From: Parahoeflea halophila | GTDB taxonomy: Bacteria > Pseudomonadota > Alphaproteobacteria > Rhizobiales > Rhizobiaceae | Reading direction: 5' to 3' | Assembly (NCBI RefSeq): GCF_900220985.1 | Contig: NZ_OCPC01000003.1 | Location: forward strand, 496,001-560,000 | DNA: 64,000 bases | In this document: positions 1-64,000 of the stretch, piece by piece | Numbering within the stretch: position 1 is the first letter of the stretch | Layout of the letters: every line of letters begins with the position of its first letter | The notes under the pieces: model-generated | Seen by the model: only the letters and a program-made list of their open reading frames with translations | What the model was told of the DNA's origin: nothing | Database searches by the model: none | Translations under genes and position numbers: made by a program

Positions 1-1433
1 TGACGATACCATTGACAGACCCCGCACTTATCGAACGCTTTGCAGCCATAACAGGCGAACAGAACGCACTGACCGCCGACGCCGACATTGCACCGCACCT
101 CATCGAGTTGCGGGGACTCTACAAGGGCGAAAGCCCCCTGGTGCTGCGCCCGGCGGACACGGAGCAGGTCTCAGCCATCCTGCGGCTTGCGCATGAAACC
201 AATACGGCAATCGTGCCGCAGGGCGGCAATACAGGACTTGTGGGGGCGCAATCCCCGCGTCCGGGCAAAGGCGAAGTGGTGCTGTCACTCTCCAGGCTCA
301 ACAAGATCCGCTCGCTTGATACGGTCGGTCAGACCATGGTTGCCGAAGCCGGGGTCGTCCTCGAAAGGGCTCAGCAGGCAGCGGCAGACGCCGATCTGTT
401 GTTTCCGCTTTCGCTCGGATCGGAAGGTTCCTGCCAGATCGGCGGCAACCTGTCCTCCAATGCCGGCGGAACCGCGGTGCTTGCCTATGGCAACATGCGC
501 CAGCTCTGCCTCGGCATCGAGGCCGTCCTTCCCGATGGCGAGATCTGGCATGGCTTGCGAGCGCTGAAGAAAGACAATACCGGCTACGACCTGCGGGATC
601 TGTTCATCGGTGCGGAAGGCACGCTCGGAATCATCACCGCAGCGGTGCTGAAGCTGTTTCCTGCCCCACGCGGCCACGAAACCATTTATGCAGGCGTCGA
701 CAGCCCGGAAACGGCGCTGAAACTGTTCCGGCTGGCACAGGATTTCTGTGGACCTTCACTGACCGGGTTCGAACTGATGCCGCGCATCGGCATCGAGTTC
801 ACCACCCGCCATATCGAGGGCGTGCGCGATCCGCTGTCGGTGGCACATCCGTGGTATGTGCTCATCGACATCACCTCGGGCCGGTCGCAGGAGGCAGCAC
901 GCGACATGCTGGAAGGCCTGTTCATCGCGGCCGATGAAAAAGGGCTGATCCGCGACGCGGCAGCTGCCGAGACCGAAGCCCAGCGTCAGTCGTTCTGGAA
1001 GCTGAGGGAATCAATGTCCTGGGCTCAGAAACCTGAGGGCGGCTCGATCAAGCACGACGTATCGGTGCCTGTGGCGCTGGTGCCGGAATTTCTCGCCACC
1101 GCCGATCAGGCGGTGCTCAAGGCCATGCCCGAGGCGCGGATCGTCGCCTTCGGGCACATGGGCGACGGCAATATCCATTACAACATCTCCCAGCCCAAGG
1201 GCGCAGACAAAGAGACATTTCTTGCCCGCTGGAAGGAAATGAACGAGATCGTTCATGCGATTGTCCTGAAATTGAACGGTTCGATCTCAGCCGAACATGG
1301 CATCGGACAGCTCAAGCGGGATGAACTGGCCGCCATCCGTACGCCTGTGGAAATGGCGATGATGCAGCGCATCAAGGATGCATTCGATCCCAGGGGGATC
1401 ATGAATCCGGGCAAGGTGATAGCCTCCCGGTAA
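1..1433 (+). CDS. FAD-binding 2-hydroxyacid dehydrogenase (GlcD/D-2-hydroxyglutarate dehydrogenase type), start just outside window
   Basis: This is a flavoprotein of the FAD-linked oxidase family (PCMH-type FAD domain plus C-terminal FAD-oxidase domain), which oxidises D-2-hydroxyacids such as D-lactate or D-2-hydroxyglutarate. The FAD-binding half is shown by the VPQGGNTGLVGAQ stretch near residues 70-80 and by GSEGSCQIGGNLSSNAGG near 135-152. The C-terminal half carries GHMGDGNIHYN and SAEHGIG, the usual metal and substrate motifs. The first start codon inside the window is TTG at 12. However, the window opens with TG in the same frame, so an ATG with its A one base outside (ATG ACG ATA CCA) is the likelier start. 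Length of about 475 residues fits the family. The exact substrate cannot be told from sequence. Confidence 0.88.
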   Translation, partial: TIPLTDPALIERFAAITGEQNALTADADIAPHLIELRGLYKGESPLVLRPADTEQVSAILRLAHETNTAIVPQGGNTGLVGAQSPRPGKGEVVLSLSRLNKIRSLDTVGQTMVAEAGVVLERAQQAAADADLLFPLSLGSEGSCQIGGNLSSNAGGTAVLAYGNMRQLCLGIEAVLPDGEIWHGLRALKKDNTGYDLRDLFIGAEGTLGIITAAVLKLFPAPRGHETIYAGVDSPETALKLFRLAQDFCGPSLTGFELMPRIGIEFTTRHIEGVRDPLSVAHPWYVLIDITSGRSQEAARDMLEGLFIAADEKGLIRDAAAAETEAQRQSFWKLRESMSWAQKPEGGSIKHDVSVPVALVPEFLATADQAVLKAMPEARIVAFGHMGDGNIHYNISQPKGADKETFLARWKEMNEIVHAIVLKLNGSISAEHGIGQLKRDELAAIRTPVEMAMMQRIKDAFDPRGIMNPGKVIASR

Positions 1434-1617
1434 CCTTTCCGAATTGCAAATGGGACGGTCGTCTTTCGCTAACCATTTCCGATACATAGGTTTTCTTAAC
1501 CCAAAACCTTAAGCCGACTGGAACGGCTGTGGGCCATTTTGCTTGCTGTGAGAGGGCGAAAAGCCCCGGATGAGAAGACCGGATAACCGGCTCTCAAGAG
1601 TTACAGAGGCGATTAAC

Positions 1618-2184
1618 ATGACCAACCCGGTATTGAAGCCCGAATGGGCCGGTTTCGAACTACGGCTCGACCCAGGAAGCTTCCCGCAGCGCGTTTCCTA
1701 TTCGGTGGGCGAGGAGCAGGATGAGATCTCCGTCACGCTCGACGGGCGCGGTGCCGTGCTCAAGAAGATGCTTTCGAAATCGGGGCTTCCGCTGTCCATC
1801 GCGCTGCCGGCACGCGCCTTCGAGGGTGTCGCAGCACGGGCAATTGACCATGGTGACGGCACAGTCACGGTGACGCTTGAGCTGCATCACAGTGATGCCG
1901 CCATGTGCGTACCGCTTCTGGTGGCCCACAATCTCGATGACATTGCCGCCGACTGGCGCGCCTGGGCGGAGCTGTATCAACTGCCGATGATGATGGTTGA
2001 AGCCGATGGCGTCGCCCGCCCGCTTGACGACGGGTCGGCACAGCCCGCAACTGGCGCACCGACGCGTCGCCGCCGCCACAGCCAGATCGCCGACCGGCGG
2101 CCGCGCTTCCTGGTTCGCCGTTCAACCGGCAAAATTGGCATCCGCATGAAAATCGAAGGCCGCGAGATCATCGCACGGCGCTAA
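1618..2184 (+). CDS. DUF6101 family protein
   Basis: A 188-residue soluble protein that resembles the conserved rhizobial DUF6101 family, whose function is unknown. The reading frame is open from 1570, but the ATG at 1618 gives the start usual for the family (MTNPVLKPEWAG). There is no signal peptide or membrane segment. The last 40 residues are strongly basic, with an RRRR cluster and KIGIRMKIEGREI, which could contact nucleic acid or acidic partners; that is inference only. It stands alone, downstream of the FAD dehydrogenase with a 184 bp gap that holds AT-rich sequence, and is followed by a palindromic repeat and a strong terminator. Confidence 0.6.
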   Translation: MTNPVLKPEWAGFELRLDPGSFPQRVSYSVGEEQDEISVTLDGRGAVLKKMLSKSGLPLSIALPARAFEGVAARAIDHGDGTVTVTLELHHSDAAMCVPLLVAHNLDDIAADWRAWAELYQLPMMMVEADGVARPLDDGSAQPATGAPTRRRRHSQIADRRPRFLVRRSTGKIGIRMKIEGREIIARR

Positions 2185-2232
2185 TGCATGTCGCGTTCAA
2201 ATGGATTCATTTGAACGATAACGTACATGCAT
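2184..2232. repeat. Nested palindromic intergenic element
   Basis: Two inverted repeats are nested. The outer arms are ATGCATGT (2184-2191) and ACATGCAT (2225-2232). The inner arms are the 10-base CGTTCAAATG (2194-2203) and CATTTGAACG (2208-2217) around a 4-base loop. The element starts at the last base of the DUF6101 stop codon. Its ATGCATGTCG-type ends resemble short dispersed repeats seen between genes in rhizobia, but only one copy was found in this window. Confidence 0.45.
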
Positions 2233-2321
2233 CATTTCAAAGTGTTACAGCGACCTTTGCGTATCCGACTGGATGCGCAGCGCTGTAGAGCGTCGTCCGA
2301 TTGACTAGACGCAGCCTATCG

Positions 2322-2361
2322 GCCCGGTCGCCTGCCCCACACAGGCGACCGGGCTCTTTTT
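2322..2361 (+). terminator. Rho-independent terminator after the DUF6101 gene
   Basis: A perfect 13 bp GC-rich stem (2322-2334 with 2342-2354) has a 7-base loop and is followed on the plus strand by TCTTTTT. It ends transcription of the DUF6101 gene. It also abuts the stop codon of the convergent ubiA gene at 2361, though that side lacks a T tract. Confidence 0.85.
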
Positions 2362-3305
2362 CATATGAGGAGGGCTGCGACGAGGCCCAGAAACACGATC
2401 AGACCGACATGGCTGTTGGCCTTGAACAAGGACAGGCACTGATCTGCATCATCGATGTCGATCACCTTGATCTGCCAGCCAAGCATGGCGACCGCAATCG
2501 CAAGCCCGGCGTAGGCGGGCCAGGACACACCGCTGAGCCAGAACGCTGAAAGCGCCATGGCCGCAAACAAGCCGTAAAACAGGACAAGCCAGATCTTGGT
2601 GTTCTCGGCAAACAGACGCGCGGTGGAACGAACGCCGACAAGCGCATCGTCCTCCTTGTCCTGGTGGGCATAGATGGTGTCGTAGCCGATGGTCCAGGCA
2701 ATGGCGCCAGCATAAAGCAGAACCGGGGGCCAGGCCAGTTCACCAAACACCGCTGCCCATCCCATCAGCGCGCCCCAGGAAAACGCAAGCCCGAGGAAGA
2801 ATTGCGGCCAGTCGGTAAAGCGCTTGGCGAACGGGTAGATCGCCACCACGCCGAGCGAGGCTATTCCCAGCAGGATCGCGAAGCTGTTGAACTGGATCAG
2901 AACCAGCAGTCCGACCAGCGCCTGCACGACGAGGAACGCCGTTGCTGCAAAGCGCGAAATCCGTCCCGAAGGCAAGGGCCGCGAGCGGGTACGCGCCACC
3001 TTTGCGTCGATCTTTTGATCGACGAGATCATTCCAGGTGCAGCCGGCACCGCGCATGGCGATGGCTCCGGCCATGAACAAGAACAGATGCCAGAGCATCA
3101 GGCCCGGCGACCAGACCGTGCTGATATTGGTGGGCGAATTTGCGACATTGGCGGCGAGCGCCGAAGACCAGAAGCATGGCCACATCAGCAACTGCCAGCC
3201 GATCGGCCGATCCCAGCGCGCCAGTTGAGCGTGCGGCCAGATCGCGCGGGGCAGGACGCGGTAAACCCAATTGCCCGAGGGTGCATCGGCAACGCGGGCG
3301 TTCAT
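2361..3305 (-). CDS. ubiA: 4-hydroxybenzoate octaprenyltransferase
   Basis: Inner-membrane prenyltransferase that joins the polyprenyl chain to 4-hydroxybenzoate, the first committed step of ubiquinone synthesis. Both Asp-rich motifs of the UbiA superfamily are present: NDLVDQKID in the first half and YDTIYAHQDKEDD in the second, with about nine hydrophobic helices. The frame is open back to a GTG at 3353. I prefer the ATG at 3305 (MNARVADAPSG), which gives 314 residues, close to the family norm; 3335 is another in-frame ATG. The octaprenyl diphosphate synthase that would supply its side chain is at 17955-18971. No ubiquinone gene is adjacent. Confidence 0.93.
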   Translation of the reverse strand: MNARVADAPSGNWVYRVLPRAIWPHAQLARWDRPIGWQLLMWPCFWSSALAANVANSPTNISTVWSPGLMLWHLFLFMAGAIAMRGAGCTWNDLVDQKIDAKVARTRSRPLPSGRISRFAATAFLVVQALVGLLVLIQFNSFAILLGIASLGVVAIYPFAKRFTDWPQFFLGLAFSWGALMGWAAVFGELAWPPVLLYAGAIAWTIGYDTIYAHQDKEDDALVGVRSTARLFAENTKIWLVLFYGLFAAMALSAFWLSGVSWPAYAGLAIAVAMLGWQIKVIDIDDADQCLSLFKANSHVGLIVFLGLVAALLI

Positions 3306-3405
3306 CTCGTCTGTGGTGTGTGACCTCTTGCGCATGACCGCGAGTGTTGCCACCGCCGCGGTGGCAGGTCAAGACGAGCGAAGCCAGGCCTGGAGCAAAT
3401 GGCGA

Positions 3406-3858
3406 TTATGCGCTTATCGCTCTCACTGGCCTCTGGGTATCGGCAATAAAATCGCGGCTGAATGCGACAACCGTGTCCAGCAACATCCCGCTGTCATCGT
3501 TTGTAATCCGTTCGGCCAGAGTGTGGCGCGATATCTGGAACAGCTTGCGATCAGCTGCCCTGTTTGCATCAAGCTGCTTGAAACCCATGCTCCATCGGCT
3601 GAACAAACGCTTCCCGGCAGCCTGCTCGAGCACAAGCATCAGGTTGCGATGCCGGTCGTCAGCCTGAATGCGGCGGTAGAGGCTGCGAACCGTATCGGGT
3701 TCACCTTCAAGAACCTGTATGAACACGCCATCAGCCCACAGCAGCATGCCGGTGACGCAGTTACGCAGATTGTTGCGCCGGGAAGCTGTCAGAATGTCCT
3801 CAATGTCGGTATCGCTCATCTGGGAGGATGCACCGCTGACGTACAACATTTGCAACAT
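3406..3858 (-). CDS. BLUF-domain blue-light sensor protein
   Basis: A single-domain flavin photoreceptor of 150 residues. With the ATG at 3858 as residue 1, the known photochemical residues of the BLUF family align with AppA at a constant offset of 15: Tyr6 (AppA Y21), Asn30 (N45), Gln48 (Q63), Trp89 (W104) and Met91 (M106). It should therefore bind FAD and be photoactive. The frame is open upstream to 4044, but GGAG sits 8 bases before the ATG at 3858 and BLUF domains start directly at this point. The C-terminal 55 residues form the usual helical cap. There is no fused output domain (EAL, GGDEF or similar), so it must signal to a partner. It is transcribed divergently from purD across a 233 bp gap. 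Confidence 0.9.
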   Translation of the reverse strand: MLQMLYVSGASSQMSDTDIEDILTASRRNNLRNCVTGMLLWADGVFIQVLEGEPDTVRSLYRRIQADDRHRNLMLVLEQAAGKRLFSRWSMGFKQLDANRAADRKLFQISRHTLAERITNDDSGMLLDTVVAFSRDFIADTQRPVRAISA

Positions 3859-4091
3859 CGAGCTCACTCCGTTTGCTAGTCGTGGCAAGGCGGGGCCTGC
3901 CGCCCGCATATTCGCATGTTTAACAATGGAACCGTTGCGAAAGCCTGAAGCAAGCGTCTCGAATTGCTGGCAAAACGCAATGAAGCAGAATGCGCGCGGC
4001 AAGTTCACTTGACCATCCGCACGCGATTTCCTAACCCGATGCAAACTCGACCCCGCGCTGCCGGGACAAGGCCAACCGATGGAGATTTCCG

Positions 4092-5372
4092 ATGTTGAAT
4101 GTGCTGTTGATCGGGTCTGGCGGACGCGAACATGCGCTGGCCTGGAAGATTGCCCAGTCGCCGATGCTCGGCACGCTCCATGCCGCGCCGGGCAATCCGG
4201 GGATCGCCGAGCATGCGACGCTCAGCGCACTCGATGTCAGCGACAATGAGGCGGTCACCAGATTCTGCAGGAACCAGGCTATCGACCTGGTGGTGGTCGG
4301 CCCGGAAGCGCCTCTGGTGGCGGGGCTGGCCGACGCACTGAAGGCTGACGGGATCGCCGTCTTCGGCCCGTCGGCGGCAGCGGCACAGCTTGAGGGATCA
4401 AAAGGCTTTACCAAGGATCTGTGCGCGCGCGAAAACATTCCGACCGGCGCCTATCAGCGATTCAACAATGCGCCCAAGGCCAAGGCCTATGCCCGGGCGC
4501 AGGGCGCGCCAATCGTGATCAAGGCCGACGGGCTTGCCGCCGGCAAGGGTGTCACCGTGGCTATGACCATGGAGGAAGCGCTGGCAGCCATCGAGGATTG
4601 CTTCGAAGGTGCCTTTGGCGCGGCTGGCGCTGAAGTGGTGGTCGAGGAATTCCTGCATGGCGAAGAAGCCAGCTTCTTCTGCCTGTGCGACGGCAAGACC
4701 GCCCTGCCCTTCGGTACGGCGCAGGACCACAAGCGGGTTGGCGACGGCGACACCGGCCCCAACACCGGCGGCATGGGTGCCTATTCGCCTGCCCCGGTGA
4801 TGACGCCGGACCTGGTCGAGCAGACCATGCGCGAGATCATCGAGCCAACCATGCGTGGCATGGCGGCGCTCGGCGCTCCGTTCACCGGTGTGCTCTATGC
4901 CGGCCTGATGATCGACGAGAGCGGGCCGAAGCTGATCGAATACAATGTCCGCTTCGGCGATCCCGAATGCCAGGTGCTGATGATGCGGCTGAAGGACGAT
5001 ATCCTGGTGCTGCTCAAGGCAGCGGCGGAAGGCGAGCTGGCACATGTTTCGGCGCGCTGGAAGGATGATGCGGCGCTGACCGTTGTGATGGCCGCGGAAG
5101 GCTATCCCGGCACGCCGAAGAAAGGCACGCCGATTGCCGGTCTGGCCGCGGCAGAAGCCAGTGGCGCCAAGGTGTTTCATGCCGGCACGAAGCTTGAGGG
5201 CGATCAGCTGGTGGCCAATGGCGGGCGGGTGCTCAACGTCACGGCGCAAGGCGTGAGCGTGACCGATGCCCAGGCGAAAGCCTATCAGGCGGTTGACACC
5301 ATCGACTGGCCGGGCGGGTTTTGCCGCCGTGACATCGGCTGGCGGGCAGTCGAGCGCGAAGCCGAAAATTAA
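4092..5372 (+). CDS. purD: Phosphoribosylamine-glycine ligase (GAR synthetase)
   Basis: Cytosolic ATP-grasp enzyme that joins glycine to 5-phosphoribosylamine, the second step of de novo purine synthesis. It opens with the family signature [17 protein letters not shown]. The ATP-grasp core includes [16 protein letters not shown], the family motif RFGDPECQ and NTGGMGAY. At 426 residues it is full length. GGAG lies 8 bases before the ATG. No other purine biosynthesis gene is next to it, which is normal for a dispersed purine pathway. The next gene starts 150 bp downstream. Confidence 0.97.
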
Positions 5373-5522
5373 CGCCCTGTTTACCGCTTCCAAAAACCGG
5401 ATCGTAACGGCCCCTTGCTAGAGTGCACTCACCAGAACCGGAAATCCGGTTGTTGCAAGTGCTGGAGCGGCCCGGGTGCATTCGAATGGAATGTGCTCCG
5501 CTCCGAGAGGGGAGTAGATACG

Positions 5523-6056
5523 ATGCAAAGACTTATCCTTGCCGCTGCGTTGTGCCTTGGCGCAGGTCAGGCCGGCGCCTCGTCGATCCAGCCCTACACC
5601 CCGAGCGCAAATGCACGCACCAGCATCGTCGAAATCGGCTGCCCGGCCTGTGCACGCGCGGCCGCAGAGAAAGCCGCCGCCGAAGCCGAGATACGGCTGG
5701 AGCCGGGCGAGCAGATCGTCGAGGTGCACGAAGTCGACGGCCAGATGATGATCTACCGGACCGAGAACCTGCTTGGCGGTTCGCCGGTGACGATGGTCCG
5801 CAAGGCAAGCGAGGCGGATCTCATCGCGCTGGGCTATGCGAAGCCGGAAGCCAACCAGAGCGCCGAAGCGAAGGAGCCGGTTGCAAAAACCGCTGACACG
5901 CCAGTGATCGCCGAACCCGGAAGCGGACCGAAACTGTTCGAGCCGGTGACGGCCAACAGCGCCCCGGGCGTTGACCAGGAGACCATGACCTCTGCCCTGG
6001 GCGACGACGCAAAAGCGGAATTCGATCCGTCGAAATTCGAGCTCCGGCTCAACTGA
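5523..6056 (+). CDS. Secreted protein with a CxxC motif (HPE1-like)
   Basis: A 177-residue exported protein. The ATG at 5523 has GGGGAG upstream and opens a clear signal peptide (MQRLILAAALCLGAGQAGAS). The frame is open back to 5415, but that extension has no matching features. After cleavage come IVEIGCPACARAA (Cys40 and Cys43) and a compact region ending in YRTENLLGGSPVTMVRKAS, followed by a low-complexity Ala/Glu/Pro-rich tail. The pattern resembles the rhizobial family annotated as plant virulence effector HPE1-like. That assignment is from memory of the family and the function is unknown. The CxxC pair could be redox active or bind a metal. Confidence 0.6.
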   Translation: MQRLILAAALCLGAGQAGASSIQPYTPSANARTSIVEIGCPACARAAAEKAAAEAEIRLEPGEQIVEVHEVDGQMMIYRTENLLGGSPVTMVRKASEADLIALGYAKPEANQSAEAKEPVAKTADTPVIAEPGSGPKLFEPVTANSAPGVDQETMTSALGDDAKAEFDPSKFELRLN

Positions 6057-6193
6057 CATTATTCATCAGGACGGGAATTCGATCACCCGTCCCTGCCCCG
6101 CAAGCCCTCGTTCCGGGTCACGCGAAGGCACCCAGCCGGCGCCCGCCTCCAGGGGTTGCCGGCTTCGGGCATTCAAGATACCTCTAAATCACC

Positions 6194-8362
6194 TCAGCCC
6201 GCGATGCGGGAAAAATCGGCGACAGCGCCGGTGGCCTGACGGATCATCGCGAGCAACGCCAGCCGGTTGGCACGAACCGAGTCGTTTTCGGCATTAACCA
6301 GCACCGCCTCAAAAAATGAATCAACAGGTTCACGCAACGTCGCAAGTGCGCTCATGGCGGCGGAATAATCTTCGCTTTCAATGGCTTGAGTTGCCTGACT
6401 GACAGACTGATTCACCGCCGCGAAGAGCTTCTTCTCTTCATCAAGCTCGAACAGGGACGGGTTTACCGATTCGGCAACCGCCGTCCCCTTCTTCTCTTCA
6501 GCTGCAAGAATGTTGGCGGCACGCTTGGTTCCGGCCAGCAAGTTCTTGCCGTCCTCGGTGTCGAGGAATGCACCGAGAGCTTCGACACGGCGGGTGATAT
6601 CCAGAAGATCATCGGACTCGGCCGTGATCACCGCGTCGATAAGATCGTGGCGGGCGCCCTGATCGCGCAGATAGACTTTCAGGCGGTCGTGGAAGAAGAA
6701 GAGGAGGTCGGTAGCCAGACCTTCAGGCGCAGCTTCCACCCGCTTCTGGCTGACAAGAGATTCCAGGCTCTTGGCAATTTGCGACAAGAGATCCAGCTCG
6801 ACGGCATTTTCGACCAGAATCCGGATCACGCCCAGCGCAGCACGGCGGAGCGCATAGGGATCCTTCGAGCCTGTGGGCTTTTCGTCGATGGCCCAGAAGC
6901 CCACGAGCGTGTCGAGCTTGTCGGCCAGAGCGACCGAAATCGAGACCGGGTCGGTCGGCACCTTATCGGACGGACCCTGCGGCTTGTAATGCTCCTCGGC
7001 GGCCAGCGCGACGCTCTCGTTCTCGCCCTGAAGGCCGGCATAGATGCGCCCCATGACGCCCTGCAGTTCGGGAAATTCGCCGACAACCTCGGTGGTCAGG
7101 TCGGCCTTGGCGAGCATGGCGGCACGGGTGGCGAGTTCCGGATCGGAGCCGACGACAGGCGCAAGTTCCGCAGCCAGCCTGGCGATGCGCTCCACGCGTT
7201 CGCCCTGGGTGCCCAGCTTGGCATGGAAGGTGACGCCCAGCTGATCGAGCTTGGCCATGCGCTGGTCGAGCGGCTTGGCCAGATCAAGCCCGAGCTTTTC
7301 AGCCGACGCTGTCAGCTTGTCGCGGTCGGGCAGATCGGCCTGGTCGGTGTTCCAGAAATAGAGCGCATCGGACAGGCGCGCTCGCACCACCTTGGCGTTG
7401 CCAAGCGCGATATCCTTGCCGCCGTCGCTGGCCTCGATGTTGGAGACCAGGACGAACTTGTTCGACAAGCCACGACCGGGCTTTCTCAGCACGAAGCATT
7501 TCTGGTTGGTCTTGATGGTGAGCCGGATGATGTCGTCGGGGATCTCGAGAAAATCCTCCTCGAACTCGCCCATCAGCACCACGGGCCATTCGACCAGGCC
7601 GGAGACCTCGTCGAGCAGGCCTTCGTCCTCGACCAGCTCGAGGCCTGACGCGAAAGCCAGATTGCGGGCGTCCGAGGCGATGATCTCCTTGCGGCGCTCG
7701 GCGTCGAGAACCACGTGCGCGCGCTCGAGCTTTTCGGAATAATCATCAAAGCGGCGCACGGTGAAGCTGTCTGGCGCGTGGAAACGGTGGCCGGACGTGG
7801 TATTGCCGGACACAAGCCCGTCGATCTCAAAAGCAATGACTGTCGGCTCTTCGGTTTCCGGACCGAAAGTGCAGATGATCGACTGCAGCGGACGCACCCA
7901 TCTGAGCGAACCGGGCTTGGACGAGGCCTCGCCCCAGCGCATCGACTTGGGCCAGGAGAAGCCGCGAATGATGCCGGGCATCACCTCGGCAATGATTGCT
8001 TCCGCATCGCGGCCGGGTTTGGAGATATGAGCGACGTAGAAATCGCCCTTCTTCGGATCGGTGTGCACATGGGCTTCGGAAATGTCGTTGAGCCCGGCCT
8101 TGCGCATGAAGCCGGCCAGAGCCTGTTCCGGCGCTTTGGTCGACGGGCCCTTGATCTCCTCATGCACATCGGCCGATTTCGGAGTCAGGCCGCGGATATC
8201 AAGCGTGAGCCGGCGCGGAGTCCAGTATTCGCGTGCTGCCTCATAGGTGAGCCCGGCATCGACCAGCGCATCGGTGATGGACTTGCGCAGATCGCCGGCA
8301 GCCTTGCGCTGCATGCGTGCGGGTATCTCTTCGGAGCGAAGTTCAATCAGAAGATCGGGCAT
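6194..8362 (-). CDS. glyS: Glycine-tRNA ligase beta subunit
   Basis: Beta subunit of the alpha2beta2 glycyl-tRNA synthetase, which charges tRNA(Gly) together with GlyQ (13456-14409). The N-terminus ([20 protein letters not shown]) is the family signature and the protein is full length at 722 residues. The start at 8362 has GGAG 8 bases upstream. The first 16 codons are repeated 128 bp upstream (8443-8490), out of continuity with the gene, so two near-identical start regions exist. The alpha gene lies about 5 kb upstream on the same strand, with four unrelated genes between. The fasciclin gene directly upstream ends in its own terminator, so glyS probably has its own promoter in the region around 8363-8510 or relies on readthrough. 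Confidence 0.95.
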
Positions 8363-8490
8363 CAGTATTGCTCCACCATGGTGCTGCGCACGCTGTTTCC
8401 ATGCTTGCCCGTCCTCGCGGCTCCGCCGCTGCGGGCGAGCGGGCGTGCGGGTATCTCTTCAGAGCGAAGTTCAATCAGAAGATCGGGCAT
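8315..8490 (-). repeat. Tandem partial duplication of the glyS 5' end
   Basis: A 48 bp segment encoding the first 16 residues of GlyS occurs twice in direct orientation, at 8315-8362 (the start of the full gene) and at 8443-8490, offset by 128 bp. The copies differ at one base (TTCGGAGC against TTCAGAGC on the plus strand), a silent change. An 80 bp segment lies between them. Confidence 0.95.
8362..8490 (-). CDS. 42-codon reading frame from the duplicated glyS start (upstream ORF)
   Basis: The upstream copy of the glyS start opens a 42-residue frame: 16 residues identical to the GlyS N-terminus, then 26 unrelated residues that are Arg/Gly/Ala-rich. Its TGA overlaps the glyS ATG as TGATG, an arrangement typical of translational coupling. 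A purine-rich GGAAAG lies 4 bases before this ATG. It is either a decaying remnant of a duplication or an expressed leader peptide that feeds ribosomes to glyS. It is too short to act as a synthetase subunit. Confidence 0.45.
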
Positions 8491-8509
8491 GGCACTTTCC
8501 AGAAAACAG

Positions 8510-8544
8510 ATTTCGGGCGGGACTTAGCAAGCCCCGCCCGAAAT
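8510..8544 (-). terminator. Terminator after the fasciclin gene
   Basis: A perfect 12 bp stem (8510-8521 with 8533-8544) around an 11-base loop is followed on the minus strand by CTGTTTTC. It lies 42 bp after the fasciclin stop codon and about 20 bp before the upstream glyS start copy. The T tract is short, so termination may be incomplete. Confidence 0.7.
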
Positions 8545-8586
8545 GTCATCCATCGATTGCCACATATGCGTGGCCGGTGCCGCTGA

Positions 8587-9072
8587 TCAGCTTGACGGCA
8601 GCATGACCGTGTCAATGACGTGAATGACGCCGTTGTCGGCCTTGATGTCGGCCTGAACCACAGTGGCATCGTCGACGGTCACAACCGCGCCGGACTTGGC
8701 GACAGCCAGCGTGCGGTCGCCACCGGACTTGATGGTGCGAACATGAATCGGCCCGGCAGGAAGCTGGTTGGACACGAGTTCACGCGGCAGCACATGGTAG
8801 CTCAAGATCGCGGCCAGCTTGTCCTTGTTTTCGGGCTTGAGCAGATCTTCGACGGTACCGGCAGGAAGTTTGGCAAATGCGTCGTCGGTAGGTGCAAAGA
8901 CGGACAGGTTTTCGCCTGTGGCCAGTGCATCTGCGAGACCAGCGGCCTTCGCGGCAGCCAGCAGAGTTCCAAACACGCCTGCTTCCTTTGCGGTCTCAAC
9001 GATGTTGGCGGCGTTGGCTGCCGGCGCGGAAAGGGTGAGCACCATAGCGGCGGCAAGAAGGGACTTTCTCAT
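8587..9072 (-). CDS. Exported fasciclin (FAS1) domain protein
   Basis: A 161-residue secreted protein with one FAS1 domain, a fold linked to adhesion and cell-surface interaction. The ATG at 9072 has GGAGAA just upstream and opens a signal peptide (residues 1-21, ending in ANA). The domain shows both conserved blocks: NLSVFAPTDDAFAKLPAGT (H1) and the C-terminal GVIHVIDTVMLP (H2), with LSYHVLP between. It sits alone between the DUF2207 gene and glyS and has its own terminator, so it may be a later arrival in the glyQ-glyS interval. Confidence 0.9.
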   Translation of the reverse strand: MRKSLLAAAMVLTLSAPAANAANIVETAKEAGVFGTLLAAAKAAGLADALATGENLSVFAPTDDAFAKLPAGTVEDLLKPENKDKLAAILSYHVLPRELVSNQLPAGPIHVRTIKSGGDRTLAVAKSGAVVTVDDATVVQADIKADNGVIHVIDTVMLPSS

Positions 9073-9304
9073 AGCGGTTCTCCAAGGTCTGGTGGGTTGT
9101 TTCGTTGGCAGCTTTGCTGACGACAACACCGTCTACGCGCCGCAACCGTCTTGGATCGGACAGGTGGCTTCACAGCATTGTCAGAACGAAAAGATGATCC
9201 GGATTCCCAAATGAGCGTAGGGGCGGCATCGAAGCGGCTGTCTTCAACCAGCGAAGACCCGGTCAATCGGGCGTCCGTTCACGGCGTAGCGCCGCCTGAT
9301 ACGC

Positions 9305-11236
9305 CTACCAGCCGCCGCCGCCACCACCACCGCCGCCGCCACCGGAGGAGCCTCCGCCGGAGGAGCCCGAAGAGCTCTTGGGTTGCGGCATCGAGGCCGC
9401 CATCGCTGCAGAGACCGCCGCGACCGAGGATGCAGCCGCAGCCCCGATATCGCCGGGCGACCAGGATCCGCCGTGATACCATTGCGGCCGGTAGTCGTCC
9501 TTCCTATCCGGGGCTATGCGCGCCAGTTGTGCCGCCCAGGCTTCAGACCATGGTTCTTCCACGCCAAGGCCCGCCGCATAGGGCAGATAACGCTCGAACA
9601 GTTCCTCCGACATCTTTGGCGCATCGCGCATGTTGAGCCGGTTGGTTTCGGCTGTTTCGAGATAAAGCTTGAAGCCCTTGATGTCGGCAAGCACCTTGGC
9701 GCCAGATTCGGTGGGTGCGCCGAGAAGAAGAACCATGGAGAATATGACCGCAATACCGATGACCAATAGCAGGCCTGCAAACTGATAGACAGGCATTTCT
9801 CCGGACGAGAGGAGGGTGACAATGCTGCTCAGGAAGAGCCCGCCCCCGAGCACGACAAGCATCCCAGCAAGCAGACGTCTGGCTCTCCCCGCACCGGGGC
9901 CACTGCGCAATATGCGACTGGCAACGATCACGCCGCCGCCAAGCAACGAGGTCAGGAACGCCGGCAGCAGATAGATCACTGCAGCTTCCGGCGGATTTTG
10001 GAGTGCCGCTCCGACGATAAGTGTAATCGCTGCGATCAGCACACCCAAGATCAGCCAGCCGGTGTTGGAGCTGTAGTATCGCCCCGCATATTCGCCCGAG
10101 ACTGCGGCATGCAACGCGTTTCTGGCTGAAAGCAAACGCTGGCCATTTGCGGACGTCATTGGAAATTGATCGCTGTTGTCAATCGTACCACGGAACAGAG
10201 CTGCTTCGCCGCCCGGCAAATCCTTGTACTTGTCGGCGGCAGGGCCGCGCATGAGCGTGATATCCCCATCCTGATCTTCGTGGATGGTCAGCATTCGCTT
10301 CACCCCCAACGACAGCAGGGCCGCAATGAATGCAACATCCGAACCGCCAGCGCCGGACCGAAACCCGTTGAAATGTGCATAGGACAATGCCGCGGGCGAA
10401 AGGTTTTCCGGTGGGTGGAACAAGGGGATAACCGGCGGTGAGGGAGGATCGCGGCCAACCTTGTTCCACGCATAGAGAAAATACACGGGTACGGCCAGCC
10501 AACCAAGGATCACCAGAAAGATTCCGGCATTGCTGCCAAGCGTCGCCATCGCACCGCCGGCATCGGGCGTGACCACGCCTTTGGTGAAGCCGACGGCGAT
10601 CGTCATCCCGGCGAAAGCCTCAAGCGGCCGGGTCAGGATGAACTGCGGTGTGGAGGTTCCTTCGCCACTGGCGCGGTAATCCGAACCGGTTGATCCAAAC
10701 CCACCTGTGTAAGCCGCGAGCTGCTCGGCTTGGGCGCCTTCGGGCAATCGCACATTCGCCTCGGCGGCAAGGATCGGAAAGCTCCAGAAACTGCCGGTCA
10801 CATTCCAGTAGAGTTCGTCGTACCCTTCGAAGAAGCGCAACTGCCGGGTGGTCACATAGCGGATCGTGTAGGTGTGTTCCCCGCGCGGAATGAAGACGTC
10901 TGCATCCCCAATCAGGATCCGGAAGAACCGGCCCTGCCATTCAGTGTGATAAGGCGACGGTTCACCGTTGTGGAGAACCTCGACGAGATCGAAACCATTT
11001 TCCGACCAAAGGCCCCGGTCATCAAGCGTGCGCAAGGGAATGTCGCGGTAGATGCCTCGGCGGATATTGTGACCCTCGGCGTTGACGGTAATGGTTTCGG
11101 TGACTTCGATCGACGCATCAGTGCGGACCTCGATATCGGCCCTGAAATTGCGGATCTCTTCCCTCGCTAGGGCGCCGCCACCTGTCAGCCCGAGCGAGAC
11201 AAGCAGTGCAAAGGCGAGGGAAAGGAACCGTGTCAT
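9305..11236 (-). CDS. DUF2207 domain membrane protein
   Basis: A 643-residue membrane protein. It has a signal peptide (1-24, ending in ALA), then the extracytoplasmic DUF2207 domain with REEIRNFRADIEVRTDASIEV-type sequence and RRGIYRDIPLRT. About four transmembrane helices follow, one near 235-257 and three between about 390 and 500. The C-terminus is very rich in Ser and Gly and ends in eleven Gly then Trp. Proteins of this type are often encoded beside lemA. Here they are separated by aroA, whose last codons overlap this start by 4 bp (ATGA). Function is unknown; a role in envelope maintenance with LemA is inference. Confidence 0.88.
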   Translation of the reverse strand: MTRFLSLAFALLVSLGLTGGGALAREEIRNFRADIEVRTDASIEVTETITVNAEGHNIRRGIYRDIPLRTLDDRGLWSENGFDLVEVLHNGEPSPYHTEWQGRFFRILIGDADVFIPRGEHTYTIRYVTTRQLRFFEGYDELYWNVTGSFWSFPILAAEANVRLPEGAQAEQLAAYTGGFGSTGSDYRASGEGTSTPQFILTRPLEAFAGMTIAVGFTKGVVTPDAGGAMATLGSNAGIFLVILGWLAVPVYFLYAWNKVGRDPPSPPVIPLFHPPENLSPAALSYAHFNGFRSGAGGSDVAFIAALLSLGVKRMLTIHEDQDGDITLMRGPAADKYKDLPGGEAALFRGTIDNSDQFPMTSANGQRLLSARNALHAAVSGEYAGRYYSSNTGWLILGVLIAAITLIVGAALQNPPEAAVIYLLPAFLTSLLGGGVIVASRILRSGPGAGRARRLLAGMLVVLGGGLFLSSIVTLLSSGEMPVYQFAGLLLVIGIAVIFSMVLLLGAPTESGAKVLADIKGFKLYLETAETNRLNMRDAPKMSEELFERYLPYAAGLGVEEPWSEAWAAQLARIAPDRKDDYRPQWYHGGSWSPGDIGAAAASSVAAVSAAMAASMPQPKSSSGSSGGGSSGGGGGGGGGGGW

Positions 11237-12498
11237 CTGGGAATCTCCTGCTGATAGCTCACACCCAGCGATGCCAGCGCATCCCAGTAGCCGGGATAGG
11301 TCTTACCGACGCATTTCGGGTCCAAAATGGTGATGCCGGCGGTCTTCAGCCCGGCGAGCGCGAAGCACATGGCGATGCGGTGATCCGCGAAGGTGTCGAT
11401 TTCGGCAACGCAGGTCTGGCCGGCAAGTGCGGGGTCGGCATTGACGATGAGATCATCGCCCTCCTCGCGTGCAAGGCCGTCGCGGATGGCGTTGAGGCCG
11501 AGCGACAGTGCGCGCACCCGGTCGCATTCCTTGACGCGCAGATTGGCGATGCCGGTGAAGCGCACCGTCTGATTGTTGTAGGCCGCAAGCACCGCAATCG
11601 TGGGGATGGCGTCCTGCATCTGCGAGCCATCAATGACTGCCGGCATGTCGGGAAAGGCCGAGATCACCTCGTAGGCCCTGGCGTCGGGCTGGGTGAAATC
11701 CTGGGCCCTGGTGCCGATATCGATGCGGCCGGCAGTGAGCGCCTCGGCGCCCCAGAGATAGGTCGCCGCCGAGGCGTCCGGCTCGATGTGGAAATCGGTT
11801 GCCCGGTAGCCTGTCGGCTCGATCCGCCAGATGGAGGGTGTGACCTGTTCGACATTGGCTCCAAATGCCCGCATGGCAGCAAGTGTCAGATCGATATAGC
11901 CGCGTGCGCCGATGTCATCCCCGGCGAGCTCGACGGTAAATGGTTTCCCCGCGCAGGGGGCCGCCATTAGAACGGCGGAGACATACTGGCTCGACAAGCC
12001 GGCGTCGATGACGACGTGATGGGAGGAAAACCCGCCCTTGCCCCGGATGCTGACCGGGGGACAGCCTGACGGCGCCTCGATGTCGACGCCCAATGACCTG
12101 AGTGCATCGACGAGCGGCGTGATCGGCCGCTTGCGCATATGTTCATCCCCATCGACGATGAATTCGCCTTTGCCGAGGGCCACGGCCGCTGTCAGGAAAC
12201 GGGTCGCGGTGCCGGCATTGCCAAGGAACAGCGGCGCTGAGGGCGGATTGAGTGTGCCGCTGCCGGTGACCACGAGGGACGTCGCATCGGGCTCTTCGAT
12301 GCTCACGCCCATGGCACGCAGGGCATCGGCCATGTAGCGCGTGTCATCGCTCTTGAGCGCGCCGGTCAACCGGCTTGTGCCATTGGCCAGGCCCGCAAGC
12401 AACAGGGCGCGGTTGGTGATCGACTTCGATCCCGGAGGATTGACGACGCCCGAAAGGCTCCGGCGCGGCGGCACGATGGTAAGTTTTTCAGTCTGCAT
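11233..12498 (-). CDS. aroA: 3-phosphoshikimate 1-carboxyvinyltransferase (EPSP synthase), variant active site
   Basis: Enzyme of the shikimate pathway that transfers enolpyruvyl from PEP to shikimate 3-phosphate. At 421 residues it is a complete EPSP synthase with the N-terminal PPGSKSITNRALLLAGL motif, GNAGTATRF at 93-101, the C-terminal RVKECDRVRAL block and FADHRIAM. The numbering of the glycine-rich loop equals that of the E. coli enzyme: Gly96 and Thr97 are kept, but the residue at 101 is Phe where E. coli has Pro and residue 99 is Thr rather than Met. It overlaps the downstream DUF2207 gene by 4 bp and follows lemA by 35 bp, so it is probably cotranscribed with two envelope genes. It may be a second, specialised EPSP synthase rather than the housekeeping copy. 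Confidence 0.92.
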   Translation of the reverse strand: MQTEKLTIVPPRRSLSGVVNPPGSKSITNRALLLAGLANGTSRLTGALKSDDTRYMADALRAMGVSIEEPDATSLVVTGSGTLNPPSAPLFLGNAGTATRFLTAAVALGKGEFIVDGDEHMRKRPITPLVDALRSLGVDIEAPSGCPPVSIRGKGGFSSHHVVIDAGLSSQYVSAVLMAAPCAGKPFTVELAGDDIGARGYIDLTLAAMRAFGANVEQVTPSIWRIEPTGYRATDFHIEPDASAATYLWGAEALTAGRIDIGTRAQDFTQPDARAYEVISAFPDMPAVIDGSQMQDAIPTIAVLAAYNNQTVRFTGIANLRVKECDRVRALSLGLNAIRDGLAREEGDDLIVNADPALAGQTCVAEIDTFADHRIAMCFALAGLKTAGITILDPKCVGKTYPGYWDALASLGVSYQQEIPR

Positions 12499-12533
12499 GT
12501 GTCATTCTCGATGTGGTCGGCCTTGCGGCACGG

Positions 12534-13091
12534 TCAGAACTTGACCTTGGGGGCGGCGCGGTCGGCCTCGTCCTCGATCTCGAAATACTCCGCCTTGACG
12601 AAGCCGAACTGGTTGGCAATCAGTACCGACGGGAAGCTCTCGACGGAAACGTTGAGATTGCGGACCGCGCCGTTGTAATAGCGGCGCGACATGGAAATCT
12701 CGTTTTCGGTTTCCTCCAACGCCTGCTGGAATTCCTTGAAATTCTCGTTGGCCTTGAGGTCGGGATAGTTTTCGGCCACGGCCATCAGCCGTCCCAGCGC
12801 GCCGCTGAGCGCGCCTTCGAGCGAGGCCCGCTGCTCCGGCGAACCGCTGCTGCCGGCAACGGCCTGGCTGCGCAGGCGCGTGACCTCCTCGAGCAGCTCC
12901 CTTTCATGGGTCATGTAACCCTTGACCGACTCAAGCAGGTTGGGGATCAGGTCAGCGCGGCGTTTGAGCTGGACATCGATCCCACTCCAGCCTTCGCCCG
13001 CCATCTGCCGGTTCTTGACCAGCGTGTTGTAGAGCGAGATCGCGTATAGCACGATCCCCGCCAGCACCGCCAAGATGATCCAAGTCCCCAT
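12534..13091 (-). CDS. lemA: LemA family protein
   Basis: A 185-residue membrane-anchored helical protein. It has one N-terminal transmembrane helix (about residues 2-22) and then the LemA signature YNTLVKNRQMAGEGWSGIDVQLKRRADLIPNLLESVKGY. The frame is open to 13394, but the ATG at 13091 has GGGAG upstream and starts exactly where the family does. The C-terminal part carries the usual RRYYNGAVRNLN motif. LemA function is unknown. It is the first gene of an apparent lemA-aroA-DUF2207 operon. Confidence 0.93.
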   Translation of the reverse strand: MGTWIILAVLAGIVLYAISLYNTLVKNRQMAGEGWSGIDVQLKRRADLIPNLLESVKGYMTHERELLEEVTRLRSQAVAGSSGSPEQRASLEGALSGALGRLMAVAENYPDLKANENFKEFQQALEETENEISMSRRYYNGAVRNLNVSVESFPSVLIANQFGFVKAEYFEIEDEADRAAPKVKF

Positions 13092-13455
13092 GCGCCCACT
13101 CCCGGCTTTCCAACAATCTGAACATAAGTGCACAGGCCCGACCTGGCTGCGCGACGACCTTACGCACACTGACTGGAAAAATCCACGCAATAGACCGGCG
13201 ACGAAAAGCCAAGGCCGGCGTTTTACCCTGGAAGCCTGTCGCTGGATCCCGACTTCATAAACGCTGAAGTTGCGCTGAAATCGAAGTTCGCTGCAGATCT
13301 CGCAATGTACGAGGACAAGCGGTTGCATCACAAGGGAGGCGCAACGGTGGAACAGAAAGCCAGGAGCGCGTCCGCCCTCGCCAGTTGATCCCACAACCCG
13401 GGCTCAGCTGAGGCCGGATCGAGCAAACCGTTTGCCGGATGCGGGTCTGTTCCGG
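13092..13455. other. Intergenic region between glyQ and lemA, nothing recognised
   Basis: This 364 bp stretch has no convincing reading frame, RNA gene or terminator. An open frame extends upstream from lemA through most of it, but its sequence shows no family features and no Shine-Dalgarno site. It presumably holds the lemA promoter. Confidence 0.5.
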
Positions 13456-14409
13456 TTACTCGGCGGCCTGCAGGAAACCGTGGCCACCCGCCTCAGTCAG
13501 CAGGAAGGCTTCACCGCACTGACGCGACAGGTTGCGCACGCGCAGGATATAGCCCTGACGCTCTGTCACAGAGATGACGCCGCGGGCATCCAGCAGGTTA
13601 AAGACATGGCTTGCCTTGATGCACTGGTCATAGGCCGGCAGCACACATTTGTGCAGACCACCGGGCTCTGAAGGCGCACCGGACTTGAGGATGGCTTCGC
13701 ACTCCCTCTCGGCGTCCTCGAAATGCTTGAGCAGCATTGCGGTGTCGGCGATCTCGAAATTGTAGCGCGAAAACTCCTGCTCGGACTGCAGGAAGACATC
13801 GCCATAGGTCACTTTCTCGGCACCTTCGCGGCCATTAAAATTGAGATCGTAGACATTGTCGACGCCCTGGACATACATTGCCAGGCGTTCGAGGCCGTAG
13901 GTCAGTTCGCCGGCCACTGGCGCGCATTCGATGCCGCAGACCTGCTGGAAATAGGTGAACTGGCTGACTTCCATGCCGTCGCACCAGCATTCCCAGCCCA
14001 GACCCCAAGCGCCGAGCGTCGGGCTTTCCCAGTCATCTTCGACAAAGCGGATGTCATGCAGCAGCGGGTCGACGCCGATTGCCTTGAGCGAACCGAGATA
14101 GAGCTCCTGCAGGTTGGAGGGATTGGGTTTGAGGATCACCTGGTACTGGTAATAGTGCTGCAGCCGGTTGGGGTTTTCACCGTAGCGGCCATCCTTGGGA
14201 CGGCGCGAAGGCTGGACGTAGGCCGCGTTCCATGGCCGTGGTCCAAGCGCACGCAGGGTGGTCGCCGGATGGAAGGTGCCTGCACCGACTTCCATGTCGT
14301 AGGGCTGAAGCACGACGCAACCATAATCGGCCCAGTAGCGGTGCAGCGCGAGAATGAGCGCCTGAAACGAGCGGGTCGGCTGCATGTGGTCTGGAAGGGC
14401 TTCGGTCAT
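13456..14409 (-). CDS. glyQ: Glycine-tRNA ligase alpha subunit
   Basis: Catalytic subunit of glycyl-tRNA synthetase (class II, alpha2beta2 type). The family start [32 protein letters not shown] and the [18 protein letters not shown] block are present, and its 317 residues are full length. Its partner GlyS is encoded 5 kb downstream on the same strand, not next to it as in E. coli. The 364 bp gap before lemA suggests that lemA has its own promoter. Confidence 0.97.
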
Positions 14410-14523
14410 GGCTTGAGATCCGGATGGCGCATCATGGGTTCGCGTGCCGCCTCTTGAGCGGCCCTGAATGTGCGGCGACAGGTGCCATGAAGGGAATGAC
14501 CGGTCAAGTCTACAGCAAATGGC

Positions 14524-14571
14524 TTGACAGATTAGGGCGATCGTCCTAGCAATTTAGGACGCTTGCCCTAA
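14524..14571 (+). promoter_or_regulatory. Promoter and paired operator of the TetR gene
   Basis: A TTGACA -35 box (14524-14529) is followed 17 bases later by a weak -10 (TAGCAA, 14547-14552). Two 17-base near-identical sequences in inverted orientation, 14532-14548 and 14555-14571, match at 15 of 17 positions. Each is itself a near palindrome (TAGGGC, four bases, GTCCTA). The pair covers the spacer, the -10 and the start site, which suits autorepression by two TetR dimers. Confidence 0.7.
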
Positions 14572-14577
14572 TATGGA

Positions 14578-15168
14578 ATGTGTGCTGTGAAAGCCGATGA
14601 AACCCGCCGGAAGATAGTGGTCGCAGCTGACAAGCTCTTTTACGAACAAGGGTTTGACACAGCGTCCTTTGCCGACATCGCCCGGGTGGTCGAGATCTCG
14701 CGGGGCAACTTCTATTACCACTTCAAGACAAAGGACGCGGTTCTGGCCGCGGTGATCGAACACAGGCTTGATGAGCGCAAGGCGATGTTGCGCCATTGGG
14801 AGCAAGAGGAAGACAATCCCGCGAACCGGGTAAAGCGCTTCATCAACATCCTCATAACCAACCAGACCAATATCATGGCCTTCGGCTGTCCTGTCGGTAC
14901 GCTTTGCACCGAACTCGCCAAGCTCGACCATACCCTGAAATCTGAAGCCGCCGGGTTGTTTACCCTGTTCGCGGAGTGGCTGGAACGACAATTCGTCGAA
15001 CTCGGATGCGGCGGCCAGGCCCCCGATCTTGCCATGCATCTGCTCATGCGCAGCCAGGGTGTCGCCTCCCTTGCCAACACTTTTCAGGACGCGGAGTTCG
15101 TCCGCCGCGAGGTTGAGGCGATGTATCAATGGCTGGACAACCAGCTCTCACCAAAGCGCCCGACATGA
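14578..15168 (+). CDS. TetR/AcrR family transcriptional regulator
   Basis: A 196-residue one-component repressor. The N-terminal helix-turn-helix is clear (residues about 8-55: RRKIVVAADKLFYEQGF, then FADIARVVEISRGNFYYHFKTKDAVL). The C-terminal ligand domain includes FGCPVGTLCTEL, a motif found in the AcrR-like C-terminal TetR_C families. The ATG at 14578 lies only 7 bases past a paired inverted repeat that is probably its own operator. A YciI-like gene follows 27 bp downstream and is the most likely cotranscribed target. The ligand is unknown. Confidence 0.9.
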   Translation: MCAVKADETRRKIVVAADKLFYEQGFDTASFADIARVVEISRGNFYYHFKTKDAVLAAVIEHRLDERKAMLRHWEQEEDNPANRVKRFINILITNQTNIMAFGCPVGTLCTELAKLDHTLKSEAAGLFTLFAEWLERQFVELGCGGQAPDLAMHLLMRSQGVASLANTFQDAEFVRREVEAMYQWLDNQLSPKRPT

Positions 15169-15195
15169 ACCGTGGGCCAAGAACAGGAGATTCCG

Positions 15196-15483
15196 GTGTT
15201 TCTCATCATGCTTCGCTTTTCCGACAACAAGTCAGCAGCCGCCGAGTATATGCAGGCGCACAACGCCTGGATTGCCAAAGGCTTTGAGGAGGGTGTGTTC
15301 CTGCTAACCGGCAGCATCGAGCCAAAACAGGGCGGCGCTGTGCTGGCTTACAACATCGCACGCGCCGAGCTCGAGAAGCACGTGACTGAAGACCCCTTTG
15401 TCGCCCACAATGTGGTGACGGCGGAGATTACCGAGATAACGCCAGGGAGGACTGATCCAAGACTGGATTTCCTCAACGAATGA
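15196..15483 (+). CDS. YciI-like protein
   Basis: A 95-residue protein of the YciI (YCII-related, ferredoxin-like) superfamily. The conserved pattern runs LIMLRFSDNKSAAAEYMQAHNAWI, then GSIEPKQGGAVLAYN and DPFVAHNVV. These include the Ser and Asp/His positions that are common in the family. I chose the GTG at 15196 because AGGAG lies 6 bases upstream and the product then starts like other members. The GTG at 15172 gives eight extra residues without a ribosome site. It is coexpressed with the TetR regulator. The stop codon is one base from the stop of the convergent gene. Biochemical role unknown. Confidence 0.82.
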   Translation: MFLIMLRFSDNKSAAAEYMQAHNAWIAKGFEEGVFLLTGSIEPKQGGAVLAYNIARAELEKHVTEDPFVAHNVVTAEITEITPGRTDPRLDFLNE

Positions 15484-15484
15484 A

Positions 15485-15679
15485 TTACTCGTCGGGTTTT
15501 CTGAGCCGGTATTCGCCGGTTTCGGGGTCCTCGATCAGCGTCCCCTGCGCCCCGGTGCGGCTTTCCTTCTCCGCATCCCGGACCCTGGAGCTGACGCGTT
15601 CGGCCTCAGCGATGAAGCGCCTGTAGCCAAGCCAGGCAACAGCACCGACTGCGGCGAGCAAAAGCAATTGCGGCATCAT
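15485..15679 (-). CDS. Small membrane-anchored hypothetical protein
   Basis: A 64-residue protein with an N-terminal hydrophobic segment (MMPQLLLLAAVGAVAWLGY), a charged helix (RRFIAEAERVSSRVRDAEKE) and a short tail with DPETGEYRLRK. Start at 15679 follows AGGAAAGGA. The frame is open to 15745, but that extension is not needed. It lies downstream of the S49 peptidase gene on the same strand. I know of similar short proteins in rhizobia but not of a function. Confidence 0.65.
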   Translation of the reverse strand: MMPQLLLLAAVGAVAWLGYRRFIAEAERVSSRVRDAEKESRTGAQGTLIEDPETGEYRLRKPDE

Positions 15680-15801
15680 AGCGGTCCTTTCCTCACCCCG
15701 AGACCCGGGTTCCCATCTGCAGATGATGGCGGTCTGCGCGCCCACCTGCCCTCAAACTTTTCGAGGCTGCCTCGGCAACCCGCAGATTCATCCGTCCGAA
15801 T

Positions 15802-16659
15802 TCAGAGGCCGTAGCGGGACCAGAGCGCCCGGTCTTCCAGCGCATTCAACCCTGCTTCACCGATCCCTGCAAGCGTCCCGGCGGCAATCGACGTGCTCAC
15901 GCCCGGCACCCGGCGGCCAAACAACCCGCGCTGAGCGCTGATCAGTCGCATCTTGACCTTGTCGCCATAGCGCGCCCGCAGTGCGGACCGAAGGTCGCCC
16001 AGCTCATCGACCAGGCCCAGTTCCTTGCCGCGAATGCCGGTCCAGAATCGGCCGGTAAACAGGTCGGCATCTTCCTTGAGCCTGGCGCCGCGGCTCTCCT
16101 TGACCAGATCAATGAAGACCTGATGAACCTCGAGCTGCAGGTCCTTCAGCCGCGAAACATCTTCGGGATTTTCCGGCTGGAACGGATCAAGCACCGACTT
16201 GTTTTCACCGGCAGTGTAGACACGGCGCTCGACGCCGATCTTGTCGATAAGGCCGGTGAAACCGAAGCCTGCCGAGATGACGCCGATGGAACCGACCACG
16301 GAGGATGGGTCGGCAATGATCTCGTCCCCGGCACAGGCGATCATGTAGCCGCCAGACGCTGCGACGTCCTCGACGACAATGAAAACCTTCTTGTTCTTCT
16401 CGGCCGCCAGATCGCGGATGCGCTTGTAGATCAGCCGGGACTGGACCGGCGATCCGCCGGGCGAATTGACCATGATGGCAACAGCCGGCGCCTTCTTGTC
16501 GGAAAAGGCCCGCGCCAGCAAGGGCGCTACGGTGGCGATGTTGAGGTTCTGCCGAAACTGGTTGCCCCCGGCCGCGATGGTTCCATGCAACCTGACGACC
16601 GGGATTGTGGTGATATCCTTGCGAAAACGGGCGGGATAGAAAGAATTCAAAGAAACCAT
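15802..16659 (-). CDS. S49 family serine peptidase (SppA-like)
   Basis: A single-domain member of the signal peptide peptidase A family, 285 residues with the ATG at 16659. The Ser-Lys dyad is visible: Ser102 in DVAASGGYMIA and Lys154 in YTAGENKSVLDPF, with NSPGGSP near 65-71. It has no obvious N-terminal transmembrane anchor with this start, unlike typical SppA. The frame is open to 16743, but that stretch is not hydrophobic either. It may act in the cytoplasm or at the membrane through a partner such as the small membrane protein encoded next to it; that last point is speculation. Confidence 0.88.
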   Translation of the reverse strand: MVSLNSFYPARFRKDITTIPVVRLHGTIAAGGNQFRQNLNIATVAPLLARAFSDKKAPAVAIMVNSPGGSPVQSRLIYKRIRDLAAEKNKKVFIVVEDVAASGGYMIACAGDEIIADPSSVVGSIGVISAGFGFTGLIDKIGVERRVYTAGENKSVLDPFQPENPEDVSRLKDLQLEVHQVFIDLVKESRGARLKEDADLFTGRFWTGIRGKELGLVDELGDLRSALRARYGDKVKMRLISAQRGLFGRRVPGVSTSIAAGTLAGIGEAGLNALEDRALWSRYGL

Positions 16660-16763
16660 GTCGGGCCAATCCTGTTGTCGGCGGCAATCCATGCCGGCAT
16701 TTCCATGCACCACGCCATGTATGTCTTTTCTCACCCAGTGCAATGGTGGCGAAGACGCCTGCG

Positions 16764-17630
16764 CTATTTTGGTGACCGGTTTTTCGTGCGCCGCGGCAAG
16801 GCACTGCGACCATTGGCCAGATCGCTCATCCGGGCAGAAAACTCACGGCCCTGCCCTTCATGTATGAAGAGCCCGTCGCGCAGGCCCATGCGTGCCTGGC
16901 TGCCCTTGATTGCCGTGACGAGGACCCGGATCGCGTCGCTGCCGGCGCGCGGGATGACCGGGGTGATTTCAATGCCGCCGAAGCGCTTTCCCAGAGCGGC
17001 AAAGATCTCCGCCAGCGATTCCGGCCGGGCGATGACCGACACCTGGCCGCCCGGCTTGAGGATGGCGGCAGCGGTGCGAAGCCAGCGCTCGAACATATCG
17101 TCCGTTTCCATCGCATGGGCTTCGGCTTTCAACGGATCGGGCGTCCGGCGGTCGTTTCCAGCGTTGAAGGGCGGATTGAGAATGACGTAATCATAGGCAT
17201 AGTCGGCCAGTCCCGCGTCACGGCGACGGTTCCCGGTCAGGGTCACATCAGCCTCGAGGATGCGCGTGCGAGAGGCAAGATGAGCGTTCTCGCGCAGAGC
17301 CAGGGAGCGTCGCGCGCAGTCGGCCATTGCTGTCGATCGCTCGATGAGCACAGCGCTGAGATCCGGCAACCGGTTGAGGGCGGCAAGCCCGGCAGCACCC
17401 GCGCCTGCACCGAGATCAGCCAGCACGCCGCCGGCGCCCTCGGGCACCGTTGCAGCCAACAGCATCGCGTCCATACCGGCACGATGACCGCTATCGGCGG
17501 GCTGGACCAGGAAAAACCCGCCATTGTGGAAGGCGTCGATCGTGGTGGCAGGTCTAGCGTCTGCGGTCTTGCTGTCAGGCGCTTGTGTCACGGTCGGTCC
17601 AGGGCCTGAGTTCTTCCTCCAGTCCGGCAT
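16764..17630 (-). CDS. TrmN6/YfiC-like tRNA1(Val) adenine-N6 methyltransferase
   Basis: SAM-dependent N6-adenine methyltransferase. With the ATG at 17630, the SAM-binding motif DLGAGAGAAG is at 72-81 and the catalytic NPPFN at 152-156, preceded by the family motif HRAGMDAMLL (49-58). E. coli TrmN6 methylates A37 of tRNA1(Val), and this protein is the likely counterpart. The ATG start overlaps the upstream DUF2007 gene by 56 bases and lacks a good ribosome site. A GTG at 17591, with a 17-base overlap, is an alternative start and homologs suggest a shorter N-terminus. The C-terminal 30 residues are basic. Confidence 0.83.
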   Translation of the reverse strand: MPDWRKNSGPGPTVTQAPDSKTADARPATTIDAFHNGGFFLVQPADSGHRAGMDAMLLAATVPEGAGGVLADLGAGAGAAGLAALNRLPDLSAVLIERSTAMADCARRSLALRENAHLASRTRILEADVTLTGNRRRDAGLADYAYDYVILNPPFNAGNDRRTPDPLKAEAHAMETDDMFERWLRTAAAILKPGGQVSVIARPESLAEIFAALGKRFGGIEITPVIPRAGSDAIRVLVTAIKGSQARMGLRDGLFIHEGQGREFSARMSDLANGRSALPRRTKNRSPK

Positions 17631-17820
17631 CTATGACGATCCGTCGGGCCTGGGCGGCCATGGCGGGATCGACCAGGATGCGGCGCGGGATAACCCCCAC
17701 CGAGCCTTCAAGAATGCTCATCCCGTTGTCGGCCACCATGCAGCCGATTCCGGCATCGCGCATCAGGCTTTCAACGAAGGAAATAAGGACCGGGTCGTTT
17801 GTGCGTATGAGGTCGTGCAT
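17575..17820 (-). CDS. DUF2007 domain protein
   Basis: An 81-residue protein of the putative signal-transducing DUF2007 family: MHDLIRTNDPVLISFVESLMRDAGI, then ILEGS and IPRRILVDP. The ATG at 17820 has GGGAGA five bases upstream; the frame is open to 17853. It is translated upstream of the TrmN6-like gene and overlaps its start, so the two are probably coupled. It is divergent from the octaprenyl diphosphate synthase gene. Function unknown. Confidence 0.85.
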   Translation of the reverse strand: MHDLIRTNDPVLISFVESLMRDAGIGCMVADNGMSILEGSVGVIPRRILVDPAMAAQARRIVIDAGLEEELRPWTDRDTSA

Positions 17821-17954
17821 GCGTTCTCCCTGTGTCTTCCCAGTTTCATGCAAATGTATCGGTTAGCAAGCCTGACCCGCGTCAAATCGCAGCTTGCCGT
17901 AGGGGGATGCCCTGCATAATGTGCACGGAAAAGATCAAACAGGAGTCCCTACCC

Positions 17955-18971
17955 GTGGGCGTAGTCATATCACTGGACGAAGGAAAACAAAGAGACGCAT
18001 CGGTCAAGCCGCTGGTGGAAAACACCAAGGCCGACATGGAACGCGTCAACCAGCTGATCCTGTCCAAGGCGGGTTCCGACGTCGCCATGATTCCAGAGGT
18101 GGCGAACCACCTGATCTCATCAGGCGGCAAGCGGCTGAGACCGATGCTGACACTGGCTTCGGCAACGATGTTCGGCTACCGGGGCGAAGCCCACGTCAAG
18201 CTCGCGACCTCCGTCGAGTTCATGCACACGGCGACGCTGCTGCACGACGACGTGGTCGACGAGAGCGATCTTAGACGCGGCCGTTCCACGGCGCGGATGA
18301 TCTGGGGCAACCAGGCCAGCGTCCTGGTCGGCGACTTCCTGCTGGGTCAGGCTTTCAAGATGATGGTCGAAGTGGGCTCACTGGAAGCCCTCGACGTGCT
18401 TTCGACCGCCGCTTCGGTGATCGCCGAGGGGGAGGTGCTGCAATTGTCGGTCGCCAAGAACATGGAAACGACGGAGGATGACTATCTTTCTGTGATCCGG
18501 GCGAAGACGGCAGCGCTGTTTTCAGCCGCCTGCGAAGTCGGGCCGATCGTGGCAGGCGTCAGCAAAGCCGAGCGCAATGCGCTGCGCTCCTACGGCATGA
18601 ATCTCGGGCTTGCATTTCAGCTGATTGACGATGTGCTCGACTACGGCGGGTCGGCAAAGGATCTTGGCAAGAATGTGGGCGATGATTTCCGTGAAGGCAA
18701 GATCACCCTGCCGGTGGTGCTCGCCTACCGCCGGGGCTCCGAATCAGAACGGGCATTCTGGCGTGACGCCATCGAGAGTGGCCAGACCGATGATGCGGCG
18801 CTCGAAAAAGCAATGGGGCTGATCACCAAACATGGCAGCCTGAAAGACACCACCGCCCGGGCCGAGCACTATGCCTCGATCGCGCGCGACGCCCTGGCGC
18901 CACTGCCTGATTCGGCAGAAAAATCGGCATTGCTCGAAGTCATCGCGTTTTGCCTGGACCGGGCCAGCTAG
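17955..18971 (+). CDS. ispB: Polyprenyl (octaprenyl/decaprenyl) diphosphate synthase
   Basis: Trans-prenyltransferase that builds the ubiquinone side chain from FPP and IPP. Both Asp-rich motifs are present: LLHDDVVDESDLRRG and LIDDVLDYGG, with GGKRLRP before the first. I chose the GTG at 17955, which has AGGAG upstream and gives a 338-residue protein that starts VGVVISLDE. An ATG at 17919 adds 12 residues. Product chain length (C40 or C50) cannot be told from sequence with certainty; rhizobia mostly make Q10. It is separated from ubiA by 14 kb. A T6 run near 19020 might end its transcript, but the hairpin before it is weak. Confidence 0.92.
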   Translation: MGVVISLDEGKQRDASVKPLVENTKADMERVNQLILSKAGSDVAMIPEVANHLISSGGKRLRPMLTLASATMFGYRGEAHVKLATSVEFMHTATLLHDDVVDESDLRRGRSTARMIWGNQASVLVGDFLLGQAFKMMVEVGSLEALDVLSTAASVIAEGEVLQLSVAKNMETTEDDYLSVIRAKTAALFSAACEVGPIVAGVSKAERNALRSYGMNLGLAFQLIDDVLDYGGSAKDLGKNVGDDFREGKITLPVVLAYRRGSESERAFWRDAIESGQTDDAALEKAMGLITKHGSLKDTTARAEHYASIARDALAPLPDSAEKSALLEVIAFCLDRAS

Positions 18972-19205
18972 GGCCGGAGACGCCTTGAGGCTTCTTGAAC
19001 GCAGGCGCGTGCGTGACGGGCTTTTTTCTGCAATTTGCACTGCAAAACAGCGTTCACATGACCGCATTTGAACGTGAGGTGTTTCAACCTTGATCTGCGA
19101 CGCGCTGGAGTCTTGTCGCTCTGCGCCAAAAAAGCCATTGTGTTGACTATATATGCTTCGGCACGTGGCCGACGCATGGCCAGAACGAACATGAGGCAAG
19201 ACTTG

Positions 19206-21149
19206 ATGCGGCGAAATTTGAAAGCCCGGTTTGCGGCCAGCGTTGCGCTGGGTGTTATTCTAACCCTTGGCGGAGCGGTGGTTTCCGGAGAGAGCCGTGC
19301 CGAAGCGGCAACAGCCCAGGAACAGGAAACGCAACCCAATTTCCTCGGTTTCGCCGGGGCCTATCTGGCGGCCCGCACCGCCGATGTCGACAATGACACC
19401 AGCCGTGCGATCGAATTCTACAGCAAGGCACTGGAATTTGACCCCAAGAATGTCGAGGTCAAGCAGCGGCTCATGGTGGCACTGTTCAGCGGCGGGCGAT
19501 TTGCCGAAGGCGCCGTTCTTGCGCGCGAACTCAAGGATGACCCGGCGGTGGCGCAGATTTCCCGCCTGGCGCTGATGGTGGAAGCAACCAGCAAGCGCGA
19601 GTACCGCAAGGCCGCCAGCCTGCTCGATCCCGATGACAGCAATCCGATCGACCGTCTGCTCAACACGCTGATGAAGGCCTGGGCCCAGTTCGGTTATGGC
19701 GAGGGTGATGCGGCGCTTGCGTCGATCACGTCGCTTGAAGGGCCGCCGTGGTATCCGGTCTTCACCCGCTATCATGCCGGCGCCATGGCGCAGGCCATGG
19801 GCAAGAAGGCCGAGGCGCGGCAACACTTCACCGACCTGATCGCCGATCCGCAGTCGGGGGCTGCTGCGCCGGACACCTATATTCGCGCCGTGATGGCCTT
19901 GGCCGGGCTGGAAGCACGCGAAGGCAACAAGCGGGCAGCCCTTGACGCACTGGCCGCCGGCGAGGAATTTTCCCCCGGCTACGCCCCGCTCGCGGCCCTT
20001 GGGCAACTGATTGAAAGCGATGGCAAACCCGAACCGGGCGTGATGACCGCGCAGCAGGGCGCGGCGGCGGTTCTGTTCACCTTGGGCAGCGCGCTCAATC
20101 GCGAAGGCGCGGAAGAGACGGTAGCGGTCTATCTGCAGTTTGCCCGCACGCTTGATCCGCAAAACGCCGCGACGCTGGTCATTCTTGGCGGGTTGACCGA
20201 AAGGCTCGGCAAGCCCGAGGAAGCCATCAAGCTCTATGAGACCGTTCCTGAAACCTCGCCGATGCGCCGGGTGTCGGAGCTGCAGCTGGGTCTGGCGCTG
20301 GCCGATCTTGGCCGCAACGGGGAAGCCAAGGATCACCTCAAGGCGTTGATTGCGTCCGATCCGAAGGATATCCGCAGCTACCTCGCCTATGGCAGCGTGC
20401 TGTCCCAGGACAAGGATTACGTGGAAATGGCGCTCACCTACGAGACTGCCATTTCCGTCGTCGGGCCGGTGCCGACGCGCAATGACTGGAACCTGTTCTT
20501 TCAGGCCGGCATTGCCAATGAGCGGCTCAAGCGATGGCCGAAGGCCGAGGCGCATTTCAAGCGGGCGCTGGAACTTTTTCCCGACCAGCCGCAGGTGATG
20601 AACTATCTTGGCTATTCCTGGATCGACATGAACATCAATCTCGAAGAGGGCATGGACCTGATCCGCGCCGCGGTCGATCTCAGACCCAATGATGGCTACA
20701 TCGTCGATTCGCTGGGATGGGCGCATTACCGTCTGGGTCAGTATGAAGATGCGGTGCGCGAACTCGAGCGCGCGGTCGAACTCAAGCCGGCGGATCCGAC
20801 AATCAATGATCACCTCGGCGATGCCTATTGGCGGGTGGGACGTGAGCTGGAGGCGACCTTCCAGTGGAAGCGCGCACTCAGCAATGATCCGCCCGAGGAC
20901 CTGTTGCCGGAGATCGAGCGCAAGCTGAGTGAGGGCATGCCGGATGAGGAAAAGGCCGTGCCGGCAACGGCGAATGGGACCGATGACGCTGACCGGGACG
21001 ATCAACCTGCGGCAATACCCGGGGACGGCGCCGATGCGGACAAGAAGGGCTTTCTCGCTCCTGCCGAGGCTTTGAAGCAGCATGCGTGGGTGCCTGCCGG
21101 TTCCAGTGAAGCGACAGCGATCTCCCCGGAATTCGATGCTGAGAATTGA
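19206..21149 (+). CDS. Exported tetratricopeptide repeat protein
   Basis: A 647-residue TPR protein. The start lies in a cluster of ATGs at 19176, 19191 and 19206. The last gives a normal signal peptide (MRRNLKARF, then AASVALGVILTLGGAVVSG, ending near AEA). TPR-type repeats occur through the protein, for example SRAIEFYSKALEFDPKNVEV near the N-terminus and YEDAVRELERAVELKPADPT near the C-terminus. The last 60 residues are low-complexity and acidic. It probably acts in the periplasm as a scaffold. Its last 14 bases overlap ispE, so the two are coupled. I do not recognise a specific function. Confidence 0.87.
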   Translation: MRRNLKARFAASVALGVILTLGGAVVSGESRAEAATAQEQETQPNFLGFAGAYLAARTADVDNDTSRAIEFYSKALEFDPKNVEVKQRLMVALFSGGRFAEGAVLARELKDDPAVAQISRLALMVEATSKREYRKAASLLDPDDSNPIDRLLNTLMKAWAQFGYGEGDAALASITSLEGPPWYPVFTRYHAGAMAQAMGKKAEARQHFTDLIADPQSGAAAPDTYIRAVMALAGLEAREGNKRAALDALAAGEEFSPGYAPLAALGQLIESDGKPEPGVMTAQQGAAAVLFTLGSALNREGAEETVAVYLQFARTLDPQNAATLVILGGLTERLGKPEEAIKLYETVPETSPMRRVSELQLGLALADLGRNGEAKDHLKALIASDPKDIRSYLAYGSVLSQDKDYVEMALTYETAISVVGPVPTRNDWNLFFQAGIANERLKRWPKAEAHFKRALELFPDQPQVMNYLGYSWIDMNINLEEGMDLIRAAVDLRPNDGYIVDSLGWAHYRLGQYEDAVRELERAVELKPADPTINDHLGDAYWRVGRELEATFQWKRALSNDPPEDLLPEIERKLSEGMPDEEKAVPATANGTDDADRDDQPAAIPGDGADADKKGFLAPAEALKQHAWVPAGSSEATAISPEFDAEN

Positions 21150-22005
21150 CGCACCCGCCAAGATCAATCTGGCGCTTCATGTCACCGGGCGGCGGGCAGA
21201 TGGCTATCACCTGATCGAAAGCCTTGTCGTCTTTGCCAGACTGGGTGACCTGGTCTCGGTGCAAGCTGCCGATCGCGACAGTTTCGAGCTCCGCGGGCCG
21301 GAAGCGGCTGCCCTTTCGAATGAGGCGAGCAGCAGCAATCTGGTTGTTCGCGCACGCGACGGCCTGCGTGAGGCGGCGCGGCAGTCCGGGGTGGATCTGC
21401 AACCGGTCAAGATCGTCCTCGACAAGCGGCTGCCTGTGGCGTCCGGCATCGGCGGCGGGTCTGCCGACGCGGCTGCGACGCTCAAGGCGCTGTGCCAGCT
21501 TTGGGATTTTCATCCCGGGCCCGATATCCTCTCCAAACTTGCGCTGGAACTTGGCGCCGATGTGCCGATGTGTCTTGACGGGCAGGCACTCGTTGCGCGC
21601 GGGATCGGCGAGAAACTGTCCCCGGTACACCTCGGTTTCGGGCTCGACCTGGTGATCGTCAATCCGCGCGTCGGCGTCTCCACGCCTGCGGTGTTTTCCG
21701 CGCTTGAGAAACGCGACAATGCCCCCCTGCCCGCGCCTGATGGCGTTGACGACAAGGAGCGGTTTCTGGAGTGGCTGGGCACCGCCCGGAACGACCTGCA
21801 GCCGCCGGCTGAGCGCATGGTTCCCGCCATCGCGAACTGCCTGTCTGCGCTTGAGCTCGCAGGAGCACGCTTCTACCGAATGTCGGGATCCGGCGCCAGC
21901 TGTTTCGGACTGTTTGACAGCGCGGAAGCTGCCCGGCAGGCCGCAACACGCCTGCAGCAGGATCATCCAGGCTGGTTCGTCGCCGCCACCGAGACGGTGC
22001 GCTAG
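21136..22005 (+). CDS. ispE: 4-diphosphocytidyl-2-C-methyl-D-erythritol kinase
   Basis: GHMP kinase of the MEP pathway that phosphorylates CDP-ME on the way to IPP and DMAPP. It opens APAKINLALHVTGRRADGYH, and the ATP-binding motif is LPVASGIGGGSADAAATL. The last motif is MSGSGASCFGLF. The ATG at 21136 overlaps the end of the TPR gene by 14 bases, giving 289 residues, the family norm. It supplies precursors used by the nearby polyprenyl diphosphate synthase, though the two genes have separate transcripts. Confidence 0.95.
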   Translation: MLRIDAPAKINLALHVTGRRADGYHLIESLVVFARLGDLVSVQAADRDSFELRGPEAAALSNEASSSNLVVRARDGLREAARQSGVDLQPVKIVLDKRLPVASGIGGGSADAAATLKALCQLWDFHPGPDILSKLALELGADVPMCLDGQALVARGIGEKLSPVHLGFGLDLVIVNPRVGVSTPAVFSALEKRDNAPLPAPDGVDDKERFLEWLGTARNDLQPPAERMVPAIANCLSALELAGARFYRMSGSGASCFGLFDSAEAARQAATRLQQDHPGWFVAATETVR

Positions 22006-22156
22006 CTGACGGCACTGCCACCAATCGGCTTGCAACAAATGACAAGACCCCCGGCCTTCTGGACGGGGGGCTTGCGTGTGACGCCTGAGCTTGTGTCAGG
22101 TTTGGGGTGAGGCCGGTCGGGTGGGGGAAACGGCCCGGCTCCATCCTGTCGTCAAA

Positions 22157-22405
22157 TCAATGTTCGTAGAGGCGTATCTGCATCTGTTCGGACATCTGCT
22201 CGGTCTTGGGAGCGTCGTTGACTGAGGCGGTTGCGGTGCAGTCGATACCGGACCGGGCGGCGGCTGCGGGGCTATAGTCGGAAAACTCATCGACAATTGA
22301 TTCGGGATGCCCGGAAATATTCGGGCCGCGCTGGAAGCCGTCATCGGCCTGGACTGTGGCAAAGGCGCCGGTGGAAGCGGCAAATGCGATAGGGGCCTTC
22401 TCCAT
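22157..22405 (-). CDS. Small hypothetical protein
   Basis: An 82-residue frame on the minus strand with normal composition (acidic centre with ESIVDEFSDYS, end EQMSEQMQIRLYEH) in an otherwise empty 990 bp interval. It has only a weak purine stretch (GCGAG) before the ATG and no recognised domain. The overlapping 168-residue frame at 22096-22602 is Pro/Arg-rich and looks like a shadow of it. I would keep it as a doubtful gene. Confidence 0.35.
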   Translation of the reverse strand: MEKAPIAFAASTGAFATVQADDGFQRGPNISGHPESIVDEFSDYSPAAAARSGIDCTATASVNDAPKTEQMSEQMQIRLYEH

Positions 22406-22996
22406 GGACTCGCTTCTGCGAAGGGTCTCTGTGTTGTCTTCGGCCTTTTCTTGACAGCGCGCCGGGGAACCTGTCTTGATCCAGTGTCCGGTTTGCCGTC
22501 CGATGAGTTAAAGATCGATCCGCCGCGTGAACGCTGCGACAGCACGTGTGACCGTAAGGGATGCCCGGCGGCCGGAGAGGTCACTAACCAAAGTAATATC
22601 AACGGTTTAACCTACACGTGACCGCAAACACCGTGTGTCGCCACCTATCGCTGAGCCCTTGCACCGTTCACAATTTCGTTCACGCGGCTTGGCCAAAACC
22701 GCACAAGACCGAGAATTGCGAAAAGCAGGAAAATCGTTGCCGCCGGAAGGTTCTTGCCCTGCAGCAAGCCAATCGCGCCCATTCTCACAGCTGATCATGC
22801 AACTCGTAATCAGTGACAACCGGATGTGATCGATATCGGCCATGATTTGCCGCCCGAGTGGCCCGGTCCGCATCTGAAACCGATCTTCAAGAGCTGGCTG
22901 GTGAGTTTCTAGGGTGGGAGTCAGGCCGGGTTCCAGGTGATGATCACCAAGTTGGGAACTTGATGGGACCGGCCATGCGGCCGGATCGCGCAGGCG
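22406..22996. other. Intergenic region, no supported gene
   Basis: About 590 bp without a convincing gene. Frames such as 22607-22873 on the minus strand have biased composition and no ribosome site. It is AT-richer than the flanks in 22500-22620. The upstream part may hold the promoter of the small minus-strand frame. I see no tRNA cloverleaf or terminator. Confidence 0.5.
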
Positions 22997-23512
22997 CTAT
23001 TGCAGTGCAAGGACCGAGGCGGGAACGATCTCGCATTTCAATCTGGTCATGGCCAGGCCACGTCCAAGGCTTTCGAGCGACTGACTGGACCTGCCGTTGG
23101 CGATCGCCTGGCTTTTCGGAAGCAATACACCGTGCTCGAGGGCTGAAAGGCGGCGGCGAAGGCGCTTGAAAAACGGCAACCGGTACTCCCGTGACGGCTG
23201 CATGCGCGCCGGCATCCGCCCGGTATTCATGTGCTGGCCGATATGGTCCACCCAGCCCAGCAGCGGCCTCGCACCGGGTTCAATCAGCAAGAGCCAGTCG
23301 CCACGGGCTGAACGTACAACGTCACTCAGATCCGGATCCTCCAGGAAGCGGCAACCAGCGGCATCAGCCAACCGGGCGGTGTTGTCCCGCGATCCCCGGT
23401 CAAGAATGACGACTTCGGCTACAAGACCTTCCACGGCACCATGGACAAGGGCGGCGAGCGTGACAGCCAGGGCTTTTTCCTGATTCCTGCATTCAATCAA
23501 GACACTGATCAT
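22997..23512 (-). CDS. Short GT2-like glycosyltransferase domain protein
   Basis: A 171-residue protein with the N-terminal fold of family 2 glycosyltransferases: ISVLIECRNQEKALAVTLAAL, then VVILDRGSRDNTARLADAAGCRFLED and GDWLLLIEPGARP. The usual DxD is replaced by IEPGARP and the acceptor half is missing, so catalytic activity is doubtful. The ATG at 23512 follows AAGGGGG. It is divergent from the radical SAM gene, with 173 bp between starts. It could be a regulatory or degenerate member of the family. Confidence 0.72.
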   Translation of the reverse strand: MISVLIECRNQEKALAVTLAALVHGAVEGLVAEVVILDRGSRDNTARLADAAGCRFLEDPDLSDVVRSARGDWLLLIEPGARPLLGWVDHIGQHMNTGRMPARMQPSREYRLPFFKRLRRRLSALEHGVLLPKSQAIANGRSSQSLESLGRGLAMTRLKCEIVPASVLALQ

Positions 23513-23685
23513 GCCCCCTTCTAGTTCAAGTCTGGCAGCTGCGCCAGATGGCCGGTCGCCTGCTCTCTGGCGGTTTATCAACAGCCCTCACACATTGGTT
23601 CTTGCTTTGTTCCACTACTTACGCTAGGAATATAGTCACGATCACCGACCGCTTCCTACTCACTCCCGATGGTCATGGAGGTTTC

Positions 23686-24843
23686 ATGCCGAGCCTTGCA
23701 ACTTTGAAACAGACTGCCCTGGCTCCCTCACTGGGAGCACCCGAAGCCGATGCGCTGATGTCGGCAAGCGGGGTGCGGGTTGCCGATAAACGGGTGCGCG
23801 GCCGTGGCGCCGGCCTGAACATGTCGGGCCGTTTCGAGGTTACCACGCGCGAGGTCTTCGACGATGGCTGGAGCAGCCTTGAGGAACTGGCGCCGTTCAA
23901 GACCGAGGTGCAGGTGGAAAAGCCGCGCACGGTCATCACCCGCAACCAGTCCCCTGATCTTTCCTTTGACCGGTCGATCAATCCCTATCGTGGCTGCGAG
24001 CATGGCTGCGTTTACTGCTTCGCCCGGCCAACCCATGCCTATATGGGATTGTCTGCTGGGGTGGACTTCGAGGCGCGGCTGTTCGCCAAGCCGGATGCGC
24101 CACGGCTTCTGGAACGGGAACTGTCAAAACCGGGCTACAAGGTTCAGCCGATCGCCATCGGCACCAATACCGATCCCTATCAGCCGGTCGAGAAGCAATG
24201 GCGCATCATGCGGCAATTGCTCGAGGTTCTCGAAGCGGCAGGACATCCGGTGGGCATTGTCACCAAGTCAGCGCTGGTGATGCGCGATATCGACATCCTG
24301 TCGCGGATGGCTTCGAAAGGCCTGGCGCGGGTGGCGCTCTCGGTGACCACGCTCGACCGCAAGCTGGCGCGCACAATGGAGCCGCGCGCAGCGACGCCTG
24401 AGCGCCGGCTTGAGGCCATGCGTGCCCTCTCAGAAGCCGGCATTCCCGTGTCGGTGATGGCAGCGCCTGTCATTCCTGGCCTCAATGATCACGAGCTCGA
24501 GCGCATTCTGGATTCAGCCAAGGCCGCCGGTGCGGATGCGGCAGGCTATGTCATGCTGCGGCTGCCGATTGAAGTCAGCCCGCTGTTCAGGGACTGGCTG
24601 CTCCGGCATTACCCTGACCGCTACCGTCACGTCATGTCGCTGGTACGGTCGATGCGGGGCGGCAAGGATTATGACGCCGAATTCTCCAAGCGGATGCGTG
24701 GCACCGGACCCTATGCCTGGCAGATTGCCCGCCGCTTCGAACTGACAGCAAAGCGGCTCGGGCTGAACATGCGAAAGGCACCCTTGAGAACAGACCACTT
24801 CGTCGCGCCCAATGGCGAAGGGGTTCAGTTGAGCCTACTGTAG
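23686..24843 (+). CDS. PA0069 family radical SAM protein (SplB-like)
   Basis: A 385-residue radical SAM enzyme. The 4Fe-4S motif is Cys104, Cys108 and Cys111 in YRGCEHGCVYCFARP. IGTNTDPYQPVE and VMAAPVIPGLND match the PA0069/COG1533 group related to spore photoproduct lyase. The ATG at 23686 has GGAGG upstream. The substrate is unknown. A role in DNA photolesion repair is sometimes assumed from the SplB similarity but is not shown here. Confidence 0.9.
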   Translation: MPSLATLKQTALAPSLGAPEADALMSASGVRVADKRVRGRGAGLNMSGRFEVTTREVFDDGWSSLEELAPFKTEVQVEKPRTVITRNQSPDLSFDRSINPYRGCEHGCVYCFARPTHAYMGLSAGVDFEARLFAKPDAPRLLERELSKPGYKVQPIAIGTNTDPYQPVEKQWRIMRQLLEVLEAAGHPVGIVTKSALVMRDIDILSRMASKGLARVALSVTTLDRKLARTMEPRAATPERRLEAMRALSEAGIPVSVMAAPVIPGLNDHELERILDSAKAAGADAAGYVMLRLPIEVSPLFRDWLLRHYPDRYRHVMSLVRSMRGGKDYDAEFSKRMRGTGPYAWQIARRFELTAKRLGLNMRKAPLRTDHFVAPNGEGVQLSLL

Positions 24844-24947
24844 GCCTCTTCCGCGCGGATGGGACTATGTCAGCGCGCTCACAGAAGGCGAGATTTTTGA
24901 ATTGAACAGCGCGGTGATCCGCTCTTGCGGATGGCGCTGTCAGAAAA

Positions 24948-24980
24948 CCGGACCGTACCCCGCCCCATAATGCGGTCCGG
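24948..24980. repeat. Inverted repeat between the radical SAM gene and rnhB
   Basis: CCGGACCG (24948-24955) and CGGTCCGG (24973-24980) form an 8 bp stem with a 17-base loop. On the minus strand the stem is followed by TTTT, but both flanking genes run on the plus strand, so it is not an evident terminator. It could be an operator or a structured leader of rnhB. Confidence 0.35.
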
Positions 24981-25054
24981 CGTCCGTGCGGCAATCCGTC
25001 CCCCGCCGCCGGACCTTGCAGAGGATCGGGCGGGTGTGCGAGCTTCGCCGCAAT

Positions 25055-25699
25055 ATGGCTCGCACCCCGCCCGATTCGCTGTTTCCCGATTACCCTGCGG
25101 TACCCGACTACCGCTTTGAGGAGCACTGTGTCCAAGACGGCTTTCGTCTGGTCGCAGGCCTTGATGAAGCCGGTCGCGGCCCGCTTGCCGGACCCGTAGT
25201 CGCCGCCGCGGTTATCCTCGACCCCGCCTGCATTCCCGTGGGGCTTGACGATTCAAAAGCGCTGACGGCCGCGCGGCGGTCCCTGCTGTTTGACCTGATC
25301 ATGGCCTCGGCGCAGGTGTCCGTTGCCAGCGCATCCGCGCGTGAGATCGAAGCAACCGATATCAGGGCTGCAAGCCTTGCTGCGATGCGGCGCGCATTGT
25401 GTGCGCTGCCGGTCAGGGCCGACTACGCGTTGGTGGACGGACGGGACATTCCCGTGGGGCTGCCCTGCCCGGCACGCGCGCTTGTCAAGGGCGATGCCCG
25501 CTCATTGTCGATCGCCGCCGCGTCTATTGTCGCCAAGGTGACACGGGACCGGCTGATGATACGTGCCGCGACCGTTTACCCCGTTTACGGCTTCGACAAG
25601 CACAAGGGCTACGGCGCCAAGCTGCATCTCAAGGCCATTGCCGATGACGGCCCCTGCCCCCTGCACAGGATGACCTTCCGGCCGATGCGCAAGGGCTGA
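25055..25699 (+). CDS. rnhB: Ribonuclease HII
   Basis: Removes ribonucleotides from DNA and RNA primers from hybrids. The catalytic motif [21 protein letters not shown] (Asp37, Glu38) is present, with [23 protein letters not shown] and the C-terminal [10 protein letters not shown]. The ATG at 25055 gives 214 residues, the family norm; the frame is open back to 24986. It converges with the F0 operon across a 107 bp gap that contains the operon terminator. Confidence 0.95.
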
Positions 25700-25753
25700 G
25701 CCAGAAGACTGCTGCATTCGCAACTTCGACCGGTCGCGGCCTGGCACTGGATA

Positions 25754-25783
25754 CAAAAAAGGCCGGGAGGTGATCCCGGCCTT
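25754..25783 (-). terminator. Terminator of the atp F0 operon
   Basis: A perfect 10 bp stem (25759-25768 with 25774-25783) with a 5-base loop is followed on the minus strand by TTTT. It lies 24 bp past the atpF stop codon. Confidence 0.88.
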
Positions 25784-25806
25784 GATTACAGTCCCTGAGA
25801 GCAAAC

Positions 25807-26286
25807 TCAATTGAGACGTGTCTTGAGCTCACCGAGCGAAGACTTGAACAGCTCGCCAGAGGCCTTGCTGTCAACCTTATCACCGATCAGCCGTTCGGCT
25901 GCAGCGATCGCCAGATCGACGGCGGAGGCACGAACCTCGTTGATGGCATCGGCTTCGGCCTGACGGATCTTCTGTTCAGCCATCGCGGTGCGGCGGCTGA
26001 CATAGTCTTCGGTCCTGGCCTTGGCTTCCTCACGCAACACTGCGGCTTCCTTCTCTGCAGCGGTGAGAATGTTCTCGGCTTCAGATTCGGCTTCCTTGCG
26101 TTTGCGCTGGTACTCGGCAAGCAGTTGCTGGGCTTCTTCGCGCAGCTTCTTTGCTTCCTCGAGCTCGTTGCGGATCTGGTCGGCGCGCTTGTCGAGCGAG
26201 CCGGCGATCATCGCAGGCACCTTCACATAGGCAATGATGCCCAGAAAGATGATGAGACCGATAAATGCCCAGAATGTAGCGTCCAT
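25807..26286 (-). CDS. atpF: F0F1 ATP synthase subunit b
   Basis: Membrane-anchored stalk subunit of 159 residues: an N-terminal transmembrane helix (FWAFIGLIIFLGIIAYVKVP) then a long charged coiled coil (RADQIRNELEEAKKLREEAQQL). It dimerises with b' to form the peripheral stalk. It is the last gene of the F0 operon, 15 bp after b', and is followed by a terminator. Confidence 0.95.
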   Translation of the reverse strand: MDATFWAFIGLIIFLGIIAYVKVPAMIAGSLDKRADQIRNELEEAKKLREEAQQLLAEYQRKRKEAESEAENILTAAEKEAAVLREEAKARTEDYVSRRTAMAEQKIRQAEADAINEVRASAVDLAIAAAERLIGDKVDSKASGELFKSSLGELKTRLN

Positions 26287-26301
26287 GAACGTCTCCCCTG
26301 C

Positions 26302-26886
26302 TTACTTGCCGGATGCGGCACGGATCGCCGCGGCGACCTCGGCCTTGGTCACGCTGCCGCCCAGGAGATGCTTGACCACATCGGTGGCGGCATCCTCGGC
26401 AATGGTGTCGACGTCGGCCAGGGCCTTTGTCTTGATGGCAGCGATGCTTTTCTCTGCTTCGGCCATCTTGGCACCCAGTTCCGCCTCGGTCGACGCCCGC
26501 TCTGCTTCTGCTGCGGCCTTGGCCTTCTCACGCGCTGTTTCGGCAATCGCCGACGCTTTCTTGCGTGCATCCGCCAGCTCCTGCTCATAGGCAGCGATGG
26601 CGTTGTCAGCCTCTTCCTTCAGACGATTGGCCTCATCGAGATCCTGGGCAATCCGGTCACGCCGGTGCTCCAGAATGCCGCCGATGCGAGGCACAATGAC
26701 CCTGGACATGAGCAGATAGAACAAGCCGAAGGTGATCGCCAGCCACAACAGCTGCGATGCGAAGGTCGATGAATCGAAGGGCGGGAAAACACCGCTCGCG
26801 GGGGCACCGCCCTCGAGTGCGCCGGTTTCCGAATTGGTCCCTTCGGTGGGGTTGGACTGGGCGTAAGCCGTGGTCACAACAAACAT
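26302..26886 (-). CDS. F0F1 ATP synthase subunit b'
   Basis: Second peripheral-stalk subunit, found in photosynthetic bacteria and alphaproteobacteria. It has 194 residues with the ATG at 26886, preceded by a near-perfect ribosome site (GGAGGTGACC). The N-terminal 60 residues are an Ala/Thr-rich leader, then a transmembrane helix ([21 protein letters not shown]) and an Ala/Glu/Lys-rich coiled coil. The frame is open to 26910. It is paired with subunit b in the same operon. Confidence 0.93.
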
Positions 26887-26904
26887 GGTCACCTCCAGAT
26901 GAAA

Positions 26905-26931
26905 TGCCACGCCGGGGCATCCGGCGTGGCA
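26905..26931 (-). promoter_or_regulatory. Intercistronic hairpin between atpE and the b' gene
   Basis: An 11 bp perfect stem (26905-26915 with 26921-26931) with a 5-base loop lies between the atpE stop and the b' ribosome site, and ends 8 bases from that site. There is no long T tract, so it is more likely to stabilise the atpE message or cut readthrough in part, which would help to make more subunit c than the stalk subunits. Confidence 0.6.
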
Positions 26932-26952
26932 AACCTAACTCTCGTTCGTCGA

Positions 26953-27180
26953 TTAGACGGCGAAGAGGAGAAGGAGGGCAACGAGCAGCGAGAAGATGCC
27001 CAGAGCTTCTGTCACGGCGAAGCCGAAGATCAGGCGGCCGAACTGGCCATCAGCTGCCGACGGATTGCGCAGCGCGCCCGACAGGTAGCTACCGAAGATG
27101 TTGCCCAGGCCAATGCCTGCGCCGCCCATGCCGAGGCAAGCGATGCCGGCGCCGATGTACTTTGCTGCTTCTGCTTCCAT
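26953..27180 (-). CDS. atpE: F0F1 ATP synthase subunit c
   Basis: Proteolipid of the proton-driven rotor ring, 75 residues, two transmembrane helices. The Gly-rich first helix ([21 protein letters not shown]) and polar loop (RNP) are normal, and the proton-binding carboxylate is Glu58 in [10 protein letters not shown]. The ATG at 27180 follows AAAGGAG. The frame is open to 27285, but the extension is not part of the protein. A hairpin follows the gene. Confidence 0.97.
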
Positions 27181-27245
27181 GATTAAACTCCTTTGGAATG
27201 GGATGGATGCGATTTCGTTGGCGGCGGACCGCCGGTGAGTGGATC

Positions 27246-27995
27246 CTAGTGGCCGGGATGCAGGGCGTCGTTGAGGTACATGCAAGTCAGCACCGCAAAG
27301 ACATAGGCCTGAAGAAAGGCGACAAGGAATTCGAGACCGGTCAGCGCCACGGTCATAACCAGCGGCAGGATTGCCGTACCGACACCGAGCGCGCCGAGGC
27401 TGCCGAGCGACACAACAAAGCCCGCGAAAACCTTCAGTGTGATGTGGCCGGCCAGCATGTTGGCGAACAGACGAACCGAAAGGCTGATCGGACGCGACAG
27501 GAAGGAGATCACTTCGATCATCACCACCAGCGGCAGCAGCACGCCGGGAACGCCAGAGGGTACGAAAAGCTGGAGGAAATGCAGACCATGCTTCCAGAAA
27601 CCGTAGACCACGACGGTGCCAATGACGAGCATGGCGAGCGCGAAGGTAATGATCAGGTGGCTTGTAACGGTAAAGAAGTAGGGGAACATGCCCAGAAGGT
27701 TTGCCACGAGGACAAACATGAACAGCGAAAACACCATAGGGAAAAAGCGCATTCCTTGGGAACCGGCACCGTCCCGCAGCATTGACGCCACAAATTCATA
27801 GGACATTTCCGAGATCGACTGCAGACGCGAGGGAACAAGTCCGCGATTGGCAGTGGTCATAAACAGGAAACCGGCGGCAACACCAACGGTTGCCACCATG
27901 AACAGGGAAGAGTTGGTGAACGACAGATCCAGCCCGCCGATCTCGATCGGCACGATATTCTTGATCTGAAACTGACTAATCGGATCGTTTGCCAC
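27246..27995 (-). CDS. atpB: F0F1 ATP synthase subunit a
   Basis: Proton channel subunit of 249 residues with five or six transmembrane helices. The essential Arg is in [15 protein letters not shown] and the last helix carries [21 protein letters not shown]. It starts at GTG (27995) with AGAGGTT upstream. It lies between atpI and atpE in the usual alphaproteobacterial order. Confidence 0.97.
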
Positions 27996-28031
27996 CTAGA
28001 ACCTCTTTTCGCTACCCGGCCAAGCCGGACA

Positions 28032-28439
28032 TTATTTTCCGTCGTCTTCGCTGCGCTTGCCCGCCTGGCTGCCCGCTGCCGGACCCGGCTGGGCAACCGC
28101 CCCGGTGGAGCGCAGCACGTTCAGCACGCCGGCACAGAAGCCAAGCAGCAAAAACACGATCAATCCCCACGGCGATGTGCCGAGAAACCGATCAAACAAG
28201 TAACCCAGTATCACCCCCACGACCACGCCGGCGATGAATTCGCTCGACAGCTTGACCGCCAGTGCGTAGCCCTTCGAAGCCTCCCTGCTGGATCCATTCT
28301 CAGGCTCTACCTTGCGGCGGGCCAAAAGTTCGGCATCCAGGCGCTTTCGACGGGCGTCCAGGTCTTCCGAACGGCCTGGATCCGGGTCACCGCCATTGCC
28401 CGGACCATCCGGGCCGCCAGAACCGCGCTTTTCATCCAT
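28032..28439 (-). CDS. atpI: AtpI/AtpZ family F0 assembly protein
   Basis: A 135-residue protein with a long hydrophilic Gly/Asp-rich N-terminus, two transmembrane helices (FIAGVVVGVILGYLFDRFLG and WGLIVFLLLGFCAGVLNVLR) and a polar tail. AtpI-type proteins help to assemble the c ring. It is the first gene of the F0 operon, with AGGGGG before its ATG and a sigma70-like promoter about 60 bp upstream. The F1 genes are not in this window, which fits the usual separation of F0 and F1 clusters in this class. Confidence 0.9.
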   Translation of the reverse strand: MDEKRGSGGPDGPGNGGDPDPGRSEDLDARRKRLDAELLARRKVEPENGSSREASKGYALAVKLSSEFIAGVVVGVILGYLFDRFLGTSPWGLIVFLLLGFCAGVLNVLRSTGAVAQPGPAAGSQAGKRSEDDGK

Positions 28440-28783
28440 GAATGCGCCCCCTGACTCGCCAGCGACGACCGGAAAAAGTCCGTATCGAAGTCGGGCGCAA
28501 CATAGTTTTAGGGCAGATCATAGTCAAGGCGCTGAAAGGCCTTCATGTGGAACGATTTTACGCATTATTTTCAATGTGTTGAGACGACTTCTCAGACACC
28601 CGCTACAGAAGTATCAGAAAAACTTGGCCGGCTGCGCAAGACTCACGCGGACCGCGACGTGGCTGGCGGCGACACCAGGGCACGCGCATCGGGGTGTGAA
28701 GTTGGCGGTCAAATGCCCGCACACTTCGCCAATTCCAGCCTGTTGGCGCGTTCTTGGCATGAGCTGTCTGGCTGGTGATAAGA
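28440..28783. other. Intergenic region between atpI and the cell wall hydrolase gene
   Basis: This 344 bp stretch holds the atp promoter near 28499-28527. The part from 28545 to 28783 has a 77-residue plus-strand frame (28545-28778) of odd composition that I do not regard as a gene. No terminator for the hydrolase gene was recognised. Confidence 0.5.
28499..28527 (-). promoter_or_regulatory. Sigma70-like promoter of the atp F0 operon
   Basis: On the minus strand TTGACT (28527-28522) and TATGTT (28504-28499) are separated by exactly 17 bases. They match the consensus at 5 of 6 and 4 of 6 positions, about 60 bases before the atpI ATG. Confidence 0.55.
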
Positions 28784-29962
28784 TCAGGACCAGCCGCCGC
28801 CATGGGTGACATAGAAGATATGGAGACCGATCTTGCCAACCTTGCGCATCTTGCGGGCCCAGGGCGGGCTGACATAGGTGGCATGGTAATGGGTGGAGGA
28901 ACCAACTTCGGTGAGCCAGATCTTGCCTGCAGTGGTCGCCAACGCAATCTCCTCGGCCATATCCCAGTGCTTCGGAGAGCGGACACGGTCCTTGATGCCA
29001 TCGCAGGCGAAGGAAAACTGGCAGCGGTTGCGCCAGCTCTTGTTCTGGTACACCACACCGCACACGGTGTCGGGATAGGTCGGATTGCGGACACGGTTGA
29101 GAATCACCTGGGCGACAGCGGCCTGTCCCTTGACGCTTTCGCCTCTTGCCTCAAAGTAGATCCCCGCTGCCAGGCAGCGCTGCTCGGCTGCGGAGAAAGT
29201 TGCTGCCGGAAGCGCCGTGCCTGCCCAGTCGTGATCGTCCTTGTCGACCGGCGGGATAAAGCGCCCGCGCTTGGTTTCTTCGCGCAGCACCGAGCTGAAT
29301 GGCGATTGCTTGGCATAATCGGGCGACGGCGGCGCGTAGGCTGTGGCCAGAACATCTGGATTATTGTTGGTGACCAGGCTCGCCAGAACCGGAGAAACCT
29401 GAGACTTGGAGACGCTCCTGCCAGTCGGATAGAACGCCGTCGCAATCTCGTATTCCTTGCCGCGGATGCTGGGCTTGAGAAATGCCATGCTGGTCTTGAG
29501 ATCGGGTTCTGGACGCAGCAGTCGGGATTGCCGTTCAAGCACGGAGCCCGCTGAAAAACCCTTTGGCGGCTGCACGGGTGCGACAGCGATGACGCGACCC
29601 TTCTTGAGATGACGTGTGACGCGCTCGGCATCGGGACGCGGATCGGCTGTGCCAATCTTGCCGAGAAAGGCGATCTTGTCGCCGTTGGGCAGGGTGACAC
29701 CCGCACCCGAGGTGATCGACGACGTCAGAATCGGGTCGGCGAATTCGAGCTCCGCCGTCTGGATCGAGCCTGCCGGTGAGGCGGTCAGGTGGGTCTTCCA
29801 GCGCTTGTCAGCGCTCTCGCTGCCGCCCAACATGGTGGCCATATCGGCGTGGGAGGTGACTGTCGGGCTGGAAAGGAATGCCGCGAGGCCGAAAACCATT
29901 GGCGCGGACAGGCGGCCAAGCCAGGAATGGCCGCGGTCGGGCGAACGACGCTTCTGACGCAA
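28784..29962 (-). CDS. SleB-type cell wall hydrolase
   Basis: Envelope protein of about 392 residues with a C-terminal Hydrolase_2 (SleB-like) domain. [28 protein letters not shown] carries the catalytic Glu, followed by [17 protein letters not shown] and a final THYHA. It should cleave peptidoglycan in remodelling or septation. The N-terminus has basic residues then a hydrophobic segment ([13 protein letters not shown]), so it is anchored or secreted. A TTG at 29962 has GGAG 8 bases upstream and is my choice. An ATG at 29989 adds nine residues but lacks a ribosome site. The middle 250 residues have no recognised domain. Confidence 0.88.
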
Positions 29963-30105
29963 AACAACTACTCCAAACTCAAGACACATACGCGATACTG
30001 TGCTTGAGAATGGAGCATTAACCTTGATGGAGCGTTAATGAGCGATTCCGAAAAAGCGCATCACATGCCGGCACTCGAAGGCGGCGATAGCCCGGATGCT
30101 TCTCG

Positions 30106-31614
30106 TCAGCCGCTGCGCTTTTTCGGCGCCAGCTTGCCCGACACCGTGCGACGCGTGGATTTCTTCGGCATCACAGACGCGCGCTTCGGCTTGCTGTCCT
30201 TTGAGTCGTAGGGATTGTCGCCGCTGCGATAGACCACACGCAGGGGAACGCCGGGCATGTCGAAATCCTTGCGCAGCGAATTGACCAGATAGCGGGTATA
30301 GGATTCCGGCACCGCCTCCGGCCGGGTGCAGGAGATCATGAAGCCCGGCGGGCGCGACTTGATCTGGGTCATGTATTTGAGCTTGAGCCGGCGCCCCGAA
30401 ACGGCCGGCGGCGGGTGATGCCCCTGGGTATGGTCGAGCCAGCGGTTGAGCTTGGCCGTGGAAACCCGCTTGTTCCAGACCCTGTGAACGAAGGCGATGT
30501 TTTCCATCAGCCGCTCTAGTCCGTCGCCGGTCTGACCGGCCACCGTGACAGCGCGGATCCCGCGGATCTGCGGCAGCAGTCGCTCGGTCATTTCGCGCAG
30601 TTCCGCCAGTTTTTCCTGCCGGTTGTCGATCAGGTCCCACTTGTTGAAGGCAATCACCGGCGCCCTGCCCTCGCGGACCACCAGATCCGCGATCTGCAGA
30701 TCCTGCTTTTCGAAGGGGATGGTTGAATCAAACACGATCACCACCACTTCGGCAAAGCGAATTGCACGCAGCGCGTCGGCGACCGAGAGCTTTTCGAGCT
30801 TTTCCTGCACCCGGGCCTTGCGCCGCATCCCGGCCGTGTCGAACAGCTTGATCTTGCGGTTCTGCCATTCGAAATCCACGGCGATGGAATCGCGGGTGAT
30901 GCCGGCTTCCGGACCGGTGAGCAGACGTTCCTCACCGAGGAACCGGTTGATCAGCGTCGATTTTCCGGCATTCGGACGGCCGACGATGGCAACCCGCAGC
31001 GGCTTTGTGTCGTCATATTCGGGGCCTTCGTCTTCGTCATCCGCGCTGTCGGGAATGGCTATGTCGACATCGGTGACGGCTTCGGCCAGCGGACCGTTTT
31101 TCGGCGGAAAGCAGCGCTCCTCGCCAAAGGTTTCGACAATCGCGTCGCGCAGATCGAGCATGCCGCCGCCATGTTCGGCGGAAATCGGGCAAGGCTCGCC
31201 GAGGCCGAGACGGAAGGCATCATACATGCCCGACTCCGAGCCCTTGGATTCCGCCTTGTTGGCAACCAGCACCACCGGTTTGCCGCGCTTTCTCAAGATA
31301 TCGGCCAGCAGTTCATCCGCCGGCGTCAGCCCGGCCTTGGCGTCGATCAGGAAAAGCGCGCCGTCGGCCTCATCCATCGCCGCTTCACTCTGGGCGCGCA
31401 TGCGGCCTTCCAGCGTGTCGGGCCCGGCAACCTCGAGACCGGCGGTATCGATCATGCGGAACCTGAGGTCGACGAGCTTGGCATCGCCGGGGCGACGGTC
31501 GCGGGTCACGCCCGGTGTGTCGTCAACAAGCGCCAGCTTGCGGCCGGCAAGCCGGTTGAACAAGGTGGACTTGCCGACATTCGGACGCCCGACAATGGCG
31601 AGGGTAATGGTCAT
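30106..31614 (-). CDS. der: Ribosome-associated GTPase Der (EngA)
   Basis: Double-GTPase ribosome assembly factor for the 50S subunit, 502 residues. The first G domain starts [14 protein letters not shown] (from residue 9) and the second [20 protein letters not shown] in mid-protein. Each has its own DTAG (DTAGLEV, DTAGMRR) and NKxD-type motif (NKAE in the first, NKWD in the second). The KH-like C-terminal domain ends in a basic tail ([15 protein letters not shown]). The ATG at 31614 follows AAGGATC; the frame is open to 31689. It is 49 bp after a YfgM-like gene, a linkage also found in gammaproteobacteria. Confidence 0.97.
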
Positions 31615-31663
31615 GGTTGATCCTTGCCCGCAGGCATCGTCATGGTCCGGGATGGACGTCCGG

Positions 31664-32335
31664 TCAGGACGCACCACCCTTGGCCGCAATCATCTCCAGC
31701 ATCAGGCTCGCCCGTGTCCTGACGCCATTCGGGGTCTGGCGATCGGCGTCGATCTCGCCGAACCACTGCGCCGCCTGTTTCAATTCGCCCGCCTTGTAGG
31801 CTGCAATGCCGAGCGCTTCGCGGGCCGAATGGCGGGCCGGATTCGACGGCACTGCCAGCACCTCTACCTCGGCCTGAACGTCGGCATAGCTGCCATGGTC
31901 GATCAACAGGTAGGCTGCACGCAGGCGCGCTGCATCGCGGATGGCAACCGGCAGGGAGACGTCCTTGCCGATCTCGGAAAATGCGGCAATGGCACCGGCG
32001 GTATCGCCCTTGTCCGCGAGAACCGTCGCCGCGCGCATCCGCGCCAGCACAGGGTAAGAACCGTAACCGGTCTGCTCCAGTTCCTGGAACTCGGCCAAAG
32101 CCGCGTCCGTGTCGCCGCCACGGGCTTTTTCCAGCGCCGCCAGAAAGACGTCACCGGACCTGGCTGCGGTGGTTTCCTTCCAGTACTGCCAGCCGCGAAG
32201 CCCCGCAGTCACCGCCACGACGCCAATCGCAAGCGCCAGCAGGACGAAGCGAAAGCGCTTCCACAGCGCCTTCATATAGTCCGAGCGCAGATCCTCATTG
32301 ACCTCGCGGATGAATGTTGAATTGTCGTCTGTCAT
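31664..32335 (-). CDS. YfgM-like membrane TPR protein
   Basis: A 223-residue protein with a cytoplasmic N-terminus, one transmembrane helix ([17 protein letters not shown]) and periplasmic TPR_21-type repeats (for example [15 protein letters not shown] and [27 protein letters not shown]). Its E. coli counterpart YfgM is a SecYEG-linked periplasmic chaperone encoded beside bamB and der, so placement before der supports the assignment. The ATG at 32335 fits [12 protein letters not shown]; the frame is open to 32365. Confidence 0.85.
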
Positions 32336-32466
32336 CGCGTCACCGACCGAAACCGGCCCTCTCAAAATCCTGCCGCTTGCGGCGTTGTATGGGGCCTTCT
32401 AGCCGATTTTATGTTTTCTGTAAGGGGGTAGCGTCCCGAAAGCTTGCAGACTTAGGTGCAATCCGC

Positions 32467-33057
32467 TCACTTTCCGATGAACGGCGACACGCCGATCAGC
32501 CATTTGTGCAGACCGCCGACAAACAGCACGTAAAGCACGAGGCCTCCGACAATTGCGATGACATCCCACTTTACCGGCCCTGCAACGGGATTGCTGGCGA
32601 TGCCGGCACGCAGCCGCCGCTTCTCGGATATCCGGTCGATGACGGCCCAGACCAGAAATCCGCCAAACAGCAGCAGCGATGCCAGGTCACCATTGGCCAG
32701 AAGGTGGAGCAAGGCCCAGATCTTGACCGCAAGCAGCATCGGGTGCTTGACGGCAGCCTTGATGCGACCGGCCGGCACCTGCGAGGCAACCAGCAGGATC
32801 ATGGCGGGGATCATCCCCAGCGCAACCAGATGGCTGATCCAGGCCGGGGCCACCCAGAACACCACCGGGTCAAGACGTGCCAAACCATAGCCCCAGACCA
32901 AGATGACGAAACCGATGATTGCGACCACCGAATAGATGCCTTTCCAAGCGTTCAACCCGCGCTGATCGATTTGCGCCTGACGAAATCCCGGTGCAGCGAT
33001 CCGCACCGAATGTATCCCCAGAAACAGCACCAGTCCGACAATGAGCCAGATCATCAT
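32467..33057 (-). CDS. NnrU family membrane protein
   Basis: A 196-residue integral membrane protein with about five helices. The family core is GMIPAMILLVASQVPAGRIKAAVKHPMLLAVKIWALLHLLANGDLASLLLF, including the KHP and LLANGDLAS motifs. NnrU is named for a role in nitrite and nitric oxide reduction in Rhodobacter and is related to the NnrU/MAPEG-like methyltransferase fold. No denitrification genes are nearby, so the role here is open. It starts at paired ATGs after AGAAGA. Confidence 0.85.
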   Translation of the reverse strand: MMIWLIVGLVLFLGIHSVRIAAPGFRQAQIDQRGLNAWKGIYSVVAIIGFVILVWGYGLARLDPVVFWVAPAWISHLVALGMIPAMILLVASQVPAGRIKAAVKHPMLLAVKIWALLHLLANGDLASLLLFGGFLVWAVIDRISEKRRLRAGIASNPVAGPVKWDVIAIVGGLVLYVLFVGGLHKWLIGVSPFIGK

Positions 33058-33203
33058 TCTTCTCCAATCACGCTAAGCCATTCGCAGTCCGTCAGCGCGG
33101 CGACCATAGCCCGGACAGGTCCGGTTTAGAAGCAGTGCATGGCGGGTATTTATGTCGCGCCTGCCTGGCATTTGTGTTGCTGCACGGGCTGGTCCAAGAT
33201 GGC

Positions 33204-33542
33204 ATGATGGAACCGGATCTGGAGACCGCCCGGCGGCGGCTTGTTGAGAAGAAGCTTGATCTCGAGAACATGTCGGCGCTGAGCCAGGAGGCCCGGGCGC
33301 CGGTCACGCTCGACCAGCAATCGGTGGGCCGGCTGTCGCGGATGGACGCGATGCAGCAGCAGGCGATGGCCGAGGCGCAGGAGCGGGCGCGCAAACGCGA
33401 TCTGGTGCGCATTGACATGGCAGAACGGCGGCTGTCGCAAGGTGAATATGGCTGGTGCACCGAGTGCGGAGAGGCGATTCCGGACAAGCGGCTGGCGATC
33501 GACCCGATGGCGGAAAAATGCGTTCGCTGCGCGTCCGGTTAG
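33204..33542 (+). CDS. TraR/DksA-type C4 zinc finger protein
   Basis: A 112-residue DksA-family protein: an N-terminal coiled coil (LETARRRLVEKKLDLENMSALSQE) and a C-terminal zinc finger with Cys85, Cys88, Cys106 and Cys109 (CTECGEAIPDKR, CVRC). It may bind the RNA polymerase secondary channel. It lacks the paired Asp tip of true DksA as far as I can see. The preferred start is the paired ATG at 33204; the frame is open to 33135. Confidence 0.82.
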   Translation: MMEPDLETARRRLVEKKLDLENMSALSQEARAPVTLDQQSVGRLSRMDAMQQQAMAEAQERARKRDLVRIDMAERRLSQGEYGWCTECGEAIPDKRLAIDPMAEKCVRCASG

Positions 33543-33626
33543 GACCTTTTCACATCCGCGCCGCATTTGGCCGTCACAGCTTCACGATCACTCCTTGTCA
33601 CGCGTAACACCGGATCGCACAGCCCT

Positions 33627-34646
33627 ATGTCTTGTTTGAATCTTCGCCCTGCCCCGTGGCCAAGACAGTGCCGCGGAGCCCTGGTCACCGCCATGCTGGC
33701 AGGGTTCGGTGTCCTGGCCACTCCGTCCGCCCAGGCGGAATTCCGCCCGGAACAGCTGGTGCTGATTTCCTTTGACGGTGCGCATGATAACCGTTTGTGG
33801 GAGCGGAGTCTGAAGATGGCCGACCGCAGCGGCGCCCGCTTCACCTATTTTCTGTCCTGCACCTTCCTGATGAGCAAGGCGCAGCGCGAAGCCTACAAGG
33901 CACCGGGATACTCGGCGGGCCGCTCGAATGTCGGCTTTGCCCAGGACAAGGCCGAAGCGCTGACACGGCTTGAACATATCTGGTCGGCTTATCAGGCGGG
34001 TCACGAGATCGGCAGCCACGGCTGCGGCCATTTCGATGGCAAGGACTGGAGCAAATCGGACTGGCTTTACGAGTTCGACCAGTTCAACGCGGCACTGACC
34101 GGGGCGTGGGAGAAAAACGACGCTGAAACCCCGTCAGGCTGGCAGCAGTTTGCAACATCGGCCATCAAGGGATTTCGCGCGCCCTATCTCGCGACCGGTG
34201 ACGGGCTGTTTGCCGCGCTGGAAAGCCGCGGCTTTGCCTATGATGCGAGCACGGTATCGAAAGGGCCGGTTTGGCCGGACTTCAGCAGGCCGACCGCGCA
34301 TTTCGCGCTGCCGCTGATCCCGGAAGGGCCGAAGCAGCGTGCCATCATCGCCATGGATTACAATCTCTTCGTTCGCCATTCGGCCGCGATCGAAACCCCT
34401 TCGAAGTCGGAAGAGTTCGAACACCGCGCGCTGGAGGCGTTCCGGGCGGCCTTCGAGGCTGAATATTCAGGCAAGCGGCGTCCACTGCAACTGGGGTTTC
34501 ACTTCGTCGAAATGAACGGCGGCGCCTACTGGAACGCGCTGGAACGCTTTGTCGAGGAGACCTGTGGCCGCGCGGAGGTCGCCTGCGTGACCTACCAGGA
34601 AGCGGTCACGCGGCTCAAGGCGAAGACCGAAGGCTCAGCGAGCTGA
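33627..34646 (+). CDS. Exported polysaccharide deacetylase family protein
   Basis: A 339-residue NodB-homology enzyme with a signal peptide (residues 1-37, ending in SAQA). The catalytic motifs are LISFDGAHDN (first motif, catalytic Asp), HEIGSHGCGH (zinc His pair) and KGFRAPYL. Targets of the family are N-acetylated glycans such as peptidoglycan. The ATG at 33627 gives a normal signal peptide; the frame is open to a TTG at 33567. The central HFDGKDWSKSDW segment is an insertion not seen in the shortest members. It is convergent with bacA. Confidence 0.85.
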   Translation: MSCLNLRPAPWPRQCRGALVTAMLAGFGVLATPSAQAEFRPEQLVLISFDGAHDNRLWERSLKMADRSGARFTYFLSCTFLMSKAQREAYKAPGYSAGRSNVGFAQDKAEALTRLEHIWSAYQAGHEIGSHGCGHFDGKDWSKSDWLYEFDQFNAALTGAWEKNDAETPSGWQQFATSAIKGFRAPYLATGDGLFAALESRGFAYDASTVSKGPVWPDFSRPTAHFALPLIPEGPKQRAIIAMDYNLFVRHSAAIETPSKSEEFEHRALEAFRAAFEAEYSGKRRPLQLGFHFVEMNGGAYWNALERFVEETCGRAEVACVTYQEAVTRLKAKTEGSAS

Positions 34647-34676
34647 AAGCAAAGCCGGGGCGTTCGCTTTCAAACC

Positions 34677-36005
34677 TCACCTCTTCGGGTCTTGCACGGT
34701 CTGGACCGGATCAGGACCGCCGCCGCCGGGAGCCGGATCGGCAACATGCTGGGCGTAGCCATCGCCCTGCTCCTCGAGATACTTGCGATCGATTTCAGCG
34801 AGTTCCTGGCCGCGGAATACGGCCTCGAAGGCATGCAGACGCTTGTAGATCGAGATCAGTTCGACAATCGTGGTCCATGAGTTGATCAGGAACTGGAACG
34901 AGTTCGACACCTGGCCGAAGGCCGTGAGGATCTGCTGCCAGATGCCCAATGTGATCCTGCCCGTGACAATGGTCGGAACAAGCAGGATATGGACGTATAT
35001 GTTGTCAGCCTGGAGATAGAAGCCGCGAGCGATGTTGAAATACATGTAGTGGAAATAGAGCCGGAAATAGTTTCGCCGGACATTGTCAAAAAGCTCACGG
35101 GTGGTCGGCGGTTGGGCGCGCGATGGATCATCCTCGCCATAGACCAGTTCCTTGCGGTAGGCCGCCTCGACACGCTGGTTGCGAAACTCGAGCCCGGGTA
35201 GCTTGATGCCAACCAGTGCCAGCAAGCCGGTGCCGAACGCGGCCCAGAACAACAACGCAATAAACAGGGCATGCGGAATTTCACCAACCAGCGGCAGTTC
35301 GGTGACGTATTGCGACAGTGACCACAGGATCGGCAAGAACGCCACCAGCGTCATGATCGCATCGACAAAAGCCACACCGAGGCCTTCCATGATCGAGGCA
35401 AAGCGCATGGTGTCTTCCTGCACACGCTGCGAGGCCCCTTCGATGTTACGCACCCGCGGCCAGCGCTCCATGTAGAAATTGTTCATCGCCGTGCGCCAGC
35501 GAAACACATAGTGGCTGACGAAGAAGCGGGTGACGACGAAGACGACAGTCGAAATGAAGGCGATCTGACAGAAGATGATGATGAGGTTGTAGAGATCGTC
35601 CTGCGAGACGGTGCCGTCACCGGTCAGCGCCTGCTGGAACTGGTCAAAGAACGGACGGCGCCAATTGTTGAGCGCAACCGAAACCTGCACGCCGAAATAG
35701 GTGGTAAACAGAATGAAGGCTGAGCCGAGGATCGACCACCATTGCCATTTGTGCGGCGAGTAGAAGAACCAGAAGGCGGCGAAGGCCACCGACCAGACGA
35801 TGTAGTAGACGTAAAACCAAAGAAAGGACGAGGTGTAGAAATAGCTCAGGCCGACAATCGGCTCACCTTCCGGCTCGGGCAACGCAAAGCCAAGGGCCGC
35901 ACCGATGCTGTCCCCTGCCCCGTACCATATGGCGATCGCCAAAGCCGTCCAGATCAGGACCGAGGTGAAGAAGATTTTCGGCTTCGGGAAGAATGATTCA
36001 AACAC
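34677..36005 (-). CDS. bacA: SbmA/BacA family peptide transporter
   Basis: An inner-membrane peptide importer of 442 residues, proton driven and without an ATPase domain. The sequence has seven or eight hydrophobic helices. Conserved BacA/SbmA text includes FFPKPKIFF at the start, [13 protein letters not shown] in the centre and [15 protein letters not shown]. In Sinorhizobium the BacA protein is needed for survival in legume cells and for uptake of NCR and Bac7 peptides. Here no symbiosis gene is near. The start is GTG (36005) with AGGA upstream. The C-terminus has an extra Gly/Pro/Asp-rich tail of about 20 residues. Confidence 0.93.
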
Positions 36006-36202
36006 GGGCGGGATCCTGGACTGTGCCCTGCAAGACAGGGCGTGATTCGTCGTGGTTTGCCGGACTACCTATGACACCATGCCACAGACGGCAATCCGGC
36101 CGGCCCTATGCTCACGTCAATGTGCTGAAACGATGGCCCAAACAAGCTCGATGGCCCAGTGTTGCTTTCCAATTGCGCCGAAAGCTTTTTGCCTGCCGGG
36201 TG

Positions 36203-37396
36203 TCACGCAGCCCTGGGCCGACAATAGATCAGCACGATGGCACCGGATGCAAGCAGGCCTGCAGCGGCTGCAAGACTTGCCCAGGTGTAACTTCCCGACC
36301 AGTCGGCAAGGTAACCGGCGACCACGGGACCCAGAATCTGACCGGTGCCAAAGGCAGCAGTCATCAGCGCCAGCGCACGGCGCGGGCTTTCATTGGCAAG
36401 TTGCCGGCCGAGCTGAAGGCCGAACGCGGTGACCATGATAAAGGTGCCGCCCAGAAGGATGCCGCCGATGACGGGACCCGCCGGCAACGGCACGAGAACA
36501 CTGGCCGCCACGCCGATGGCTTCGACCAGGCAGCCCAGGGCAAAGACATTGGCGTGGCCGACCCGCCGTACCGCAGGCATCCAGTATGCCACCGAGGGCG
36601 CTGCGGCAATGCCGGTGGCAAGCCAGACGCCGGCCTCGAACAACGACGAGCCGCCGCCAACGCGGACGATGGCAACCAGAAAGGTTGCGGTGACGATGTA
36701 GCCGAAACCGAAGATGCCATAGGCGATGGTCAGCGCCGCCAGTGACGGGGTCCAGGCGAGCGGCGGTTCCTTCCTCGCAGGACCCGTGCGCACGATATCA
36801 CGGGGCAGATAACGCATCACCACGGCCAAGCCGGCAAAGGCAAGGACGGCAGCCATGATCCAGGCCGTACGCCAGCCGCTGTCGGCGAGGATGATCAGGC
36901 CGAACATGGCCGCCGAAATGGTTATGCCGGCGCCTACACCGCCGAAATGGCTGGACTGGACCCAGGGCTTGCTGGCAGCCAGACCGTGCGACAGCACGAT
37001 GGCCGAGGTGAAGACCATGACAAATGCGCTCGCCAGCCCCGCCAGAAACCGGATGATGGCCAGAACCAAGACATTGCTGGAAACACCCATGGCCAGCAGA
37101 AGCAGCGCAGTCGCCACCAGGCCTGAAATCGCGACCTTGCGCTCGATGCCTTCCGCCCAGCCATAGGCCGCGAGAACGGCACCCAGCAGATAGCCGACAT
37201 AGTTGGCCGATGCGATCCACCCGGCTTCCGCCGGTCCGAGCCCGAGGCCGGTCATCATCGCCGGCAGCACCGGCGTGTAGAAGAATCGCCCCAGCCCCAT
37301 GGCCACAGCCATGGCCAAGGCCCCGGTGATGGCGGTCATCAGGATCGTGCGGTCCTGTTGCGGTGAAGAACTTGAATAGTCAGCGGGTCGAGACAT
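36203..37396 (-). CDS. YbfB/YjiJ family MFS transporter
   Basis: A 397-residue carrier with about 12 transmembrane helices. The N-terminus fits the YbfB/YjiJ family (GALAMAVAMGLGRFFYTPVLPAMM), with a typical GLGPAEAGWIASANYVGYLLGA block. The substrate is unknown. It may start at ATG 37396 or at an internal ATG at 37339. It is divergent from bdhA with 181 bp between starts, which probably holds both promoters. Confidence 0.88.
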   Translation of the reverse strand: MSRPADYSSSSPQQDRTILMTAITGALAMAVAMGLGRFFYTPVLPAMMTGLGLGPAEAGWIASANYVGYLLGAVLAAYGWAEGIERKVAISGLVATALLLLAMGVSSNVLVLAIIRFLAGLASAFVMVFTSAIVLSHGLAASKPWVQSSHFGGVGAGITISAAMFGLIILADSGWRTAWIMAAVLAFAGLAVVMRYLPRDIVRTGPARKEPPLAWTPSLAALTIAYGIFGFGYIVTATFLVAIVRVGGGSSLFEAGVWLATGIAAAPSVAYWMPAVRRVGHANVFALGCLVEAIGVAASVLVPLPAGPVIGGILLGGTFIMVTAFGLQLGRQLANESPRRALALMTAAFGTGQILGPVVAGYLADWSGSYTWASLAAAAGLLASGAIVLIYCRPRAA

Positions 37397-37577
37397 GAGC
37401 GAGGGGCTTGGCGGTGGGAACGATCGAATTCGCTTTCTCCATGAACCCGATCAACCCGGGTGACAACCCGGAAGCCGCCATTGCTCCGCATTTTGCCGAT
37501 AGGCTGACAAAACTGGACTGGAACTTTTCCGGTGATCGACTATTGTGCGTTGCAGCAATTCCAAAAAGGATCTCCTT

Positions 37578-38351
37578 ATGAAAACAGTGATCGTTACCGG
37601 CTCCACCAGCGGCATTGGCCTGGGAATAGCCGAGAGTTTCGCCACTGCAGGATACAACGTGGTGCTCAACGGGCTGGGCGATGCGGCTGAAATCGAGACC
37701 ACATGCGGGCGCCTGGCCGAATTGGGCGCAGGTGACGTGATTTTTCACGGCGCGAACATGCTCAAATCTGATGAGATCGCGGATCTGGTGGCCTCGACCG
37801 AGAAGCATTTCGGTTCTGTTGACGTCATCGTGCCCAATGCCGGAATCCAGCATGTCGAGAAGATCGAGGATTTCCCCATCGCCAAATGGGACGCGATCAT
37901 CGCCATCAACATGAGCTCCGCTTTCCACCTGATCCGCGCCGCCATGCCCGGCATGAAAAAGAACGGGTTCGGCCGGATCATTGCGATCGCTTCCGCGCAT
38001 GGCCTGATCGCATCGCCGTTCAAGAGCGCCTATGTCACCGCCAAGCACGGGGTTGTCGGCCTGATCAAGACCGTGGCGCTGGAGGGCGCAGAATTCGGCA
38101 TTACCGCCAATGCGATCTGCCCCGGCTATGTCGAGACGCCACTGGTCAGCGGCCAGATCGCCGACACCGCAAAGGCGCGCGGCATGAGCGAAGAAGCGGT
38201 AATCAGTGATGTTATCCTCAAGGCGCAACCGACCAAGCAGTTCGTGCAGGTAAGCCAGATTGCAGCGCTCGCCAATTATCTCGCCTCCGATCAGGCCGCC
38301 CAGATCACCGGTGCAGCCCTGCCGATGGACGGCGGCTGGACGGCGCAATGA
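37578..38351 (+). CDS. bdhA: 3-hydroxybutyrate dehydrogenase
   Basis: NAD-dependent short-chain dehydrogenase that oxidises 3-hydroxybutyrate to acetoacetate in polyhydroxybutyrate breakdown. The coenzyme motif is TGSTSGIGLGIAESFA and the catalytic YVTAK block follows ASAHGL. LKAQPTKQFVQVSQIAALANYLAS and the C-terminal MDGGWTAQ are typical of BdhA. The ATG at 37578 has AAGGAT upstream, giving 257 residues. Its stop overlaps the patatin start as ATGA. In S. meliloti bdhA is known to be cotranscribed with xanthine dehydrogenase genes, and the same neighbourhood occurs here. Confidence 0.95.
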   Translation: MKTVIVTGSTSGIGLGIAESFATAGYNVVLNGLGDAAEIETTCGRLAELGAGDVIFHGANMLKSDEIADLVASTEKHFGSVDVIVPNAGIQHVEKIEDFPIAKWDAIIAINMSSAFHLIRAAMPGMKKNGFGRIIAIASAHGLIASPFKSAYVTAKHGVVGLIKTVALEGAEFGITANAICPGYVETPLVSGQIADTAKARGMSEEAVISDVILKAQPTKQFVQVSQIAALANYLASDQAAQITGAALPMDGGWTAQ

Positions 38352-39457
38352 GCCCCCGGTCGGCGGGAGGGAACAAACCTAAAATGATCAACCTGGCGCT
38401 TCAGGGCGGCGGCTCGCACGGCGCGTTCGCCTGGGGCGTGCTCGACCGGCTGCTCGACGAAACCGACATCGGCTTCGAGGGGCTTTCAGGCACCAGCGCC
38501 GGGGCGGTCAACGCCGTCGTGCTTGCGCACGGCATGATGTCTGGCGGGCGCAAAGGCGCGCAGGAGGCGCTGGAAAATTTCTGGCGCAGAACAAGCCATG
38601 GCGGTTCGGTGTGGTCGCCGATGCACCATCTGCCGCAGATCGAGATTCCCGGCATGGAAGTCTTCAATGCTGCAAGCTATGCAGTGCTCGATACGCTCAC
38701 GCGCACATTCTCGCCCTATGAACTTAACCCGTTTGACGTCAATCCGCTCAGAGACCTGCTGATGGATACCGTGGACTTCGATGGTCTGCGCGAGCACTGT
38801 GACATCAAGCTCTTCCTGAGCGCAACAAATGTGCGAAGCGGCCGGGTGCGGGTGTTCAAGACCGGCGAAGTCAGCGTCGACGTGGTGATGGCCTCGGCCT
38901 GCCTGCCATTTCTCTACAAGGCTGTCGAGATCGGCAACGAGCACTATTGGGACGGCGGTTACATGGGCAACCCGGTGCTGTTCCCGTTCTTCTACGAATG
39001 CGACAGCCGCGACGTGATGATCGTCCACATCAACCCGATGGAGCGTCATGACCTGCCGATGACGGCGCCGGAAATCCTTAACCGGATCAACGAAATTTCC
39101 TTCAACTCGTCGCTGATCGACGAGATGCGGGCGATCAATTTCGTCACCCGGCTGATCGAAGAGGACTGGCTCAAGGAGGAGCACAAGGGTAAGCTCAAGC
39201 ACATTCTGGTGCATTCGGTTCGCTCGGATGAAGCGCTTGCGAACCTTCCTGTCTCTTCCAAATTCGATGTGCGGTGGTCGTTCCTCACAGACCTTAGGGA
39301 TCGCGGACGCGCAGAGGCGGAAAACTGGCTGAAAACCAACCGGGATGCGATCGGAAAGCGGTCTACAGCCGATCTTCAAAGCCAGTATCTTGGCCGGGCG
39401 GGCACGCACCCGCTGGACGGGGTCCCTGAGGATAATGCGATAAATGAGGGTAATTGA
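38348..39457 (+). CDS. Patatin-like phospholipase family hydrolase
   Basis: A 369-residue serine hydrolase with the patatin Ser-Asp dyad. The oxyanion motif is GGGSHG (21-25), the nucleophile Ser50 lies in GTSAG, and the DGG motif (HYWDGGYMG) is near residue 202. It starts 4 bases before the end of bdhA (ATGA), so it is translationally coupled to it. An ATG at 38384 would drop the first 12 residues. No signal peptide is seen, so it acts in the cytoplasm on lipids or, by inference, on polyhydroxybutyrate granules. xdhA starts 99 bp downstream. Confidence 0.9.
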   Translation: MSPRSAGGNKPKMINLALQGGGSHGAFAWGVLDRLLDETDIGFEGLSGTSAGAVNAVVLAHGMMSGGRKGAQEALENFWRRTSHGGSVWSPMHHLPQIEIPGMEVFNAASYAVLDTLTRTFSPYELNPFDVNPLRDLLMDTVDFDGLREHCDIKLFLSATNVRSGRVRVFKTGEVSVDVVMASACLPFLYKAVEIGNEHYWDGGYMGNPVLFPFFYECDSRDVMIVHINPMERHDLPMTAPEILNRINEISFNSSLIDEMRAINFVTRLIEEDWLKEEHKGKLKHILVHSVRSDEALANLPVSSKFDVRWSFLTDLRDRGRAEAENWLKTNRDAIGKRSTADLQSQYLGRAGTHPLDGVPEDNAINEGN

Positions 39458-39556
39458 CCGGCTTTGCCTGAAACTGTCTTATCCTGCGGGCGGTCTTTCC
39501 CGTCGCGACCGGCTGGGATAAGTTTTGTCCAATTGGTTTAAAACTACAGAGGTGAC

Positions 39557-41041
39557 ATGACACAGTCGCATCGCAAGTCGATCCGCTTCCGGCTCAACGA
39601 CCAGACGGTTGAATTGTCGAACATTGCTCCTGACCAGACGCTGCTTGACTGGCTGCGGCTGGACCGGCGGCTGACCGGCACAAAGGAAGGCTGTGCGGAA
39701 GGCGATTGCGGCGCCTGCACCGTTCTGGTCGGGCGGATCGACAGCGGATTGCTGACCTATGAAACGGTCAATGCCTGCATCCGGCTGACGACCTCGCTCG
39801 ACGCCACCCATGTGGTGACGGTGGAATATCTCAACCGCCCCGATGGCGCCTTGAGCGCCGTGCAGCAGGCGATGGTCGACAATCACGGCTCGCAGTGCGG
39901 CTTCTGCACACCAGGCATCGTGGCCTCGCTGCATGCGCTGTGGCTTGCGGAACCAAACCCGAGCGAAGCCGACATTGAACGTCAGTTGCAAGGCAATCTG
40001 TGCCGCTGCACCGGCTATGAGCCGATCGTCAAGGCGGCGGTTGATGCCGCAAAGACCATTCCGTCTGCGGATAACGACCGGCTGGTGGCCGCATATGATG
40101 CCACCACCCAGGCGCTTCTGGAGTTTGCCGACGGTACAGGGGCGATCATCGAACATGACAGCGGCACGACATTCGTGCCCGCCAATGTGGATGACCTGGC
40201 GGAGATCTATGCGACGCATCCGGAGGCGACGATTGTTGCCGGATCGACCGATGTCGGCCTGTGGGTAACCAAGCACATGCGCGACATTTCCCCGGTGATC
40301 CATGTCGGCCATCTGGAGGAACTCAAGCAGATCAAGATCGACGAGACCGGCATCATGCTGGGTGCCGGCGTCTCCTACACATCGGCGCGTGGCGCGCTGG
40401 TGTCGGTGTTTCCGCAGATGGCGGAACTGTGGGACCGGATCGGCGGCGAACAAGTGCGCAACATGGGGACCGTCGGCGGCAATATCGCCAATGGTTCACC
40501 GATCGGCGACACGCCGCCGCCGTTGATCGCGCTTGGTGCAACCGTGACCCTGCGCAAGGGAGAGACACGCCGCAGCATGCCGCTGGAGGAATTCTTCATC
40601 GATTACGGCAAACAGGACCGTCAGCCGGGCGAATTCGTCGAGAGCATCTTCGTACCTCCGCTTGCGGAGGACGTGTTTTATGCCGTTTACAAGATTTCCA
40701 AGCGCCGCGACGAGGACATCTCGGCGCTGTGCGGCGCGTTCCATCTGGACACGGATGCCGACGGTGTCGTCACCTCGGCGCGGATCGCCTTTGGCGGCAT
40801 GGCCGGCACACCCAAGCGCGCACCCAGGACCGAAGCGGCGCTGATCGGGCAGCCCTGGTCATGGGAGACGGTGCAGGCGGCACGGGCGGTACTGGCTGAA
40901 GATTACCAGCCGCTGACAGACTGGCGGGCCAGCGCGGAGTACCGGATGCTGACGGCGCAGAACCTGCTGATCCGGTTCTTCCTGGAAACTTGCGGAGCGC
41001 CTGCCCGCATCGAACGCCACCCTGCACTGGCGGAGGTCTGA
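39557..41041 (+). CDS. xdhA: Xanthine dehydrogenase small subunit
   Basis: Iron-sulfur and FAD subunit of xanthine dehydrogenase, 494 residues. A plant-type 2Fe-2S cluster lies near residues 45-75 (CAEGDCGACTV) and a second 2Fe-2S cluster near 115-155 (CGFCTPG and CRCTGYEP). The FAD domain includes IVAGSTDVGLWVTK and GTVGGNIANGSPIGDTPP. The ATG at 39557 follows GAGGTGAC. It passes electrons from the molybdenum subunit XdhB to FAD and NAD. Confidence 0.96.
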   Translation: MTQSHRKSIRFRLNDQTVELSNIAPDQTLLDWLRLDRRLTGTKEGCAEGDCGACTVLVGRIDSGLLTYETVNACIRLTTSLDATHVVTVEYLNRPDGALSAVQQAMVDNHGSQCGFCTPGIVASLHALWLAEPNPSEADIERQLQGNLCRCTGYEPIVKAAVDAAKTIPSADNDRLVAAYDATTQALLEFADGTGAIIEHDSGTTFVPANVDDLAEIYATHPEATIVAGSTDVGLWVTKHMRDISPVIHVGHLEELKQIKIDETGIMLGAGVSYTSARGALVSVFPQMAELWDRIGGEQVRNMGTVGGNIANGSPIGDTPPPLIALGATVTLRKGETRRSMPLEEFFIDYGKQDRQPGEFVESIFVPPLAEDVFYAVYKISKRRDEDISALCGAFHLDTDADGVVTSARIAFGGMAGTPKRAPRTEAALIGQPWSWETVQAARAVLAEDYQPLTDWRASAEYRMLTAQNLLIRFFLETCGAPARIERHPALAEV

Positions 41042-41043
41042 TC

Positions 41044-43428
41044 ATGGACGCAGCAACCCCACGCAGCCGGACCGAAATTACCGGCGGGGCCCACACGCCG
41101 CGCAAGCACGATTCCGCCCACAAGCACGTGACCGGCAGCGCCGACTACATTGACGACATGGCCGAACCCGCCGGCACACTGCACGGCTATCTCGGTCTTG
41201 CCGAACGGGCGCATGCGCGGATTACCGCAATTGATCTGGATCCGGTCCGCGCCGCTAAGGGGGTGGTGGCAGTGCTTACGGCGGTTGATGTGCCGGGCAG
41301 CCTGGATATCTCTTCCAATGGCTCGGGCGACGAGCCGATGTTTGCGACCGAGACCGCGCTGTTTCACGGCCAGCCGGTGTTTGCTGTAGTCGCCGAAACC
41401 CGGGAATTGGCCCGCCGCGCCGCCAAGAAGGCGGTGATCAGCTATGAAGACCTGCCGCATGTCACCGATGTGCGCGCCGCGATGGAAGCCGAGTATCCGC
41501 TGGTCACCGAGCCGCTGAAGCTTGAGCGCGGCGACATCGAGGCCGGTCTCGCCGCTGCTCCGCGTCGGCTCAAGGGTGAGATGCGAATTGGCGGGCAGGA
41601 TCATTTCTATCTCGAAGGCCACATCGCCCTCGCCATTCCCGGCGAGGACGACGAGGTCACCGTCTGGTCCTCGACGCAGCACCCGAGCGAGGTGCAGCAC
41701 ATCGTGGCGCATGCGCTGGGCACGGTTTCGAACGCGGTGACCGTGCAGGTACGGCGGATGGGCGGCGGCTTCGGCGGCAAGGAAACCCAGTCGAACCTGT
41801 TTGCGGCCATTGCCGCGATTGCCGCCAAGAAGCTCAACCGCGCGGTCAAGATCAGGCCGGACCGCGACGACGACATGATCATCACCGGCAAGCGGCACGA
41901 CTTCCTCGTGGAATACGATATCGGTTTTGACGACAACGGTGTTATCCATGCTGTGGACGCGAGCTTTGCGGCGCGCTGCGGGTTTTCCTCCGACCTGTCG
42001 GGACCGGTCACAGACCGGGCGCTGTTTCACGCCGACAACTGCTATTTCTACAAGGACGTGCGGCTGGTCTCCAAGCCGATGATGACCAACACGGTCTCCA
42101 ACACCGCGTTCCGCGGTTTCGGCGGACCGCAAGGCATGCTCGGCGGCGAGCGGATGATCGAGGAAATCGCCTATGCGCTGGGGCGTGACCCGCTGGAAAT
42201 CCGCAAGGCCAATTTCTACGGCCAGGGGGATGATCCCGAAGGCCGCAACCTGACGCCCTACCACCAGAAGGTAGAGGACAACATCATCGGCCGCATCGTC
42301 GAGGATCTGGAAGCCTCGTCAGACTATCAGGCGCGCCGGGCCGAAATCATCGAGTTCAATAGAAACAGCCCGGTGATCCGACGCGGCATCGCGCTGACCC
42401 CGGTCAAGTTCGGCATCTCGTTTACCGCCACCTGGTTCAACCAGGCCGGTGCGCTGGTGCATGTCTATCAGGACGGTTCGATCCATCTCAATCACGGCGG
42501 CACCGAGATGGGCCAGGGATTGAACACCAAGGTGGCGCAGGTGCTGGCCGAGGAGTTCCAGGTCGATCTCGATACCATCCGCATCACTGCGACGACCACT
42601 GGCAAGGTGCCCAACACCTCGGCGACCGCTGCGTCTTCCGGCACCGATCTCAACGGCATGGCGGCGGCCAATGCGGCGCAACAAATCAAGACCCGGCTGG
42701 TGGCTTTCGCGTCCGAGAAGTTCAACATTCCCGAAGATCAGGTGGCGTTCGAGCCCAATCACGTGCGGGTCGGCAATGAATTGCTGCCGTTCGGTGACTT
42801 CATCAAGCTCGCCTACCAGGCACGAATTCAGCTTTCGGCCGCCGGCTTTTACAAGACACCGGACATTCACTGGAACCGCGCCACCGGCAAAGGACGGCCG
42901 TTCTACTACTACGCCTATGGCGCGGCGGTGTCGGAAGTCTCTATCGACACGCTGACCGGTGAATACCAGGTCGACCGGGTCGACGTGCTGCATGACGCGG
43001 GCAAATCGCTCAATCCGGCGCTGGATATCGGCCAGATCGAAGGCGCTTTCGTGCAGGGCATGGGGTGGCTGACGACGGAAGAGCTGTGGTGGGACGACAA
43101 GGGCCGGCTTCGTACCCATGCGCCGTCAACCTACAAGATCCCGCTGGCCTCGGACCGGCCCAAGATCTTCAACGTCAAGCTTGCAGAGTGGGCCGAAAAC
43201 CGCGAACCGACCATCCGGCGCTCGAAGGCCGTGGGCGAGCCACCCTTCATGTTGCCTATCTCGGTGCTGGAAGCGCTCGGAATGGCCGTCGCTTCGATCG
43301 CCGACTACCAGGTTTCGCCGCGTCTTGACGCGCCGGCAACGCCCGAGCGGGTGCTGATGGCGGTGGAACGGCTCAAGGCCATGGTTTCGGAAACCGAGAT
43401 TTCCGGAGAGGACGGGGCGGACGCCTGA
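41044..43428 (+). CDS. xdhB: Xanthine dehydrogenase molybdopterin-binding subunit
   Basis: Catalytic subunit of 794 residues that hydroxylates hypoxanthine and xanthine to urate. The molybdopterin-binding GGGFGGKETQ is near residue 240, the substrate-site Arg motif AFRGFGGPQG near 357, and the catalytic Glu in KAVGEPPFM near 733. It begins 2 bp after xdhA and its stop overlaps the xdhC start (TGATG). The frame is open back to 40990, but the ATG at 41044 is the family start. Confidence 0.97.
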   Translation: MDAATPRSRTEITGGAHTPRKHDSAHKHVTGSADYIDDMAEPAGTLHGYLGLAERAHARITAIDLDPVRAAKGVVAVLTAVDVPGSLDISSNGSGDEPMFATETALFHGQPVFAVVAETRELARRAAKKAVISYEDLPHVTDVRAAMEAEYPLVTEPLKLERGDIEAGLAAAPRRLKGEMRIGGQDHFYLEGHIALAIPGEDDEVTVWSSTQHPSEVQHIVAHALGTVSNAVTVQVRRMGGGFGGKETQSNLFAAIAAIAAKKLNRAVKIRPDRDDDMIITGKRHDFLVEYDIGFDDNGVIHAVDASFAARCGFSSDLSGPVTDRALFHADNCYFYKDVRLVSKPMMTNTVSNTAFRGFGGPQGMLGGERMIEEIAYALGRDPLEIRKANFYGQGDDPEGRNLTPYHQKVEDNIIGRIVEDLEASSDYQARRAEIIEFNRNSPVIRRGIALTPVKFGISFTATWFNQAGALVHVYQDGSIHLNHGGTEMGQGLNTKVAQVLAEEFQVDLDTIRITATTTGKVPNTSATAASSGTDLNGMAAANAAQQIKTRLVAFASEKFNIPEDQVAFEPNHVRVGNELLPFGDFIKLAYQARIQLSAAGFYKTPDIHWNRATGKGRPFYYYAYGAAVSEVSIDTLTGEYQVDRVDVLHDAGKSLNPALDIGQIEGAFVQGMGWLTTEELWWDDKGRLRTHAPSTYKIPLASDRPKIFNVKLAEWAENREPTIRRSKAVGEPPFMLPISVLEALGMAVASIADYQVSPRLDAPATPERVLMAVERLKAMVSETEISGEDGADA

Positions 43429-44258
43429 TGGCGCGGCTCGAAGCCTTCCGCAGCTTTGCAGCCAACGCCGCGCAGCACGGATTTGTGCTGGTCCGGGTTA
43501 TCGAGGCCAAGGGCTCGACGCCGCGCAACACCGATGCCTGGATGCTGGTTTCCACAACCTCGTCTTTCGGCACCATTGGCGGCGGCCGGCTGGAACTGGA
43601 AGCAATCGAGAAGGCGCGAGAGATTATTGCCGGAGCAAGCGCCGAACCCATGGCGCTGCCGCTGGGTCCGGCAATCGGGCAATGCTGCGGCGGCCATGTG
43701 ACGCTGTCCTTCGAAGTCATCGCCCCGGCCCGTTTCGGCGAGATCGAGGCCATGGTGGCGGCCGAGGACGCCAGTGACCCCGAGGTCTGGCTGTTCGGCG
43801 GCGGTCATGTCGGCCGGGCGCTGACCAACACGCTGCTCTTGCTGCCGGTGAAGGTGCATGTTGTCGAAACGCGGGCCGACGAACTCGGTCTGACACCCGA
43901 CGGCGCAGCGCGCCATCTGACGGCCCTTCCTGAAAGCCTGGTCCAGAAAATTGCGCCAGGCAGCGCGGCAATCGTTCTGACCCATGATCACGCGCTGGAT
44001 TTCTTGATCGTTTCGGCAGCTCTCAAGCGTGATGATCTGGCCCAGACCGGCATGATCGGATCGGACACCAAGCGGGCCACGTTCGAGCACCAATTCGTCC
44101 GAGAAGGCGGCGACAGGGCGCTGCTTGCAAAGCTCATCTGTCCGATCGGCCGAAAGATCGCCGACAAGCGGCCCGAGGTGATTGCGGCCACGGTGGCGGC
44201 GGACATTGTTGCCGCACTGGCCGAGTGGCAGGCCGCCAACCGTCAGGCGTTGTCCTGA
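43428..44258 (+). CDS. xdhC: Xanthine dehydrogenase accessory protein
   Basis: A 276-residue XdhC/CoxI family chaperone that sulfurates and inserts the molybdenum cofactor into XdhB. An N-terminal Cys-rich XdhC motif (RVIEAKGSTPRNTDAWMLV and PAIGQCCGGHV) and a C-terminal Rossmann domain (LFGGGHVGRAL, then MIGSDTKRATF) are present. It is translationally coupled to xdhB and ends the operon. Confidence 0.95.
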   Translation: MARLEAFRSFAANAAQHGFVLVRVIEAKGSTPRNTDAWMLVSTTSSFGTIGGGRLELEAIEKAREIIAGASAEPMALPLGPAIGQCCGGHVTLSFEVIAPARFGEIEAMVAAEDASDPEVWLFGGGHVGRALTNTLLLLPVKVHVVETRADELGLTPDGAARHLTALPESLVQKIAPGSAAIVLTHDHALDFLIVSAALKRDDLAQTGMIGSDTKRATFEHQFVREGGDRALLAKLICPIGRKIADKRPEVIAATVAADIVAALAEWQAANRQALS

Positions 44259-44381
44259 AGCACATGCTCTGACGCCCGCCCACCAGTGGCGATGGCTGCG
44301 GCATTGGTGTTGCCGCAGGTGAGGTTGTCAGCTTTGTCCACAAAACCTGAACTTACCCGCACCCAGCCCGCATGATGCAAA

Positions 44382-44419
44382 GCATGCAAGCGGCAGCCGC
44401 CGCAGCCGCAGCATGTTTT
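44382..44419 (+). terminator. Possible terminator of the bdhA-xdhC operon
   Basis: An imperfect hairpin pairs CATGC with GCATG and GCGGC with GCCGC (44382-44415) and is followed by TTTTC on the plus strand. It is 120 bp past the xdhC stop and abuts the ugpC stop. Repeated GCC/GCA triplets make other pairings possible. Confidence 0.35.
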
Positions 44420-45441
44420 CAGGTTTCAATTCGGCGTCCTGAGGCGTCGAAGACCAGAATGCGGGCCGGATCGATGGAAAGCCCGATGCGGGTGCCGTCG
44501 GCGGGAAGCTCGACCTCTCCGTCGATGCGCACGACAAGCTTGTCCCCCGCAGCGGTGGTGCCGTGAACCAGCGTTTCGGCCCCAAGCGGCTCGCAGAAGG
44601 CGACGTCAAGATCGATCAGTCCAGCACCAGGTGCGACGAGATCGATATGCTCGGGCCTGACCCCGATCACCGCGCCGGGATCGAGTGCTCCCCTGCCCGG
44701 ACGGATATCATGACTGAGCACGTTCATCGGGGGCGAACCGATGAAGCCTGCGACAAAGAGTGTTGCCGGGTTGGCGTAGACATCAAGCGGCGCACCTATC
44801 TGCTCGGCCACACCGCCATTCATGACAATCATCCGGTCGGCAAGTGTCATCGCCTCGACCTGATCGTGTGTCACGTACAATGCTGTCACGCCGAGTTTGC
44901 GCTGCAGCGCCTTGATCTCGAGCCGCATCTGCACCCTGAGCTTGGCATCGAGATTGGACAGAGGCTCGTCGAACAGGAAAACGGCCGGTTTGCGGACGAT
45001 GGCGCGGCCCATGGCAACGCGCTGCCGCTGGCCGCCAGAGAGTTGGCGCGGCTTGCGGTCGAGGTAAGGCTCGAGTTCGAGCATGCGGGCAGCTTCAGCC
45101 ACGCGTGCCTGGATTTCGGCCTTGGGCACATTTGCGATCTTGAGGCCATAGGCCATGTTGTCGAAGACGCTCATATGCGGATAGAGCGCGTAGTTCTGGA
45201 ACACCATGGCGATGTCGCGCTCGCGCGGTTCGAGCCTGTTGACCACCCGGTCACCGATGTGGATGTCGCCGGAGGTGATGGATTCGAGGCCTGCAACCAT
45301 GCGCAAGAGCGTGGACTTGCCGCAGCCGGACGGGCCGACGATGACGATGAATTCGCCATCGCTGATCTCGGCGTCGATGCCGTGAATGACTTCGGTCCGG
45401 CCGTAGCTTTTTCTGATCGATTCAAGTTTGATTTCAGCCAT
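44419..45441 (-). CDS. ugpC: sn-glycerol-3-phosphate ABC transporter ATP-binding protein
   Basis: ATPase of the Ugp importer, 340 residues, CUT1 (MalK/UgpC) type. Walker A is GPSGCGKST, the signature [17 protein letters not shown] and Walker [17 protein letters not shown], with a C-terminal TOBE-type regulatory domain. It starts 6 bp after ugpE and is the last gene of the operon. Similar ATPases serve many sugar importers, so the substrate rests on the neighbours. Confidence 0.93.
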
Positions 45442-45447
45442 GGGAAT

Positions 45448-46293
45448 TCATTTCTCGCTTTCGACCAAGCCTTTGACGAAGAGTTTCTGCATGCCGAGCA
45501 CGACCAGCACCGGCGGCAGCATGGCCAGCATGGCGGTGGCCATGATCACCGGCCATTCGACGGTCTGGTCGCCGGTCGGCAGCATCTGCTTGATGCCCAT
45601 GACGACGGTGTTCATGGAGGGATCGGTGGTGATCAGCAATGGCCAGAGATACTGGTTCCAGCCATAGATGAAGAGGATGACGAAGAGGGCTGCGATGTTG
45701 GTGCGCGACATTGGCAGCAGAATGTCGATGAAGAACCGGATCGGCCCAGCGCCATCGACACGGGCGGCCTCGGTCAGCTCGTCGGGAATGGTCATGAACA
45801 ATTGGCGGAACAGGAAAGTTGCCGTCGCCGACGCAATCAGCGGCAGGATCAGGCCGGTATAGCTGTTGAGCAGGCCGAGATTGGCCACCACCTCATAGGT
45901 CGGCACGATGCGCACCTCGACCGGCAGCATCAGCGTCATGAAGATCAACCAGAAAAACAGCATCCGGAACCGGAACTTGAAATAGACGATGGCATAGGCC
46001 GACAACAGTGAGATGATGATCTTGCCAATGGTAATGCCCAGCGCCATCACAAGCGAATTGAACAGCATCTGCCACACCGGGGCCGCACCGCCGGTCAGCA
46101 GCGCCTCGAGGTAGTTGTCAAGCAGATGCGGTCCAGGCAGCAGCGGCATCGGCGGGCGAACCAGATCATCCTGTGTCACCGTTGAGGCGACGAAGGCGAT
46201 CCAGATCGGGAAACAGATCACCGCAATGCCGAAGATCAGTCCGCCATGGGTGAGCCAGGTGCCGAGCCCGCGTTTTTCGACCATGCCGCTCAT
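45448..46293 (-). CDS. ugpE: sn-glycerol-3-phosphate ABC transporter permease
   Basis: A 281-residue CUT1 permease with six helices and the cytoplasmic EAA loop ([25 protein letters not shown]). Its ATG overlaps the ugpA stop (TGATG). It pairs with UgpA to form the channel. Confidence 0.93.
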
Positions 46294-47174
46294 CAGTAGT
46301 GCACCCGTCGTTCAATGAAGCGGAACTGGACCACGGTCAGAACCCCGACCAGTCCGAGAAGTATGACTGACTGGGCAGCCGAAGAGCCCAGATCCTGACC
46401 AACGAAGCCATCCGAGAAAACCTTGTAGACCAGAATCGTTGTCGATTGTTCCGGCCCGCCCTTGGTGATGGTGTGGATGACGCCGAAGGTGTCGAAGAAG
46501 GCGTAGATGATGTTGACCACCAGCAGGAAGAACGTGGTCGGCGACAATAGGGGAAAGACGATGGTCCAGAACCGGCGCCAGAAGCTGGCGCCGTCGATTG
46601 CGGCTGCTTCGATCACACTTTTGGGGATCGCCTGCAGGCCGGCAAGAAAGAACAGGAAATTGTAGCTGATCTGTTTCCAGGCCGAGGCGGCGACAACAAG
46701 CGCCATGGCCTGCCCGCCATCGAGCGTGTGATTCCAGGTGTAGCCGAGCTGGGCCAGCATCCAGGCGATGATCCCGGTGAAGGGATTGAACATGAACAGC
46801 CAAAGCACACCGGCGATTGCCGGAGCTACGGCATAGGGCCAGATCAGCAGCGTGCGATAGGCGCTCGACCCCTTGATGACACGGTCGGCGAGGACCGCGA
46901 GCCAGAGCGCGAACGACATCGCCGAGACCGTCACCAGCACGGAAAAGACGGCGGTGGTGAGAAAGGACTCGCGGTAGTAGCGGTTGCCGAAGAGATACTC
47001 GAAATTGCCCAGTCCGACAAACTGGGTCTTGAGCCCGAACGGATCAGGGATGAAGGCGGACTGGTAAATCGCCTGGCCGGCGGGCCAGAAGAAGAACACA
47101 AAGGTGACGAGCAATTGCGGCGCGACCAGCAGATAGGGCAGCCAGCGATTGTCGAATACGACACGTTTTTCCAT
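46293..47174 (-). CDS. ugpA: sn-glycerol-3-phosphate ABC transporter permease
   Basis: A 293-residue CUT1 permease with six helices. It has the EAA loop ([26 protein letters not shown]), a [25 protein letters not shown] segment typical of UgpA, and starts 60 bp after ugpB. Confidence 0.93.
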
Positions 47175-47234
47175 GATTCACCGAGCGGGAAAAAAGCCCG
47201 GCGGGACCAGTCAGGCCCCGCCGGATCAGTAATG

Positions 47235-48545
47235 TTAGCGGTTGGCCTGCTCGAAACGGCGGAGCAATTCGTTGCCGCGTTCGGCAGCGGAATCCAGCGC
47301 TTCCTGGGCAGACTTGGAGCCGTTCCAGACACCTTCGAGTTCTTCGTCGATGATGCCGCGGATCTGGTCAAAGCTGCCCAGACGCAGGCCCTTGGAATTG
47401 GCGGTCGGCGCCTTGCCGGTCATCTGGATGATGGCAATGTCGGTGCCCGGGTTTTCGTCATAGTAACCCGACGCCTTGGTTTCCTCATAGGCTGCCATGG
47501 TGATCGGCAGATAGCCGGTATCCTGGTGCCACTTGGCCTGGATCTCGGAGCTCGAGAGGAAGTTGAAGAAAGCGGCAACGCCCTTGTACTCTTCCTCGGT
47601 CTGGCCCTGCATCACCCACAGCGACGCGCCACCGATGATTGTGTTCTGCGGCGCGCCTTCAACACCGCTCCAGTAGGGCAGCGGGCGGATATCGAAGTCG
47701 AAAGTGGCTTCGTTCTTCACACCGGCATAGCCTGCCGAAGATTCGGTGAACAGCGCGCACTCACCGGCACGGAACGGTGCACCGCCTTCATTGCGGCGGC
47801 CCGAATAGATGAATTTGCCGTCCTTGGCCCACTGTCCGAGCGTATCGATATGTTTGACCTGAACGTCACCATTGAGGCTGAGTTCGGTGTCGACGCCTGC
47901 AAAACCGTTCTCCTTGGTGGCGAAGGGAACATTGTGATAGGCGGAGAGGTTCTCGAGGTGAACCCAGCTCTGCCACGCAGTCGTCAGCGGGCACTTGTGG
48001 CCCGATTCCTTCAGCGCGTCGAGCGCGGTGCCGACCTTGTCCCAGGTGGACAGATCCATGTCCGGATCGAGACCGGCAGCTTCAAGCGCATCCCTGTTGA
48101 CGTAAAGGACAGGGGTCGACGAGTTGTAGGGCAGTGACAGCATCTGACCGTCAGTGGTGGTGTAGTACCCGGCGACAGCTGCCAGATAGGCGGACTGGTC
48201 GAATGGCAGGCCTGATTCAGCCATGACTTCGTAGACCGGCTTGATGGCGCCCTTGGCTCCCATCATCGTGGCGGTGCCGACTTCAAAAACCTGCAGAATG
48301 TCAGGTTGTTCGCCTGCGCGGAACGCGGCGATACCGGCGTTGAGCGTCTCCGAATAATTGCCCTTGTTGGTGGCAACCACGGTGTACTCGTCCTGCGATT
48401 CGTTGAACTTGGAAACCTGCTCGTCGAGCAGTTCTCCCAGGCGGCCGGTGAAGGCATGCCAGAAATCGATTTGCGTGGCGGCAGTTGCAGGTGCAACGCC
48501 CGCCATGAGTGCGGCGACAACGCCGGCTGCGACGAATTTTTTCAT
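47235..48545 (-). CDS. ugpB: sn-glycerol-3-phosphate ABC transporter substrate-binding protein
   Basis: Periplasmic binding protein of 436 residues with a signal peptide (residues 1-23, ending in ATA). The early FWHAFTGRLGELLDEQVSKFN and the VGTATMMGAKGAIKPV motif are typical of UgpB. GGAGG precedes the ATG at 48545; the frame is open to 48629. The first gene of ugpBAEC, with a Pho-box-like site about 90 bases upstream, as expected for import of an organic phosphate source under phosphate limitation. Confidence 0.94.
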   Translation of the reverse strand: MKKFVAAGVVAALMAGVAPATAATQIDFWHAFTGRLGELLDEQVSKFNESQDEYTVVATNKGNYSETLNAGIAAFRAGEQPDILQVFEVGTATMMGAKGAIKPVYEVMAESGLPFDQSAYLAAVAGYYTTTDGQMLSLPYNSSTPVLYVNRDALEAAGLDPDMDLSTWDKVGTALDALKESGHKCPLTTAWQSWVHLENLSAYHNVPFATKENGFAGVDTELSLNGDVQVKHIDTLGQWAKDGKFIYSGRRNEGGAPFRAGECALFTESSAGYAGVKNEATFDFDIRPLPYWSGVEGAPQNTIIGGASLWVMQGQTEEEYKGVAAFFNFLSSSEIQAKWHQDTGYLPITMAAYEETKASGYYDENPGTDIAIIQMTGKAPTANSKGLRLGSFDQIRGIIDEELEGVWNGSKSAQEALDSAAERGNELLRRFEQANR

Positions 48546-48582
48546 GTAAACTTCCTCCCTTGATGGGAAACGCGTGAAAACG

Positions 48583-48610
48583 AACGTAACCCGAAAGGGA
48601 AACGTAACCC
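48583..48610 (-). repeat. Direct repeat in the ugpB leader
   Basis: AACGTAACCC occurs twice (48583-48592 and 48601-48610, plus-strand reading) with an 8-base spacer, an 18-base period of nearly two helical turns. It lies between the Pho-box-like site and the ugpB ATG and could be a second regulator site. Confidence 0.5.
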
Positions 48611-48632
48611 CACGAGGACTACAGCGCAAATG

Positions 48633-48650
48633 AAATCAGTTTTATGACAG
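48633..48650 (-). promoter_or_regulatory. Pho-box-like site upstream of ugpB
   Basis: On the minus strand CTGTCAT (7 of 7 with the PhoB half-site) is followed after four bases (AAAA) by CTGATTT (4 of 7). It lies about 90 bases before the ugpB start. It fits control of ugp genes by PhoB, which is known for rhizobia and E. coli. Confidence 0.55.
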
Positions 48651-48827
48651 CGATTGTGGAAAACGAAACCGGGAGTGAACCTCTTCGGTTCTGCCAAACA
48701 AACGAGCTGATTATCAGGAAAAACCCGCAACTGATTTAAACCGCGCAAAAGCAAACCGGGCTTTTCATTCCGTCCCGCTTTGCGCATCATGTGCACTGCA
48801 AAATGAACCGAAGTGCGAGGGGCACCG

Positions 48828-50093
48828 ATGTCCGAATTCCTGTACGAGTACCCGGTCTTGTGGGACTGGATCAGCTTTGCCGTGCGCTGGCTGCATGTGA
48901 TCACGGCGATCGCCTGGATCGGATCATCGTTCTATTTCATCGCGCTGGATCTGGGGCTGGTGCAGCGGCCCGGCCTGCCCGAAGGGGCTTACGGCGAAGA
49001 ATGGCAGGTCCATGGCGGCGGATTCTATCATATCCAGAAATACCTGGTGGCGCCGCCAAACCTGCCCGAGCACCTGACCTGGTTCAAATGGGAGAGCTAT
49101 GTCACCTGGCTGTCAGGCTTTGCCCTGTTGTGCGTTGTTTACTACGCCGGTGCCGAGCTCTACCTGATCGATGTCAACGTGCTCGATGTCTCGGCGCCTG
49201 TAGCAATCGGCATTTCCGTAGCATCCATCGTTTTTGGCTGGGTCATCTATGACCTTCTGTGCAAGTCGCCGATCGGGCAGAACACCACGGGGTTGATGCT
49301 GGTGCTGTTTGCCGTGCTGGTGGCAATGGCATGGGGTTATACCCAGGTGTTCACAGGCCGGGCAGCGCTTCTGCACCTAGGCGCGTTTACCGCGACCATC
49401 ATGAGCGCCAACGTGGCAATGATCATCATACCGAACCAGAAGGTGGTGGTGGCCGACCTCAAGGCCGGGCGGACACCGGATCCGAAATATGGCCGCATCG
49501 CCAAGCAGCGCTCGCTGCACAACAACTATCTCACCCTGCCGGTGATTTTCCTGATGCTGTCGAACCATTATCCGCTGGCGTTTGCCACCCAGTGGAACTG
49601 GCTGATCGCGGCTCTGGTGTTCCTGATGGGGGTCACCATCCGCCACTGGTTCAACACCGTACATGCACGCAAGGGCAAGCCGCACTGGACCTGGGCGGCG
49701 ACCGTGGCGCTGTTTCTTGCCGTGATCTGGCTGTCGAGCCTGCCGCGAACCGATGAAGTCATCGAGGAGGCCTCGCTGGCGCCGGTGCATCAGCGGTTTG
49801 TCGACAATGCGCATTTTGAGGCCGTGAGCGAAACAATCATGGGCCGCTGCTCAATGTGTCATGCGGCGGAGCCGTTCTGGGATGGCATCGCACACGCCCC
49901 CAAGGACGTGAAGCTGGAGACGGAAGCCGATATCGCCCGCCACGCGCGCGACATCTACCTGCAAGCCGGGCGAAGCCACGCGATGCCGCCCGGCAACATT
50001 ACCTATGTCGAGCCGGAAGAGCGGGCGCTTTTCGTCGCCTGGTACGAATCCGCGGTCGCCGGCGGGACCAAAGCTGACGAGGCAGGGCAATGA
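48828..50093 (+). CDS. puuD: Urate oxidase, membrane-bound with cytochrome c domain (PuuD)
   Basis: A 421-residue urate hydroxylase of the PuuD type, which converts urate to 5-hydroxyisourate at the membrane and passes electrons to a cytochrome c. It has about eight transmembrane helices (VRWLHVITAIAWIGSSFYFIALD and others) and a C-terminal class I cytochrome c with a heme site CSMCH (Cys341, Cys344, His345) and the axial Met in HAMPPGN. The ATG at 48828 lies 15 bases after an upstream in-frame start. It overlaps guaD by 4 bp (ATGA). Confidence 0.94.
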   Translation: MSEFLYEYPVLWDWISFAVRWLHVITAIAWIGSSFYFIALDLGLVQRPGLPEGAYGEEWQVHGGGFYHIQKYLVAPPNLPEHLTWFKWESYVTWLSGFALLCVVYYAGAELYLIDVNVLDVSAPVAIGISVASIVFGWVIYDLLCKSPIGQNTTGLMLVLFAVLVAMAWGYTQVFTGRAALLHLGAFTATIMSANVAMIIIPNQKVVVADLKAGRTPDPKYGRIAKQRSLHNNYLTLPVIFLMLSNHYPLAFATQWNWLIAALVFLMGVTIRHWFNTVHARKGKPHWTWAATVALFLAVIWLSSLPRTDEVIEEASLAPVHQRFVDNAHFEAVSETIMGRCSMCHAAEPFWDGIAHAPKDVKLETEADIARHARDIYLQAGRSHAMPPGNITYVEPEERALFVAWYESAVAGGTKADEAGQ

Positions 50094-51379
50094 CAGCAAG
50101 GCTGCTGCGCGGCCGTACGCTGAGTTTCAAGTCCCGCCCGCAAGCGCGTGACGATCATGCAAGCTATATCTACGAAGAAGACGGCGCGCTGCTGATCGAG
50201 AACGGGCGGATTACCGCAGCCGGGTCCTATGCCAATGTCAACACCAAGGCGCCCATCGGCACCGAGGTTATCGATCACCGCCCCTACCTGCTGATGGCCG
50301 GCTTCATTGACCCCCACATCCATTTCCCGCAGATGCAGGTGACAGCAAGCTACGCTGCCAATCTGCTCGAATGGCTCAACACCTACACCTTCGTCGAAGA
50401 ACAGCGTTTTGCCGACGCCTCGCATTCCGCTCGCTTTGCCATGCTGTTCTTTGACGAGCTGTTGCGGCACGGCACAACGACTGCTGCCGCCTATTGTTCG
50501 GTTCACAAGGGATCGGCCGACGCCTTTTTCGCCGAGGCCCAGCGCCGCAACCTGCTGATGGTCGGCGGCAAGGTGATGATGGACCGCAACGCGCCCGAGG
50601 CGCTGACCGACACGGCGCAATCAGGTTACGACGACACCAGGGCGGTGATCGAGGCCTGGCACGGCAAGGGCCGCAATCACGTGGCAATCACACCCCGGTT
50701 CGCGATCACCTCGACGCCTGAGCAGCTGGAAGCGGCAGGCACCCTGGCGCGCGAGAATCCCGAGCTTCTGATCCAGACCCACCTGTCGGAAAACAATGCC
50801 GAGATTGCCTATACGCTGGAACTTTACCCGGAGGCCAAGGACTACACCGACATCTATGCCCGCTATGGCCTGTTGACGCGCAAGATGCTGCTCGGCCACG
50901 CCATCCACCTCGCCGACCGTGAGATGGAGGCCATTGCCGAGGCCGGCTCCGTGGCCGTGCACTGCCCGACTTCGAACCTGTTCCTGGGCTCCGGCCTGTT
51001 CGATCTCAAGCGGATCAGGGAACATGGGGTGCGCATGGCGATCGCCACCGATATCGGCGGCGGATCGAGCTACTCGCTGCTGCGGACGCTTGACGAAGCC
51101 TACAAGATACAGCAGTTGCGCGGCAACCGCTTGGCGCCGATCGAAAGCTACTGGCAAGCCACACGCGGCAATGCAGAAGCCTTGGGACTCGTCGAGCGGA
51201 TTGGAACACTGGAGCCGGGAAGCGACGCGGACATCATCGTTCTCGACGCGTGCGCCACACCCGCCATGAAGATCCGGATGGAAACCGTTCAGACGCTGGA
51301 AGAAGAACTCTTCCTGATGCAAACAATGGGTGACGACCGCTCGGTCCGGGCGGTCTATGTTGCTGGCGAAGCGGTTTAG
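50090..51379 (+). CDS. guaD: Guanine deaminase
   Basis: Zinc amidohydrolase of 429 residues that deaminates guanine to xanthine, the substrate of the Xdh enzyme encoded 6.6 kb upstream. Metal and active-site motifs are DPHIHFPQMQ, the HLSEN block, GHAIHLADRE and ATDIGGGSSYSLLRTLDEAYK. Its ATG overlaps the puuD stop, so the two are cotranscribed. Confidence 0.95.
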   Translation: MTARLLRGRTLSFKSRPQARDDHASYIYEEDGALLIENGRITAAGSYANVNTKAPIGTEVIDHRPYLLMAGFIDPHIHFPQMQVTASYAANLLEWLNTYTFVEEQRFADASHSARFAMLFFDELLRHGTTTAAAYCSVHKGSADAFFAEAQRRNLLMVGGKVMMDRNAPEALTDTAQSGYDDTRAVIEAWHGKGRNHVAITPRFAITSTPEQLEAAGTLARENPELLIQTHLSENNAEIAYTLELYPEAKDYTDIYARYGLLTRKMLLGHAIHLADREMEAIAEAGSVAVHCPTSNLFLGSGLFDLKRIREHGVRMAIATDIGGGSSYSLLRTLDEAYKIQQLRGNRLAPIESYWQATRGNAEALGLVERIGTLEPGSDADIIVLDACATPAMKIRMETVQTLEEELFLMQTMGDDRSVRAVYVAGEAV

Positions 51380-51434
51380 GCGTTCTTGGGGAAGCGGGTC
51401 GGGATCTTGTCCCCTGCGCTGTCACAAATCCGTC

Positions 51435-51449
51435 TTAACCATTCGTTAA
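51435..51449. promoter_or_regulatory. CtrA-type site in a convergent intergenic region
   Basis: TTAA, seven bases (CCATTCG), TTAA matches the CtrA consensus TTAA-N7-TTAA exactly. It lies between the 3' ends of guaD and uraH, so it is not a typical promoter site. A chance match is possible because half-sites of this kind are common in AT-rich gaps. Confidence 0.4.
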
Positions 51450-51605
51450 CGATCTTCATGCAAGCTGTGTATCAGCAGCGGTTCTTTTGGGGATCGTTAA
51501 TAAGGTCGCGTGAGCACGGATGTACTGCCACGCGGCTTTTGCTTTTTCCGGGCCTTTTCCCCACCGCTCCAACCATGACACTGCTGCCAGTGAGGCCTGC
51601 CGGCC

Positions 51606-51986
51606 TCAGCTTCCGCGATAGGTCGAGTAGCCGTAAGCCGAGATCAGCAGCGGGACATGGTAATGCGCAGCCGTGTCGGCAATGCCGAAGCGGATCGGAA
51701 TCACGTCGAGAAAGGCCGGATCGGGCAGCGTCTCGCCGGTCGAGCGCAGATAATCGCCGGCATGGAATTTCAGCTCGTAGACACCAGCTTCAAGCTCTGT
51801 ACCCGACAGCAGCGGACCATCGACCCGTCCATCTGAGTTGGTGCTGACAGTCTTGACCAGGTGATGCTCTTGTCCCTCGATGCGGGTGAGCTCGATGGCC
51901 AGCCCGGCTGCAGGCCTGCCGCGCGCGGTATCGAGCACATGGGTGGTCAGGCGTCCGGTTTCGGTAGCAAGTGGCTGGGCGGACAT
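51606..51986 (-). CDS. uraH: 5-hydroxyisourate hydrolase
   Basis: A 126-residue transthyretin-like enzyme that opens 5-hydroxyisourate to OHCU. It has [21 protein letters not shown] at the start and the invariant C-terminal YRGS. The ATG at 51986 with AGGAG six bases upstream is the start; the ATG at 51992 has the ribosome site too close. The last gene of puuE-uraD-allA-uraH. Confidence 0.96.
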
Positions 51987-52000
51987 TGGCATCTCCTTGT

Positions 52001-52531
52001 TCAGTGTACGGACGTTTGGTGGGCCGGCGGTGAATCGGCCGGATCGGCGATCAAATAGGGTGTGTCGTAGTCAGCTTCTTCAAGGTTGATGCCGCCGCCT
52101 TCGCGGTCCATCACCATAAAATCACTGACCTGGCCGACGGCAATCAGCGGGTGATGCCAGACATTGCGGTCATATTGCAGCCCGACATGTCCGGGCACCA
52201 GAAATGCGCGTGGTTCACCCGGGCGGCCACGGTCATCGGGCGCCACCACGGCAATCCAGTCGCCCTGGGTGACCGGAAAGAACGCCTGGCTGCCCAGCGG
52301 ATGGCGCTCCATCATGTCGACGGTGTAGGGAAACTGACGCGGCTGGCCGCGAAACAGCGACAGGATGGTGTGCCCGCCTTCGGCCCCGGTATCGGCCATG
52401 GCCAGCGCGTGAAACCGCTCGGTGGTGCCGCCATTGATCATGCGCAATTCAGCCGCAGCGGCGTCCATGACGGCGCCAAACGGAGCAAAGGCTTCGGCGG
52501 TCAGCGCTTCAAGCTTCAACATGGCAGTCAT
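52001..52531 (-). CDS. allA: Ureidoglycolate lyase
   Basis: A 176-residue cupin enzyme that splits ureidoglycolate to glyoxylate and urea, the last carbon-yielding step of the ureide pathway. The family text [31 protein letters not shown] and WHHPLIAVG is clear. It starts 3 bp after uraD and ends 14 bp before uraH. The enzyme for allantoate degradation is not encoded here. Confidence 0.93.
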
Positions 52532-52534
52532 TGT

Positions 52535-53032
52535 TCAGCCTTCCGGGAGAAGCGCATGGATGCGGAAACCGGCGATCTTCTCGACTTCGGCACAGGCAGT
52601 CGCGAATTCAGTCTCCGTATCATTTTCGACGCGGGTCTCGAAGGCCGCCAGAATGCTGTTCTTGTCGTGCCCCTTGACTGCAATGATGAAGGGAAAACCG
52701 AAATCGGCCATGTAGCGGCTGTTGAGCTTGGTGAAACGGGCGTGCTCATCGGCGCTGAGACGGTCAAGACCGGCACCGGCCTGCTCGGATTTCGATTCTT
52801 CGGTCAGGCCTCCGGCGATCGCCAGCTTACCGGCAAGATCGGGGTGGGCGCGCAGAACGCCCATGCGCTCGTCGGAACTGGCCGCGCGAAACTCCGCGCA
52901 CAAGGCTTCATGAACGGGACCGGCGTGGAGCGGGGTGACAATCCGGCCATTGTCCCAGGCGCGCTCTGCGATCCAGGAGGAATGCTCGAACACGCCACCA
53001 AACCGGGTGACAAACTCATCGCGATTGCTCAT
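52535..53032 (-). CDS. uraD: 2-oxo-4-hydroxy-4-carboxy-5-ureidoimidazoline decarboxylase
   Basis: A 165-residue OHCU decarboxylase that gives S-allantoin. The family motifs are FGGVFEHSSWIAERAW, AHPDLAGKLA and YMADFGFPFIIAVKG. The frame is open to 53365, but the ATG at 53032 overlaps the puuE stop as ATGA and starts the true domain. Confidence 0.95.
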   Translation of the reverse strand: MSNRDEFVTRFGGVFEHSSWIAERAWDNGRIVTPLHAGPVHEALCAEFRAASSDERMGVLRAHPDLAGKLAIAGGLTEESKSEQAGAGLDRLSADEHARFTKLNSRYMADFGFPFIIAVKGHDKNSILAAFETRVENDTETEFATACAEVEKIAGFRIHALLPEG

Positions 53033-53952
53033 GTCTTGTTCTCCGGATGATGGTGGCGGTGCCAGTGATTTGCGATGTCGATGCGGCGCGTCACCCAGGC
53101 CTTGTCGTGAGTGGCGACATAGTCGAGGAACCTCGCCAGCGCCGCCGCACGGCCGGGACGTCCAACCAGGCGGCAATGCAGGCCGATCGACATCATCTTC
53201 GGGCTTCCGGCGGCACCCTCGGCCATCAGCACGTCGAATGTGTCCTTGAGATAGGTGAAGAACTGGTCGCCTGAATTGAAGCCCTGCGGCGTGGCAAAGC
53301 GCATGTCGTTGGCGTCCAGCGTGTAGGGAACGATCAGATGCGGCCCCTTGGGCCCCTCGACCCAAAAAGGCAGCTCATCGGCATAGGAATCGGCCGAATA
53401 GACAAATCCGCCCTCCTCCATCACCAGCTTCAAGGTGTTGACGGAAGGCTTGCCCTGGTAGATGCCGAGCGGACGCGACCCTGTCACTTCGGTGTGAATG
53501 CGGACGCAGTCGGCGATGTGACGGCGCTCTTCCTCCTCGGAGAAGTCCTTGTATTCGAGCCAGCGCAGTCCGTGACTGGCGATCTCCCAGCCGGCTTCGT
53601 TCATGGCCGCGACGGCTTCGGGATTGCGCTGCATCGCAAGGGCGACACCATAGACCGTGACCGGCATGTTGCGCTCGGTGAACAGGCGCCAGAGCCGCCA
53701 GAAGCCGGAGCGCGATCCGTACTCGTAAAGCGATTCCATGTTCAGGTTGCGCTGACCGGGCCAGGGCTGCGCCCCGACGATTTCCGACAGCAGGCTTTCG
53801 GACGCCGGATCGCCATCAAGAATGCAGCTTTCACCGCCCTCCTCATAATTGACCACGAACTGCACCGCGCAATGGGCACCCGATGGCCATTGCGGGTCTG
53901 GCGGGTTGCGGCCATAGCCGATCAGGTCGCGGGGATATGGTGTCGTGTTCAT
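53029..53952 (-). CDS. puuE: Allantoinase PuuE (polysaccharide deacetylase family)
   Basis: A 307-residue metal-independent or zinc allantoinase of the deacetylase fold that opens allantoin to allantoate. It has the family start YPRDLIGYGRNPPDPQWPSGAHCAVQFVVNYEEGGE and EIASHGLRWLEYKD with the metal His pair. It is the first gene of the minus-strand ureide operon. Confidence 0.94.
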   Translation of the reverse strand: MNTTPYPRDLIGYGRNPPDPQWPSGAHCAVQFVVNYEEGGESCILDGDPASESLLSEIVGAQPWPGQRNLNMESLYEYGSRSGFWRLWRLFTERNMPVTVYGVALAMQRNPEAVAAMNEAGWEIASHGLRWLEYKDFSEEEERRHIADCVRIHTEVTGSRPLGIYQGKPSVNTLKLVMEEGGFVYSADSYADELPFWVEGPKGPHLIVPYTLDANDMRFATPQGFNSGDQFFTYLKDTFDVLMAEGAAGSPKMMSIGLHCRLVGRPGRAAALARFLDYVATHDKAWVTRRIDIANHWHRHHHPENKT

Positions 53953-54087
53953 TGCTCGGTCCGTGATGATTTCGGCGCAAACGGTAGCAGCACCGCCTCA
54001 AAAGTCGAGGCCCCGACTTTGAAGAAAAACCGCAAGCTGTTGCGGCATTTCTTGCCGGTCAGACGGCCCTCCGCGCACCTTCCAGTT

Positions 54088-55272
54088 CTATTGAAGCGTC
54101 TGGTTCTTGGCGGCCTTGGCCAGGTGATAGGCGACGGAAAAGCTCTGCGGGGCCTTCGGGTCGTCACCCCCGGTAATTCCGGCAACGAGGCAGTCGGCCA
54201 TGCGATGGGCGATGCCGAAACTTATCTTGAAACCGCCGGCCATTGCCAGTACGCCCGGTGCGCCGGGAACGGGCCCCAGCATGGGATCGCGCCCGATCGC
54301 TCGGGGGCGCACCCCGGCCCAGCGGCGAATGACCGGAGCTTCCTTGATAAGCGGGCAGAGCTTGCGGGCGCGCTTGAGGATCTGGTCGAGCTTGTCGTCG
54401 GTGGCTGCCGGGTCATCAAACGTGTTCTCGCTGGTCGACCCGACGGCAACGTGACCGTTTTCATGGGCAATGACATACACGCCGTCATCGTAAACCAGCG
54501 GCAGATCCGGCGGCGCCTTGGCGTCGAGGAGCGCCGCCTGGCCCTTGACGCCGCTGCCAATTGCGTTGAGCGGCATCCCTGTCAGACGCGCAATCTGGGA
54601 AAAGGCGTCGACCCCGCTGGCAATCGCAACGTGACCAAACCCGATCCGGGCGCCGTCCGACAGGGTTGCCCGTTTCGACTGCGGATTGATATCGATGACA
54701 GACGTTCCCAAACGCAGATCGAAGTTTGGCTTCAGGGCGAGGCTGTGCAGCAAGGCAGCAAGCAGCCCCGGAGGCGAAACCCGTGCCGAAAGCGTCTCAT
54801 GCACAATGCCCTGCGGTGCGCGTAGAATATTGGGCCAGTCACTACGGGCCGGCGTGTGGTGCACCTCATAGCGGAAGCGCCCACCCCAGTTGGTTCGGGC
54901 ATCGGCCACACGATCCAGGGCGGTGAAACGCCCGCGCTCACTGAGCAGCGGCAGGATGCGGCCCACGCGGCGATAGGCGCAATATTCGCCAGTCTCGGAT
55001 TCCAGTTGCCGGATTTCTGTTTCGAGATCGACCAGGGCGCGGAACTGGAAATCCTTCTTTTCGTTCCAGCGCTCGGGGCTGTGGGGCATCAGCGCGCCGA
55101 GAAATCCGCCACTGGCACCTCCACCGGGATTACCGCGCTCCACCAAAGTCACCGACAGGCCGGCACGTGCCGCCTTGACCGCCAGCCACAGCCCGGCCAC
55201 CCCGGCCCCGGCAATCAACAGATCGGGTGCTGCTTGACCGGTGTGCGATGCGCCGTTATCGGCAACAGTCAT
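54088..55272 (-). CDS. FAD-dependent oxidoreductase (DAO type, possible MnmC C-terminal partner)
   Basis: A 394-residue FAD enzyme of the DAO fold: dinucleotide motif LLIAGAGVAGLWLAVKAARAG near the N-terminus and a C-terminal RPRAIGRDPMLGPVPG and GGFKISFGIAH. The gene is divergent from mnmD, and the two ATGs share two bases (CATG). In E. coli MnmC fuses an MnmD methyltransferase with such an FAD oxidase that removes the carboxymethyl group of cmnm5(s2)U34. By position, this protein is a candidate for the oxidase half, but amino-acid oxidase or thiazole synthesis functions cannot be excluded. AGGGGGA lies 7 bases before its ATG. Confidence 0.82.
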   Translation of the reverse strand: MTVADNGASHTGQAAPDLLIAGAGVAGLWLAVKAARAGLSVTLVERGNPGGGASGGFLGALMPHSPERWNEKKDFQFRALVDLETEIRQLESETGEYCAYRRVGRILPLLSERGRFTALDRVADARTNWGGRFRYEVHHTPARSDWPNILRAPQGIVHETLSARVSPPGLLAALLHSLALKPNFDLRLGTSVIDINPQSKRATLSDGARIGFGHVAIASGVDAFSQIARLTGMPLNAIGSGVKGQAALLDAKAPPDLPLVYDDGVYVIAHENGHVAVGSTSENTFDDPAATDDKLDQILKRARKLCPLIKEAPVIRRWAGVRPRAIGRDPMLGPVPGAPGVLAMAGGFKISFGIAHRMADCLVAGITGGDDPKAPQSFSVAYHLAKAAKNQTLQ

Positions 55273-56032
55273 GATTGATCCCCCTGATCCCGATGCAAAG
55301 CACGCAGCGCAGCAGGCCGCACTGTCCTGGCACGAGGGCGATATGCCTTATTCAGAGGAATTTGGCGACTTTTATTATTCCAGGGCCGATGGCCGCGCGG
55401 AATGCCGCCACGTCTTCCTCGCTGCAAACGGGCTGCCTGACCGCTTTGCCGTAAGACCGAACTTCGTCATCGCCGAGCTGGGATTTGGCACCGGGCTCAA
55501 CTTCATAGAGACCTGGTCGGCTTGGGAGACCACCGCGCCAAAGGGCGCGCGGCTCGACTTTCACTCGTTCGAACTGCGGTTGCTCAGCCGGGAGAATATC
55601 GAGCGGGCGCTCTCGGCCTGGCCGGATCTCGCCAGCAAGGCGCGCGAGCTGACCTCCCGGTGGCCGGACAAGCCGGCAGGCGATGTCAAAATCGATTTCG
55701 CAGGCCAGGACAAATCCATCCGGCTGCACGTCCATTCAGGTCTGGCGCTGGCGCGGTTGAATGCGGCGGCATTTGCCGCCGATGCGTGGTTTCTCGATGG
55801 TTTTTCGCCGGCCCGCAATCCCGGAATGTGGTCAGCTGAGCTGATGCGTGCTGTCGCAGATCATACGGTCGATGGCGGAACATTTGCCACCTATTCAGCC
55901 GCCGGCTGGGTGCGGCGCAACCTTCAGGCGGCGGGATTTCGCGTGGAGAAGCGTCCCGGGCATAGCGGCAAGCGCGACATGAGCGCGGGTGTGCTCGTGA
56001 ATGCACTGCAAATGCCAGAGACCCTGGGCTGA
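55271..56032 (+). CDS. mnmD: tRNA (mnm5s2U34) methyltransferase MnmD
   Basis: A 253-residue SAM-dependent methyltransferase for the wobble uridine of tRNA. It matches the N-terminal half of E. coli MnmC: PYSEEFGDFYYS, HVFLAANGLPDRF, then the SAM motif ELGFGTGLNF, and DAWFLDGFSPARNPGMW with the catalytic region. The ATG at 55271 is needed for the first strand but has no clear ribosome site. A second ATG at 55343 follows GAGGG but would lose conserved residues. It is divergent from an FAD oxidoreductase with overlapping start codons. Confidence 0.9.
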   Translation: MIDPPDPDAKHAAQQAALSWHEGDMPYSEEFGDFYYSRADGRAECRHVFLAANGLPDRFAVRPNFVIAELGFGTGLNFIETWSAWETTAPKGARLDFHSFELRLLSRENIERALSAWPDLASKARELTSRWPDKPAGDVKIDFAGQDKSIRLHVHSGLALARLNAAAFAADAWFLDGFSPARNPGMWSAELMRAVADHTVDGGTFATYSAAGWVRRNLQAAGFRVEKRPGHSGKRDMSAGVLVNALQMPETLG

Positions 56033-56087
56033 ACCGGCAGGGTTGATCCCCGTCGTCAGGCATTCAATACCGTTGCGCCGCGCCTTG

Positions 56088-59000
56088 TCAGTAGGAGATC
56101 CGTTCCGCGATATCGGCGGGCAGCCATTCGCGGATTTTTGCCTCGAGCTTCTCAGGGCTGATCGGTTTTGACAGGTAATCGTCCATGCCCGCCTCGAGGC
56201 ACCGTTCCCTGTCGCCTGTCAGCGCATGGGCGGTCACGCCGACAACCGGTGTATGAGAGCGGTCGGGATCCTCCTGTTCCGCCTTGCGGATTGCCTGGGT
56301 CGCCTGATGTCCGTTCATGACGGGCATTGAGACATCCATCAGGATCATCGCCGGATACTCGCTCTTCCAGACCTCAAAGGCGCTGCCGCCATTGTCGACG
56401 ATTTTGTAACGCAGCCCCAGCTCATCCAAAATCTGGGTGAAGACGATCTGGTTGACTTCGTTGTCTTCGGCAACCAGAAGTTCGAGGCTGCGGGCTGCCG
56501 GTTTGCCATCGGCAGGTTTGAGCCCGGGAGCGGCCTTGGGCGCAACAGCCACGGGCTTTGGAACGTCGTGGGACGGCACAGCCACTTCATCAGCCGACCG
56601 CTCGGTGGACACTCGGGGCTGGGTCGCGGCGGCAGTTTCGCTCCGGCCTGCCGACTGTGCCGCAACCTGAAGAACGCTGACGATCGTTTCCAGAAGTTGC
56701 GAAGACCGCGCCGGCTTCATCAGTGTGGCGTGCACGGACGCCTTGCCAAAATCGGCATCCGACGACGTGAGGTCCATCGAGGTCAACATGACGATCGCGG
56801 GCTTTTCCGGACCAAATTGCTTCCGCACCTCCCGTGCGGTCATGATGCCGTTCATGTCAGGCATGTGGTAATCGAGAATGATCGCATCGACGGGCACACC
56901 GAAACGATCTGCCGCAGTCAGCACATCCAGCCCCTCCTGGCCAGAGACCGCAGCGCAGGAGTCAAAACCCCATGCGGTCAACTGCTCCATCAGGATGGCC
57001 CGGTTGACCGGATTGTCGTCGATGGCAAGCACCCTGGCTCCGGTGACGTCGACCGGCGCAATCCGAACCGGTCCTGCACTGCTGTGGTCCACCGGCAGGC
57101 TGACTTCCATCGTGAAAATCGAACCCTCGCCCTGCTTGCTTTCAGCGCTGATCTTCCCACCCATCAGCGCAACCAGGCGTGAGGTGATTGCCAGTCCGAG
57201 CCCTGTGCCCTCATGACGACGGGTTGAGGAGTTATCCACCTGGGAGAACTTGTCGAACACTGCCTCGAGTTTTTCCGGTGGTATACCAATGCCGGTATCG
57301 TGCACGCGGATGGTCAAATCAAGCCGGTCCGCTGTGCTCAATGCGCCGGTCAGTTCGATGAGCACGTGCCCTGCCTCTGTGAACTTGATGGCGTTCCCGG
57401 CGAGGTTGGTGATGATCTGGCGAAACCGCCCCATGTCGCCGACAACCCGCGACGGCAGCGTTGGATCTATTCGGACGATCAGTTCGATGTCTTTCTCCGC
57501 CGCACGGCTGGAGATCAGCGACGCCACATCCTCGACGGTCTCGGAGAGATCGAAGGGGCTTTCGTCGAGTACCATCTGGCCCGCATCGATTTTCGAGAAA
57601 TCCAGGATGTCATTGATGATGGTAAGCAGTGAATTGCCGGATTTGACAATGATGTCGATAAAGGTCCGTTGGCGTGTGTCCAGTTCGGTACGGGCCAGAA
57701 GCTCGGCCATGCCCAACACGCCGTTCATCGGTGTGCGGATCTCGTGGCTCATATTGGCGAGGAACTCGGACTTGGCACGATCGGCCGTTTCCGCCTTGAC
57801 CAGCAGATACTGCAATTCCTCTTCGCGCATCTTGGCTTCGGTTATATCGGTATAGGTGATGATCATCTTACCGTTGTCAGTCGGCTGCGCATCTATCCGC
57901 AACCAACGACCAGAGGTTGTCTGGCGTTCAACCGTATGAGCTTCCTTTTTCATGTGTGATGCATTGACGTCTGCGCGGGTTTGCGCTGCCTTTTCATCGC
58001 TTCCATAGTCGCCGCGGGCCTGGCAATAGTCGAAGAAATCATTCAGATCCTTGCCAACGGCGGCAACTTCATGGGGAACTTCGAGAATCTCGAAGAAAGT
58101 GTCGTTGGCAAACTGGATGATACAATCCTCGGTGACCATCATGCCCTGGGCCATCGCACCAGCCGCGCCGCTGAGCAATTCGCTGGCCCGCTCGATTTCC
58201 ATGCGGGCGAGATCCAGCTCCTTCTCGCGCTGCTTGAGTTCGGTGACATCGAAGTAGGATATCATCCGCTTGCCTTCCGACAGCGCGCGGACCGAGTAGA
58301 TCATGGTGCGGCCATCCGCACGTGAAAATTCGCGTGGTTCGACATAGCCCGCACGAATTTCCTCAAGTCTGGCTTCGACATATCCCTCGAAGTCGGCATC
58401 GCTGACATCGTAGATGCCGTTGTGCCTGTTCACGTCTATGAGTGAGCGGAATGGAGAGCCGATGAAATTGCCTTTGTCCGCTATTTTCCAGATCCGGAAA
58501 AACGCACCGTTGATCAGTTCAATGGTGCTGTCGCGGTCAACCACGACCACGCCCATGTGCATGGCCTCGATGACTTTTTCCAGATCCGCCTTGTGCAGCT
58601 CGGCGCGCCGTTGCGCCTCATAGACCTCGCGCTCGCGGCGCTTCATGTCACTGATATTAACGGTGGTTCCGAGAAGATGACGCCGACCGCCAGGGTCGGT
58701 GAAGCCGACCTTTCTGTCGATCAGCTTGAGTGTTTCGCCCCGAGCACTTTGAAGCTCGATTTCGCGCTCCATTGTCCGGTCACCGCTGATCGCATCGGTG
58801 TCGGCCTGGCGCAGTTCCTCTCCCTTGTCGCCGAAGATCTCGAAATCATCCTTGCCGATCATGTCGGCGCCAGGGATGCCGGTCAACTCGGCGTGGGCAC
58901 GGTTGGTGTAGGTGTAGCGGAAATCCTCGTCCTTGACGAAACTCGAAACCGGCATCTCGTCGAGGATTGCGCGGAACAGTTGGTTCTCCGAGACCTGGCT

Positions 59001-59858
59001 CTCAAGAGCGGCTTCGCGTTGCTTGAGTTCGGTCACATCAATGCGCAAGCCGAGCGTGTAGCCATCCTTGAGCGCGCGGTTGATGATGCGAATCCAGCGC
59101 CCGTTGGTAAGCCGCTCGACTGTGGCCTTGCCGTAATCACGATGGACCCGTATCCGTTTTTCGATCCATTGCTTGCGCGCATCCGGTTCGTCCTGCGCAC
59201 TGAAGCTGCAACTGACTTCCAGCACGGCGCGCAAGGATTTTCCCACTTCCAGCTGGTAATGGGGCGCAGTCAGTGCGTCCATCGCGGGATTGACGTAGAT
59301 GAGAACATCGGACGGATCGTAGAGCACGATGCCGACATCCATACAGTCGAAAATCTCGTTGAAACGGTCGAGCAGGGATTTGTCTGCTGACGCGCTGGCC
59401 TGCAGGTCCTGCCGTGGCTCAGGATGCGCATCACCGGTCAGCAAATCTACCGGCTGATTCCCATCTACCTGCGTGGTTTCAAAACGAATGCCGGCGATCG
59501 GCTCGAATTGGCCGATTATGAAAGTCTTGCCTGAGGCCTGACGATTTCGCTGGATGCGTACCCGGTAGCGACCGCCCTTGAGCGGGTGTGCGAACAAGGC
59601 CACCTGATCCTTGCCGAACACCAGACTACGGCGCTCCTTCTCATCACGATCGTTCTGTTCGGCGGAATCGAAGTGCTGGTGGCTCTGTTTGCCGATCAGG
59701 TCCGTCGGCTGGCAATCCCACAATTCGGCATAGGCAAGATTGACCGCGACATAACGCAGTTCCGAATCCTTGATGAAAGAAGGGTTGGGGTCGCTGGAAA
59801 CCTGCTCACAGGCAATTGCCAGCGAATCGTCACTCTCTTTGCTTTCCACGTCACCCAC
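56088..59858 (-). CDS. Multi-PAS hybrid histidine kinase with two receiver domains
   Basis: A soluble hybrid kinase of 1256 residues with no transmembrane segment. I count five PAS-like domains at about 15-125, 160-280, 290-405, 420-540 and 555-670. A HisKA domain follows with His705 in [20 protein letters not shown], then a HATPase domain with [13 protein letters not shown] (N box), DTGIGIP and GTGLGLAI. Two receiver domains end the protein, with Asp996 and Asp1175. I chose the GTG at 59858 because GAGGGGG lies 8 bases upstream; a TTG at 59915 also opens the frame. No partner histidine phosphotransfer protein is nearby. The ligand or cofactor of the PAS domains is unknown. Confidence 0.9.
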
Positions 59859-59932
59859 CCGGCAGCCCCCTCGATGCAGGCATTCGCCCTGTTCCGCGCC
59901 CACCAATTTGCACAATTGCCTTAAATAAAGCG

Positions 59933-59947
59933 TTAACCATCGTTTAC
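59933..59947. promoter_or_regulatory. CtrA-like site upstream of the hybrid kinase gene
   Basis: TTAA, seven bases (CCATCGT), TTAC is one base short of TTAA-N7-TTAA, on the plus strand about 75 bases upstream of the kinase start. Cell-cycle control by CtrA is possible but not shown. Confidence 0.3.
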
Positions 59948-60135
59948 GGAGTAAGACAGCCGGCTTTCGCGAAACTGTCTGCGAACTTCAGTCTTTGATT
60001 GCATAGACCGACAGCCCCGTCCCAATCCGACTTGCCGGAAGGCTTTGTCCGGCATAGCGTCACCCTTAACGAGCCTGCAGCCAGGCGATTGCAGCTGATT
60101 CAGGCGGTATGTCGAAACGGAGGGGGCGCAGCGAA

Positions 60136-61734
60136 ATGAGCAAGATCGAGGATGTCGTCGCCACTGCAATCGAGAACACCGCCGGCGCTGCGGAACGGCG
60201 CAGGCGAACAGGAGGCGGACGCGGCGGCGATCGCGGCAAGGGCAGAAAGAGCCCCGCAACCCTGCGCTACCGCTCCATTCTCAACACGCAGTCCCCCTCC
60301 CTGATCCTGTCTGACGAGGGACTGGAGGCGATCCACGACGCCTCATTGAGCGTGCTCGAGCAAGTCGGCTTGGATTTCATGCTGCCTGAAGCCCGTGCCT
60401 TGCTTGCCGCTGCCGGCGCGCAGGTTGTCGCCGGGACGGAGCGGGTGCGGATGGATCGCGGCCTGATCATGGAACTGGTCGCAAAAGCGCCGGGTCCGTT
60501 CACTTTGCATGCCCGCAATCCGGAGCGCAATGTGGCCATCGGCGGCCCGGCGATGGCGTTTGCCCAGGTCGCCTCTGCGCCCTATTGCTCGGATCGGGAC
60601 AATGGCCGCAGGACAGGAACGCAGGAGGATTTTCGCAACCTGGTCAAGCTGGCGCAATCCTACGACATCATCCACATGACCGGCGGCTACCCAGTCGAAC
60701 CGACCGATCTTCACGCCTCGGTGCGTCATCTCGATTGCCTGTCGGACCTGGTCAAGCTGACAGACAAGCCGTATCATGCCTATTCGCTGGGCAAACAGCG
60801 CAATCTCGATGCACTGGAGATCGCGCGCATCGGACGCGGCGTAAGCGCTGAGCAGATGGAAGCCGAGCCGTCGCTGTTTACGATCATCAATGCTTCTTCG
60901 CCGCTGCGCTACGACGCACCGATGCTGCAGGGCATTATCGAGATGTCGTCGCACAACCAGGTGGTGGTGATCACGCCCTTCACGCTGGCAGGGGCGATGG
61001 CGCCGGTTACCGTTGCCGGGGCGCTGGTGCAACAGAATGCAGAAGCGCTGGCCGGGATCGCCTTTACCCAAGTCGTGCGGCCAGGCGCCCCGGTGGTGTA
61101 TGGAGGTTTCACATCGAATGTCGACATGAAATCCGGTGCGCCGGCTTTCGGGACGCCGGAATACATGAAAGCGGTGATGGCCGGGGGGCAGCTGGCCCGG
61201 CGCTACGGACTGCCCTACCGGACATCCAACACCTGTGCCGCCAATACGCTCGATGCCCAATCGGCCTATGAATCGATGATGTCTTTATGGGGGCTGGTTC
61301 AGGGCGGGGGCAACTTCATCATGCACGCCGCAGGCTGGATGGAGGGCGGGCTTACGGCGTCGTTCGAAAAGTTCGTGATGGACGTCGACATGCTGCAGAT
61401 GGTGGCCGAATTCCTGGTGCCGCTGGACACAAGTCCGGACGCGCTGGCCATGGACGCCATCTCCGAAGTCGGCCCCGGAGGACATTACTTCGGGACGGCC
61501 CACACCCTGTCTCGCTACGAGACGGCGTTCTATTCGCCGATCTTGTCGGACTGGCGAAATTTCGAGAGCTGGAGCCTCGCCGGCCAGCCGACCACCTTCG
61601 ATCATGCCAACAAGGTCTGGAAGGAAACGCTGGCCAGTTACGAGCAGCCGCCGCTCGATGCGGCTGTTTCGGAAGAGCTCGACGCATTTGTTGCCCGGCG
61701 CAAGGAAGAAGGCGGCGTGCCGACCGATTTCTGA
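60136..61734 (+). CDS. MttB family protein (non-pyrrolysine trimethylamine methyltransferase homolog)
   Basis: A 532-residue member of the COG5598/MttB superfamily. No in-frame TAG is present, so it lacks pyrrolysine and belongs with glycine-betaine-type methyltransferases. A basic Arg/Gly-rich N-terminus (ERRRRTGGGRGG) precedes LSDEGLEAIHDASLSVLEQVGLDFM and the TIM-barrel core (PLRYDAPMLQG, YGGFTSNVDMKSGAPAFG, and GPGGHYFGTAHT). No corrinoid protein or corrinoid reductase gene is adjacent. Its substrate is unknown. The ATG at 60136 is preferred; 60109 is also in frame. Confidence 0.9.
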   Translation: MSKIEDVVATAIENTAGAAERRRRTGGGRGGDRGKGRKSPATLRYRSILNTQSPSLILSDEGLEAIHDASLSVLEQVGLDFMLPEARALLAAAGAQVVAGTERVRMDRGLIMELVAKAPGPFTLHARNPERNVAIGGPAMAFAQVASAPYCSDRDNGRRTGTQEDFRNLVKLAQSYDIIHMTGGYPVEPTDLHASVRHLDCLSDLVKLTDKPYHAYSLGKQRNLDALEIARIGRGVSAEQMEAEPSLFTIINASSPLRYDAPMLQGIIEMSSHNQVVVITPFTLAGAMAPVTVAGALVQQNAEALAGIAFTQVVRPGAPVVYGGFTSNVDMKSGAPAFGTPEYMKAVMAGGQLARRYGLPYRTSNTCAANTLDAQSAYESMMSLWGLVQGGGNFIMHAAGWMEGGLTASFEKFVMDVDMLQMVAEFLVPLDTSPDALAMDAISEVGPGGHYFGTAHTLSRYETAFYSPILSDWRNFESWSLAGQPTTFDHANKVWKETLASYEQPPLDAAVSEELDAFVARRKEEGGVPTDF

Positions 61735-62622
61735 TCAGGCGACGACGCGGGTCTTGCGATTGGTCAGCCAGACGCCAAACACCACGATCACCGTGCCGAC
61801 AATCATGGGGATGGTCAGGGCTTCGCCGAACAGGAACCAGCTTTCGATCGCAACCGCAGGCGGCACCAGATAGGTGAGCGACGCGGCGCGGGAGACCTGG
61901 CCTCGGCGGATGAGATAAAGCAGCAGCATGATGGAAATCAGCGACAGGCCGAACACGGACCACGCCATGGCGAGCGCGAATTCCAGATTCCAGTCAATCC
62001 GCATCGGTTCGATCAATAGCGCCAGCGGCATCACCACCAGAAAGCCTCCGACATATTGCAGGGCTGCAATGGCCCGCAGGTCGCCCTGCTGAAGGTAGCG
62101 TTTCTGATAGATGGTCCCTGCAGTGACCGAGGCCATGGCAAAAACATTGACCAGCAAAGGCACCAGCGCGATCTGCAGCGTTGAAGTATCGAGCGCGGTC
62201 AGCCGCGGAAGGATTGCCACGCTGAGCCCGGCAAACCCCAAGACAATGCCAAGCCGCTGAGAACCGGTCAGGCGCTCTCCGACGAGGAACGGCGCAACCA
62301 TAGCTGTCAACAAAGGCTGCAGGGCCGCGACGAGACCCGAGATCGAAGACGGCACGCCTTGCGAAATCGCCCACCAGACGCCGCCCAGATAGATGCCGTG
62401 CAGGAACACGCCGGACAAGAACGCATGCCCCCATCCGGCGCGGGTCGATGGCCAGGCCGCGCTGCTAAAAAGAACAATGGCGGCAAACAAAACGGCGGCA
62501 AGCGTGAAGCGCAGCCCCAGGAAGGTCAGCGGGTCGGCGTGGGGGCTTGCGTATTTTGCCACGATCCATCCGGTGGACCAGAGCAGAACAAACAGTGCCG
62601 GGGCAATGCGATCGAGTGTCAT
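61735..62622 (-). CDS. DMT family (EamA) transporter
   Basis: A 295-residue exporter with ten transmembrane helices in two EamA repeats. The N-terminus has LFVLLWSTGWIVAKYASPHADPLTFLGLRF and the second repeat ends with WFLFGEALTIPMIVGTVIVVFGVWLTNR. Its TGA directly abuts the TGA of the mttB-family gene with no base between. The ATG at 62622 starts the first helix correctly; the frame is open to 62721. Substrate unknown. Confidence 0.9.
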   Translation of the reverse strand: MTLDRIAPALFVLLWSTGWIVAKYASPHADPLTFLGLRFTLAAVLFAAIVLFSSAAWPSTRAGWGHAFLSGVFLHGIYLGGVWWAISQGVPSSISGLVAALQPLLTAMVAPFLVGERLTGSQRLGIVLGFAGLSVAILPRLTALDTSTLQIALVPLLVNVFAMASVTAGTIYQKRYLQQGDLRAIAALQYVGGFLVVMPLALLIEPMRIDWNLEFALAMAWSVFGLSLISIMLLLYLIRRGQVSRAASLTYLVPPAVAIESWFLFGEALTIPMIVGTVIVVFGVWLTNRKTRVVA

Positions 62623-62886
62623 TGTTGATCCAGCCGCTTTGGAAGCCACAGGTCGCGCCCGTGATGGGGAGAGTTTTTCAGCGATAGCCGCGGAGAAGCG
62701 GAGACGCAACCCCGGGCTCATGGAGGCGGCACAAATGCCCCACCGTCAGCACAGCAGCGGCTGTCTGCCTATAAAAAAATGATGGAAAAAAATGTGAGAT
62801 TTCAGCGAATATCAGAATTTGCGCATGGTTCTTGCTTTCTCCCACATGATGCGATCTTATGGCTTCAAAAGGGGAGCACCAGACAC

Positions 62887-64000
62887 GTGCCTTTCGACGA
62901 AATGCTGACTGCGGACAACCTCCCGCGTGCGCCCTACAAGGGCTACTTCAACTGGCACTCGGAACAGAAAACGTCCGATCTGATCAAGAAATCCCGAGAC
63001 GCGGAGAACATCTTCCGCAAGACCGGCATCACCTTTGCTGTCTATGGGAAGGAAGACGCCTCGGAGCGGCTGATCCCGTTTGATATCGTGCCCCGGATCA
63101 TCTCAGGCTCCGAATGGCGCAAGCTGGCGCAAGGCATCGAGCAAAGGGTGATGGCGCTCAACGCGTTCCTCGATGACATCTACCACAAGCAGGAAATCAT
63201 CAAGGCCGGCCGGGTGCCACGCGCACTGATCGAAAAGAACGACGCGTTTCTGCCTGAAATGATCGGCATGCGGCCGCCGGGCGGGGTCTACACCCACATT
63301 ATCGGGACCGACATTGTCCGCACCGGCGAAGACCAGTTCTACGTTCTGGAAGACAATGCGCGGACGCCGTCGGGCGTGTCCTACATGCTCGAAAACCGCG
63401 AAACCATGATGCAGATGTTCCCAGAGCTGTTTCATCTCAACAAGGTGCGGCCGGTCGAAAACTACCCCAAATTGCTGCGTCAGAGCCTGGCAGCGGTGGC
63501 GCCCCCGGGTTGCGATGGCAGGCCGCGGATTGCGGTGCTGACGCCCGGCATATTCAACTCCGCATTCTATGAGCATGCCTACCTCGCCGACCAGATGGGT
63601 GTCGAACTGGTGGAAGGCTCGGATCTGCGGGTGATGGACGGCAAGGTGGTGATGCGGACGACGCAGGGCTATCAGGCAATCGACGTGCTCTACCGGCGCG
63701 TCGACGATGATTTCCTTGATCCGCTGAGCTTCCGCCCGGATTCGGCCCTCGGCGTTCCCGGCATCATGGATGTCTACCGGGCCGGCAACATCACGATTGC
63801 CAATGCCCCGGGGACCGGCATTGCCGACGACAAGGCCATCTATTCCTACATGCCGGAAATCGTCGAGTTCTACACCGGCCGGAAGCCGATCCTCGAAAAT
63901 GTGCCAACCTACCGCTGCTCGGAGCCAGACACACTGAAATATGTGCTCGAGAACCTCCCCGAACTGGTGGTCAAGGAAGTACATGGATCCGGCGGCTACG
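62887..64000 (+). CDS. Circularly permuted ATP-grasp protein (DUF404/DUF407), 3' end outside window
   Basis: An open frame of 371 codons that continues past the right edge. It starts at a GTG at 62887 (AAGGGGAG about 10 bases upstream) with PFDEMLTADNLPRAPYKGYFNWH, then conserved text such as RTGEDQFYVLEDNARTPSGVSYMLENRETMMQMFPELFH and NAPGTGIADDKAIYSYMPEIVEFY, ending VVKEVHGSGGYG. This is the circularly permuted type 2 ATP-grasp family, usually followed by an alpha-E (DUF403) gene and a transglutaminase-like gene. The reaction (an amide-bond ligase) is uncertain. Confidence 0.9.
   Translation, partial: MPFDEMLTADNLPRAPYKGYFNWHSEQKTSDLIKKSRDAENIFRKTGITFAVYGKEDASERLIPFDIVPRIISGSEWRKLAQGIEQRVMALNAFLDDIYHKQEIIKAGRVPRALIEKNDAFLPEMIGMRPPGGVYTHIIGTDIVRTGEDQFYVLEDNARTPSGVSYMLENRETMMQMFPELFHLNKVRPVENYPKLLRQSLAAVAPPGCDGRPRIAVLTPGIFNSAFYEHAYLADQMGVELVEGSDLRVMDGKVVMRTTQGYQAIDVLYRRVDDDFLDPLSFRPDSALGVPGIMDVYRAGNITIANAPGTGIADDKAIYSYMPEIVEFYTGRKPILENVPTYRCSEPDTLKYVLENLPELVVKEVHGSGGY

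What the first reader, a model, noticed from the sequence alone, without database searches (positions are those of the whole stretch)
8315..8490. Tandem duplication of the glyS start with an overlapping 42-codon frame
The first 16 codons of glyS occur twice, 128 bp apart and one silent base different. The upstream copy opens a 42-residue frame whose TGA overlaps the real ATG (TGATG). Selection to keep the copied 16 codons would be unexpected for a plain relic. The arrangement could serve as a translational-coupling leader, or the copy could have come from a slipped duplication during insertion of the 80 bp segment between.
Basis: seen in the sequence. Interest (0 to 1): 0.7.

Follow-up and report, generated by a model that had tools for sequence, protein, structure and literature searches.

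The report
Hairpin element duplicating ends of genes
The doubled start of this gene is one copy of what appears to be an undescribed small DNA element of rhizobia-like bacteria: it sits inside the ends of conserved genes and tRNAs, duplicates the gene end so the gene stays intact, and carries a short stretch complementary to its own target, which suggests a guided way of inserting.

Summary
The repeat is real: the first 16 codons of glyS occur twice, 128 bp apart, 47/48 identical, with a 42-codon frame ending TGATG. It is not a local slip. Between the copies lies a covarying hairpin (CCCGCAG..GAGGAC) with a linker, shared by many Rhizobiales: a covariance model matches 68 of 199 family genomes. 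In 74 of 84 evaluable matches it separates two copies of a gene terminus (15 of 106 random windows). Targets include glyS, hisF, hisA, cimA starts; ilvC, mmsA, sdhB, groEL ends; tRNAs. The window's genome has a second copy at hisF. About 12 nt after the hairpin lies a ~10-nt segment complementary to the target at the duplication junction (0 of 20,000 permutations); in some lineages both change together. At gene starts the upstream frame ends beside the true start in 62 of 70 loci, so translational coupling is plausible, but cannot explain copies at gene ends and tRNAs. Best reading: a miniature homing-like element with a guide-like segment that keeps its host gene whole. Mobility, enzyme and guide role are inferred. 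Six literature searches found no description.

The parts
8443..8490 (-). T1: upstream copy of the first 16 codons of glyS, behind the native leader
8436..8442 (-). 5' foot of the hairpin (CCGCTCG); five of its bases pair with CGGGC at the 3' side
8407..8435 (-). conserved hairpin CCCGCAGCGGCGGAGCCGCGAGGACGGGC; model match 67.6 bits, E 1e-16
8396..8406 (-). linker after the hairpin (AAGCATGGAAA)
8387..8393 (-). J': GCGTGCG, reverse complement of the end of T2 (CGCACGC, 8315-8321); in this copy it matches only the T side, 7 nt
8371..8377 (-). Shine-Dalgarno-like GGTGGAG ahead of the true glyS start (recognised by eye)
8362..8490 (-). 42-codon upstream frame opened by T1, ending TGATG at the glyS start
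8315..8362 (-). T2: first 16 codons of glyS joined to the gene body
6194..8362 (-). glyS, glycine--tRNA ligase subunit beta (722 aa)

Best explanation
This is one copy of a miniature, non-coding, homing-like DNA element centred on Rhizobiales. Shown: the order is T1 - hairpin - linker - J' - T2 - gene body. T1 and T2 are copies of a gene terminus, mostly about 40-50 nt (only about 12 nt at tRNA-Ile), and J' is about 10 nt complementary to the uninterrupted gene across the T/body junction. Shown: it occupies a limited set of conserved gene and tRNA ends, leaves an intact gene on the T2 side in the loci examined, forms head-to-tail arrays, and is patchily present with clean empty sites. Inferred: the hairpin plus linker is what a trans-acting enzyme recognises; J' directs it, by pairing, to the cognate site; and the gene-terminus copy keeps the gene working. 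At gene starts, T1 takes the native translation signals and the true gene is then translated by coupling to the T1 frame (inferred from the stop/start overlap). Losses probably occur by recombination between T1 and T2.
For: Hairpin covariation 0.316 vs 0.143 shuffled and 0.03-0.06 slid (42 of the 65 stretches listed). All 13 stretches with the strict pattern in the collection of 84,980 species lie at glyS starts or mmsA ends of Rhizobiales (order judged from the record names). Model: 68 of 199 family genomes. Gene-end repeat (12 or more of 14 bases) in 74 of 84 evaluable matches vs 15 of 106 random windows. J' complementarity: own score 8.7 vs 4.7 with other genes' junctions, 64 loci, 11 targets, 0 of 20,000 permutations; on the mostly new loci 58 of 74 score 7 or more vs 6.9% of cross-gene pairs. 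The best match starts 10-16 nt after the hairpin in all 64 loci. Paired changes on near-identical linkers: mmsA L080/L172, hisA L114/L115. Presence changes at least 8 times on a tree of 20 glyS genes, 17 of them same genus, with a clean empty site in G004 beside occupied G006 and G014. Arrays of up to 4 hairpins.
Against: No mobility was seen and no enzyme was identified or looked for in the neighbourhoods. Searches of plasmids, phages and viral contigs gave no autonomous form. The window's segment does not fold more stably than shuffled sequence (z -0.47, 55 of 200 shuffles as good). Tails look homologous across the genus, so most glyS copies there may be one old insertion with many losses rather than repeated gains. 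Where the target varies, J' follows it 45 times but keeps the gene consensus 43 times; in glyS and hisF it lags (6:10, 3:10). In the window's own copy J' pairs only with the T side. rnhA and CaiB J' scores are 6, and in 16 of 74 loci J' scored under 7. In 10 of 84 matches no clear gene-end repeat was found.
Confidence: 0.5

Rival explanations
1. A miniature integrative element of the tyrosine-integrase type: T is the identity block between element and chromosome, T2 is the gene-restoring fragment carried by the element, and J' is an extra inverted core-binding site rather than a guide.
For: Targets are the kind of site integrases use (recalled): tRNA ends and ends of conserved genes. Copies can be identical across T with unrelated flanks (L113, L074, L105). 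T1/T2 differences in glyS are mostly silent, as if both came from working genes.
Against: One conserved hairpin serves more than ten unrelated target sequences, which a single integrase would not be expected to recognise. No gene lies between the two copies in the loci where a repeat was found.
Confidence: 0.22
2. A cis-regulatory leader: the T1 frame and hairpin control translation of the downstream gene through coupling, and J'-J pairing masks the start.
For: The stop of the T1 frame lies within -6..+5 of the true start in 62 of 70 start-type loci. T1 of glyS keeps its protein sequence (111 silent: 9 replacing).
Against: The same element in opposite orientation at 3' ends of genes and tRNAs has no start to control. 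cimA (3 of 7), rnhA (0 of 1) and two hisF loci do not show the overlap, and T1 is not kept in hisA (6:17) or cimA (9:17). The hairpin-coded peptide is read in different frames in different loci. Repeated loss in one genus suggests it is dispensable.
Confidence: 0.13
3. A by-product of replication template switching at hairpins: foldback copying makes J' and the T duplication, and nothing is guided.
For: J' plus T duplication resembles an inverted-copy junction. Arrays show that the region recombines.
Against: Does not explain one hairpin sequence at many genes, the near-constant hairpin-to-J' distance, or paired changes of J' and J on near-identical linkers.
Confidence: 0.12
4. A plain relic of a slipped tandem duplication, or an assembly artefact.
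For: A direct repeat is present.
Against: A second copy at hisF in the same genome and the same hairpin in 68 of 199 genomes.
Confidence: 0.02

Closest known systems
REP / RPE palindromic elements, including CGTC-tagged REPs (Di Nocera et al. 2013, PMC3733652)
   Same: Short palindrome in alphaproteobacteria, some inside genes, read from one strand as CGTCCTC + stem; no dedicated transposase known.
   Different: CGTC REPs have 8-9 bp stems almost invariably with AT pairs in the first two positions and predominantly head-to-head dimers; REP families range from thousands to 20-100 units or fewer (passages read), and 'duplicat' has 0 occurrences in that text. Here: 1-5 model matches per matching genome, gene-end duplication, target-complementary segment.
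Integrative elements that restore the end of a tRNA or conserved gene (recalled)
   Same: Targets at gene and tRNA ends; terminus duplicated so the gene stays whole; arrays.
   Different: No gene between the copies, about 55-86 nt besides T in single-hairpin copies, one hairpin for many different targets, complementary J'.
Homing introns and group I internal guide sequences (recalled)
   Same: Conserved sites in conserved genes, patchy presence, a segment complementary to the joined target on both sides of the insertion point.
   Different: Splicing cannot apply in both orientations relative to the gene; gene kept by duplication. An intron fold was not tested beyond the Rfam scans.
Guide-RNA mobile elements: IS110 bridge RNA, TnpB/IscB omega RNA (recalled)
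   Same: Structured scaffold next to a short programmable-looking segment that matches the target.
   Different: No nuclease or recombinase gene between the copies; DNA or RNA nature of the guide untested; target left intact beside the element.

Membership tests
CGTC-tagged REP | 8-9 bp stem with AT pairs in the first two positions, loop of 4-5 | tested here: not met
   Inner stem 5 bp (2-3 bp in short forms), nearly all G+C, plus a separate outer stem and conserved internal loop, against the description in PMC3733652
CGTC-tagged REP | predominantly head-to-head dimers | tested here: not met
   1-5 matches per matching genome; clustered copies are head-to-tail
Integrative element | carries an integrase gene between the duplicated ends | tested here: not met
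   Repeat spacing mostly 87-163 nt, up to 200 with double hairpins; neighbourhoods beyond the copies were not searched for integrases
Integrative element | gene or tRNA terminus restored by duplicated block | tested here: met
   74 of 84
Guide-directed mobile element | segment complementary to the target at a fixed place in the element | tested here: met
   16 of 74 loci score under 7
Guide-directed mobile element | target choice depends on that segment | not testable with these tools
   needs a mobility assay
Known structured RNA family | match to an Rfam model | tested here: not met
   Window 8300-8600: only matches below gathering scores; 10 loci: only rRNA and tRNA
Translational-coupling leader | upstream frame ends at the downstream start | tested here: met
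   62 of 70 start-type loci within -6..+5: glyS 35/36, hisF 20/22, hisA 4/4, cimA 3/7, rnhA 0/1
Translational-coupling leader | always ahead of a start codon | tested here: not met
   ilvC, mmsA, sdhB, groEL and tRNA 3' ends

The most novel reading that the evidence does not exclude
A class of minimal mobile elements in which a conserved hairpin scaffold plus a ~10-nt pairing segment is the whole element: a trans-acting enzyme uses the segment as a guide (RNA or single-stranded DNA, perhaps as a primer-binding site for reverse transcription) to insert beside a cognate gene end, and the duplicated terminus makes the insertion harmless.
Probability: 0.35. Interest if true: 0.95.

Novelty: categorically new. 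Interest (0 to 1): 0.85.

Why it matters
If J' is a guide, this would be an extremely small guided insertion element, and its unknown enzyme would be a candidate tool for placing DNA at chosen sites without breaking the gene. Even if it is not, it is a widespread structured repeat in Rhizobiales, for which I found no description, that reshapes the ends of conserved genes, creates short coupled upstream frames, and can confuse start-site annotation and assembly.

Tried and rejected
Rejected: chance or assembly error (see observation check). Rejected: simple 128-bp tandem duplication, since the flanks of the two copies are unrelated. Rejected as general function: translational coupling. Rejected: Rfam family; CGTC-REP membership. 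Considered and left open: tyrosine-integrase mini-element, template switching, group I-like guide.

Led nowhere: folding of the window's segment (55 of 200 shuffles fold as well, so single-sequence stability is no evidence; the structure rests on covariation). Viral contigs (5 stretches, none with a gene-end repeat; L157/L158 share a similar hairpin, looked at only). Plasmid and phage blastn gave weak partial matches (90 and 9 records); I looked at two plasmid hits only: NZ_CP040819 (L181), a real copy at tRNA-Ile outside Rhizobiales, and H6 (L180, Shinella), with no gene-end repeat. Class-level strict pattern 0 of 337, a weak test, since the window's own two copies do not match that pattern either. 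Looser pattern at class level 4 of 289: the window's genome, G517 of the same order without a T repeat, and two genomes outside the order without the same arrangement (L154, L155). Paper searches: (listings and abstract starts only); PMC3733652 was read in part (section 0 part 1 and passages).

Counts to read with care: loci are not phylogenetically independent. The pattern searches miss variants (CCCGCAACGG in G006 and G014; the foot variant of L041), so one search's 49 of 394 misses real copies and also holds chance matches with no gene-end repeat (L069, L076, L082, L094, L119-L123). In one search, 14 loci showed no such repeat (by my reading). The frame test was first done on part of the loci (33 glyS loci, 11 hisF) and missed two hisF loci that go against it; one search repeats it on all loci the script could recognise. 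There I counted hisF loci printed with two start codons (L065, L149, L259) once, giving 22 loci and 56 silent: 27 replacing; L111 counts once with its GTG start. Not counted: L041, L136, L273, L108 (frame ends at -6) and the CaiB locus L126 (-2), because no T1 passed the script's limit or the motif was not recognised; seven further glyS loci seen (L193, L201, L205, L240, L253, L266, L282) were not picked up by the script either. In one search a few anchors are doubtful (L057, L218, L219, L272, L276, L278). For one search I gave 87 of the 113 matches (one per array as a rule); 3 were not evaluable, and at least two (in L194 and L207) repeat loci seen before. A repeat of 12 of 14 also turned up in 15 of 106 random windows, so a few of the 74 may be chance (for example L276, L278). 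The alignment holds 42 of 65 stretches. The first tree count (7 changes) used wrong states for G006 and G014 and was corrected (G035 left out; G005 judged absent from 27 bases of leader; G016 set as present from a separate contig).

Full report
OBSERVATION. The 48-nt repeat at 8315-8362 and 8443-8490 is real (47/48), with one silent difference. The frame 8490..8362 is 42 codons and ends TGATG at the glyS start. The downstream gene is glyS. The flanks of the two copies are unrelated, so this is a 48-nt repeat around an 80-nt insert, not a 128-nt tandem duplication.

SAME THING ELSEWHERE. Several relatives of the same genus show the same layout and others lack it. In the window's own genome a search with the glyS leader led to one second place: the start of hisF, also duplicated, with the same hairpin between the copies and the frame ending ATGA at the hisF start. 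A hairpin pattern then hit exactly these two places in the genome. Family, order and class pattern searches gave 49 of 394, 28 of 297 and 4 of 289 genomes. Nine loci of the family search and 14 of the order search, and the class hits other than the window's genome, lacked the gene-end arrangement. So the element is centred on Rhizobiales. A strict pattern over the collection of 84,980 species gave 13 stretches, all Rhizobiales by name, all at glyS starts or mmsA ends; for one of them, L163, the repeat is weaker and shows. One copy outside the order is at tRNA-Ile of Paroceanicella profunda.

TARGETS. Starts: glyS, hisF, hisA, citramalate synthase (cimA), rnhA, a CaiB-type CoA-transferase, and the 5' part of a tRNA-Met that I take for the initiator (recalled). 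Ends: ilvC, mmsA, sdhB, groEL, tRNA-Ile, tRNA-Gln. Protein identities are from NCBIfam on one representative each, tRNAs from ARAGORN on eight loci. The hairpin points into the gene, so it lies sense at starts and antisense at ends.

HAIRPIN. Forty-two aligned copies give a two-part stem with invariant CCCGCA and GAGGAC sides. 90.1% of cells pair, 7 of 10 pairs have changes on both sides, and covariation is 0.316 against 0.143 shuffled. The window's segment alone does not fold better than shuffles. A covariance model matched 68 of 199 family genomes. I fetched places not yet held and located 113 matches in 84 loci. Of 87 matches tested, 84 could be evaluated; 74 have a repeat of at least 12 of 14 bases across the hairpin, against 15 of 106 random windows. 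Rfam has no match at gathering scores.

COMPLEMENTARY SEGMENT. After the hairpin and a linker of about 10-16 nt lies J', the reverse complement of the gene across the T/body junction (about -5 to +5). In 64 loci of 11 targets the own-junction score averages 8.7, against 4.7 for junctions of other genes (2854 pairs); one representative per gene, permuted, never reached the observed sum in 20,000 trials. The later loci repeat this: 58 of 74 score at least 7, against 6.9% of 4750 cross-gene pairs. J' and target change together in some lineages: mmsA CCCCAGACG/CGTCTGGGG against CCCCGGACG/CGTCCGGGG on near-identical linkers (L080, L172), and hisA CAATGC/GCATTG against CAGTGC/GCACTG within one genus (L115, L114). 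Overall J' follows a changed target 45 times and keeps the gene consensus 43 times, best in ilvC (9:1) and mmsA (22:15), poorly in glyS (6:10) and hisF (3:10). In the window's own copy only 7 nt on the T side pair.

FRAMES AND SELECTION. At starts, the frame opened by T1 runs through the hairpin and stops within -6..+5 of the true start in 35 of 36 glyS loci (the exception, L102, has a double hairpin and an N gap), 20 of 22 hisF (exceptions L137, L138), 4 of 4 hisA, 3 of 7 cimA (the others at -17 to +8) and 0 of 1 rnhA. T1 and T2 of glyS differ by 111 silent and 9 replacing bases in codons 2-14; hisF 56:27; hisA 6:17 and cimA 9:17 as printed; mmsA 16:6, and the distal ilvC copies show no silent bias. 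So T1 is clearly kept as coding only in glyS. The hairpin-coded part of the peptide is read in different frames, so a conserved 40-aa peptide is unlikely. Mostly silent T1/T2 differences fit either selection on T1 or two termini that each came from a working gene.

GAIN AND LOSS. On a tree of glyS bodies the state changes at least 8 times among 20 rows, 17 of them same genus (several forks are weakly supported). G004 has a clean empty site with a leader like those of the occupied G006 and G014. Tails look homologous across the genus, which favours an old insertion with repeated precise loss there. Arrays of two to four hairpins (G016, G061, G073, G082, G216, G292) show that the repeats recombine.

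INTERPRETATION. Shown: anatomy, hairpin, complementary J', limited targets, intact genes where examined, patchiness. Inferred: mobility, the guide role of J', a trans-acting enzyme, coupling at starts. The nearest ideas are gene-restoring integrative elements and homing elements for behaviour, REP/RPE for size, and guide-directed elements for J'; none fits on all tested points. I call it categorically new on anatomy. If J' proves to be an extra integrase core site it would drop to a new variant of integrative elements.

LITERATURE. Six searches found no description in the open library; subscription papers are mostly missing from it. PMC3733652 was read in part.

Noticed in passing
8510-8544: An inverted repeat around a conserved TTGCTAAG lies upstream of T1; a TGAC..TTGCTAAG pair recurs in the leaders of many same-genus genomes and may be the glyS promoter (read by eye).
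   Followed up: no
glyS residues ~406-409 and ~529-548 (window 6194-8362): Several same-genus relatives carry in-frame insertions at these places in GlyS, with open frames of about 760-890 codons; three were read as protein and were not analysed further.
   Followed up: no
L257 (G236), L145, L102, L131, L136, L138: Hairpins repeated two or three times with no gene-end copy between them (period about 40-50 nt), as if units had shrunk or the hairpin multiplied alone.
   Followed up: partly
L154 (G932), L155 (G715): Outside the order, CCCGCAGCGAAGCGAGGAC lies in other settings (in L154 inside a repeat of 148 nt) that are not this element.
   Followed up: no
L157, L158 (viral contigs): Two related ~7.7-7.9 kb viral contigs share a hairpin with the same core near a GC-rich stretch and TAATACTACG; could be a phage feature or coincidence.
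   Followed up: partly
L220, L221 (G144): Two places of one genome carry the same element with the same score beside what reads as the tRNA-Met start, so duplicated tRNA genes may share it.
   Followed up: no
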